This document shows, one piece after another, positions 1-37,610 of a stretch of 37,610 nucleotides of DNA. The DNA is from Bacteroidota bacterium (lineage in GTDB: Bacteria > Bacteroidota > Bacteroidia > Bacteroidales > UBA12481). The stretch lies in assembly GCA_018669475.1 (NCBI GenBank), contig JABHCC010000056.1, positions 1-37,610 on the forward strand, written 5' to 3'. Both the position numbers and the translations under genes were made by a program. Numbering within the stretch: the stretch's first letter is position 1; every line of letters begins with the position of its first letter. The notes under the pieces are model-generated. The model searched no databases. It saw nothing but the letters and a program-made list of their open reading frames with translations, and had not been told where the DNA came from.

Positions 1-234
1 AATTATGACTCAAAAAGTTATGAAATATCTACTCTGTTAAAGCAAGGATACTATAATTATCAGTATCGTTTCAAGCCAGAACGAGCCCCGGTTGACCCTA
101 GCTTTTTTGAAGGAGCCTTTTTTGAAACAGAAAATGACTACCTGATATTTGTTTATTATCAAGACTTTAGTCTAAGGTACCAGCAGTTGGTGGGATTTGA
201 AATTTTCAACACAATTAATAAAAACAATGACTAA
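1..234 (+). CDS. T9SS plug-domain (DUF5103-type) protein, C-terminal fragment
   Basis: An open frame runs in from the left edge and stops at 232-234, giving the last 77 residues of a protein whose start lies outside the window. The visible part is rich in Tyr and Phe and contains the segments EGAFFETENDYLIFVYYQ and RYQQLVGFEIFNT. This pattern, an ETEN turn followed by a YYxxF strand and a final RYxxLVG strand, is what I recognise as the end of the DUF5103 family, now called the type IX secretion system plug protein domain, which closes the SprA translocon in Flavobacterium. Family assignment rests on recall of the C-terminal pattern only, so it is moderately sure. The T9SS cargo protein two genes downstream fits a genome that has this system. 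Confidence 0.65.
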   Translation, partial: NYDSKSYEISTLLKQGYYNYQYRFKPERAPVDPSFFEGAFFETENDYLIFVYYQDFSLRYQQLVGFEIFNTINKNND

Positions 235-238
235 TTCT

Positions 239-269
239 TTTGCATCGGCCGTTTTGTTTATTATTTTTG
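239..269 (+). promoter_or_regulatory. Bacteroidota-type promoter for the 283 gene
   Basis: TTTG at 239-242 is followed after exactly 19 bases by TATTTTTG at 262-269, an exact fit to the Bacteroidota primary-sigma consensus TTTG-N19-TAnnTTTG. Transcription would begin near 276, only 7-13 bases before the two candidate start codons at 283 and 289, so the message would be nearly leaderless. It starts just after the stop codon of the previous gene. Confidence 0.65.
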
Positions 270-282
270 CATTAGGGATACG

Positions 283-1053
283 ATGTTTATGATAAAAAGG
301 AATTGTTGGCTTATCCTGTTCTTGTTCATTATTTTACCGGAGGCTTCCGCACAAGGGGAGCTTGAAGATCAGCCCCAGATCTTCTATCGAAATGAACGTA
401 CAATAGCAGGCACCTTGTTTTCCAATGGTTATGGCGCAGATATTCGTTTTGCAAAACGAAAGGATGCTTTCAGTAGCTTCACATATGGTGGTGGCATTGG
501 GATTATTCAACATCCTAAAGAGTATAAAAGTCAGAGTCCATACACAAGAGATTGGGGAAGGTCATATGTTTTTGGTAAAATGAATGAAGTAATGACCATA
601 CGTGGTGGTATTGGAATTCAAAAAGAAATCTTCAGCAAATTTGACAGGGGCGGTATTTCAGTTCGGTACTTTTACTCTGGCGGATTAACGCTGGTTCTTC
701 TGAAACCAGTTTATTATTTGAAAATAACTGGATTTAAAGAAAACGGGCGAATTATTTATGAAAGTTCCCAGTTCGATCCTGATTATATGCAAAGCATCTA
801 TGATATTTATGATCGGGAATCATTTTTTGTGGGCGTCAGCAAAACAAAGTTTCGCCCTGGTATGTACATACGAGCCGGACTCAGTTTTGAGTTTAGTGCT
901 GACGAGCTTGATATAAACTCCCTGGATGCGGGTGTTCAACTGGAGGGATTTATGACCAAATTGCCAATTATGGCTAGTACTGATAACCAACAATTGCTTT
1001 TGTCACTTTTTATAAGCTACAGGTTTGGAAAAGTTATTGATGGGAAGAACTAA
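283..1053 (+). CDS. Hypothetical exported outer-membrane beta-barrel-like protein
   Basis: This 256-residue protein begins with a clear signal peptide: a basic MIKR start, a hydrophobic stretch and an ASA-Q cleavage site near residue 23. The mature part has alternating aromatic and small residues in short strands (for example FTYGGGIGII, ISVRYFYSGGLTLVLL, MYIRAGLSFEF) and ends in a strand finishing SYRFGKV, all typical of small Bacteroidota outer-membrane barrels. I do not recognise a named family. Two starts, ATG 283 and ATG 289, are possible; the second gives a more usual signal peptide beginning MIKR. It has its own promoter just upstream and lies between a T9SS-related gene and a T9SS cargo gene. 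Its function is unknown. Confidence 0.7.
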   Translation: MFMIKRNCWLILFLFIILPEASAQGELEDQPQIFYRNERTIAGTLFSNGYGADIRFAKRKDAFSSFTYGGGIGIIQHPKEYKSQSPYTRDWGRSYVFGKMNEVMTIRGGIGIQKEIFSKFDRGGISVRYFYSGGLTLVLLKPVYYLKITGFKENGRIIYESSQFDPDYMQSIYDIYDRESFFVGVSKTKFRPGMYIRAGLSFEFSADELDINSLDAGVQLEGFMTKLPIMASTDNQQLLLSLFISYRFGKVIDGKN

Positions 1054-1233
1054 TGTGTCTACTATTTCGCTGTTCTTTAACATGCATGAGAAACAATTAT
1101 GCTATTTCTCTGAAAACCTGACACATACGTGCTAATTTAAAATTAATTAGCAATTTTGTATTATTCATTTTTTTTGTATTTTTAGTGCCTATATTCTGTT
1201 CGAAACATACGATTTTTCTGAAATTATAACATT

Positions 1234-4194
1234 ATGAAAAACAAACATTTACTCTTTGCAGTTACTCTTGTTCTTGCCGCAGGGTTAACCGGGTTCTCTC
1301 AAACCGACAGAGGAGGTCAGATTGAACTGACCGGTGACTCTGGTCAAAAGGTTTTGAGTCTGGATCCGCAAAATCCTGACAACTACGTGATGGCCCGTCG
1401 TGTTAACCAATACACAGGAACCATCAATGTTGCCGACCTTGTCAGAGCGCAAGCTCAGGTTCGTGAGCTTAACAAAAAAGGCATGAACTCTTTTGGAATG
1501 ACCTGGGACGAATTAGGTCCCAACAATGTGGGCGGACGTACACGTGCACTCCTAATTGACAAAGATGATTCCAATGTATTGATTGCTGGTAGTGCTGGTG
1601 GTGGAGTTTGGAAAACTACCACACGCGGTACTTCATGGACGCAGTCTGTAACTACAAATGGAGAATTGTTCGAGAACCAGGTAGTGTCCTGTATCACCCA
1701 AGCAGCTAATGGTGATATCTATTTTGGTACCGGAGAAGGATTTGCACAAGCAAATGGAGAGCCTGATAACCAGTATTTCGGAGTTGCCGGTCAGGGAATC
1801 TATAAATCCACCGACCGGGGGAATACATTTACCCGTCTCGAATCTACTTGGAATAATGCAGCCAGCCAGGAAGCTTTTGTATGGGTTAACGCAATTGCAT
1901 CAGATCCAAATGATGCTAACAAATTGTATGCAGCTACCAGAAAAGGTCTGAGGATTAGTACTGATGGCGGTGCCAACTGGATTAACCCAATTGAAGGTCT
2001 TGACAGTGTTGCTCAGGATGTAGCGGTTGGTTCAGACGGAACTGTTATAGCCAGTGTTTATAATATTGCTTATTTATCGCCAAGCGGAGCTCCAGGAACA
2101 TTCGTTAAGAAATCAGAAGTTAACGGAGTTAGCCTGGGTCTTATTAATGAAACAGCCGATCTAAGGCGCTTGAAATTTGCTTTTGCCCCAAGCGATCCTA
2201 ACTACATTTATTGTGTTGCCGCAGGGCGAGGAACCAATGGTTCAATTGACAATATATATCAATCAATAGATAAAGGAGAAACCTGGAGTGTAATTGGTCC
2301 TGGAGGATCTTCATCTTTCAATCCTGTGTCATCAGTTGGTGACTATAACCTGGCCCTTGCCGTTGACCCCAGTAATCCAAAATTCATCATGATGGGTGGC
2401 GGAAACATGTGGACATGGTCATATGCAACAGGTTGGGAAAGGATTACTCTTGATGAACCTACAATATTAAGACGTCAGGGTTTTTACGTACATATTAATC
2501 AGCATGTAATTGCGTGGAACCAGACAAACACTGATGAAGTTTATGTTGGAACTAACGGAGGTATTACCACAACATCTAATAAAGGTGTTACCTGGAACGA
2601 CCTCAATAGAAATTACAATGTAACTCAGTTTTTAAGTGTAGCCTTCTCTAACAAGGGTGAAGTACTTGGTGGCTCGCTTGACAATGGGATTTTATATATC
2701 GACTTTCAGGGTAACGACCCAATGTATGCGAACTGGTGGGGTGGTAATGTCTTCTCATCATTCTTAGGTTTCAGACATGGTGGAGAAGTTGAAATGTCAA
2801 TGTTAGATCCTAATATTAAATTCTTTACTACTCCTGGTGGAACATTACATCGCCGGGTGATTACTGAAGGTCAGGTTACAACTCGTCAGAATTTCTACCC
2901 ATATGCAAACGGTGGAGCTTTCATTACCCCAATCGCAATTTGGGAAAGCTGGAATGATCCAATGTCATGGGACAGTATTAATTTTATTGCAGATCGCGAT
3001 TATGCAGCGGGCGAAACACTCGTTGTTGAAAGTGGTATTGGAGCTCGCCCATTGCTTAAAGTACTGGACGAAGCACTTGCAATAGGTGATACCGTAAAGA
3101 TACAGGACACATATCAGGGAATGATGGCAATCGGCAAAAACGATAAAGCCTCAATCAAAGTGAACCGTAAGGCATTAAGCATGAGATCAGACCTTCAGGT
3201 ATGGCACACTGTGATCAACAGAACATTGTTTGATGACAGATCAGGTACAGGAAATGATGACAAAATTATTGAGCTTGAATTCTCAAGTGATGGTAATCAT
3301 CTTTTTGCCGCAGCATGGATGAATGATGATCAAATTTATAAAATCTTCAGAATCTCAAACCTTGAGAACGCACGATCAAGATCTACAATGAATACTCTGA
3401 CTGGTTTTGATCCAACAACCGGCGAAAGAACATATGTTCAAACAAGTACTGAAATTGGTAAATTTGAGCAGATTCCAACCAGCATTACTGTTGATCCAAC
3501 CAATGCAAACAATGTGATTGTAACTACCGGTAACTATGGAAATGACAGCTTCGTTTACTTGTCAACTAATGCAACTGAAGCCGCCGACAGCACTATGGCA
3601 TTTACCTCAATTCAGAGCAACCTGCCACAAGCTCCTGCATATACAGCTATGTTTAATGATAGAGACCATAAAGAAGTAATTATCGGTACTGAATACGGAG
3701 TATACTCAACTACTGATGTTTTTGCCGGTACACCAACATGGTCAAGTGAAAATGGCAACGGAATGCAGATTCTGCCTGTAATGGAACTGGATCAGCAACA
3801 CCTCGAAAACAATGTTGAACGTGGAGTTGAAAACCATGGTACTATTTATGCAGCTACTTTCGGAAGAGGACTTTGGAAGTCTGAGTCATTCTCAACCAAA
3901 GGAGCTACCAGTACTGCTCTCGCAGTAAATCAGCTGAGCACTATTGAAGTAAACATTATGCCTAATCCAGTAGAAGATTATGCACAGCTAACTTACAAAC
4001 TGGATGAAAGCTCAGATGTTGAATTCCACGTTTTTGATATAAGTGGTAAAATGGTTAAGCATGTAGTATTGGATGATCAAACTGCAGGACAACATCAAAC
4101 AAATTTTGATGTTAACAAAATGCAGGCTGGAACATACATGATTCGTATGACAGCCGATGGTCAGCAAACAACTACCAAGTTCTTAGTGAAATAA
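1234..4194 (+). CDS. Secreted VPS10/BNR-repeat beta-propeller protein with T9SS sorting domain
   Basis: This 986-residue protein has a signal peptide (residues 1 to about 22, ending GFSQ) and then many Asp-box turns of the form S-x-D-x-G-x-x-W, such as STDRGNTF, STDGGANW, SIDKGETW and SNKGVTW. These are the mark of BNR/sortilin-type beta-propellers. The last 80 residues start with the IMPNPVEDYA motif and end GTYMIRMTADGQQTTTKFLVK-like, which is a type A C-terminal sorting domain recognised by the type IX secretion system. The protein is therefore expected to cross the outer membrane and be attached to the surface or released. The propeller may bind or cut glycans or proteins; no catalytic residues could be assigned. 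It is transcribed alone and followed by a strong terminator. Confidence 0.88.
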   Translation: MKNKHLLFAVTLVLAAGLTGFSQTDRGGQIELTGDSGQKVLSLDPQNPDNYVMARRVNQYTGTINVADLVRAQAQVRELNKKGMNSFGMTWDELGPNNVGGRTRALLIDKDDSNVLIAGSAGGGVWKTTTRGTSWTQSVTTNGELFENQVVSCITQAANGDIYFGTGEGFAQANGEPDNQYFGVAGQGIYKSTDRGNTFTRLESTWNNAASQEAFVWVNAIASDPNDANKLYAATRKGLRISTDGGANWINPIEGLDSVAQDVAVGSDGTVIASVYNIAYLSPSGAPGTFVKKSEVNGVSLGLINETADLRRLKFAFAPSDPNYIYCVAAGRGTNGSIDNIYQSIDKGETWSVIGPGGSSSFNPVSSVGDYNLALAVDPSNPKFIMMGGGNMWTWSYATGWERITLDEPTILRRQGFYVHINQHVIAWNQTNTDEVYVGTNGGITTTSNKGVTWNDLNRNYNVTQFLSVAFSNKGEVLGGSLDNGILYIDFQGNDPMYANWWGGNVFSSFLGFRHGGEVEMSMLDPNIKFFTTPGGTLHRRVITEGQVTTRQNFYPYANGGAFITPIAIWESWNDPMSWDSINFIADRDYAAGETLVVESGIGARPLLKVLDEALAIGDTVKIQDTYQGMMAIGKNDKASIKVNRKALSMRSDLQVWHTVINRTLFDDRSGTGNDDKIIELEFSSDGNHLFAAAWMNDDQIYKIFRISNLENARSRSTMNTLTGFDPTTGERTYVQTSTEIGKFEQIPTSITVDPTNANNVIVTTGNYGNDSFVYLSTNATEAADSTMAFTSIQSNLPQAPAYTAMFNDRDHKEVIIGTEYGVYSTTDVFAGTPTWSSENGNGMQILPVMELDQQHLENNVERGVENHGTIYAATFGRGLWKSESFSTKGATSTALAVNQLSTIEVNIMPNPVEDYAQLTYKLDESSDVEFHVFDISGKMVKHVVLDDQTAGQHQTNFDVNKMQAGTYMIRMTADGQQTTTKFLVK

Positions 4195-4210
4195 TTCAAA
4201 CTCGATAAGA

Positions 4211-4240
4211 AAAAAAAGCCCCTTCACCGGGGCTTTTTTT
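4211..4240 (+). terminator. Rho-independent terminator after the T9SS cargo gene
   Basis: A stem GCCCC/GGGGC with a short TTCACC-type loop is flanked by an A run on the left and seven T on the right. It lies 16 bases after the stop codon at 4194. The A and T runs can pair and so allow termination on both strands. Confidence 0.9.
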
Positions 4241-4307
4241 ATGCGATAAAGTCTAAATCATGAAGGGATTCAAAGAACAAAACCAAAGTCTTATCAATTA
4301 AAAAGCT

Positions 4308-4315
4308 TACCTTTG
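4308..4315 (+). promoter_or_regulatory. Promoter -7 element for gapA
   Basis: TACCTTTG matches the Bacteroidota -7 consensus TAnnTTTG exactly. It lies 50 bases before the gapA start, in a gap that begins after the preceding terminator. No clear TTTG -33 box was found at the usual spacing, so the call rests on the -7 box and position. Confidence 0.55.
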
Positions 4316-4364
4316 TGGTCAATTTAAAAGACAGTATTTTTTGTATTAAATAAAAGATTGAATT

Positions 4365-5369
4365 ATGTCGAAGATTAAAGTTGGAATTAATGGTTTCGGT
4401 CGTATTGGCCGTAACGTTTACAAGTTGATTCTTGAGCGTCCCGAAATGGAAGTAGTTGGAATTAATGACCTTACTGACACCAAAACCCTGGCCCACTTGT
4501 TGAAATACGATTCAACACAAGGAAGATTTAATGGGACAGTTGATTTTGATGAGAACGGAATCATTGTTGATGGTAAAAAAGTAGTTGTTACTGCAGAACG
4601 CAGCCCTATTAATATTGCCTGGACAGAAACCCCTGATGTTGTAGTTGAATCAACAGGTATTTTCAGAGCAAAAGAAAGTGCAAAAGGCGGATATGGTGAC
4701 CATTTAAAGAATGGTGCAAAAAAAGTTATCCTTACTGTACCTTCAAAAGACAAAATTGATGCTACAATAGTTTTGGGCGTTAATAATGACGACCTCAAAC
4801 CTGAACACGAGACTATCTCTAATGCTTCTTGTACTACCAATTGTCTGGCCCCGATAGTTAAGGTTCTGAACGATAAATTTGGTGTTGAGAATGGATTAGT
4901 AACCACCATTCATGCATACACAAACGACCAGAATATACTGGATGCACCTCACTCTGATTTACGACGTGCAAGATCTTGTGCCGTTTCTCAGATTCCTACT
5001 ACTACTGGTGCAGCAAAAGCTGTTGGTATTGTAATTCCTGAGCTGAATGGTAAGCTTGACGGAATGGCAATTCGCATTCCTACCCCAACAGGATCATTGG
5101 TTGACCTCGTAGCCAATCTGAAAGTTGAAACAACAATTGAAGAAATCAATGCAGCGATGAAAGAAGCTGCTGAAGGCCCAATGAAAGGTGTTCTCGAATA
5201 TACCGAAGATCCAATCGTTTCTGTTGACATTATTCATAATGAAAACAGTTCAATATTTGATGCATTATCTACTATGGTTAATGGAAAAACTGTAAAGGTT
5301 CTGTCTTGGTATGACAATGAGTGGGGTTACAGCGCCAGAGTTGTCGACCTGATTGAAAAAATGTTCTAA
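4365..5369 (+). CDS. gapA: Glyceraldehyde-3-phosphate dehydrogenase, type I
   Basis: This 334-residue protein carries out the NAD-dependent oxidation and phosphorylation of glyceraldehyde 3-phosphate in glycolysis, and the reverse in gluconeogenesis. The Rossmann motif NGFGRIGR is at residues 9-16, followed by a beta-2 end at IND (residues 33-35), whose Asp favours NAD. The active-site motif SCTTNC holds the catalytic Cys156. The C-terminal signature SWYDNEWGYS is intact. The length is normal for the family. It has its own promoter and terminator, so it is probably a single-gene unit, as expected for a strongly expressed enzyme. Confidence 0.97.
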   Translation: MSKIKVGINGFGRIGRNVYKLILERPEMEVVGINDLTDTKTLAHLLKYDSTQGRFNGTVDFDENGIIVDGKKVVVTAERSPINIAWTETPDVVVESTGIFRAKESAKGGYGDHLKNGAKKVILTVPSKDKIDATIVLGVNNDDLKPEHETISNASCTTNCLAPIVKVLNDKFGVENGLVTTIHAYTNDQNILDAPHSDLRRARSCAVSQIPTTTGAAKAVGIVIPELNGKLDGMAIRIPTPTGSLVDLVANLKVETTIEEINAAMKEAAEGPMKGVLEYTEDPIVSVDIIHNENSSIFDALSTMVNGKTVKVLSWYDNEWGYSARVVDLIEKMF

Positions 5370-5400
5370 AAGAAATTGCTGATAGTTCATGTATAAAACG

Positions 5401-5438
5401 GACCTGTCAGGTGAAAATCTGGCAGGTCTCTTTATTTT
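5401..5438 (+). terminator. Rho-independent terminator after gapA
   Basis: GACCTGTCAG at 5401-5410 and CTGGCAGGTC at 5419-5428 form a 10-bp stem with one G-T wobble and an 8-base loop, followed by TCTTTATTTT. It lies 31 bases after the gapA stop. Because the hairpin is complete here, the GTG at 5411 inside its loop is unlikely to be the start of the next gene. Confidence 0.85.
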
Positions 5439-5443
5439 CATTT

Positions 5444-6493
5444 ATGACCCTGGCTCAAAGACTTGCGACTATTATACATCTCGGGGAGATATTACAATCT
5501 CTGTCTGAAGCAAATCATTCATCCGGTAGGATAAATGAAGAATGGAATCAGATAATTGAGAAAGCAGAGAATAATAACAACTGGTTTACTAGTGAATGGA
5601 TCTCCTTTGCCTTTAAAGCCTGGGGGGATACTCTGAGTGGCGAAAACGTAAGTAAATGGGTATTACCCTACCATCTACCTGATTTTAAGCAAGCTGAAGC
5701 TAAGAAGATTTTACTTATTATGGCCGGTAATATACCTTTGGTTGGCTTGCATGATTTCTTATGCACATTTGTGTGTGGGCATATTACACTGGCAAAGCTC
5801 TCCTCGAAAGATGCTGTTATCTTACCATGGCTGATTAGCATTTTAGAGAAAGAATATCCGGGAATTGATAAGTACATCAAATTTGTATCAGGTGATAACA
5901 TTGACGCTGATGCTGTTATAGCCACAGGAAGTGATGCAAGCCGTGTATATTTTGAATATTCACATCAGGGTATTCCAAAGCTTATCAGAGGGAATCGAAA
6001 CTCCATTGCTGTACTGACAGGGAAAGAAAGCGAGGAAGAAATAGCCGGACTGGCACTTGATATAAAAGCTTTCTTTGGATTGGGATGTCGCAGCGTTTCA
6101 CTCGTTTTTACTCCGGATATTGTACATATTGAAACATTGGCACAGCAGCTGAGAACCCTACCATTGATCTCGTCTAACAGAAGTTATTCGAACAACATGA
6201 AACAACAAGCTGCAATTCTGACTCAAAATAACATTAGATATCTGAATGCAGATAATGTACTGATTACCGAAAATAATCAGATTGCCTCTCCAATTGGTGT
6301 TATATACTATAATATATATAAGAATCAGGAAGAAGTGAATGCTTTTCTGAAGCAAAATGATTTACTTATCCAATGTATAGCTGGTGATTCAACTCAGTGG
6401 AAAGGAGCCATATCATTTGGTCAATCGCAGTTTCCTTCCCTATGGGATTATGCTGACGGGGCTGACACGGTGAATTTTTTATCAGCCATATAA
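5444..6493 (+). CDS. LuxC-type acyl-CoA reductase
   Basis: The protein belongs to the acyl-CoA reductase family (LuxC, aldehyde dehydrogenase fold), which reduces acyl-CoA or acyl-enzyme to the aldehyde with NADPH. Visible motifs are MAGNIPLVGLHD in the N-terminal half, a VIATGSDASRVYF segment and the catalytic-Cys region FFGLGCRSVS about residue 215. The ATG at 5444 gives 349 residues; a GTG at 5411 is in frame but sits in the loop of the gapA terminator, so I reject it. The miaA start follows 1 base after this stop, so the two genes are probably co-transcribed. The substrate in Bacteroidota is not known to me; a role in lipid or aryl-polyene metabolism is only a guess. Confidence 0.85.
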   Translation: MTLAQRLATIIHLGEILQSLSEANHSSGRINEEWNQIIEKAENNNNWFTSEWISFAFKAWGDTLSGENVSKWVLPYHLPDFKQAEAKKILLIMAGNIPLVGLHDFLCTFVCGHITLAKLSSKDAVILPWLISILEKEYPGIDKYIKFVSGDNIDADAVIATGSDASRVYFEYSHQGIPKLIRGNRNSIAVLTGKESEEEIAGLALDIKAFFGLGCRSVSLVFTPDIVHIETLAQQLRTLPLISSNRSYSNNMKQQAAILTQNNIRYLNADNVLITENNQIASPIGVIYYNIYKNQEEVNAFLKQNDLLIQCIAGDSTQWKGAISFGQSQFPSLWDYADGADTVNFLSAI

Positions 6494-6494
6494 T

Positions 6495-7400
6495 ATGAAA
6501 GAGGATAAGGAACTCATTTGTGTCATTGGACCGACAGCTGTTGGAAAAACTGATTTAGCAATTGAGCTGGCAGCAGAATTAAAAACAGAAATTATATCCT
6601 GCGATTCACGTCAGATGTACAGGGAGATGCGAATTGGTACAGCTGTCCCCTCCAAAAAGCAATTAAAACAGATAAGACACCACTTTATTGGTCACATTTC
6701 TATTCATGACTATTATAGTGTATATGAGTTTGAAAAGAATGCTCTTACTCTGATGGAAACGTTTTTCCGTGAACACGATCAGCTTGTGCTGGTTGGAGGC
6801 TCAGGCCTGTATCTGAACGCCTTAATATATGGAATGGATGATATTCCTGATCCTGACCCCACCATCCGGGAGGGACTTATTAAAAGATTCGAGACAGAGG
6901 GGATTGATAGTTTACGATTTGAACTCAAACAACTCGATCCTGATTATTACTTTAGCACTGATATTCGTAATCCTAAAAGAATTCTCAGGGGTTTAGAAGT
7001 ATGTTTATCTACCGGGAAACCCTTTTCTCAATATAGAGTCAGGCAAACTCTTGACAGGGAATTTAGCAGTAAAATAATATGTCTTGATCGTGACAGGGCA
7101 CATTTGCACCAGAGAATTAATTCTCGCGTTGATCAGATGATGGCTGAGGGCCTTCAGAAAGAAGCTGGTGATTTACTTCCTTTCAGACACCTCAATGCTT
7201 TAAAAACAGTTGGATACAGAGAATTATTTGAAGCCTTTGATGGTAAATGTAGTTTTGCTGAAGCTATTGAACTAATTAAAAGAAATTCGCGACGATATGC
7301 CAGACGACAAATCACATGGAACAAGGGCTATGAAGCAGGCATGTGGATTAATCTGGATCAGGACAGAGATCCTTTGAAGAGTATTATCCAGGCGATTTAA
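6495..7400 (+). CDS. miaA: tRNA dimethylallyltransferase
   Basis: This 301-residue enzyme transfers a dimethylallyl group to N6 of adenosine 37 in tRNAs that read codons starting with U. The P-loop GPTAVGKTDLA is at residues 12-22, followed by the DSRQMYREMRIGT motif that contacts substrate, then HHFIGH and GGSGLYLNAL. The C-terminal part holds LKTVGYRELFEAF and an RRYARRQITW motif. All are family hallmarks and the length is normal. It directly follows the acyl-CoA reductase gene. Its last four bases overlap the end of the convergent glycosyltransferase gene on the other strand. Confidence 0.95.
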   Translation: MKEDKELICVIGPTAVGKTDLAIELAAELKTEIISCDSRQMYREMRIGTAVPSKKQLKQIRHHFIGHISIHDYYSVYEFEKNALTLMETFFREHDQLVLVGGSGLYLNALIYGMDDIPDPDPTIREGLIKRFETEGIDSLRFELKQLDPDYYFSTDIRNPKRILRGLEVCLSTGKPFSQYRVRQTLDREFSSKIICLDRDRAHLHQRINSRVDQMMAEGLQKEAGDLLPFRHLNALKTVGYRELFEAFDGKCSFAEAIELIKRNSRRYARRQITWNKGYEAGMWINLDQDRDPLKSIIQAI

Positions 7401-8416
7401 GCCTCTTTATCTCTGTGATAAAAGCCATCTTTCAATACTGCATATTCATCCTTTTTCAGAATCTTAATCTTCAGGACGGCAGATATAAAACCTATGCCAT
7501 ATGCGGAGATTTGAATCGCAGATGTGAGCATACTCAGGAGTCCAAGTTTGAAACAGCCATGTGGCAAAGAAGCTGTGAGAAAGATCAGGGAAGCATACAG
7601 AAAAACAGGCGCCAGTACCCATACTGAGAAGAGTATTGATAATGTTATCATGAGGATCAGACCTGCAAGGAGGGCGGATGGTACCCAAAAGATCCATTTT
7701 GCTGTATGCGGATAAACTTTTGAAATTATGTACCGGGTTTTTCCAAACTTGAATACCTGTCGAAAAAAGCTTACCAGATTAGAACGTCTTTTATGATAGA
7801 CGCCGCAATCAGGGAATAGAGCTGTTTTGAATCCCTTTCTAATCAGTTCAATAGTAAAAACCATATCCTCTCCCGGGTGCATGGCTGTGACCGGAAACCC
7901 ACCTAATTGTTCGAAGATTCTTCTGTGGATACCCATATTGAAACTTCTCGGATAGAAGCGGTCAATCTGCTTTTTACCGCCTCGTATTCCTCCGGTGGTT
8001 AGAAAGGAGGTCATCGCAAATGAAATAGCTCTTTGAAGTAGATTAAAATCCGGGGCAGCCAGATCGGGGCCACCAAAAGCGTCAATGGGATTGGCTTTCA
8101 GAGCAGTGGCGAGAGACTCAAGCCAATCAGCAGGTGCCATACAGTCACTGTCAATGAAAAGAAAGTATTCTCCTCTTGCTGCCTTCATTCCATTATTTCG
8201 TGCAATTGCCGGACCAGTATTCTCTTGTTCAAGGTATATTAGGGGGAATTTATCTTTGTAAGTTGAAATAAGGTGAGCTGATGAAAATTGAGATCCATCT
8301 TCGATCACGACCAACTCAAAATCCCTGAAACTTTGAGCAGATAAAGACCCCAGAAGCTCCAGCAACTCATCAGGGCGGTTATAAACCGGGACGATTATGG
8401 AGAATTTTGGCTTCAT
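7397..8416 (-). CDS. Family 2 glycosyltransferase, membrane-anchored
   Basis: This 339-residue protein has an N-terminal GT-A domain: SIIVPVYNRPDELLELL at the start, VIEDGS near residue 37, GPAIARNNGMKAARG and the metal-binding DSDCMAP near residue 92. A GED motif (HPGEDMVF) lies further on. The C-terminal 90 residues contain two or three hydrophobic membrane segments. It is expected to add a sugar to a lipid-linked or surface glycan at the inner membrane. It is the last gene of a tight minus-strand operon, its start overlapping the methyltransferase stop by 4 bases. The acceptor and sugar cannot be told from sequence. Confidence 0.9.
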   Translation of the reverse strand: MKPKFSIIVPVYNRPDELLELLGSLSAQSFRDFELVVIEDGSQFSSAHLISTYKDKFPLIYLEQENTGPAIARNNGMKAARGEYFLFIDSDCMAPADWLESLATALKANPIDAFGGPDLAAPDFNLLQRAISFAMTSFLTTGGIRGGKKQIDRFYPRSFNMGIHRRIFEQLGGFPVTAMHPGEDMVFTIELIRKGFKTALFPDCGVYHKRRSNLVSFFRQVFKFGKTRYIISKVYPHTAKWIFWVPSALLAGLILMITLSILFSVWVLAPVFLYASLIFLTASLPHGCFKLGLLSMLTSAIQISAYGIGFISAVLKIKILKKDEYAVLKDGFYHRDKEA

Positions 8417-9183
8417 ACTTCCGGTTTACTGGCGAGAAAAATCACTTCATCAAAGGGGAGCTTAAACTTTTCCGTCTTCTCTTTGCCAAGAACTTGAGCG
8501 AAAGAGAAGGCTGAAACCTTAAATCCGGCCTTTTCCAGCCGCTGAGGGTAATCATTGCCATAAAGCCGAACATGATCTTTTTGCAAAAAGTGTTTTTCAC
8601 GTTCAGCAGGGTTTGTTATGTTCGGATCCTCATATGTCTCTTCAAGGCTATTATCCAGAGGAACTTGCAAAATAGCTTTTCCACCAGGTTTAAGGATACG
8701 CAAAATCTCCTTCATTACCTGATGATCATCTTCAACATGCTCCATCACATGATTACACATCAGAAAATCGTACTGATTATCCTCAAGGGGAATATCGTGT
8801 AAGTCAAAATGCATATCAGCCATTGGAGATTCAAGATCAGCTGTTATATAATCGAGGTTTTCCAGTTTCTTAAATCTGGGGTGGAAACACTGTTCAGGAG
8901 CAACATGGAGAAAGGTCATCTTATTGGAGAATAGATCTGTCTCTTCTTTCAGGAATAGCCAGAGCAATCGATGTCGTTCGAGAGATAGGCAAGCCGGACA
9001 TAAAGCATTTTCTCTTATAACAATTCCGTAGGGTAAAAATTTCCTGAAACTGTTTTCACAAACGGGACAATCAACCTTGTCACCTCTATACCAAACCCTC
9101 ATAATCCGGCTAAACAAATAGCTGAAGCGAATCAGAACCGGTCGAGGGATTGTCCGGATCAGAAATCGGATCAGTTTTTTCAT
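8413..9183 (-). CDS. SAM-dependent class I methyltransferase with zinc-ribbon-like N-terminus
   Basis: This 256-residue protein has four cysteines in CPVC (39-42) and CPAC (62-65), likely a zinc-binding ribbon. A methyltransferase fold follows: FLHVAPEQ as motif I region, ADLESPMADMHFDLHDIPL, then NHVMEHVEDD and ILRILKPGGKAILQVPL, which is the typical Methyltransf_11 pattern. It overlaps both neighbours by 4 bases (ATGA), so translation is likely coupled to the two glycosyltransferases. In this setting it probably methylates a sugar or another glycan precursor; the true substrate is unknown. Confidence 0.87.
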   Translation of the reverse strand: MKKLIRFLIRTIPRPVLIRFSYLFSRIMRVWYRGDKVDCPVCENSFRKFLPYGIVIRENALCPACLSLERHRLLWLFLKEETDLFSNKMTFLHVAPEQCFHPRFKKLENLDYITADLESPMADMHFDLHDIPLEDNQYDFLMCNHVMEHVEDDHQVMKEILRILKPGGKAILQVPLDNSLEETYEDPNITNPAEREKHFLQKDHVRLYGNDYPQRLEKAGFKVSAFSFAQVLGKEKTEKFKLPFDEVIFLASKPEV

Positions 9184-10130
9184 AACTCTTCCTCGATCAA
9201 GTACTTATTACGATCATGAGAGCTTCTGGAAACAAGTTCGGCCAGAAATCCTGTTAAGAATAGTTGTACCCCAATCAATACTACGAGGAGAGCCAAATAA
9301 AAAGCAGGCTGAGCAGTTATTTCGCGATAATCAACAATGTGCCTGGCAACAGCATACATTTTAGCCCCAATTAACCAAGCAGTAATAAACAGGCCAACCA
9401 TCATCATTAAAATGCCCATGGATCCGAAAAAATGCATTGGTTTTTTTGAGAAGCGTGTAATGAAACCAATGGTTAATAAATCCAGTGCTCCACTAAATAA
9501 TCTCGTCCAGCCATATTTTGATGTACCATATTTTCTCTCCTGATGCTGTACCACTTTTTCACCAATCCGGGTGAATCCTGCTCGTTTGGCTAATACCGGG
9601 ATATAGCGGTGCATATCGCCAAAAACCTCAATGCTTTTAACAACATTGGCGCTATAGGCCTTCAATCCACAGTTAAAATCATGGATCTTAACACGACTGG
9701 TTTTTCTGGCAACAAAATTAAAGAATTTGCTGGGTATTCGCTTTCCAAGCGGATCATAGCGTTTCTTCTTCCATCCTGAAACCAGATCGAATTTTTCCTC
9801 TCTGATCATTCGAACCAGTTCTGGTATTTCTTCAGGACTATCTTGCAAGTCAGCATCCATGGTAATTACAACATCGCCTTTTGCGGCACTAAATCCGCAG
9901 TGCAATCCAGCTGCTTTACCATAATTTCTTCTGAATTGAATACCCCTAACAGCTGGATTTTCTTTCTGTAAAGAGCGAATAACCTCCCAGGATTCATCGC
10001 GGCTTCCGTCATCTATTAAAATGACCTCGTAATCCAGCTTATTATCCTGGCAAACCTGATTAATCCAGGCAACTAATTCAGGCAGTGATTCTGCCTCATT
10101 CAAAAGTGGTATAACTAAACTTACTAACAA
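9180..10130 (-). CDS. Family 2 glycosyltransferase, DPM1/ArnC-like polyprenyl-phosphate type
   Basis: This 316-residue protein opens with LVIPLLNEAESLPELVAWI, has IDDGSRDESW and the DxD-type motif MDADLQDSPEEI, and continues with NYGKAAGLHCGF. These place it with dolichol-phosphate mannosyltransferase-like enzymes (DPM1, ArnC, GtrB). Two long hydrophobic segments in the last 90 residues would anchor it in the inner membrane. Such enzymes transfer a sugar from a nucleotide to undecaprenyl phosphate. It lies between a DUF4199 membrane protein (2-base gap) and a methyltransferase (4-base overlap), a common Bacteroidota arrangement. The sugar is unknown. Confidence 0.92.
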   Translation of the reverse strand: MLVSLVIPLLNEAESLPELVAWINQVCQDNKLDYEVILIDDGSRDESWEVIRSLQKENPAVRGIQFRRNYGKAAGLHCGFSAAKGDVVITMDADLQDSPEEIPELVRMIREEKFDLVSGWKKKRYDPLGKRIPSKFFNFVARKTSRVKIHDFNCGLKAYSANVVKSIEVFGDMHRYIPVLAKRAGFTRIGEKVVQHQERKYGTSKYGWTRLFSGALDLLTIGFITRFSKKPMHFFGSMGILMMMVGLFITAWLIGAKMYAVARHIVDYREITAQPAFYLALLVVLIGVQLFLTGFLAELVSRSSHDRNKYLIEEEL

Positions 10131-10132
10131 AA

Positions 10133-10705
10133 CTATTCCTGATTCAAGTTAGATTCTTCTTCCTGCTGTACGCCATGCATGGCGGTTTTAAAAGGATCGC
10201 TCTCGCGTCGAACAAAGATAGCGACAATCAATGAAACCATCAGTCCAAGAAATGCCGTACCTGCAATCGATGTGATCGCCTGAAATACTGGCGTTTGTAA
10301 ACTTTCAGCCAACTCAAGGCTTTCTTGTATCCGTTCTTCAGAGTAACCCCATTGATAATATTGTTCTTCAATAATATCCATGCTTAATTGCAAAGATTCT
10401 GGCTCCAGAATATTGTAGTAGACTACATTATAGACTGCAAAAACTATTGCAGCAAATAACATAACCCGCACTCCATATCCGAGGGCTTGTTTATAGCTGA
10501 TAAATCCATTGCAAAAGCGATCACGCCAGGTTTTCATAGAGATATAAACCGAAGCGAAAACTACAGCCCAGTTAAGCAGTTGTAAGCCCCTGGAGCCTTC
10601 TATATCGGACAGCCAAATCAACAATGCCATAAATGTTAAAACCAAGCCCACAATCAATCCATGTGTCCCTGCCGTTTTCCTTCTCAGGCTTTTATATGAT
10701 TCCAT
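10133..10705 (-). CDS. DUF4199 family membrane protein
   Basis: The 190-residue protein starting MESYKSLRR has four hydrophobic segments: two near residues 15-55, one near 75-95 and one near 145-170. This fits the DUF4199 family of Bacteroidota inner-membrane proteins of unknown function. An open frame extends further upstream to 10999, but that part runs antisense through the SRP RNA gene and lacks the character of a conserved domain, so I chose the ATG at 10705. The gene begins a minus-strand operon with the glycosyltransferases. Its role there is unknown. Confidence 0.82.
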   Translation of the reverse strand: MESYKSLRRKTAGTHGLIVGLVLTFMALLIWLSDIEGSRGLQLLNWAVVFASVYISMKTWRDRFCNGFISYKQALGYGVRVMLFAAIVFAVYNVVYYNILEPESLQLSMDIIEEQYYQWGYSEERIQESLELAESLQTPVFQAITSIAGTAFLGLMVSLIVAIFVRRESDPFKTAMHGVQQEEESNLNQE

Positions 10706-10768
10706 CAACGGTATTTTTTTAATTGCGAGCAAAGATACCCCAATTTTAGAGTAAGAAAAAAAAATTCT

Positions 10769-10776
10769 TACCTTTG
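10769..10776 (+). promoter_or_regulatory. Promoter -7 element for the SRP RNA
   Basis: TACCTTTG matches TAnnTTTG exactly and ends 5 bases before the first paired base of the SRP RNA. TTAG at 10746-10749, 19 bases upstream, is a three-of-four match to the TTTG -33 box. Confidence 0.7.
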
Positions 10777-10781
10777 CCGCA

Positions 10782-10888
10782 GGGTAAGTCTTATACGACC
10801 AGCTCCCGCTGAACTCCCCCAGGACCGGAAGGTAGCAAGGGTAGGCGGTTGTAGCGGTGCGATATAAGTAGCTTACCCTTCTTTTTTT
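10782..10888 (+). ncRNA. ffs: Signal recognition particle RNA (small bacterial type)
   Basis: The 5' end GGGTAAG pairs with CTTACCC at 10872-10878, and TCTTATA with TATAAG further in, giving the long single hairpin of the bacterial 4.5S-type RNA. The apical domain holds CAGGACCGGAAGGTAGCAAG near 10830, with the GGAA tetraloop and the asymmetric internal loop bound by Ffh. A run of seven T at 10882-10888 follows directly and would end transcription. The RNA works with Ffh in co-translational targeting of membrane proteins. Mature length is about 97-100 bases; the feature end includes the T run. Confidence 0.93.
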
Positions 10889-10900
10889 GCTTTGGAATCC

Positions 10901-10908
10901 TACCTTTG
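10901..10908 (+). promoter_or_regulatory. Promoter -7 element for the PD40 lipoprotein gene
   Basis: TACCTTTG is an exact TAnnTTTG match, placed between the T run of the SRP RNA and the ATG at 10923. The leader would be only about 8 bases long. No good -33 box was seen, partly because the region is occupied by the RNA terminator. Confidence 0.5.
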
Positions 10909-10922
10909 TAAAAATTTTCAAC

Positions 10923-11942
10923 ATGAGAGATAACTTTCCGACCAAATTCATTTTACTTTGTGTGCTTACAACTGCACTATTGCTATCAGGATCTTGCAAG
11001 CGTTGTGATGATATAGAGGTGATCTATCCATTTGGTCTTTTCCCTGATACAGTGATAAATCTTGAGCAGGTTAATACTGAGTATGATGATTACAATAGTT
11101 CAGCCCCTCCAAGCATTAATTACAGAATGGCTCTCATGTTCTCGAGCAATAGAAACACCCAGGGCGGGAAATACAGTTTAATTGATTACGAAGTGATGCT
11201 ATCCTTTGATCAGCACGCAGGAACATTTGGATTATATGCCAGCCTGGGCATGTACCCCTTCTTCTATTTGACAGATCTTGCCAATTCTGCAGACAATGAA
11301 TTTGGTCCGAATACCAGTAAAATAGGAACTGAGGAGTATCTCACCATGTTTTCCAGTGATCGCACTGGCAATATGGAGATCTTTGTTAGCTATTGGACTG
11401 ATAGGACATTTAATGGAATGTCACCTTTAGATCCGGCTCCTTTTCGCCTACAGGGTGTAAATTCTGCTAAATATGATGGTTACCCCACCCTGTCAGCTGA
11501 CCATAGTGAGTTTTATTTATGCTCGAACAGAGATGACAATCTCGACATATATAAAATCGATATCCCTGAACCAGATAATTTGGCAACCTGGATCAGTTTG
11601 AAAGACACTATTTTTCCTGCTGAACCGGTTGAAATTCTGAACTCACCGGCAGAAGATGCCTGCCCATATATCAATGGTGCTTTATTGGTTTTCGCCAGTA
11701 AAAGAGAAGGTGGTTATGGTGGATATGATTTATATTACAGCCGTTTAGAAGATGAAACCTGGGGTGAACCCATAAACTTCGGACCTGATATTAACACTGA
11801 GTATAATGAATTCAGACCCATTGTAATGTATGCAGAACTCTTTGAGAATGACTTAATGATCTTTAGTTCAGACCGTCCCTCAGGTAAAGGTGGTTATGAT
11901 CTGTATTATACAGGAATCCCCCGGATGTCAATTATTGACTAA
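10923..11942 (+). CDS. PD40 (WD40-like) beta-propeller lipoprotein
   Basis: The ATG at 10923 gives a 339-residue protein with a lipoprotein signal: basic start, hydrophobic stretch and lipobox LSGSC with Cys25 as the lipid-bearing residue. The mature part has at least five repeats of the form F-S-S-x-R/D-x-x-x-G-x-x-D-I/L-Y, such as FSSNRNTQGG, FSSDRTGNMEIF, CSNRDDNLDIY, FASKREGGYGGYDLYY and FSSDRPSGKGGYDLYY. These are PD40/TolB-type propeller blades. It is probably attached to the outer membrane and faces the periplasm or surface. Its partner is unknown. An in-frame start at 10887 is rejected because it falls in the SRP RNA terminator. Confidence 0.87.
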   Translation: MRDNFPTKFILLCVLTTALLLSGSCKRCDDIEVIYPFGLFPDTVINLEQVNTEYDDYNSSAPPSINYRMALMFSSNRNTQGGKYSLIDYEVMLSFDQHAGTFGLYASLGMYPFFYLTDLANSADNEFGPNTSKIGTEEYLTMFSSDRTGNMEIFVSYWTDRTFNGMSPLDPAPFRLQGVNSAKYDGYPTLSADHSEFYLCSNRDDNLDIYKIDIPEPDNLATWISLKDTIFPAEPVEILNSPAEDACPYINGALLVFASKREGGYGGYDLYYSRLEDETWGEPINFGPDINTEYNEFRPIVMYAELFENDLMIFSSDRPSGKGGYDLYYTGIPRMSIID

Positions 11943-12015
11943 TTTCATTTGTATATAAATTAATACCCAGCTGATCACAACATATAAAAACGGGTTATAT
12001 TGCTGAAATAGAAAA

Positions 12016-12630
12016 ATGCTTTTAAAACTATATAACGAAAACCCTAACCCACGTGATGTTGCGCGTGTAGTGAACATCCTGCGTGACGGAGGAGTTATAA
12101 TATACCCTACAGATACTGTTTATGGACTGGGATGTGATATAACCAAACAAAGAGCAGTAGAAAGGATCGCACGTATTAAAGGGTTAAAACCTGAAAAATC
12201 CAATTTTTCCTTTATTGCATATGATCTCAGTCATCTCTCTGATTATACACGCCCGCTGAATAACCAGATATACAAGCTCATGAAGCGTAATCTTCCTGGT
12301 CCCTTCACATTTATACTTGAAGCTTCGAGTGTGGTACCAAAACTATTGAAGCAGAAAAGAAAAAATGTAGGTATCAGAATACCTGACAACAATATAATTC
12401 GCACGATAGTTAAGGAGTTGGGTAATCCCATTTTAACAACCTCAGTACACTCTGAAGATTTAGTTCTGGAATACACAACTGATCCTGAACTTATTGATGA
12501 AGAAATGGGACACGCAGTAGACATGGTAATAGATGGTGGTTATGGAAATAATATTCCCTCTACAATCGTTGATTGCACTGGCCCCGAGATTGAGATACGA
12601 AGACAGGGTCTGGGCGAATTGGAATGGTAA
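12016..12630 (+). CDS. YrdC/Sua5 family protein, YciO-like (threonylcarbamoyl-AMP synthase fold)
   Basis: This 204-residue protein carries GGVIIYPTDTVYGLGCD near residue 27-43, then ERIARIKGL, MKRNLPGPFTFIL and VGIRIPDNN, and ends VIDGGYGNNIPSTIVD. This is the YrdC fold that binds ATP and threonine. The order of motifs and the length are closest to YciO, as in E. coli. YrdC and Sua5 make threonylcarbamoyl-AMP for t6A37 in tRNA; YciO itself is a weaker relative whose role is less clear. Whether this copy supplies t6A depends on whether the genome has another TsaC. It runs convergent to trkH. Confidence 0.88.
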   Translation: MLLKLYNENPNPRDVARVVNILRDGGVIIYPTDTVYGLGCDITKQRAVERIARIKGLKPEKSNFSFIAYDLSHLSDYTRPLNNQIYKLMKRNLPGPFTFILEASSVVPKLLKQKRKNVGIRIPDNNIIRTIVKELGNPILTTSVHSEDLVLEYTTDPELIDEEMGHAVDMVIDGGYGNNIPSTIVDCTGPEIEIRRQGLGELEW

Positions 12631-12641
12631 GTCAGATTCTC

Positions 12642-14087
12642 TTATTTCCTCCAGAATACAGGAGAAAGGAGTACAATTACAGTAAACAGCTCCAGCCTGC
12701 CCATTAACATCAGGAAACCTAAAAACCACTTTCCAAAAGCTGGCAGGTGGGCGAAATTATCCAGGGGGCCAACCGAGCCGATTCCCGGGCCAATATTTCC
12801 CAGACAGGCAGCAACTGCACCCATTGAAGAAGTCATATCCATGCCCAGCATGGCCATAACCACAACTCCGACAATAAAAATCAACATATACAAGACTACA
12901 AAATTCAGAATATTTGAAGTAATACTATCAGGTACGGCTCTATGGTTATATCTGATCGGGATAACGGCATTAGGATGTAAAATACGTTTCGATTCCAGAT
13001 ATGAATTCTTCATGGTAAGCCAAACCCTGATAATTTTTATTCCACCACCCGTTGATCCGGCTGATCCACCAAAGAACATCAGAATAAATATAAGAGTCAC
13101 TAATAAGGGAGCCCAGGCAAGGTAATCAGCAGTAACATATCCTGTTGTAGTCATAATAGAAACTACCTGAAAGATCGACTCTCTGAAATTTTCCTCAAAT
13201 AAACCTCCCCGGCTAAGTGATAGTACCAGGGTGAAAATCACAGTGAACCCAAGAAGAAACCCAAGGTACACCCTGAATTCTTCATTGTTCCATATCTTTT
13301 TTGTTCGTCCTTTAAGAGCAAAGTATGCCATAGTGAAGTTAGTACCTGCAACCAGCATAAAAAAGCTTATCACATAATGAATATATGGACTCGACCATGC
13401 TGCAATACTGGCTTGTTTGGTTGAATATCCACCGGTGGCCATTGTTGTTAAACTGTGATTGAAAGCATCGAAGAATGACATACCCCCAAACAAGAGGAGA
13501 ATCATTTCAGTTAAGGTGAATGCCACGTAAATAGCCCATAATCTCTTTGCTGTTTCTTTCACCTTCGGATGAAGTTTATCCGGGGCTGGTCCGGGCACTT
13601 CTGCTACAAACAATTGTAAGCCACCAATTCCAAGCAATGGTAATATTGCCAGAGACAAAACAATTATCCCCATGCCGCCTATCCACTGGGTCATACTGCG
13701 CCAAAACAGCACACTGGCAGGAAGGGCTTCTATATCATTCAAAATCGATGCTCCGGTAGTTGTAAAACCTGAAATTGTTTCAAAAAAGGCATCTGTAAAT
13801 GAGGGAATTGATCCGCTGAGAAGAAATGGTAGTGTTCCAAAAAAACTAAAAATAATCCAACTTAAAGACACTACCAGAAAGCCTTCCTTCTTACCAAGAT
13901 TCTTACTTTTCTCTTTATTTATCAGAATCACAAGTAATGCTGTTGCCATGGTGATCCCTGATGACAAAAGCATCTTAAGTGCAACTCCATCCTGATATAT
14001 CAATGACAGAATCACGGAGAGACTCATGAAAGCTCCTTCAAGTAACAGTAAGCGTCCTAATACTTTAATTACAAAGCGAATATTCAT
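12642..14087 (-). CDS. trkH: Trk/Ktr potassium uptake channel subunit TrkH
   Basis: The protein spans the inner membrane many times and contains the repeated channel loops of the TrkH/KtrB family: TISGFTTTGASIL in the first repeat, TTMATGGYSTKQ in the second, IMTTTGYVTADY in the third and ACLGNIGPGIGSVGP in the fourth, each with the selectivity-filter glycine. Starting at ATG 14087 gives 481 residues, an AAAGG sequence a few bases upstream, and an 8-base gap to trkA. A start at 14114 would add 9 residues but overlap trkA, so I prefer 14087. It works with TrkA, which lies directly upstream, to import K+. Confidence 0.92.
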   Translation of the reverse strand: MNIRFVIKVLGRLLLLEGAFMSLSVILSLIYQDGVALKMLLSSGITMATALLVILINKEKSKNLGKKEGFLVVSLSWIIFSFFGTLPFLLSGSIPSFTDAFFETISGFTTTGASILNDIEALPASVLFWRSMTQWIGGMGIIVLSLAILPLLGIGGLQLFVAEVPGPAPDKLHPKVKETAKRLWAIYVAFTLTEMILLLFGGMSFFDAFNHSLTTMATGGYSTKQASIAAWSSPYIHYVISFFMLVAGTNFTMAYFALKGRTKKIWNNEEFRVYLGFLLGFTVIFTLVLSLSRGGLFEENFRESIFQVVSIMTTTGYVTADYLAWAPLLVTLIFILMFFGGSAGSTGGGIKIIRVWLTMKNSYLESKRILHPNAVIPIRYNHRAVPDSITSNILNFVVLYMLIFIVGVVVMAMLGMDMTSSMGAVAACLGNIGPGIGSVGPLDNFAHLPAFGKWFLGFLMLMGRLELFTVIVLLSPVFWRK

Positions 14088-14094
14088 CTTGCCT

Positions 14095-15435
14095 TTATTT
14101 GAAAAAGCGCTCAACCCTTGGAATCGCTGAGGGCAAGGTAAAAACTATTACTTTATCAGATGGACGAATAAGTGTATCTCCACTCGCAATAAATCCGGAT
14201 TTACCACGAATGATTCCACCAACAATTGCTTCATCCGGAAAATTAAGATCCTTTAACGGAGCTTTGGTAATTTCTGATCCTTCGTTTGGTCGAATCTCCA
14301 ACAACTCTGCATCCGTTCCGGTAAGGCATTTGACTGAACTGATCAGGGCATTCATAGTGAATCCAAATATATGGCTGGCTGCAATGAATTTCTTATTAAT
14401 CATTGAATCAATCCCAATATTCTCAGCTAACCTGATATATTCAATGTTCTCTACCTCAGCAATGGTCTTTTTAACTCCTAATTTTTTAGCCTGCAGACAT
14501 GACAGGATATTTGTTTCGGAGTTTCCGGTTACTGCAATGAAAGCATCCATCTCTTTGATGCCTTCCTCAACAAGTAAGTCCATATCACTACCGTCTCCTC
14601 TGATAACCATCGTTTTATCAAGATTATCTGCCAGATCAAAACTTTTTGCCCGGTCAATCTCAATCAGTTTAATATTACTCCTGTTTTGTAGAACACGAGC
14701 AGTTTGGGCACCAATCCGACTTCCCCCTACAATCATAATATTTCGTATATGAAATTTCTGCTTACCAGAAAATTTCATCAGTTTTGAAATACCAGTCTGG
14801 TTGGTGATGACATAAACTACATCATTTACTTTAAAAACTTCATTCCCACGTGGTACAATAGTATTGCCATCCCGTGTAATAGCTACAGCGCGATAGCTCA
14901 AGCCCTTATTGAGCTGTGTTGCTTCAAGTAAGGTGCGATTTATTATAGGAGCGTTGTCTCCTAAGCGTACCACAATCAATGTAAGTTTACCTCCGGAGAA
15001 ATCAACCACCTCTGTAGTTCCAGACTGATTCAGTAACCCGACTACCTCTTTGGCTGCCAATTGCTCAGGATATATCAGGGAATCAATACCCATCCCTTTG
15101 AATAATTCCTTATGAGTACTCTTCAGATATTCAGGATTGTCAATACGAGCGATTGTCTTGCATGCCCCCAGCTTTTTACTGAGTATGGATGAAGTGATAT
15201 TAAGTTCCTCAGTGGGAGTCACCGATATGAACAAATCTGACTTACATACCTCCGCTTCCTTAAGAGTTTCTATCGATGCTGAGGACCCCCGAATGGTCAT
15301 TACTTCAAGATGGGAGTCCAGACTATTTAAGCGCTCATTATCAGTATCAATAACCACGATTTCGTGGCGCTCAATGCTAAGCATCTTTGCCAAATAAGTA
15401 CCAACTTCACCAGCACCTGCAATAATGATCTTCAT
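14095..15435 (-). CDS. trkA: Trk potassium transporter regulatory subunit TrkA
   Basis: This 446-residue cytoplasmic protein has two TrkA_N/TrkA_C (RCK) units. The first Rossmann motif is IIAGAGEVGTYLAKML near residues 3-18 with an acidic end at VIDTD; the second is IMIVGGSRIGAQTARVL near residue 235. Each is followed by a RCK_C domain, the last ending near LPSAIPRVERFF. TrkA binds NAD(H) or ATP and gates TrkH. The full-length double RCK form is normal for the family. A TAnnTTTG box on this strand lies about 90 bases upstream, so trkA and trkH are probably transcribed together from it. Confidence 0.95.
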   Translation of the reverse strand: MKIIIAGAGEVGTYLAKMLSIERHEIVVIDTDNERLNSLDSHLEVMTIRGSSASIETLKEAEVCKSDLFISVTPTEELNITSSILSKKLGACKTIARIDNPEYLKSTHKELFKGMGIDSLIYPEQLAAKEVVGLLNQSGTTEVVDFSGGKLTLIVVRLGDNAPIINRTLLEATQLNKGLSYRAVAITRDGNTIVPRGNEVFKVNDVVYVITNQTGISKLMKFSGKQKFHIRNIMIVGGSRIGAQTARVLQNRSNIKLIEIDRAKSFDLADNLDKTMVIRGDGSDMDLLVEEGIKEMDAFIAVTGNSETNILSCLQAKKLGVKKTIAEVENIEYIRLAENIGIDSMINKKFIAASHIFGFTMNALISSVKCLTGTDAELLEIRPNEGSEITKAPLKDLNFPDEAIVGGIIRGKSGFIASGDTLIRPSDKVIVFTLPSAIPRVERFFK

Positions 15436-15526
15436 CGCTTTATATTCATTTTATTTGTCCCCGATTGAATCTTGAGAACTCCCATGACAAATAACAATCG
15501 TTCTGTGTGTCAAAATAATTTCGCTA

Positions 15527-15534
15527 CAAAAGTA
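15527..15534 (-). promoter_or_regulatory. Promoter -7 element for trkA-trkH
   Basis: On the minus strand the bases read TACTTTTG, an exact TAnnTTTG match, located just upstream of trkA after the end of comEC. A TTTG lies 23 bases further upstream, longer than the usual 19, so only the -7 element is called. Confidence 0.45.
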
Positions 15535-15544
15535 CAATCCTAAA

Positions 15545-17128
15545 TTAAAGCTTGTTGCAAATTTCGTATAAAAATCCTACTGCTCCCCAGATAAATAAAT
15601 ACCACAATACCGCATACGGCTGTAATATGCTTTTTTTAAGGCCATTACGAAATACAAATAATAATCCCAAATAGAATAAACACTCAACAACAGGAAACTC
15701 CTGAACGATTAATGTACTGCCAGGAAGCTTCCCCAGCAGGCTCCCCAGGCTTATCCATGTATCCATAAGCCAGTTGATAAAGTTGTACACAATGGGTATT
15801 TGCAATCCCAAACTTTGTACAAACAGGATAACTAAGCACAGGTAAAAAATAAATAAGCCTAATGGCATAAGTATGATATTACCCAGAAGAAAATAAACCG
15901 GAAATCGGGCAAACACAAATAAAACTACCGGAATAGTCAAAGTTTGAGCTGCCAGGCTAATTCCAGCAAGATCACGAATTCGCTTAAGTACAATATTCCT
16001 TACCGGCAAGGCTTTTTGGAATTTTGGAAAGTATACGAGTATGCCCAGAATTGCCAGATACGACAACAGAAATCCTGTTGAGAATATTCCGGCCGGTTCG
16101 ATTATAGTGTGGAAGAAACAAACAAGGTAAACCAGATGTATTGAGGTTACCTGTCTTCCCATCCATCTTGATAAAATGAACAGACTTATCATTCCGGCCG
16201 CTCTGCCAGCGCTAGGTGGGATCCCACAAACAAATACATACAACCATACCGTTAGAATACAAACACATCGATTAAGGGGATGATTCTGTGGAAATCCAAT
16301 TAATGTCATTAATTTCATCAGTACCATGAAAACAAGACCCACATGCAAACCACTTACGGCTAGAAGATGCATAATTCCGGCAGTGGAAAAAACTTTTTTG
16401 ATATCCCTGTCCATCCCTCGTTTATCTCCAAGCAGCATAGCTTTAATCACTGTTTTATTTGACTCAGCCACCTGAAAAAGGGCTATCTCTGAATATAATT
16501 TAAGCCGTATCAGAGCGATAAATTTTGACAGAGATTTTACCATGCCACCTGCACTTTTTCTGCCTGCTAAGCGAATTTCAGAATAATCCATCCGGGTGTA
16601 ATATCGTATACCAAAACCGGCCCAATATCCTTTTTTGCCGAAAGCTGACACTTCACTACGAAAATCGAATGGCTTGAAATTACTATTCATCTGCAAAATA
16701 TCCCCAACTGAGATTACATTTGCTTCCTCAGGCAGAGGTAATTCTACCAAAATCCTGGTTCCGGCGATAGAATGTGTCACTTCGGGATCAATTTCCAGCA
16801 AGCTGACTATTAATTGATTTTGGAATCGATTTTCCTTAACCATCACTACCCTGCCGGATGAGCTATAGTTTACACCTTCTTCAATATGTGGATCTGGATA
16901 CCGAATGAGCATCATACTCCATCCGGAGAGAAGACCTGCACAAATACTTAATATAAGTCCTTGTCGTCTAAGTAAAGAATATCTTGAGGGAAGGAGTAAT
17001 ATAAATAATACGGCCAACAGAAGTAAAAGCATAATTATCAGCCCAATTCCTTTAGGTTGATAAAACCATCCGACTAATAATCCTGAAATCCAGGCCCAAA
17101 CAAAGTATCGAAAACCATGCATCCCCAC
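15545..17128 (-). CDS. ComEC/Rec2 family membrane protein, no beta-lactamase domain
   Basis: This protein of about 525 residues has an N-terminal DUF4131-type part with hydrophobic segments and an OB-like stretch, and then the Competence domain, recognised by AMLLGDKRGMDRDIKKVFSTAGIMHLLAVSGLHVGLVF and PPSAGRAAGMISLFIL. ComEC forms the inner-membrane channel for single-stranded DNA in natural transformation. The C-terminal metallo-beta-lactamase nuclease domain of Bacillus-type ComEC is absent; the protein stops soon after the last membrane segment. Start candidates are GTG 17128 and ATG 17122; both lie inside a strong RNA hairpin. Whether this organism takes up DNA is not known. Confidence 0.85.
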   Translation of the reverse strand: MGMHGFRYFVWAWISGLLVGWFYQPKGIGLIIMLLLLLAVLFILLLPSRYSLLRRQGLILSICAGLLSGWSMMLIRYPDPHIEEGVNYSSSGRVVMVKENRFQNQLIVSLLEIDPEVTHSIAGTRILVELPLPEEANVISVGDILQMNSNFKPFDFRSEVSAFGKKGYWAGFGIRYYTRMDYSEIRLAGRKSAGGMVKSLSKFIALIRLKLYSEIALFQVAESNKTVIKAMLLGDKRGMDRDIKKVFSTAGIMHLLAVSGLHVGLVFMVLMKLMTLIGFPQNHPLNRCVCILTVWLYVFVCGIPPSAGRAAGMISLFILSRWMGRQVTSIHLVYLVCFFHTIIEPAGIFSTGFLLSYLAILGILVYFPKFQKALPVRNIVLKRIRDLAGISLAAQTLTIPVVLFVFARFPVYFLLGNIILMPLGLFIFYLCLVILFVQSLGLQIPIVYNFINWLMDTWISLGSLLGKLPGSTLIVQEFPVVECLFYLGLLFVFRNGLKKSILQPYAVLWYLFIWGAVGFLYEICNKL

Positions 17129-17158
17129 ATCTTTTAATAGTATAGATGCAGGGATGCA
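17118..17158 (-). promoter_or_regulatory. Start-codon-sequestering hairpin in the comEC leader
   Basis: In RNA of the minus strand, UGCAUCCC, UG and CAUCU on one side pair with AGAUG, UG and GGGAUGCA on the other, around an 11-base loop. With the two G-U wobbles this gives a 15-bp stem. The wobbles exist only on this strand; on the plus strand they would be C-A mismatches. The ATG at 17122 and the GUGGGG region before it lie in the 3' arm. The structure also stands about 20 bases after the stop of the upstream lipoprotein gene, so it may instead act as a weak terminator. Confidence 0.55.
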
Positions 17159-17178
17159 GTATGAATGGAAAAAATATT

Positions 17179-17703
17179 CTATTTATTTTCCTGAGATTCC
17201 CATGATTGGATTAACTCCTCTAAAGATTTTCCCATATTCTGCACTGATACTTCTGCATCATCAGCTAGTGGATGATCAGGATACTTCTCTATAAACTCCA
17301 GATAGAGTTTTTCAGCGGTTTCGTACTGCTGCATCTGGTTTTCGTAAACAAATGCCTCCAAAAAGAGACAATAAGATCTCTTGTCAAAGTCTGGAAAATT
17401 ATTCAGAATTCTTTGGTAGTATTCAATTGCCCTGCCTGCCATTTGGAGGTTCATTGCAATTTCTGCCGCCCGGTACAGATATTCAGCCGAAATAGTGTCT
17501 TCAGGTAATGCATTGGCATAATTTTCATAGGCTTGTATCAATTCCTGTGCCTTCGCCAAGTCTGCCAGGCTACTGGTATCCGACAAAACGAGAGCTTCAA
17601 GCTCATCAATTGCCGATGTCATTTGTTTGATTTCTTTTTGATTGCCACATGACCAAAATAAGGTAATTGATATGACAACTAATAGCAGGGTACGCAGATT
17701 CAT
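17179..17703 (-). CDS. TPR-repeat lipoprotein
   Basis: This 174-residue protein has a lipoprotein signal with lipobox LFWSC and Cys19. After a short coiled stretch it contains helical pairs of tetratricopeptide type, for example AEYLYRAAEIAMNLQMAGRAIEYYQRIL and CLFLEAFVYENQMQQYETAEKLYLEFIEKYPDHPLADDA, which matches the pattern of YbgF/BamD-like repeats. It is likely a membrane-anchored periplasmic protein-binding scaffold. It begins 5 bases after def and is the third gene of the ruvX-def operon. The exact role is unknown. Confidence 0.82.
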   Translation of the reverse strand: MNLRTLLLVVISITLFWSCGNQKEIKQMTSAIDELEALVLSDTSSLADLAKAQELIQAYENYANALPEDTISAEYLYRAAEIAMNLQMAGRAIEYYQRILNNFPDFDKRSYCLFLEAFVYENQMQQYETAEKLYLEFIEKYPDHPLADDAEVSVQNMGKSLEELIQSWESQENK

Positions 17704-17708
17704 AGTAG

Positions 17709-18269
17709 TTATTTTTTGGTTGGAAAAATCATTTTGTAACTCGTATTAACTTTTCCGTTGGATATATCTCTCAGTTTTCCTTTTATCAAACGCTTTTTTA
17801 ATGGGGATAGTTTATCGGGAAACATAATTCCTTCGAGATGATCATATTCATGTTGAATTATTCGTGCAGCCATTCCTTCATATACTTTCTCGTGCTCCAC
17901 AAACTGTTCATCAAGATATTTCATCCGGATAGAAGATTTCCTAAGAACATCTTCGTGTATTTTAGGTACACTCAGGCAACCCTCCGATAGTAATTCTTCA
18001 TCTCCCCATTCTTCAATGATGCGGGCATTAATAAAAACTTTTCTGAAATCTTTCAAATCTTCATATTCCTCTCCATAAACGCTGGCATCCACGACAAAGA
18101 CCCTGATTGATTTACCGATTTGAGGGGCGGCAAGGCCAACTCCTTCAGAAGAACGCATTGTTTCAAACATATTGGATATTAAGATATCTAACTCAGGAAA
18201 GTCAGCATCAATATCGGAGGCAATTTTACGTAACACTGGGGAACCGTATGCATAAACAGGTAATATCAT
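17709..18269 (-). CDS. def: Peptide deformylase
   Basis: This 186-residue enzyme removes the formyl group from the first methionine of new proteins. All three family motifs are present: EGVGLAAPQ (residues 42-50), EGCLSVP with metal-binding Cys98, and QHEYDH with His140, His144 and catalytic Glu141. The metal is usually Fe2+. Its ATG overlaps the ruvX stop by 4 bases, so the two are translationally coupled. Length is normal. Confidence 0.97.
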   Translation of the reverse strand: MILPVYAYGSPVLRKIASDIDADFPELDILISNMFETMRSSEGVGLAAPQIGKSIRVFVVDASVYGEEYEDLKDFRKVFINARIIEEWGDEELLSEGCLSVPKIHEDVLRKSSIRMKYLDEQFVEHEKVYEGMAARIIQHEYDHLEGIMFPDKLSPLKKRLIKGKLRDISNGKVNTSYKMIFPTKK

Positions 18270-18697
18270 CGCAAGTCAAGGTTATTTCGTTTTTGTTCTA
18301 AGAATGATTGTAGAATTATTGTAGCACTAATGGTATCAATAAGTGCTTTATTGCGTCTGGCTTTCTTTTTTAAACCACCGTCAATCATAGTTTGGAAAGC
18401 GATTTTTGATGTGAAACGCTCATCCGTTGTGTGAATAGGAATATTAGGGAATTTTCTCTCCAATCCGGTAAGAAAGGAGGTGACAAATTTGGCTGATTCT
18501 GAAGGCGAATAGTCCAGTTGTCTGGGAAAACCGACAACAAAGCCTTCAACTTCTTCATTTTTTACATATTCCTGCAGATAAGTGAATATTTCATGTACTC
18601 CAAGAGTTGTAAGTGAAGTTGCAATAATTTGGCCTGGATCTGTTACTGCCACACCAACACGCTTCTGCCCGTAATCAATACCTATTAATCTAGCCAT
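18266..18697 (-). CDS. ruvX: YqgF/RuvX family Holliday-junction resolvase-like protein
   Basis: This 143-residue protein has the RNase H-like fold of the YqgF family. The first acidic motif is IGIDYGQKRVGVAVTD at residues 5-20, the second is VEGFVVGFPRQLD with the G-x-P, and the third is HTTDERFTS followed by DTISATIILQSFL. The family has roles in pre-16S rRNA 5' maturation and possibly Holliday-junction cleavage. It is the first gene of a minus-strand operon with def and the TPR lipoprotein. Confidence 0.93.
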   Translation of the reverse strand: MARLIGIDYGQKRVGVAVTDPGQIIATSLTTLGVHEIFTYLQEYVKNEEVEGFVVGFPRQLDYSPSESAKFVTSFLTGLERKFPNIPIHTTDERFTSKIAFQTMIDGGLKKKARRNKALIDTISATIILQSFLEQKRNNLDLR

Positions 18698-18796
18698 TAT
18701 TTGTTAATCAGTCAGCAAATTTAATACTTTTGATGCTTTTCATAGCATACCATTATTGGTTTGCTGATCATTAGTTCAAGTATTAATGCTTTTAAC

Positions 18797-18804
18797 TATA
18801 TTTG
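18797..18804 (+). promoter_or_regulatory. Promoter -7 element for pckA
   Basis: TATATTTG is an exact TAnnTTTG match, 42 bases before the pckA ATG, in the gap between the divergent ruvX and pckA genes. No clear TTTG box was found 19 bases upstream. Confidence 0.5.
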
Positions 18805-18846
18805 TTACACCTGACAAAATAAAAAATAACTCAAAACGATTATTTT

Positions 18847-20490
18847 ATGGACTTAAGAGACAAGCTGCAACAAGCTGTTAATGCACATTCTAATGTGTTC
18901 ACTGACATTCCTCGAGAAGAGATGATTAAAACCGCAGTTGCTCACCAGGAAGCTTTAGTATCAGAAAGTGGTGCTTTAGCGAGCTGGACCAGAACAGAGT
19001 CAACCGGAAGGAGTCCGAAAGACACCGTTCTTGTAAAACGAGCTTCAAGTGAAGCAAACATTGATTGGAATTCGCCAAATAATATTCCGATCGATGAAGA
19101 AACCTTTGATATGCTCTTTGAAGATGCTGTATCATTCATTGGTGGGGTTGATAATCTCTATGAGACTAACAGGGTAATTGGTGCAGACTCAAACTACGCC
19201 TTACCAGTCAAAACTCTAACCAACCGAGCTTTACATACGCTCTTTATTGACAACATGTTTCGTCCAGTACCGAGTGACCTGGAGCAAAGTTGTTTTAATG
19301 ATGATGGCTTTGTATTGCTTGCTTTACCCTATCACAAATTAGATCCTGAGCGTTACAAGGGAAGATTACGTAAAATGCCAAATGGAACCACCACCAATAT
19401 GGCAGTAGCTGTTGATATGGACCGGAAAGTTGGTTTAGTAATTGGATCAGCATACATGGGCAGTATGAAAAAGATGCTGTTCACAGTTATGAATTACCTT
19501 CTTCCTTTCGAAGATGTTTTACCCCTTCATTGCTCAGCAAATGAAGGTGATGATGGAAGTTCGGCTCTCTTACTTGGACTATCCGGAACAGGAAAAACGA
19601 CCTTATCAGCTGACAAATCCAGAGCCTTACTAGGCGATGATGAACATGGCTGGAATGATTCAGGAATTGCGAATTTTGAAAATGGCTGCTATGCCAAGAT
19701 GATTGATATCAATCCAAAAAAAGAGCCGGATATCTACGATGCTGTGATGCATAAAGATGATTATTTGAATCACGGCTCTATTGTTGAAAATGCAATGATG
19801 TATCCTGATGGAGAGTTTGATTATTACGATGATCGTTTTACACCAAACTCAAGGGCTTCTTATCCATTGAAGTATCTGATTAATATAAAAGAATCATCAA
19901 CTGCAGGTCATCCAAAAACTATTTTGTTCCTGACAGCAGATGCCTACGGTGTAATTCCACCTGTAAGCAAACTAACTAAAGACCAGGCTATGTTATGGTT
20001 CCTTATGGGGTACACATCAAAGCTTGCCGGTACCGAAACAGGTGTAACCGAGCCTCAGGCTACCTTTTCCAGATTCTTTGGTCAGCCATTTATGCCGCTA
20101 AATCCAGATATCTATGCTGAAATGCTTGGATCCAAAATGGATGAGCACAATACAAATGTTTATTTGATCAACACAGGTTGGTCAGGTGGTGCTTATGGAG
20201 TTGGTGAGAGGATTGACTTACCATTAACACGTCGCATGGTCAACGCAGCACTTAACGGAGAACTTGATTCTGTTGAATTTGAAACTGATGATGTATTTCA
20301 CTTACAGGTTCCAACCGAATGTGAAGGAATCCCGTCTGAAATGCTGAAACCAATTAATACCTGGGAAGACAAGGATGCTTTTAAGGAAACTGCAATCAAA
20401 TTAGCAGCCCGATTTAGCGCCCATTACGACAAAGCTTATGGTGATAAAAACCTTTCTGATTCCATTCGCTCTCAATGTCCGGGTAAGTAA
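18847..20490 (+). CDS. pckA: Phosphoenolpyruvate carboxykinase (ATP)
   Basis: This 547-residue enzyme interconverts oxaloacetate plus ATP with phosphoenolpyruvate plus CO2 and ADP. The kinase P-loop GLSGTGKTTLSAD is near residues 243-255, preceded by CSANEGDDG and followed by LLGDDEHGWND, which contains metal-binding Asp residues. An RTESTGRSPKDT motif lies near the N-terminus for substrate binding. Length and motifs are those of the ATP-type enzyme. In fermenting Bacteroidota it usually runs in the carboxylating direction toward succinate. It has its own promoter and terminator. Confidence 0.97.
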   Translation: MDLRDKLQQAVNAHSNVFTDIPREEMIKTAVAHQEALVSESGALASWTRTESTGRSPKDTVLVKRASSEANIDWNSPNNIPIDEETFDMLFEDAVSFIGGVDNLYETNRVIGADSNYALPVKTLTNRALHTLFIDNMFRPVPSDLEQSCFNDDGFVLLALPYHKLDPERYKGRLRKMPNGTTTNMAVAVDMDRKVGLVIGSAYMGSMKKMLFTVMNYLLPFEDVLPLHCSANEGDDGSSALLLGLSGTGKTTLSADKSRALLGDDEHGWNDSGIANFENGCYAKMIDINPKKEPDIYDAVMHKDDYLNHGSIVENAMMYPDGEFDYYDDRFTPNSRASYPLKYLINIKESSTAGHPKTILFLTADAYGVIPPVSKLTKDQAMLWFLMGYTSKLAGTETGVTEPQATFSRFFGQPFMPLNPDIYAEMLGSKMDEHNTNVYLINTGWSGGAYGVGERIDLPLTRRMVNAALNGELDSVEFETDDVFHLQVPTECEGIPSEMLKPINTWEDKDAFKETAIKLAARFSAHYDKAYGDKNLSDSIRSQCPGK

Positions 20491-20510
20491 AACATAAACA
20501 TCGTAAATGA

Positions 20511-20546
20511 AAAAACCCGATCGCCTTTTAGGTGATCGGGTTTTTT
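20511..20546 (+). terminator. Rho-independent terminator after pckA
   Basis: CCCGATCGCC at 20516-20525 pairs with GGTGATCGGG at 20531-20540 (one G-T wobble) around TTTTA. It is flanked by A's on the left and six T on the right. It lies 25 bases past the pckA stop. The flanking runs suggest it can work on both strands. Confidence 0.92.
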
Positions 20547-20742
20547 ACAACTTTAACCGGATAACTCAACTTTAAACATTATGAACAGGAAGCCGTAGCC
20601 GCCTGTGGACCATGCGTTTCAAAACATGGTATCTGAGTATATAGAAAATCTTTAGTCAGAACACTGAGCGATATACATCTCTGCACACCACTTCACAGAG
20701 CAAATGTAAAATAAACTATTAGATAATCCAAACATATTTGAA

Positions 20743-23700
20743 TTATTCTTCTGAGAAATCCATTTTAGCCATACGTTCATAGCTTTTATGTCTCCATTTT
20801 GCATTCTCTTCTGAAGCGGCAAATAGCTCTTCAGCTGTTTCAGGGAATGCTTTCTGGAGTGATGCAAAACGTACTTCACCAAGTATGAAATCACGGAATT
20901 CAGACCACTTAGGTGGTTTTGAATCCAGCACAAATGGGTTCTTTCCAGCATCTTCCAACTGCGGGTTATAGCGATAATTTGTCCAGTACCCACTAGCTAC
21001 AGCACGACTCTCTTCTTCCTGAGTTTTTCCCATCCCAGCTTTCAATCCATGACTAATACAAGGTGAATAAGCAATAATCAATGATGGTCCCGGATAAGCT
21101 TCAGCTTCTTTTAATGCTTTAAAGAACTGGGTTTGGCTGGCTCCCATAGAAACTTGTGCAACATAAACGTATCCATAAGACATAGCCATCATTCCTAGGT
21201 CTTTCTTACGAATCTTTTTACCTGAAGCAGCAAATTTTGCAATTGCACCAACAGGAGTAGCTTTAGATGACTGTCCACCTGTATTAGAATACACTTCAGT
21301 ATCCATAACAAGAACATTCACATCATCACCTGATGCTAAAACATGGTCAAGGCCTCCATATCCAATATCATAGGCCCAACCGTCACCACCAAATATCCAT
21401 ACTGATTTCTTGATCAGGTATTGCTCCAATGCCAGGATTTCGCTTGCCACAGGATTGCTTTCATTTTTAAGAGCAGCAACAACCTTTGCTGATATTTCAG
21501 TTGTTGTATCTGCGTTTTCCTTATTCTCGATCCATTGTGCAAATACTTCAGCAGTTTCACTTGATACATCAGACATGGTCTCTTCCATTTTGCGACCAAT
21601 TCTGTTTCTTAGCTGGTTAACACCTAATGACATTCCAAAACCATACTCTGCATTATCCTCAAATAAGGAGTTTGCCCACGCAGGTCCTTTTCCTTCATCA
21701 TTTTCACAATAAGGAGTACTTGGAGCTGATCCACCATAAATTGATGAACAACCTGTAGCATTAGCAATCATCATCCGGTCACCATACAACTGAGTAATCA
21801 GTTTAATATAGGGAGTTTCACCACAACCGGCACAAGCACCTGAGAACTCAAATAAAGGCTGAGCAAATTGTGAATTCTTAACTGTCTTTTCTTTTGGAAG
21901 AACAGTATCCTTATATCCAACTTTGTTGTGCATGTAATCCCAACGATCCACTTCCTCCATTTGACTACCGAGTGGCTTCATGACAAGTGATTTCTCTTTT
22001 GATGGACAAACCTCTGCACAATTCATACAACCGGTACAATCGAGAACACTCACCTGAATTCTGAAGTTGTATTCCTTAATCCCACCTTTACCCTTCTGGA
22101 TTTCTGTTCCTTCAGGAGCATTGGCCAGTTCTTCATCCGTTAGGAGATATGGACGAATACAAGCATGCGGACAAACATAAGCACATTGGTTACACTGAAT
22201 ACAGTTATCAGCCAGCCATTCAGGTACGTTAACTGCAATACCTCGTTTTTCATATTCTGCAGTACCAGCCGGGAAGGTTCCGTCCTCACGCCCAACAAAA
22301 GCACTTACCGGAAGGTCATCACCTTTTTGATTATTTATTGGCTCTACAATATTTTTTATAAAATCTGGAATGTCTCTCGTGTCTACACTTGCTTCAATAT
22401 TCAGATCAGCCCAGTCAGTGGGGACCTCAATTTTTACAATATCACCCCCACGATCAACTGCAGCATAGTTCATGTTAATGACATTCTCACCTTTAATACC
22501 GAAAGTCTTTACGATAGCCTTTTTCATTTGTACAACGGCTTCATCATAAGGTATTACTTCGGCAATTTTGAAGAAAGATGATTGCATGATAGTATTAGTT
22601 CGGTTTCCCAGACCAATTTCCTCAGCAATTGCAGTTGCATTGATGGTGTAGAATTGAATTTCATTCTCGGCCATGAATTTCTTCATACTGACAGGCAGGT
22701 GATTCTTTGTCTCTTCTTCATTCCAAATGGAGTTCAACAAGAAAGTACCACCCTTTTTCATCCCTTTAAGCACATCATACTTATCGAGGTATGAAGGAAC
22801 GTGACAAGCAACAAAATCAGGCGTGTTTACCAAATAAGGTGAACGGATTTCATGATCTCCAAAACGAAGATGCGATGTTGTGAAACCACCAGATTTTTTA
22901 CTGTCATATGCAAAGTATGCCTGGCAATACTTTTCAGTTGTATCACCAATAATTTTAATCGAATTTTTATTCGCTCCAACTGTTCCATCAGAACCAAGTC
23001 CGTAGAATTTTGCCTGGAAGGTTCCTTCAGGAGCCAGATCAATTTCAGGCAACAGTGGAAGTGACTTAAAGCTCACATCATCTAATATCCCAACGGTGAA
23101 ATCATTCTTTGGCTCATTCTGCTTCAGGTTTTCAAATATTGAAATAACCATAGCAGGAGTTGTGTCTTTTGAACTAAGTCCGTAGCGTCCTCCAATAATC
23201 ATTGGCGCATTTTCCTTCTCGTAGAAAAGGTTTCTTATATCGAGATATAGAGGCTCTCCGTTTGATCCTGGCTCCTTTGTACGATCAAGGACTGAAATCC
23301 GCTTAACACTGTCAGGATAAACATTAAAGAAATACTTTGAAGAGAATGGACGGTACAGATGACAAATTACCATACCAACTTTTTCACCTTGTTCGAGTAA
23401 ATGATCAATTACCTCTTTGGCTGTTTCAGTTATTGTAGCCATTGCCACAATAATATTTTCAGCCTCCGGATGTCCATAATAGGTAAATGGATGATATTCA
23501 CGACCGGTTTTTTTGGTGATTTCCTGCATGTATTCTTCAACGATATCTGCAACCTTCTCGTAATAAGGATTAACAGCTTCTTTCGCCTGGAAGAAAATAT
23601 CAGGATTTTGTGCGGTACCCCTTGTTACAGGATGCTCAGGATTCAGAGCTCGATCACGAAACTCTTGCAGGGCATTCTGATCAATCAGTGGAGCTAAATC

Positions 23701-24270
23701 TTCATTTTCAAAAGATTCAATTTTTTGAATCTCATGTGATGAACGAAATCCATCAAAGAAATGAACGAAAGGAATCCGGCTTTTTATTGATGCCAGATGG
23801 GCAACCCCGGCCAAATCCATTATTTGCTGAACACTACCAGTGGCTAGTAGAGCAAAACCTGTTTGACGGGTCGCATAAATATCACTATGATCTCCGAAAA
23901 TTGAAAGAGCATGAGCTGCAACACTCCGTGCACTAACATGAAAAACTCCTGGTAATAATTCGCCAGCCATTTTATACATATTAGGGATCATTAGTAGTAA
24001 TCCCTGAGAGGCTGTATAGGTTGAGGTAAGAGCACCTGCCTGTAACGATCCGTGAACCGCTCCGGAAGCTCCACCTTCAGATTGCATTTCAGTAACTTTT
24101 ACTTCTTCTCCAAAAATATTCTTTCTGCCAGTGGCAGCCCATTCATCCACGAACTCAGCCATGTTGGAGGAAGGAGTGATAGGATAAATCGCAGCTACTT
24201 CACTGAACATATAGGCAATGTGAGCAGCGGCCTCATTTCCATCACAAGTGATAAAATTCTTTTTTGACAT
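20743..24270 (-). CDS. nifJ: Pyruvate:ferredoxin (flavodoxin) oxidoreductase
   Basis: This 1175-residue single-chain enzyme converts pyruvate and CoA to acetyl-CoA, CO2 and reduced ferredoxin in the cytoplasm. Domains run in the usual order: pyrimidine-binding domain with YPITPSS near residue 40, domain II, gamma domain, an EKR motif (EYEKRGIAV), a two-cluster ferredoxin domain with CIQCNQCAYVCPHAC near 690-705 and CTGCMNCAEVCPS near 745-760, and the TPP domain with CAGCGETPY, ATGCSSIYGG and GDGWAYDIGYGG plus TEVYSNTGGQ. A third cluster is bound by the Cys residues around CAGCGE and the later CISHG region. Length is normal. It indicates anaerobic metabolism. Confidence 0.97.
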   Translation of the reverse strand: MSKKNFITCDGNEAAAHIAYMFSEVAAIYPITPSSNMAEFVDEWAATGRKNIFGEEVKVTEMQSEGGASGAVHGSLQAGALTSTYTASQGLLLMIPNMYKMAGELLPGVFHVSARSVAAHALSIFGDHSDIYATRQTGFALLATGSVQQIMDLAGVAHLASIKSRIPFVHFFDGFRSSHEIQKIESFENEDLAPLIDQNALQEFRDRALNPEHPVTRGTAQNPDIFFQAKEAVNPYYEKVADIVEEYMQEITKKTGREYHPFTYYGHPEAENIIVAMATITETAKEVIDHLLEQGEKVGMVICHLYRPFSSKYFFNVYPDSVKRISVLDRTKEPGSNGEPLYLDIRNLFYEKENAPMIIGGRYGLSSKDTTPAMVISIFENLKQNEPKNDFTVGILDDVSFKSLPLLPEIDLAPEGTFQAKFYGLGSDGTVGANKNSIKIIGDTTEKYCQAYFAYDSKKSGGFTTSHLRFGDHEIRSPYLVNTPDFVACHVPSYLDKYDVLKGMKKGGTFLLNSIWNEEETKNHLPVSMKKFMAENEIQFYTINATAIAEEIGLGNRTNTIMQSSFFKIAEVIPYDEAVVQMKKAIVKTFGIKGENVINMNYAAVDRGGDIVKIEVPTDWADLNIEASVDTRDIPDFIKNIVEPINNQKGDDLPVSAFVGREDGTFPAGTAEYEKRGIAVNVPEWLADNCIQCNQCAYVCPHACIRPYLLTDEELANAPEGTEIQKGKGGIKEYNFRIQVSVLDCTGCMNCAEVCPSKEKSLVMKPLGSQMEEVDRWDYMHNKVGYKDTVLPKEKTVKNSQFAQPLFEFSGACAGCGETPYIKLITQLYGDRMMIANATGCSSIYGGSAPSTPYCENDEGKGPAWANSLFEDNAEYGFGMSLGVNQLRNRIGRKMEETMSDVSSETAEVFAQWIENKENADTTTEISAKVVAALKNESNPVASEILALEQYLIKKSVWIFGGDGWAYDIGYGGLDHVLASGDDVNVLVMDTEVYSNTGGQSSKATPVGAIAKFAASGKKIRKKDLGMMAMSYGYVYVAQVSMGASQTQFFKALKEAEAYPGPSLIIAYSPCISHGLKAGMGKTQEEESRAVASGYWTNYRYNPQLEDAGKNPFVLDSKPPKWSEFRDFILGEVRFASLQKAFPETAEELFAASEENAKWRHKSYERMAKMDFSEE

Positions 24271-24455
24271 CTTATAAATCCTTTTGGTAGTGATACATAT
24301 TCTTCGAAAAACACGGCGCTAATTTAGCACAAATTGATCAAAAATGACATGACCTTTGTTAGCTTTAGCGAGGTTTTTTAGTAGATATCAAGACGAACCG
24401 CCACATCAAATAGATGTGATAAAAACAGGCAGGACGTCATTGAATATTTTAAGCC

Positions 24456-26252
24456 TTATTGGCTATTCATTGATATAAGAAACTCTTCGTTAGTTTGAGT
24501 TTTAGCGAGTTTGTCACGCATAAACTCCATGGCTTCAAGTGAATTCATATCCGCCAGGAAGTTCCTCAACACCCACATCTTACTCAAGAAATCTTTGGGA
24601 TGTAACAGGTCTTCACGACGTGTACTTGAAGCAACAATATCAACAGATGGGAAAATTCGTTTATTAGACAACTTACGATCAAGCTGTAGTTCCATATTGC
24701 CAGTTCCTTTAAACTCCTCAAAGATCACCTCATCCATCTTTGATCCGGTGTCGATAAGAGCAGTTGCCAGAATTGTAAGAGAACCACCATTTTCAATATT
24801 ACGGGCAGCTCCAAAAAATCTTTTCGGACGATGGAGAGCATTTGCATCAACTCCACCTGAGAGAACCTTTCCTGATGCAGGCTGAACTGTGTTATAAGCT
24901 CTGGCCAACCTCGTGATTGAGTCAAGCAGAATAACAACATCATGTCCGCATTCCACCATTCGCTTGGCCTTTTCCAAGACAATGGTCGCCACTTTCACAT
25001 GTTTATCTGCTGGTTCATCAAAAGTTGAAGCAATTACTTCAGCGTTGACACCACGCGCCATGTCTGTCACTTCTTCAGGACGTTCATCAATGAGAAGTAC
25101 CATCAAATAAGCCTCAGGATGATTAGCAGAAATAGCATTGGCAATCTCCTTCAGTAAAATTGTCTTACCTGTTTTTGGCTGAGCAACAATCAATCCCCTC
25201 TGACCTTTACCTATTGGGGCAAACATATCAACAATACGGGAAGAAAGATTTTGCTCACGATGACCAGTAAGAGTGAATTTTTCATCCGGAAACAAAGGGG
25301 TGAGATAGTCAAATGGGGCACGGTCACGTACAAACTCAGGACTTCTTCCGTTAATCTCAAGCACTTTGATAAGTGGGAAATACTTTTCGCCTTCTTTCGG
25401 CGGACGAATACTCCCCTGGACGGTATCACCGGTTTTCAGTCCAAATAATTTAATCTGAGACTGAGACACATAAATATCATCGGGTGAATTCAGGTACATA
25501 TAATCAGCTGATCTGAGAAAACCGTATCCGTCTGGCATGATTTCCAATACTCCTGAGTTCACAATTGAACTATCAAAGTCAAAGGGCTTCTCAGCTTTTG
25601 TATCCGATTGATTACCACGTTTACCATGGTCTTGCTGACGATGGTCAGCAGGTCGTTTCTCACGTGCCTGATGATCTCCTCTGTTACTGTGCTCCTGCTT
25701 ACGATGATCAGAAGGCCGTTTTTCACGACTGGTATTCTCAAACTTAGCAGGCTTAGTCTCCTTTGTCACATCTGCAACAGGAGTAGGCTTTGCCTGTTCT
25801 TGCTTTCCTTTTCTAACTTGTTCTTTCTGGGGAACAGCAGGTTTCTTGCTTGGAACATCAGGTTTCTTGCCAGGAGCAACAGTATCCTTAGGTTTCTGTT
25901 TTTCTGCTGGAGCCTCCTTTTTTTCCTCCTGCGGTGATTCTGAGCCAGCCCGTGTAGTGAACACAGGGGAATCCTCATTTTCTTTTGCTTTACGCCTGCG
26001 GCGTGTTTGCCGATCAGCTGGAGTAGGTTTACTCTCTTGTTTCTGTCCTGAATCGGACTTTTTCTCTTGTTTACTGACTTGCTCAGCTTTACGCCTTGTT
26101 TTACTCTCTGCAGCCAAAATCGCTTGTTGGTCGAGAATCTGATAAATCAGATCTTGCTTCTTATAGGATTCAACCCTCTTTATCTTCAGCTCTTTAGCAA
26201 TCTCACGCAATTCAGCCAACAATTTCTTGTTGAGCTCTAAAATGTCGTACAT
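24456..26252 (-). CDS. rho: Transcription termination factor Rho with long disordered insertion
   Basis: This 598-residue protein ends transcription as a hexameric RNA helicase. Residues 1-45 are a Rho_N SAP-like domain, residues about 225-310 the RNA-binding cold-shock-like domain ([22 protein letters not shown]), and residues 320-598 the ATPase with Walker A AQPKTGKT (357-364), Walker B VVILLDS (439-445), Q-loop [17 protein letters not shown] (464-480) and R-loop GTGNME. Between the first two lies a low-complexity region of about 180 residues rich in Lys, Glu, Gln and Pro, including two copies of an REKRPxDHRxQxH unit at 176-195 and 197-216. Long insertions at this place are known in Bacteroidota Rho. 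Confidence 0.95.
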
Positions 26253-26491
26253 CTCTGGGTTTCTTTGTTGATTATATAATTATCGAACGTCAGAATCCGT
26301 GTTCTCTAGATTAATATTTGATAGTGGATTTGACGGATGTTTTTTGTCACATGAAGTGAAATAACCTTGCGAAATTAGTGAATTTCTTAGCCTTCTCAAA
26401 AAAAAAACGCATAATTCGTAAAGAAGCGCTTAAAATCTGCAACATATTGACAATAATATCGTAATAACTATTGAAAGAACCTTTCCCAAAA

Positions 26492-27355
26492 ATGCGGCAA
26501 CTGAAGATAACCAAGCAAGTTACTAACAGGGATTTACCATCCCTCGATAAATACTTGCAGGAAATTGGGCGCGAAGAACTTATCTCTCCTCAGGAAGAAG
26601 TAGATCTGGCTCGGAGAATTCGTAGCGGGGATTCTAATGCCCGTGAGAAACTTGTTAAGGCCAACCTGCGATTTGTTGTATCAGTAAGCAAGCAATACCA
26701 AAACCAAGGACTTACATTATCCGACCTCATTAACGAGGGCAATATAGGCTTGATAAAAGCTGCTGAGCGATTTGATGAAACAAAAGGTTTCAAGTTTATT
26801 TCATATGCAGTATGGTGGATCAGACAATCGATTTTACAAGCTCTATCTGAGCAAGCCCGTATGGTTCGCCTGCCCTTGAACAGGATTGGATCCATCAATA
26901 AAATAAATCGCGCTACCTCACGGATGGAGCAGGAATTGGGACGCCCTCCAACTGAAAATGAACTGGCCGAAGAGATGCACCTCGATTGCCATGAGATCAA
27001 AACCATGATCAGCCATCTACAAAGGCCAATTTCAATGGACGCACCTTTATCAAACGGTGAAGATGGAAACCTGTACGATCTGCTTCTTAATAACAACACC
27101 AACGGCCCTGAGGATAAGCTGATGAAAGAATCTCTGTGCAAAGAGATTGAACGAGCCTTTTTTCAGCTTGGTAATCGGGAAGCTGAAATTCTAAGGTTGT
27201 TTTTCGGTCTCAACGGCATCTCCTCTCTCTCACTCGATGAAATTGCTGAACGTTTCAATCTGACCCGTGAAAGAGTAAGGCAAATAAAAGAGAAGGCATT
27301 ACAGAAGATGAAAAGCAAATCAAGGAACAAACTTCTCCGGAAATATCTTGGCTGA
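26492..27355 (+). CDS. RNA polymerase sigma-70 factor, RpoD/SigA type
   Basis: The ATG at 26492 gives 287 residues beginning MRQLKITKQVTNRD, the usual start of Bacteroidota primary sigma factors, which lack region 1.1. Region 1.2 is SLDKYLQEIGREELI, region 2 contains NLRFVVSVSKQYQNQGL, DLINEGNIGLIKAAERFD and YAVWWIRQSI, and region 4 has the helix-turn-helix LTRERVRQIKEKALQKM. An in-frame TTG at 26471 is not needed. Region 4 differs from the commonest Bacteroidota form in places (FQLGNREAEILRLFFGLNG where TLTPREADVIRLYFGLG is usual), so it may be a second RpoD paralog. It is divergent from rho. Confidence 0.92.
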   Translation: MRQLKITKQVTNRDLPSLDKYLQEIGREELISPQEEVDLARRIRSGDSNAREKLVKANLRFVVSVSKQYQNQGLTLSDLINEGNIGLIKAAERFDETKGFKFISYAVWWIRQSILQALSEQARMVRLPLNRIGSINKINRATSRMEQELGRPPTENELAEEMHLDCHEIKTMISHLQRPISMDAPLSNGEDGNLYDLLLNNNTNGPEDKLMKESLCKEIERAFFQLGNREAEILRLFFGLNGISSLSLDEIAERFNLTRERVRQIKEKALQKMKSKSRNKLLRKYLG

Positions 27356-27463
27356 GCGAGCCCTAAGGCATTAAGCTTTTCCCTCAGTGATAATAAAATT
27401 CATCAGATTGTTTATTTTTACCTCAAATAAGCAAGTAGAGACTTAGCTCTTCTTGCTATAACC

Positions 27464-28120
27464 ATGAAACCCATGCACCTTGTTGCCCCTTCATTATTAG
27501 CCGCAGATTTCGGAAATCTTCAAAGAGATATTGAAATGCTTAATGCCAGTGAGGCCGATTGGCTCCATGTGGATATTATGGACGGACTGTTTGTGCCTAA
27601 TTTTTCAATCGGAACACCTGTTGTTCAGGCTATCAGGCGTCACGCAAAAAAGCCTCTCGACATACACCTGATGGTGACTGACCCTGGCCGCTATGTTTCA
27701 TTATTCAAGAAAATCGGGGCCAGCACATTAACGGTTCATTATGAGGCATGTACGCATTTGCATCGTTGTATTCACCAAATAAAAGAATCAGGAATGAAGG
27801 CAGGCGTTTGTCTGAATCCTCATACGCCGGTTCATCTTTTAGAGCCAATCCTGCCGGATGTAGACCTCGTTCTGATTATGTCAGTAAACCCTGGATATGG
27901 AGGACAATCATTTATTTCAGGGTCTTATGATAAAATCAGGAAACTTAACAGCATGAAGCAGGAATCCGGATACGATTTTCTTATTGAAGTGGATGGGGGT
28001 GTTGATACTGAAAATGCCCCACTACTAGTGGAAGCTGGTGTGAATGTGCTGGTTGCCGGAAATACAGTTTTTTCAGCATCGGATCCTCCCGAAACTATCC
28101 GGCAGTTGAAAAACATCTGA
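27464..28120 (+). CDS. rpe: Ribulose-phosphate 3-epimerase
   Basis: This 218-residue TIM-barrel enzyme interconverts ribulose 5-phosphate and xylulose 5-phosphate in the pentose phosphate pathway. Family motifs are APSLLAADFGNL, HVDIMDGLFVPNFSIG with metal-binding His and Asp, DIHLMV, MSVNPGYGGQSFI and EVDGGV. Length is normal. Two bases separate its stop from the cysQ start, so the two genes are probably one unit. Confidence 0.96.
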   Translation: MKPMHLVAPSLLAADFGNLQRDIEMLNASEADWLHVDIMDGLFVPNFSIGTPVVQAIRRHAKKPLDIHLMVTDPGRYVSLFKKIGASTLTVHYEACTHLHRCIHQIKESGMKAGVCLNPHTPVHLLEPILPDVDLVLIMSVNPGYGGQSFISGSYDKIRKLNSMKQESGYDFLIEVDGGVDTENAPLLVEAGVNVLVAGNTVFSASDPPETIRQLKNI

Positions 28121-28122
28121 TC

Positions 28123-28935
28123 ATGCTATCAGACCTCAGAATTGATCCACTTATTGACCTGCTAAACTCAGCAGGTAGATTAATCATGCAATTTTACCAA
28201 TCCGGAGAGATAAACATTCAGACAAAGGCTGATAAGTCACCTGTTACTAATGCCGATCATTCTTCTAATAAGCTTATATTATCGGGCTTATCATCCTTAT
28301 ATCCTGACACTCCTGTCATCAGTGAAGAAATGGATAACAGTGCTTATGATATCAGGAAAAATTGGGATTATTGCTGGATGCTTGATCCTCTTGATGGCAC
28401 GAAAGAGTTCATCAAACGAAATGGTGAATTTTCAATCAACCTGGCCCTTATTCATCATAATAAGCCCATAGCCGGATTTATTCATTTTCCGGTTCAGAGC
28501 TGGACCTATTACGCTATTGAGGGCAAGGGAGCATTCAAGAAAGTCCTCAGCGATGAAAGCTATCCCTTGTCAGATATCAGTTTTCAGAATAGTTTCATAC
28601 CAAAATCCCGTCTCAGGGTGATGATTTCCCGTTCTCACTCGGGCAAGCATGAGCAGGCATTTATTAATACCTTGAAAGACAAAGGCTATGAAGTAGAGAC
28701 TTTAGCTCATGGATCGGCTATGAAGCATTGTCTGATCGCTGAAGGCCTTGGTGATATTTACCCAAAGTTTGGTCCCTGTTCAGAATGGGACACAGCCCCT
28801 GGTCAGATCATTCTTCAGGAAGTTGGAGGTAAAATAACCCGATGCGATAATGGGAAACCTTTAAGTTACAATAAAGCAAACTTTGAGAATCCTGAATTCA
28901 TAATGTGGGGCCCTGGTATCCCTAGCGACCTTTGA
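28123..28935 (+). CDS. cysQ: 3'(2'),5'-bisphosphate nucleotidase CysQ
   Basis: This 270-residue member of the inositol monophosphatase superfamily removes the 3'-phosphate from PAP, the by-product of sulfate assimilation and acyl-carrier-protein loading. The metal-binding motifs are EEMD near residue 69, DPLDGTKEFIKRNGEFSINLALI near 90-112 and EWDTAPGQIIL near the C-terminus. The GTKEF form is typical for CysQ rather than for inositol phosphatases. Its end overlaps the convergent dehydrogenase gene by 14 bases. Confidence 0.94.
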   Translation: MLSDLRIDPLIDLLNSAGRLIMQFYQSGEINIQTKADKSPVTNADHSSNKLILSGLSSLYPDTPVISEEMDNSAYDIRKNWDYCWMLDPLDGTKEFIKRNGEFSINLALIHHNKPIAGFIHFPVQSWTYYAIEGKGAFKKVLSDESYPLSDISFQNSFIPKSRLRVMISRSHSGKHEQAFINTLKDKGYEVETLAHGSAMKHCLIAEGLGDIYPKFGPCSEWDTAPGQIILQEVGGKITRCDNGKPLSYNKANFENPEFIMWGPGIPSDL

Positions 28936-30154
28936 CATAATTGTCGAGGTAGTTATAATCCTCAGTTAATTCTCCTGCCTCAGTAATACTGGCTCTTTTA
29001 ATTACATTCTCAGGATCATCCCCGGTCAATCGTGGTATAATCTGACTGACCAGAACATTAGAAAACTCCTGGGATGCATCTCTTGGAAGCTCCCCGGGCA
29101 GATTATCCACAGTCATCATTAGAATATGTCGTGATGCTTCTCCTCTTGCCAGCTCTTTACCTGTTTCAGGATCGAACCAGTAATACGGTTCAGCTATAGT
29201 AGTTGCTCTAAGGGTTGACGGTACTGAACCATTAATATCACAAGAAATATCGGCAATCACCTTAATAGGCATGGTTTTTTTAGCACCAACACCTGACTTA
29301 AGATCATCCAGTTCGAACATTCTTGGGGAATCAGGATTCCAGTAATGGGCAGCGATATAGAGATCAGTTTTTTGCAAATACTTCAATGATGTTGAAAGGT
29401 AAAACTCAGGATAATCAAAGAAATGTTCCTGGTCAAATGGCTGCTGACCATCTCTCCTTGCCACATAATGCCAGGGGTCTATCCTGCAAAAGACAGGCTC
29501 AGCAAATTCATTATTAGAATATTCCTCCGGATTCACCTCCCGGATCCCAAGATGCCCCAGAGTTTCCATTGCACCCTGAGCCACTCGTCCACCACCACTA
29601 AGCAAAATCCTGGTATTTCTTAGTTCCACCTTACTCAATTGTGCATCCATTTCCTGGCGATCATGACAAGTATGAGCAGGTTTAAGACTATATTCATTAC
29701 TATGAATTCCCAAACCTCGTAGTCCATTATACGCTCCGACAATACCAGCCCATCTTCCAAAAGCAATCAGTCTTACACCATATGAATCTGTCAGGTACTC
29801 ATAATCAACCATTCTTATTCCCTTTTCAAGAAGAGCCAGAATTAGTATACGGTTATATGGCTGCTCTTTGGCTACGTGAGCAAAAAACAAATACGTTTTA
29901 TCTGGGATCAGCGTTGGTATGTCTACTTCTTTCACTCCAATAAGTATGTCACAATCCGACAGATCTTCCTGCATGCTTATCCCCAGCTCAAGGTACTCTG
30001 CATCTGAGAAGCATCTCATGGGGCTGGGCTGAACAACTACCTCCACATGAGGCAGCTGCTGTTTCAATTCTATAATTTTTGCTGGTGGAAGAGCAACTCG
30101 GTGATCAGGTGGAATTTTTGTTTCGCGAACAACTCCAATTTTGATTGGTTTCAT
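28922..30154 (-). CDS. Saccharopine/alanine dehydrogenase-family NAD(P) oxidoreductase
   Basis: The 410-residue protein has an AlaDh/PNT N-terminal domain (IGVVRETKIPPDHRVALPPAKI, then FFAHVAKEQP with Lys and His) and a C-terminal nucleotide-binding part with ILLSGGGRVAQGAMETLG near residue 185. The motif HYVARRDGQQPFDQEHFF and the overall order resemble lysine-forming saccharopine dehydrogenases (LYS1 type) more than alanine dehydrogenase, which has a stricter GxGxxG region. The true substrate cannot be told from sequence. It lies alone on the minus strand, upstream of the divergent ssrA gene. Confidence 0.82.
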   Translation of the reverse strand: MKPIKIGVVRETKIPPDHRVALPPAKIIELKQQLPHVEVVVQPSPMRCFSDAEYLELGISMQEDLSDCDILIGVKEVDIPTLIPDKTYLFFAHVAKEQPYNRILILALLEKGIRMVDYEYLTDSYGVRLIAFGRWAGIVGAYNGLRGLGIHSNEYSLKPAHTCHDRQEMDAQLSKVELRNTRILLSGGGRVAQGAMETLGHLGIREVNPEEYSNNEFAEPVFCRIDPWHYVARRDGQQPFDQEHFFDYPEFYLSTSLKYLQKTDLYIAAHYWNPDSPRMFELDDLKSGVGAKKTMPIKVIADISCDINGSVPSTLRATTIAEPYYWFDPETGKELARGEASRHILMMTVDNLPGELPRDASQEFSNVLVSQIIPRLTGDDPENVIKRASITEAGELTEDYNYLDNYVKGR

Positions 30155-30201
30155 ATTTATGGCAACATTTTTTAGGAGTCGTGAATTTACTAAAAATTCT
30201 G

Positions 30202-30209
30202 TACTTTTG
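30202..30209 (+). promoter_or_regulatory. Promoter -7 element for ssrA
   Basis: TACTTTTG is an exact TAnnTTTG match and ends 10 bases before the first base of the mature tmRNA. No -33 TTTG was found at the normal distance. Confidence 0.65.
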
Positions 30210-30219
30210 CAGTCTTATT

Positions 30220-30614
30220 GGGGCTGCCCTGGTTTTGACAGCAAGGTGAACTGGTAAGTAAGCATGCCGAGTACTGAAGCAACGCTCGTAAAACCTTGTT
30301 TCACACTTTTAATTGGCGAAGATAACTACGCTATCGCTGCGTAACCGAATCAAGTAGGTTACACTTTATCCCGGTACTAGGTATTGGGACGATACATCAC
30401 GCATGAGGTAATGTCCTGATCCATCCTGATTCCGTGGTGCAAACAATCTGGGACTAGTTTTCTTCAGGCTTTGGGAGGAAGGCGAAACTAAAGAAGCTAA
30501 GGTTCAGATCGCTTGTCGACTGGCAGTCTGGATTCGAAAACCAATAGTCAACTAAGCATGTAGAAAGCTTATGGGTTCCTTGTTTGGACGCGGGTTCGAC
30601 TCCCGCCAGCTCCA
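30220..30614 (+). ncRNA. ssrA: Transfer-messenger RNA (tmRNA)
   Basis: The 5' end GGGGCTGCCCTGGTTTTGAC pairs with the 3' end CAGCTCC plus discriminator A, giving the alanine-tRNA-like acceptor stem; the T arm GGGTTCGACTCCC is intact. CCA is not encoded. The tag reading frame begins GGC at 30315 and ends TAA at 30342-30344, encoding GEDNYAIAA. The RNA rescues stalled ribosomes together with SmpB. The length of 395 bases is normal. Its last bases lie inside the 27-bp attachment repeat, so the 3' end has been rebuilt by the integrated element downstream. Confidence 0.95.
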
Positions 30615-30619
30615 CTTTT
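30593..30619 (+). repeat. Left attachment site core, part of ssrA
   Basis: This 27-bp sequence starts GGTTCGACTCCCGCCAGC and runs 5 bases beyond the tmRNA end. It matches 37493-37519 at every position. It covers the T-arm and acceptor stem of tmRNA, a common tyrosine-recombinase target. Confidence 0.95.
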
Positions 30620-30626
30620 GTAAAAC

Positions 30627-30657
30627 GCAACCTCCTGCATATCTAGAGGTTGCATTT
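30627..30657 (+). terminator. Possible replacement terminator for ssrA
   Basis: GCAACCTC at 30627-30634 and GAGGTTGC at 30646-30653 form a perfect 8-bp stem with an 11-base loop, 12 bases after the mature tmRNA end. Only ATTT follows, so termination may be weak. It lies inside the element and would replace the displaced host terminator at 37544. Confidence 0.5.
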
Positions 30658-30673
30658 CGCAATATTACGTCTC

Positions 30674-30691
30674 GACCAACCGCTGGCCAAC
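30674..30691 (+). repeat. Left-end paired integrase arm-type sites (putative)
   Basis: Two CCAAC units at 30676-30680 and 30687-30691 stand 11 bases apart, one helical turn. The second is preceded by TGG to give TGGCCAAC. The same arrangement is present at the right end, in the same orientation. They lie about 57 bases inside the left core. Confidence 0.5.
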
Positions 30692-30790
30692 CATGTCGTT
30701 TATTGCCTTAATAGTTTCATGTTGTGGGCCGTTCGTTTTTTTTGCAATTTTATAGGTGCCTATGAATATTTCTACCTTGAACCAAACGAC

Positions 30791-31744
30791 ATGAAAAATC
30801 TGTTATCATTACTTGGACTGTTATTGATTGTTAATTTTTGTTTTAGTCAAAATGAATACGCAGTTACTGCAAAAAAACCTGCTATTGAACAAGCTGGCTT
30901 AAGCCCAGAGAATGAATTTATTCAAAAAAACTTCCCCTATATCCCTTTAGCAGAATGGCCTCCTGGAATGAGATTCATGCTGGATCAAGCAGGCATGTCA
31001 TCACCACTTCAGTTGTTCGATAGCAGAAGATCAAAAGTTGGATCTCAAGTTGATAAGAAGGAATATGAAAACACAATTTTTACACTTCTTAGGATTGTAG
31101 AAAAGGAGATAAAAGTAGCGACAGGTCGAAAAACTTTTCCTCTTTTCATTTTCGGACATGAGGATCTTGAATTTGTTTATATATACCCAGGAAGCCTTCA
31201 AGACTTGAAAGCTGGAATCTATCCAAATTTCATTCTTAATCTGATTTTTCTTGGTGATATTGACAAAGCAAGAGAGATTCTAATAGGTAAGAAACTATTC
31301 CTCAAAAGTCGAATTGTTAATGAAGAAGGATCAACAAGGGTTGGTACGTTAAAAAATGTTCCTAAGTATATCCCTGTCACGATAACCAATGTTGGGCTTG
31401 GGAAATCTGTTTCACCTGTTAAAATTGTGTTTGAGAATGCGGAGGGGAATGAGTTTTTTGTGGAAATACTGCTTTCTGGAATCAATTCCCGTGACAGTTA
31501 TGGCATTTCGGATTTTGATCGTTATTTTTTTCTTCAAGATCCACGAAGTAGATACCCACATATATCTGACGATATTTGGGAGAAGATCCAAATTGGAAAA
31601 ATTCAAATTGGCATGACTGAAGAAATGGTTAAACTTTCTTGGGGTCCACCTGAGAAGATAAATAGGTCAAGTGGTGGAGATCAATGGGTTTACAAAAATC
31701 AGTACCTCTATTTCGAAAACGGCAAAATGACTTCATTCAATTGA
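30791..31744 (+). CDS. Exported cargo protein with SmpA/BamE-like C-terminus
   Basis: Starting at the ATG at 30791 gives 317 residues with a signal peptide (MKNLLSLLGLLLIVNFCFSQ); there is no proper lipobox, so it is probably a secreted or periplasmic protein. The C-terminal 50 residues contain IQIGMTEEMVKLSWGPPEKI, then QWVYKNQYLYFENGKMTSF, a pattern seen in SmpA/OmlA (BamE)-like domains. The central 200 residues are unknown to me. An in-frame start at 30650 would add 47 residues with no export signal at the front, so I reject it. It is the only plus-strand gene in the element and lies downstream of ssrA. Its role as cargo is unknown. Confidence 0.75.
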   Translation: MKNLLSLLGLLLIVNFCFSQNEYAVTAKKPAIEQAGLSPENEFIQKNFPYIPLAEWPPGMRFMLDQAGMSSPLQLFDSRRSKVGSQVDKKEYENTIFTLLRIVEKEIKVATGRKTFPLFIFGHEDLEFVYIYPGSLQDLKAGIYPNFILNLIFLGDIDKAREILIGKKLFLKSRIVNEEGSTRVGTLKNVPKYIPVTITNVGLGKSVSPVKIVFENAEGNEFFVEILLSGINSRDSYGISDFDRYFFLQDPRSRYPHISDDIWEKIQIGKIQIGMTEEMVKLSWGPPEKINRSSGGDQWVYKNQYLYFENGKMTSFN

Positions 31745-31815
31745 ACGCATAATATTTATCTGTATAATAGTCTGCTCCGTCTGCCCTTATGGAATCTTCC
31801 CAGGGTCCTGAGATT

Positions 31816-32919
31816 TTAAGATTTGGCAACGTACTGGATAATTTCATCTCCTTCATAAAACTCACAAATCTTATTTCTCATACCCACTTTGTCTTTGAAA
31901 TGCCTCATGATTTCGATAGACTTATCCAAAAAATCGTCACCGGATTCTATTTTCCGATGGAATATTCTGACTGAATCACAATTCTCGTGCTCAAATATTT
32001 CATTCAGCAACGTTCTATCCGATATTCCACACGAATGCCCAATAATAAAAACCTCATACAGATCCGCATTAATAAACCCATTCAATATTTTGTAAGCTGA
32101 GTTACGAAAGTAATGTGCTGATTTAATGTTTCTGAACAATTCGCTGTTCCTTTCTGATTCCAAAGCTTGATAATTTTTATCGTGCTCATCCCCGAAACCA
32201 AAAATGATTGATTTAGGATTCCTCACTTCTCCATGAATGTAGTTCAATCTGACATTTTGATAATCGGATTTGCCAAATTGTAATACTGTGCTCTCCAAGA
32301 CCGTAGTATAATTAAAGTTCAAAATTTGAACCGCATTGATACCACCAGATTGTTGAGATTTGGGATGTGGGTTAAAAAATGGCTCAGTATAGTGATGGCT
32401 AAAGGACAGATAACTATCAGGATGAAATCCTGAGTCAATCTTAGCTATATACTGAATCAGTCTGTCTTTCAGCTCGGAAAACCGTGCATTATGAAGTGAT
32501 ATTTGCTTATCCCGATTTGACAGACTTTTCAATTGTGATATTTTCACTAATTGGTCGTAATACATCACTTCCAAATCAATCCAAGAATACTCCGCATCTA
32601 ATTGCAGTATTTTGGTAAGTAAATCAAATTGACTGGTTATCATGTCGTACTCGTTCAAAACATCAACGAGACCATTATAATCGCAAATTTCGCGAAGTTT
32701 GGCTTCCGTATATTCCTGATTCCAACTCTCAGGTATTGATATTTTGATCAGGTTATCTTGATATTTATATCCTCTATTATCAAGATCTACAGTATCGGAA
32801 TCAGAACTAAAGCATTCCCTAATAGAATTAAGAAAATAATCGAATAGAAAATGTTTGTAGCCGGTTCGGAGTCCAAGAGACAAATCAAATCCGTTTCCTA
32901 TAATGATAAGTCTATTCAT
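31816..32919 (-). CDS. AbiH-family phage abortive infection protein
   Basis: This 367-residue protein begins MNRLIIIGNGFDLSLGL, with the GNGFDL motif (8-13) that marks the AbiH family. Further family features are SWIDLE (112-117), NFNYT (201-205), IHG (228-230), FGFGDEHD (240-247) and FIIGHS (291-296). The GNGFD, NYT, HG and GHS series also resembles the layout of SIR2-like defence proteins, though that relation is only an inference here. AbiH from Lactococcus stops phage growth by an unresolved mechanism. It is the last gene of the minus-strand run, 77 bases after the small-terminase-like gene, and is the clearest cargo of the element. Confidence 0.88.
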   Translation of the reverse strand: MNRLIIIGNGFDLSLGLRTGYKHFLFDYFLNSIRECFSSDSDTVDLDNRGYKYQDNLIKISIPESWNQEYTEAKLREICDYNGLVDVLNEYDMITSQFDLLTKILQLDAEYSWIDLEVMYYDQLVKISQLKSLSNRDKQISLHNARFSELKDRLIQYIAKIDSGFHPDSYLSFSHHYTEPFFNPHPKSQQSGGINAVQILNFNYTTVLESTVLQFGKSDYQNVRLNYIHGEVRNPKSIIFGFGDEHDKNYQALESERNSELFRNIKSAHYFRNSAYKILNGFINADLYEVFIIGHSCGISDRTLLNEIFEHENCDSVRIFHRKIESGDDFLDKSIEIMRHFKDKVGMRNKICEFYEGDEIIQYVAKS

Positions 32920-32996
32920 ATGATTTGATTAAATGATCCTCAATTTACGACAACTTATGTAAACATCTAAGTCATATTGCCAATCATTTTTTCCTT

Positions 32997-33452
32997 TTAT
33001 GGGTCAATACCGTGCCGTTTACAAAGCTCATTATATTGATCTTCATAAAAGGTACTTTGTTCCATTTCAGACCACATATCAATAGTAGATTGCCGTCTAA
33101 AGATATCTCTTGGATCAGTTTCACCCACTTCACGAGACAAAATTTTCTCAATTGTCCAGCAAGCTGCCTTAAGTCGTGTAGGTGACTTCTGATCATCATT
33201 CAAAATTTCAATAATGGCCTGAATAGCCGAGCTACCTATAGACCGTAAACTATCCTCAACAAAAACCTGAGTTTCCTCAATTAGCCGATTGTAGTATGTT
33301 CTGAATGTTATCTTTTTGGACCAAGTGTATAAAGTGCTCCTATTAACTTTCAACTCCTTAGATACATCAGTATAACTTTTACCAGCTACAAGGAGGCAAA
33401 CGGCGCGTTCTTGTATTGGTGTTAAACCTGTGTTTGAATCTTGTTTATCCAT
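32997..33452 (-). CDS. Small HTH protein, phage small-terminase/phBC6A51-like
   Basis: Starting at ATG 33452 gives 151 residues. Residues about 8-45 form a helix-turn-helix: LTPIQERAVCLLVAGKSYTDVSKELKVNRSTLYTW. This is followed by helices (RLIEETQVFVEDSLRSIGSSAIQAIIEIL and LKAACWTIEKIL) like those of phage small terminase subunits and phBC6A51-type proteins. Starts at 33494 and 33557 are in frame; the latter would overlap the Rep-like gene by 55 bases. I cannot tell whether it binds packaging sites, as in a phage satellite, or is a regulator. No large terminase is present. Confidence 0.7.
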   Translation of the reverse strand: MDKQDSNTGLTPIQERAVCLLVAGKSYTDVSKELKVNRSTLYTWSKKITFRTYYNRLIEETQVFVEDSLRSIGSSAIQAIIEILNDDQKSPTRLKAACWTIEKILSREVGETDPRDIFRRQSTIDMWSEMEQSTFYEDQYNELCKRHGIDP

Positions 33453-33502
33453 AATTGTATCATTTTGTCGAATTCTGTTGCGATTCGTATGCATGTAGCT
33501 TA

Positions 33503-34765
33503 CTAAAGCTTTATCAAAGCCCATTTTATTGGCGAAATTAAACTCTCTGTAGGCCAAAGCTTATAGCCCTTTTTCTCGATATTCTGAAAACTTTTTTTCG
33601 CATTATTAATTGGATTTCTTTTGCGATTGGAGATAGAGCAACGAATTTTGTGAGCAATCGCTTTGAACCAAACATTTAGTTTTTGGTCTCGATGGATATT
33701 TTTCCACTTCTCTGTGAGTAGTTTCTCTAATCTGGAATAATATATTTCAGGCTCAAAGAGGAAGTACCATAGGATACCTTGTGTAGTCAAATATCCTGAT
33801 GCGGGTTTTTGGTTAATCATTTCAAGTCCGGTTACTGAACAGATAGTACTGGAATAACTATTTATTGTAGGGTTATTTTGTTCAACTTGGCTTCCGTGAT
33901 GGCTACTAACTTTATCGGTTATTTTGTTGCATTTCTTCTCAATTAGGTCAGATATCCTCTGCCTTGACTCGTTACATTTTGATAATTCGGCAAATCGTTT
34001 TTGTAGCCTATGGCGTTTACTTCTTTCCATCTCAAGCCAAAATTGAGGAAACCTACCCGCAAACATCAGTTCCTGGTCTTTAATCCCGGTCAAGTCGAAT
34101 AAGTTGTTTTCCTGGTTTGCAATCAAAACACCTGATAAAATATCAAACAACATCTTACTTAGTTTTTCCCAAACTGTGAGATTGCATAAATCTGATAGAG
34201 ATAATCCTTTGATTCCAAACCTCTCTAAAAACTTCACTCTTTTCACTTTGATTTCAAACCTCAGTAAGTTCTCATTCAGGTCAAATTGCAAACCCTTATT
34301 ATAGACTTTGATATCAAATTGCTGGCATTGACAAACCGCACCAAAGCCTTTACCTACAACTTGCAGTTGTTGAAATGCATTTGTTCGATATAAAATCATG
34401 GATTTAATAATTTTATTCGGATCGCACCATGTGGTAAGATTAATCCCAACCTCTATGAAATTTATAATAGCTTCGTTTGGATCAAATGAAAAAACCCTGG
34501 TAATTTCATCTATTACCGATTGAACATTGAGTAAGCTAAAATCTCGATGGTTCGTGCCTCCCTCATGGCATTTGTGCAGACTCCCTTTCAAACTGACTTT
34601 TTCTCCTTTCACCTTTATTTGCATATCATTCCAAAATGCAATTTGAGATCTGTTCAGTATTTCACCGGTTGTTGCCACGTTTGACAAAGGGAATGTCAAT
34701 GCGTGGTTATTTAGGATTTCATCAACCTCAACAGGGAGGTTGTTAATCTTAATGAAATCTATCAT
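33503..34765 (-). CDS. Putative replication initiation (Rep-like) protein
   Basis: This 420-residue protein has SLHKCHEGGTNHRDF (residues 62-76), FIEVGINL (103-110), FDIKVYNKG (150-158) and LLRFEIKVKR (167-176), an order that resembles phage and plasmid replication proteins of the Rep_trans/gene II type found in small Bacteroidota elements. The KVYNKG segment holds a possible catalytic Tyr. A C-terminal part with CSVTGLEM (309-316) and Lys/Arg-rich helices may bind DNA. The start ATG lies 1 base after the excisionase-like gene stop. If correct, the element may replicate once excised. Family assignment is from memory and needs a profile search. Confidence 0.5.
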   Translation of the reverse strand: MIDFIKINNLPVEVDEILNNHALTFPLSNVATTGEILNRSQIAFWNDMQIKVKGEKVSLKGSLHKCHEGGTNHRDFSLLNVQSVIDEITRVFSFDPNEAIINFIEVGINLTTWCDPNKIIKSMILYRTNAFQQLQVVGKGFGAVCQCQQFDIKVYNKGLQFDLNENLLRFEIKVKRVKFLERFGIKGLSLSDLCNLTVWEKLSKMLFDILSGVLIANQENNLFDLTGIKDQELMFAGRFPQFWLEMERSKRHRLQKRFAELSKCNESRQRISDLIEKKCNKITDKVSSHHGSQVEQNNPTINSYSSTICSVTGLEMINQKPASGYLTTQGILWYFLFEPEIYYSRLEKLLTEKWKNIHRDQKLNVWFKAIAHKIRCSISNRKRNPINNAKKSFQNIEKKGYKLWPTESLISPIKWALIKL

Positions 34766-34766
34766 C

Positions 34767-35042
34767 TTAGGTAAGTGGTTTTATTGCCGCTTCTACCTCT
34801 TGACGCTTATAATAGACCCTATTACCAATACCGTAGGCCCTGAGCTTGCCCTTTTTGGTCCAATTATGAACACTTGATAGGTCAATTTTCAAAAGGTCTC
34901 TGACCTCATTCCGGGTTAAGTACTCAGTTGGTTCTTTTGGTTGGTATTCACTTTTAATGATACTTAGTTCAGCCTTTATGCCTGATACAATCGATTCCTT
35001 AAGTTGGTCAGGGGTAATGGCAATAAATTGAAGTTGACGCAT
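34767..35042 (-). CDS. Excisionase-like MerR/HTH_17 DNA-binding protein
   Basis: This 91-residue protein has an N-terminal helical part and then EYLTRNEVRDLLKIDLSSVHNWTKKGKLRAYGIGNRVYYKRQEVEAAI (residues 40-88), which is the winged helix-turn-helix of the HTH_17/excisionase family. Such proteins set the direction of integrase (recombination directionality factor) or activate replication genes. It is followed after 1 base by the Rep-like gene. The pair Xis-Rep in this order is common in small Bacteroidota integrative elements. Confidence 0.8.
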   Translation of the reverse strand: MRQLQFIAITPDQLKESIVSGIKAELSIIKSEYQPKEPTEYLTRNEVRDLLKIDLSSVHNWTKKGKLRAYGIGNRVYYKRQEVEAAIKPLT

Positions 35043-35102
35043 AATTCAATGGTATTAAATGATTATGCATCGAAATAAATGTGGGGAAACGAGAGGGAAC
35101 TA

Positions 35103-35990
35103 CTACTTTTCCCCCAATTTATTGAATTGGGTCTTAAATTTGCTCGTATCGAGACCCAGGGTTATCAATTCTCCATGTACTCTACTAATGTTTTTCTCCT
35201 TGGTAGGAATATTTTTATCGCTATCATCCGAAGAATACAGTGCCGATAACATCCTTCGGGTGGTATCGTGATTGAGATCCACAAAAGATCTCAAAACATT
35301 GGCGAACTTCGCATAATTGTCTCTGAGGCCAAATTTCTCAACAAGGAAATCCAATACACCAAGTTCGTGCAAAACAACCATTGTCTCTGTTTGATTCTTC
35401 TCATACAGATCAATATTCTCATTGCTCTCTGGTATTAAATTATCGGACAATAGATCATGAGCATATTGCATATTTTTTAAAGTAAAATCAGTGAGGTGAG
35501 TTTTATCAAACATTTGATCATAGTCGTATTCTACATACACAAATGATTCTAAACAGTTCGGAAGATTAATAATCTTTCCATGTCTAACTGTGCATTCATT
35601 TGAAATAATGTCCATGATCTCATTTGGAGAAAGCATCCCAGGGACATTAATAGCTTCTGCCATTTTCTCAATGTCAATAAGAATTCCTCCATCCTTCCTA
35701 CTTGGGATCTCCCAATTGTGCTCGATATAAATATCAAGACTTTCCTTTTGTATTCTTGGAATGAAAAACAACTCAGTATAAAAATCAACGTGGTCTATGG
35801 CTTGCTTAACCTTGTTATGCTTGAATTCTCCGGTGATCTGTTCAAAGTAGTTGAAAATTTCAATTTCTGAATACTCACCGTTTGGATAACTATACTCTTT
35901 ACCATCGAATGATTCACTCGGTTTGCTTGAAATTTCTTGAAGAAATTCTGGTAAAGTCAATTTCAGATATTTTTGATTCATGGTGGTCAA
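35103..35990 (-). CDS. Hypothetical protein of Bacteroidota mobile elements
   Basis: This 295-residue protein has no named domain that I recognise. The N-terminal 190 residues are acidic with many aromatic residues. The C-terminal 100 residues (MVVLHELGVLDFLVEKFGL, ANVLRSFVDLNHDTTRRMLSALYSS, then SRVHGELITLGL) resemble a helical region that recurs in unknown proteins close to integrases in Bacteroidota. It starts 2 bases after the integrase stop and so is probably in one operon with it. No function is proposed. Confidence 0.7.
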   Translation of the reverse strand: MTTMNQKYLKLTLPEFLQEISSKPSESFDGKEYSYPNGEYSEIEIFNYFEQITGEFKHNKVKQAIDHVDFYTELFFIPRIQKESLDIYIEHNWEIPSRKDGGILIDIEKMAEAINVPGMLSPNEIMDIISNECTVRHGKIINLPNCLESFVYVEYDYDQMFDKTHLTDFTLKNMQYAHDLLSDNLIPESNENIDLYEKNQTETMVVLHELGVLDFLVEKFGLRDNYAKFANVLRSFVDLNHDTTRRMLSALYSSDDSDKNIPTKEKNISRVHGELITLGLDTSKFKTQFNKLGEK

Positions 35991-35992
35991 AT

Positions 35993-37309
35993 CTATTTGG
36001 TGCCTGTATTTCTAACTATATGTAATCTTGTTCCCTCTTTAGGAATTGCAGATTGCGTGCTCCAATATTCTGCGAGCTGAATTGCATAATCATCAGCAGA
36101 CTTACCAATGTATTCTAAGAATTGCCTTTCAGTTGAATGGCCTGTAATACCAATGAGTAAACTGGTTGGGATTTCACCATAAAAATTGGTTGCAAATGAC
36201 CTTCTGCAAATGTGGCTTGATACCAATTCATACTTTGGAAAACGCCTATACTGTTTTCGAGTTTTTCTGGACACAGGATCTGTTACCATTTTTCCACCAA
36301 TAACCAATGCGGTAATTTTTGCCTCTTTACAGACATCTTTGATGTGCAAATTGAAATTCACGTCAGAAATCCTCTTCGGAAAGGCTCCTTCTCTTTTTTG
36401 CAAGATAGCCTGTACCTTAGGGTGAATTGGGATTGCTATAGTCTTTCCTGTTTTCTTTTGAGTTAACTCAATAAGGTGTATGCCGCTTCTGCGGACTACG
36501 TGGCTGCTGTTTAAGGTCAGTAAATCTGAAACTCTTTGTCCAATATAACAACCAATTATCAGCCAGTCTCGCGCGTTTCCCAGGGCTTGACGATCATATA
36601 CGGTCTGTTCTATCTGTTCAATCTCATCAATAGAAAGATAGACTTTAGTGGCTCTTTCAGTGAATCCCTTTATTTGATTTAATTGCGAGTGGGTAGCCAT
36701 CCCATTGTTCCTTGCATCAAGACAGACAGTTTTTAGGAACTTGATGTACCTTCCTGTTGTATTCCCATTCAGCAAGTCAATCTCCATTAAGTATTTGACA
36801 AATTCATCTCTAAAGGATAATCCTACATCTTCAATAAAAACTTTGTGTTTCCTGTAATTCTCAAACTCTAACACCTTTACTTTAAGTGTCTCGTATTTTT
36901 GAATCGTTGATTTGCTGACACCTCTACGTCCATTCCTAAGCTCTTTGTATGGTAGACGACTAATAAAGAGATCAATATATACAAATAGCCGACTATTATT
37001 ACGCTGGGATTTCCTGTTCAGAATACTACTGATTTGTTCCTCCAACCACTGACCTGTTATCATTTCCCCTATGCTATTCGATACATTTATTCTCTTTTCC
37101 ACTTCATTAGCCAACCTCTTAAGCTCAACAGACAAGTTTTTTAGATCTTCATCCTTGGGTTTTGGCAAAGATGTTATGCCACTCCAATCCTTCGGATTAA
37201 TAGAGTAACCTGACTTCCTCCTAAGATTCGTGCTTCTATCGATTGATAGTCTTAAGTAGATATTTGCTGGATTTCGATTGCTGCGAATTTGATACTTAAT
37301 TGTGGCCAT
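35993..37309 (-). CDS. int: Tyrosine recombinase / site-specific integrase
   Basis: Starting at ATG 37309 (MATIKYQIRS) gives 438 residues. The N-terminal arm-binding domain of Bacteroidota type (YLRLSIDRSTNLRRKSGYSI) is followed by a core-binding SAM-like domain (about residues 105-205) and a catalytic domain with Arg259 in GQRVSDL, Lys about 286-289 in KKTGKT, His366 and Arg369 in HICRRSF, His391 in GHS and the nucleophile Tyr400 in FLEYIG. All catalytic residues are present. It sits next to the right attachment site and reads inward, as expected for the integrase of this element. A start at 37351 lies inside the arm-type repeats and is rejected. Confidence 0.95.
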   Translation of the reverse strand: MATIKYQIRSNRNPANIYLRLSIDRSTNLRRKSGYSINPKDWSGITSLPKPKDEDLKNLSVELKRLANEVEKRINVSNSIGEMITGQWLEEQISSILNRKSQRNNSRLFVYIDLFISRLPYKELRNGRRGVSKSTIQKYETLKVKVLEFENYRKHKVFIEDVGLSFRDEFVKYLMEIDLLNGNTTGRYIKFLKTVCLDARNNGMATHSQLNQIKGFTERATKVYLSIDEIEQIEQTVYDRQALGNARDWLIIGCYIGQRVSDLLTLNSSHVVRRSGIHLIELTQKKTGKTIAIPIHPKVQAILQKREGAFPKRISDVNFNLHIKDVCKEAKITALVIGGKMVTDPVSRKTRKQYRRFPKYELVSSHICRRSFATNFYGEIPTSLLIGITGHSTERQFLEYIGKSADDYAIQLAEYWSTQSAIPKEGTRLHIVRNTGTK

Positions 37310-37340
37310 AAATGTGCAGTGTATATGTACAAGGATTATC

Positions 37341-37360
37341 TTGGCCAACATTTGGCCAAC
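37341..37360 (+). repeat. Right-end paired integrase arm-type sites (putative)
   Basis: Two TTGGCCAAC units (the second TTTGGCCAAC) put CCAAC at 37345-37349 and 37356-37360, again 11 bases apart and in the same orientation as the left pair. They lie 32 bases before the int start and 133 bases from the right core, and could also allow the integrase to repress its own gene. Confidence 0.5.
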
Positions 37361-37393
37361 GAATGTTAATTCATATTCAACAACAATAAATAT

Positions 37394-37439
37394 AAATCAA
37401 TGTATTGACTTTACAAAAACGTCACAAGAACATTGATTT
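37394..37439. repeat. Perfect 10-bp inverted repeat in the int leader
   Basis: AAATCAATGT at 37394-37403 and ACATTGATTT at 37430-37439 are exact inverted copies; an inner TGAC (37406-37409) and GTCA (37421-37424) extend the symmetry. The site is between the arm-type repeats and the right core. It could bind a dimeric regulator, excisionase or host factor. Confidence 0.4.
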
Positions 37440-37492
37440 TATGCATAACAATCGCACTCTAAATCTGATCTCTCGTAATTAGAGATTGAATA

Positions 37493-37519
37493 GGTTCGAC
37501 TCCCGCCAGCTCCACTTTT
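37493..37519 (+). repeat. Right attachment site core (displaced ssrA 3' end)
   Basis: An exact copy of the 27-bp left core, starting GGTTCGACTCCCGCCAGC, with no tmRNA body before it. It is what remains of the original 3' end of ssrA. Confidence 0.95.
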
Positions 37520-37543
37520 CATCAATGCAGAACAAAGCAAAAT

Positions 37544-37580
37544 CCTGGTAAATATCTCATTACCAGGCTTTTCTTTTTAT
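37544..37580 (+). terminator. Displaced original ssrA terminator
   Basis: CCTGGTAA at 37544-37551 pairs perfectly with TTACCAGG at 37560-37567 and is followed by the T-rich CTTTTCTTTTTAT. It lies 30 bases beyond the tmRNA-like end in the right core, the right place for the ssrA terminator before insertion. Confidence 0.75.
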
Positions 37581-37610
37581 CCCCCTCAGCAATCAAAAGC
37601 AATTAAAAGC

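Follow-up and report, generated by a model that had tools for sequence, protein, structure and literature searches.

A 6.9-kb unit in ssrA as a probable phage satellite and predicted member of a Bacteroidota-wide family

A compact unit in the tmRNA gene (ssrA) of a Bacteroidota bacterium raised the question of what kind of mobile element joins an integrase and a replication protein to a defence gene, and by what route it would spread. The stretch of DNA that we analysed (the window, 37,610 nucleotides) is an entire contig (G000:C200) and ends 91 bp to the right of the unit.

Borders and gene content of the ssrA element

The original prediction placed identical 27-bp cores at both ends of the unit. 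These att copies proved exactly alike and lie 6,900 bp apart, enclosing seven open genes; random sequence of 37.6 kb would contain about 4e-8 such exact pairs on average. The features are:

30220..30615, + strand: ssrA (tmRNA), the integration target, with one att copy in its 3′ end (ARAGORN; Rfam RF00023, 166 bits)
30593..30619, + strand: att repeat on the ssrA side, 27 bp, exact direct repeat
30791..31744, + strand: exported protein, 317 aa, with a signal-peptide-like start by a crude heuristic (phrog_11546, 5.3e-4)
31816..32919, − strand: AbiH, 367 aa, defence cargo (PF14253, 3.1e-27; PADLOC AbiH, 1.4e-7)
32997..33452, − strand: p3, small-terminase-like HTH protein, 151 aa (PHROG small-terminase families, 3.4e-8 and 7.6e-8; Pfam HTH_Tnp_1_2, 9.1e-9)
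33503..34765, − strand: Rep, 420 aa, predicted rolling-circle replication initiator fold (AlphaFold2 mean pLDDT 88.9; Foldseek; VIA-align)
34767..35042, − strand: excisionase-like HTH_17 protein (Xis), 91 aa (PF12728, 7.7e-12; PHROG 66 excisionase/regulator, 3e-8)
35103..35981, − strand: p6, unknown 292-aa protein between int and xis (Pfam, PHROG, NCBIfam and PADLOC searches; relatives compared)
35993..37309, − strand: tyrosine integrase, 438 aa (PHROG integrase, 2e-18; PF13102, 8.5e-7; alignment; motifs)
37493..37519, + strand: att repeat on the distal side, 27 bp, exact direct repeat

Read from the distal end, the gene set is integrase, p6, excisionase-like protein, Rep, p3, AbiH and exported protein; the first six are on the − strand and only the far exported-protein gene is on the + strand. 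G+C is 36.5% in the element against 40.4% in the flank, and the tmRNA ends at 30617 by Rfam versus 30615 by ARAGORN. That the element integrated site-specifically at the 3′ end of the tmRNA gene is well supported. As had been proposed, the integrase is intact and inward-facing: its ORF is open (with a possible alternative upstream start at 37351), it is transcribed into the element, and it keeps the R, H-x-x-R and Y motifs. The HTH_17 match bore out the excisionase-like neighbour. The slot between int and xis also holds an unidentified protein in the relatives; an RteC-like identity for it was rejected (0 of 11 members matched RteC, and they have no Pfam family in common). By its position, p6 is a candidate regulator.

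The predicted AbiH gene scored 96.7 bits in Pfam, above the cut-off of 30.9, and is well supported as cargo of the element; it had no match in the phage collection. The predicted exported protein had a BamE match in Pfam (0.15) that fell below the cut-off. In agreement with the proposed lack of conjugation and virion genes, searches of Pfam, PHROG, NCBIfam and PADLOC with the seven proteins, read up to E 1, listed no relaxase, coupling-protein or capsid family. Two PHROG matches were read as noise, one of p3 to a 'terminase large subunit' family (3746, E 0.035) that covers the HTH only and one of Rep to a tail tape-measure family (E 0.33). The whole element gave a single 76-bp match to plasmids.

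Mobility had been set against two patterns, fixed synteny of these genes in all relatives and the lack of any empty ssrA. Neither was seen in a survey of seven regions from six relatives. In two of these (G233, G680) the stretch read at ssrA held no match to five element profiles, and in two others (G682, G683) an integrase ORF adjoins ssrA. One region of G375 (L220) extends only 365 bp beyond ssrA; at the end of another (L221) lies a 39-bp fragment of ssrA, possibly the mark of an occupied site. ARAGORN found no tmRNA in the G136 region (L224).

Rep and related elements across Bacteroidota

None of Pfam, PHROG, NCBIfam and PADLOC gave a match to Rep at E 0.01 or better, and a sequence search of the PDB gave nothing meaningful. 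In Foldseek, all six chains that matched the Rep model with E below 1e-3 are rolling-circle initiators (three entries), and VIA-align placed it against 4cwe with Z 12.3 (rmsd 3.7 over 225 residues), the best unrelated entry reaching Z 7.0. A predicted rolling-circle-type initiator fold is therefore well supported by structure comparison, which upholds the Rep-like assignment although no family matched. Tyr155, invariant in 30 of 30 aligned Reps, is a candidate catalytic tyrosine from the alignment. RepDE of S. aureus and the Geobacillus Rep are like Rep residues 1–285 in fold, at about 11% identity; unlike them, Rep has a further helical C-terminal part and its element is integrated.

This fold also bears on the main rival reading, an integrative and mobilizable element in which Rep doubles as relaxase, a conjugative element moves the unit and the HTH protein is a regulator. 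The MOBT relaxases of Tn916 and ICEBs1 reportedly belong to the Rep_trans superfamily and act as both relaxase and replication initiator. The Rep fold is that of Rep_trans-type initiators, and PF02486 Rep_trans gave a marginal match (E 0.028) to one Rep relative out of 14. That the seven proteins matched no relaxase or coupling family argues the other way.

Related Reps were found at 74 loci across Bacteroidota, the window included. These were kept from 78 after removal of three duplicates (L063, L059, L087) and of L053, which had no Rep match; no further Rep duplicates occur among them. Single-protein scans of genome contigs and viral contigs with Rep gave none, whereas smaller Rep alignments worked, and Rep had no match in plasmids. 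The 3′ end of a tRNA or tmRNA is duplicated around Rep and Int at 27 of the 74 loci, and in 23 of these the repeats enclose less than 9 kb (4,960–8,610 bp apart, median 6.05 kb). As a control, random 70-bp windows of the 23 loci were searched for repeats that enclose Rep and Int within 9 kb. Repeats of 13 bp or more were found in 12 of 857 such windows, versus 23 of the 49 loci with a tRNA or tmRNA; at 15 bp or more the counts were 3/857 and 18/49. At 62 of the 74 loci, Xis is found upstream of Rep at a distance of no more than 1 kb. On these sequence comparisons, the ssrA element is a predicted member of a Bacteroidota-wide family. The att repeats, together with the 22 relatives below 9 kb that have the same boundary type, support its description as a complete small mobile unit.

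The occurrence of these 22 relatives at various tRNA genes, with a similar size and a shared core, also argues against a decayed prophage remnant that has retained int, xis, rep and terS. Such gene kinds do occur in phages, but all genes here are open and tightly packed, and we regard a remnant as very improbable.

Some relatives are simpler. One (L076) is circular (4,601 bp, its ends overlapping by 53 bp) and carries int, xis and rep; no tRNA-derived att site and no small-terminase match were found in it. Another (L038) has a 3,740-bp period and is a repeated molecule, and two (L058, L066) have no ORF of at least 45 aa between Rep and the tRNA. The circular and repeated forms of L076 and L038 speak for the satellite reading favoured below. 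L076, L058 and L066 would suit an autonomous integrative rolling-circle plasmid without a specific helper, spread passively by transformation or generalized transduction; the recurrence of unrelated small-terminase-like families after Rep makes this quite unlikely.

The host genome contains a second such element, at tRNA-Met, whose Rep is of the Phage_CRI/G2P type (PF05144, 9.4e-22). The C-terminal domain of its exported protein is common to that of the ssrA element (44% over 52 aa, 4e-10); the middle part matched only itself in the host genome, and the p6-position proteins of the two elements did not match each other. A strong integrase match on contig C109 was rejected as a third element, with no xis, rep or TerS match around it. 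The G2P-type Rep could point to a satellite of filamentous phage, with single strands made by Rep and packaged by a filamentous helper. TerS, however, belongs to packaging in tailed phages, and the seven proteins include no Zot-type ATPase or coat family (though a satellite could lack them), so we give this reading very little credence.

Across the relatives, ORFs after Rep had a signal-peptide-like start in 23 of 76 cases, compared with 54 of 320 flanking ORFs; by this crude heuristic, an excess of exported proteins is only suggestive. The cargo scan took in 40 of 56 ORFs, chosen by setting aside doubtful ORFs and those for small HTH or TerS-like proteins, and a further five from L171 and L184.

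Small-terminase-like genes and dependence on a helper

The proposal that p3 is small-terminase-like is supported by its PHROG matches, the better of which is to a terminase small subunit. A profile match to PDB 2ao9 (1.2e-4) is consistent with this, as is a model of moderate confidence (pLDDT 69), with Z 9.1 to 2ao9 and 6.5 to the Sf6 TerS domain; LuxR-type HTHs score against the model like the Sf6 domain, below 2ao9, and the Pfam family of the HTH is named after transposases. If translated from a TTG at 33557, p3 would be 35 aa longer and its gene would overlap rep. Among 50,697 phage records p3 matched 11, all Streptococcus satellite phages, and 53 of the 54 records found with one Streptococcus p3 relative are also Streptococcus satellite phages.

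A TerS-like gene lies within 1.5 kb after Rep at 21 of the 74 loci by a loose profile count (11 of family tsA and ten of tsB, the family of p3). A strict count gives 15, namely the 11 tsA, three tsB (the window, L035 and L036) and L092, which has a third family (phrog_1482, 7.2e-19); the three families are unrelated. Five of the ten tsB calls (L037, L044, L056, L085, L089) match the xis profile too, and L080 and L084 reach only 2e-5. Neither profile matched within 1.5 kb at 53 loci, which would fit a mobilizable element, although these include L092 with its other TerS and some contigs end early.

At 28 of 32 IMG/VR loci a large terminase comes after the tsA relative, either overlapping it or no more than 0.4 kb away, a figure that overstates the independent cases because near-identical contigs occur among the viral loci. 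Profiles called the two ORFs together in 26 and the large terminase alone in two (L140, L144); no large terminase was found in L125, L127, L137 and L138. Of the 24 tsA places, all but G037:C28 were covered, 21 by 20 regions and two by L038 and L040. In phages, one tsA query gave a single record and another none; phage MW202710.1 has a tsA relative followed by a large terminase. For tsB, the link to a large terminase (TerL) is one weak match (E 3e-3) of the L035 homologue to an annotated TerS adjoining TerL. A tsB profile search of 295 class genomes found only ten other matches, all weak (3e-5 to 9e-4), and the tsB alignment confirmed no relative among viral contigs. The tsB kind of p3 is thus weaker evidence for a satellite than the TerL-linked tsA.

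Because TerS-like genes follow Rep, tsA is syntenic with TerL in viral contigs and p3 matched only satellites in the phage collection, the proposed satellite or helper-dependent nature of the element gains support. The same observations (small-terminase families in the post-Rep slot at 15 to 21 of 74 loci, a TerL link in phages for one such family, and satellite matches for p3 in the phage collection) make a mobilizable element unlikely. We conclude that the 6.9-kb unit is probably a phage satellite, inserted in ssrA by its own tyrosine integrase and belonging to the Bacteroidota-wide family; helper dependence and packaging through p3 are what we infer. On infection or induction of a helper phage, Int and Xis would excise a circle, which Rep would nick to yield head-to-tail concatemers. 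As a small terminase, p3 would bring the large terminase of the helper to the satellite DNA, and helper capsids would take it up by headful packaging. Once injected, the satellite DNA would recircularise and integrate, and AbiH, possibly also the exported protein, would protect the host against competing phages. The tested profile found no large terminase, and so no sign of a resident helper, in the host genome, although such an empty answer proves little.

The relatives would extend this to a minimal satellite class across Bacteroidota, a generalisation to which we give an even chance. In such a class the rolling-circle product would be the headful substrate, at least three unrelated TerS would be swapped in one slot, tRNA, tmRNA and even a CRISPR repeat would serve as att, and a cargo slot would hold defence and exported proteins.

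Comparison with known systems

To our knowledge, most phage satellites described so far are from Bacillota and Gammaproteobacteria, and no title among the literature matches listed concerned satellites of Bacteroidota. Should these elements prove to be satellites, this major phylum, at home in soil, sea and gut, would harbour many uncatalogued satellites able to carry defence genes, and the TerS genes would be clues to how each element selects its helper. A satellite that combined rolling-circle replication with a TerS of its own would be very economically built. The original prediction knew of no described element with this exact content; the gene set is indeed unusual, whereas elements of this kind are widespread.

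NBU elements of Bacteroides are mobilizable, compact and tRNA-integrated, with an integrase and a mobilization protein. The ssrA element is likewise compact, integrated at a tRNA/tmRNA gene and equipped with its own integrase; unlike in NBUs, no mobilization family was found. Streptococcus satellite phages (Javan) carry their p3 relatives in the far part, with the integrase at the other end; three such records are 9–15 kb long, a repressor is annotated in Javan293 and a primase in Javan343, and the hosts are Bacillota.

PICIs are usually about 10–15 kb, and those of Gram-positive bacteria have a divergently transcribed repressor beside int. The ssrA element is smaller, lacks such a repressor next to int and has a host in Bacteroidota; it does have a specific att site, flanking repeats and its own integrase, as PICIs do. 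As far as the available part of PMC6092414 describes them, PICIs/SaPIs are also alike in having int at one end, xis, replication genes and far-end accessory genes, and no large terminase or virion genes; some PICIs have an own terS, of which the p3 gene is a candidate counterpart. Their replication module is a primase homologue plus initiator (same part of PMC6092414), replaced here by a rolling-circle-type Rep, with no primase family in the seven proteins. Closer in size are the PICMIs of Vibrionaceae, at about 6 kb (PICMI115, 6,110 bp), which, in the part of PMC10803314 available, have a similar excision and replication core and no capsid remodelling, protect their hosts from other phages and are packaged as concatemers in full-size particles. 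PICMI115 lies beside fis and has a putative primase and, in that part, no identified terS homologue (PMC10803314), whereas the element described here has a rolling-circle-type Rep, a TerS-like gene and an ssrA site, within a family at tRNA and tmRNA genes.

The repeat-bounded element at ssrA

The original prediction placed identical 27-bp cores at the tmRNA gene (ssrA), and we confirmed an exact repeat with copies 6,900 bp apart (exact 27-mer pairs expected by chance, computed: about 4e-8). The repeat consists of the last 23 bases of ssrA plus the next four, and the locus is arranged as follows.

30220–30615, + strand: tmRNA gene (ssrA), the integration target
30593–30619 and 37493–37519: the two copies of the 27-bp repeat
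Between the repeats, in order: an exported protein (+ strand); then, all on the − strand, AbiH, p3 (a small-terminase-like HTH protein), Rep (initiator-like), an excisionase-like HTH protein, p6 (292 aa) and a tyrosine integrase

All seven genes between the repeats are open, and we consider it unlikely that the unit is a prophage remnant. Its G+C content is 36.5%, compared with 40.4% in the flank (1-kb flank windows 40.3%, s.d. 1.6). Because the window is the complete 37,610-bp contig (genome 5.56 Mb, 215 contigs), the right flank extends for only 91 bp. Elsewhere in the window, positions 10775–10882 (+ strand) encode a Bacteroidales small SRP RNA (RF04183, 108 bits).

In agreement with the predicted gene set, the integrase, excisionase-like, small-terminase-like and AbiH proteins all found family matches in Pfam or PHROG. 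AbiH matched its Pfam family at 3.1e-27, far over the cut-off, the excisionase-like protein matched HTH_17 and PHROG excisionases, and the integrase had PHROG integrase matches at 2e-18. For p3, two PHROG families of small terminases scored 3.4e-8 and 7.6e-8, while in Pfam it hit PF13022, an HTH family named for transposases, at 9.1e-9. In four libraries, Rep had no match at E 0.01 or better and p6 none below 0.08. The exported protein begins with a signal-peptide-like stretch, and the resemblance of its C-terminal domain to BamE falls short of the threshold (0.15).

The left flank was matched in 9 of 12 genomes of the family, source genome included. No int, xis, rep or TerS (small terminase) match was found within 15 kb downstream of ssrA in one relative (G233) or within 2.4 kb in another (G680). 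Two others (G682 and G683) have an integrase ORF directly after ssrA, and the site may be occupied in G375, where a 39-bp ssrA fragment lies at a contig end. Occupancy of the site is thus variable among relatives, which falls short of an empty allele within the species.

Rep relatives, RNA-gene repeats and circles

The Rep model, built on 30 aligned sequences, had a mean pLDDT of 88.9. Six PDB chains from three entries, all rolling-circle initiators, had Foldseek E-values below 1e-3, and VIA-align against RepDE gave Z 12.3 (225 residues, rmsd 3.7), compared with 7.0 for the best unrelated entry. Twelve residues, including Tyr155, were invariant across all 30 Reps. A satellite of a filamentous phage is an unlikely reading of the element. 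The best rival to a rolling-circle phage satellite is a mobilizable element with Rep acting as relaxase, since the Rep fold alone does not separate relaxase from initiator.

Among 393 genomes of the host's order, 20 encode a Rep relative (source genome counted). On named genome contigs we found 56 loci, 55 of them Bacteroidota by record title and the other a 4.6-kb contig of a 'Candidatus Dependentiae' MAG. The final set comprised 74 loci (window added; three duplicates and one locus without a Rep match removed). In 62 of them, Xis precedes Rep at a distance of no more than 1 kb. A tRNA/tmRNA 3′ end was duplicated around Rep and Int in 27 of the 74, and in 23 of these the copies were <9 kb apart (4,960–8,610 bp, median 6,054). 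These 23 repeats were 13–27 bp long and involved ten kinds of RNA gene, tmRNA being the target in two (window and L111, Wenyingzhuangia). As a control, 857 windows of 70 bp were drawn at random from the sequence downstream of Rep in these loci: 12 had such a repeat of at least 13 bp and 3 of at least 15 bp, compared with 23 and 18, respectively, of the 49 loci having any tRNA/tmRNA. Rep loci lacking the repeat include early-ending contigs and a group, mostly Flavobacterium, in which the genes are ordered xis-rep-int.

Two int-xis elements in other Bacteroidota have a tmRNA target, L111 with a related Rep and L176 (G027:C67) with a tsA-type TerS. A Rep relative is also encoded on a 28-kb fecal 'Bacteriophage sp.' scaffold (L030, MT835707.1), together with tRNA-Asn and multiple matches to integrase and xis.

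Circular or multimeric forms occur elsewhere in the Rep family. One is L076, a circle of 4,548 bp that carries int, xis and rep; in L038, the sequence recurs every 3,740 bp. L076 belongs to a 'Candidatus Dependentiae' MAG and is perhaps a misbinned Bacteroidota circle. A passive integrative rolling-circle plasmid would explain the minimal family members. A further element with int, xis, rep and a TerS-like gene lies in a CRISPR-like array:

L036:7696–13782 (in G016:C21; judged from length and mirrored coordinates to be the contig of L059, JAOZVK010000058.1, Bacteroidales MAG)

The ∼66-bp-period repeats end at 7708 and restart at 13817 in unchanged orientation, and a 14-bp core of the CRISPR-like repeat's 3′ end is duplicated at 7696–7709 and 13769–13782. 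From this arrangement, the element seems to have used a CRISPR repeat as attB.

Small-terminase-like genes after Rep

Two unrelated small-protein families, tsA and tsB, were called by profile within 1.5 kb after Rep at 11 and 10 of the 74 loci, respectively. Five of the ten tsB calls are also hit by the xis profile and a further two reach no more than 2e-5, which leaves the window (p3), L035 and L036 as the strict tsB set. A third kind follows Rep in L092 (phrog_1482, 7.2e-19), where neither int nor xis was matched by profile. The strict count over the three kinds is 15/74. Neither TerS profile is present at 53 of the 74 loci, a point for the mobilizable-element rival.

The satellite reading draws on tsA. 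Three of five scanned members resembled DUF5681 at 6e-4 or better (two over the Pfam cut-off), and all PHROG families matched are without a named function. In IMG/VR, tsA relatives occur in 32 loci, and a large terminase (TerL) comes directly after them, overlapping or within 0.4 kb, in 28 (26 with both ORFs profile-called; several contigs near-identical). In phage MW202710.1, a tsA relative overlaps the annotated TerL gene. Within the order, tsA is present in 19 of 198 genomes, and the 20 regions analysed comprise three TerS–TerL pairs, 13 with int, xis and tsA without a TerL match, and four with neither pattern. The 13 come from 13 genomes, 11 have a tRNA/tmRNA repeat, and for replication they carry a G2P-type Rep, a D5-type helicase, a Lin1244-type protein or, in some, genes without a Pfam match. 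Therefore, 13/198 genomes hold a small element, bounded by an RNA gene, in which TerS lies beside replication genes without TerL.

The terminase link of p3's own family is weaker than that of tsA. Against 50,697 phage records, p3 had 11 matches (E between 8e-4 and 4e-3), every one in a Streptococcus satellite phage, and a search with one of these Streptococcus proteins retrieved 54 records, comprising 53 Streptococcus satellite phages and one unannotated fecal scaffold. Within this collection, the family therefore appears satellite-specific. The L035 homologue (40% identity to p3) matched PHROG TerS at 3.1e-11 and, weakly (E 3e-3), the annotated TerS adjoining TerL in phage THSA-485A. The p3 profile matched the phage protein 2ao9 in the PDB at 1.2e-4, also the best fold match, to a model of pLDDT 69 against which plain LuxR-type HTHs and the Sf6 TerS domain score alike. 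A class-wide profile search of 295 genomes gave only ten further matches, all weak.

A second element, cargo and proposed packaging

The source genome contains another element:

L171:5750–13212 (in G000:C27), at tRNA-Met: 7,448-bp element, 15-bp repeat
L171 genes: int, a 292-aa protein, xis, a 155-aa protein, G2P-type Rep, tsA, an exported protein, a pentapeptide-repeat protein (called from an ORF and alignment scan) and a small lipoprotein-like protein

Thus, a single genome harbours a pair of elements that share a layout but differ in their types of Rep and TerS. Their exported proteins share a C-terminal domain (44% over 52 aa). With the TerL profile tested, no large terminase was found in this genome, so a helper phage would come from outside, use a different type of terminase or lie in sequence that the assembly lacks.

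AbiH fits the cargo slot of the element. PADLOC named few defence families among 45 cargo proteins (AbiH in the window, PD-Lambda-2 A and B with one protein each, and one HTH_VI), so defence may be only part of the slot's role. The PD-Lambda-2 proteins are probably those of L092. At L092:10632–11331, between TerS (phrog_1482) and tRNA-Asp, alignment scans suggest two ORFs resembling a PD-Lambda-2-type toxin–antitoxin pair.

We infer every step after integration in a satellite cycle. Int and Xis would excise the element, Rep would nick it to generate concatemers, and p3 would recruit the helper's large terminase to these. Helper capsids would then fill with element DNA, which after delivery would recircularise and integrate in ssrA. 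Among the matches listed from open-licence literature, no title concerned phage satellites of Bacteroidota. In Vibrionaceae, the 6,110-bp satellite PICMI115 is described as packaged into full-size particles as an eight-copy concatemer, with a DNA pattern that its authors consider consistent with plasmid-like rolling-circle replication (PMC10803314). Concatemer packaging would make similar economic sense for a 6.9-kb element.
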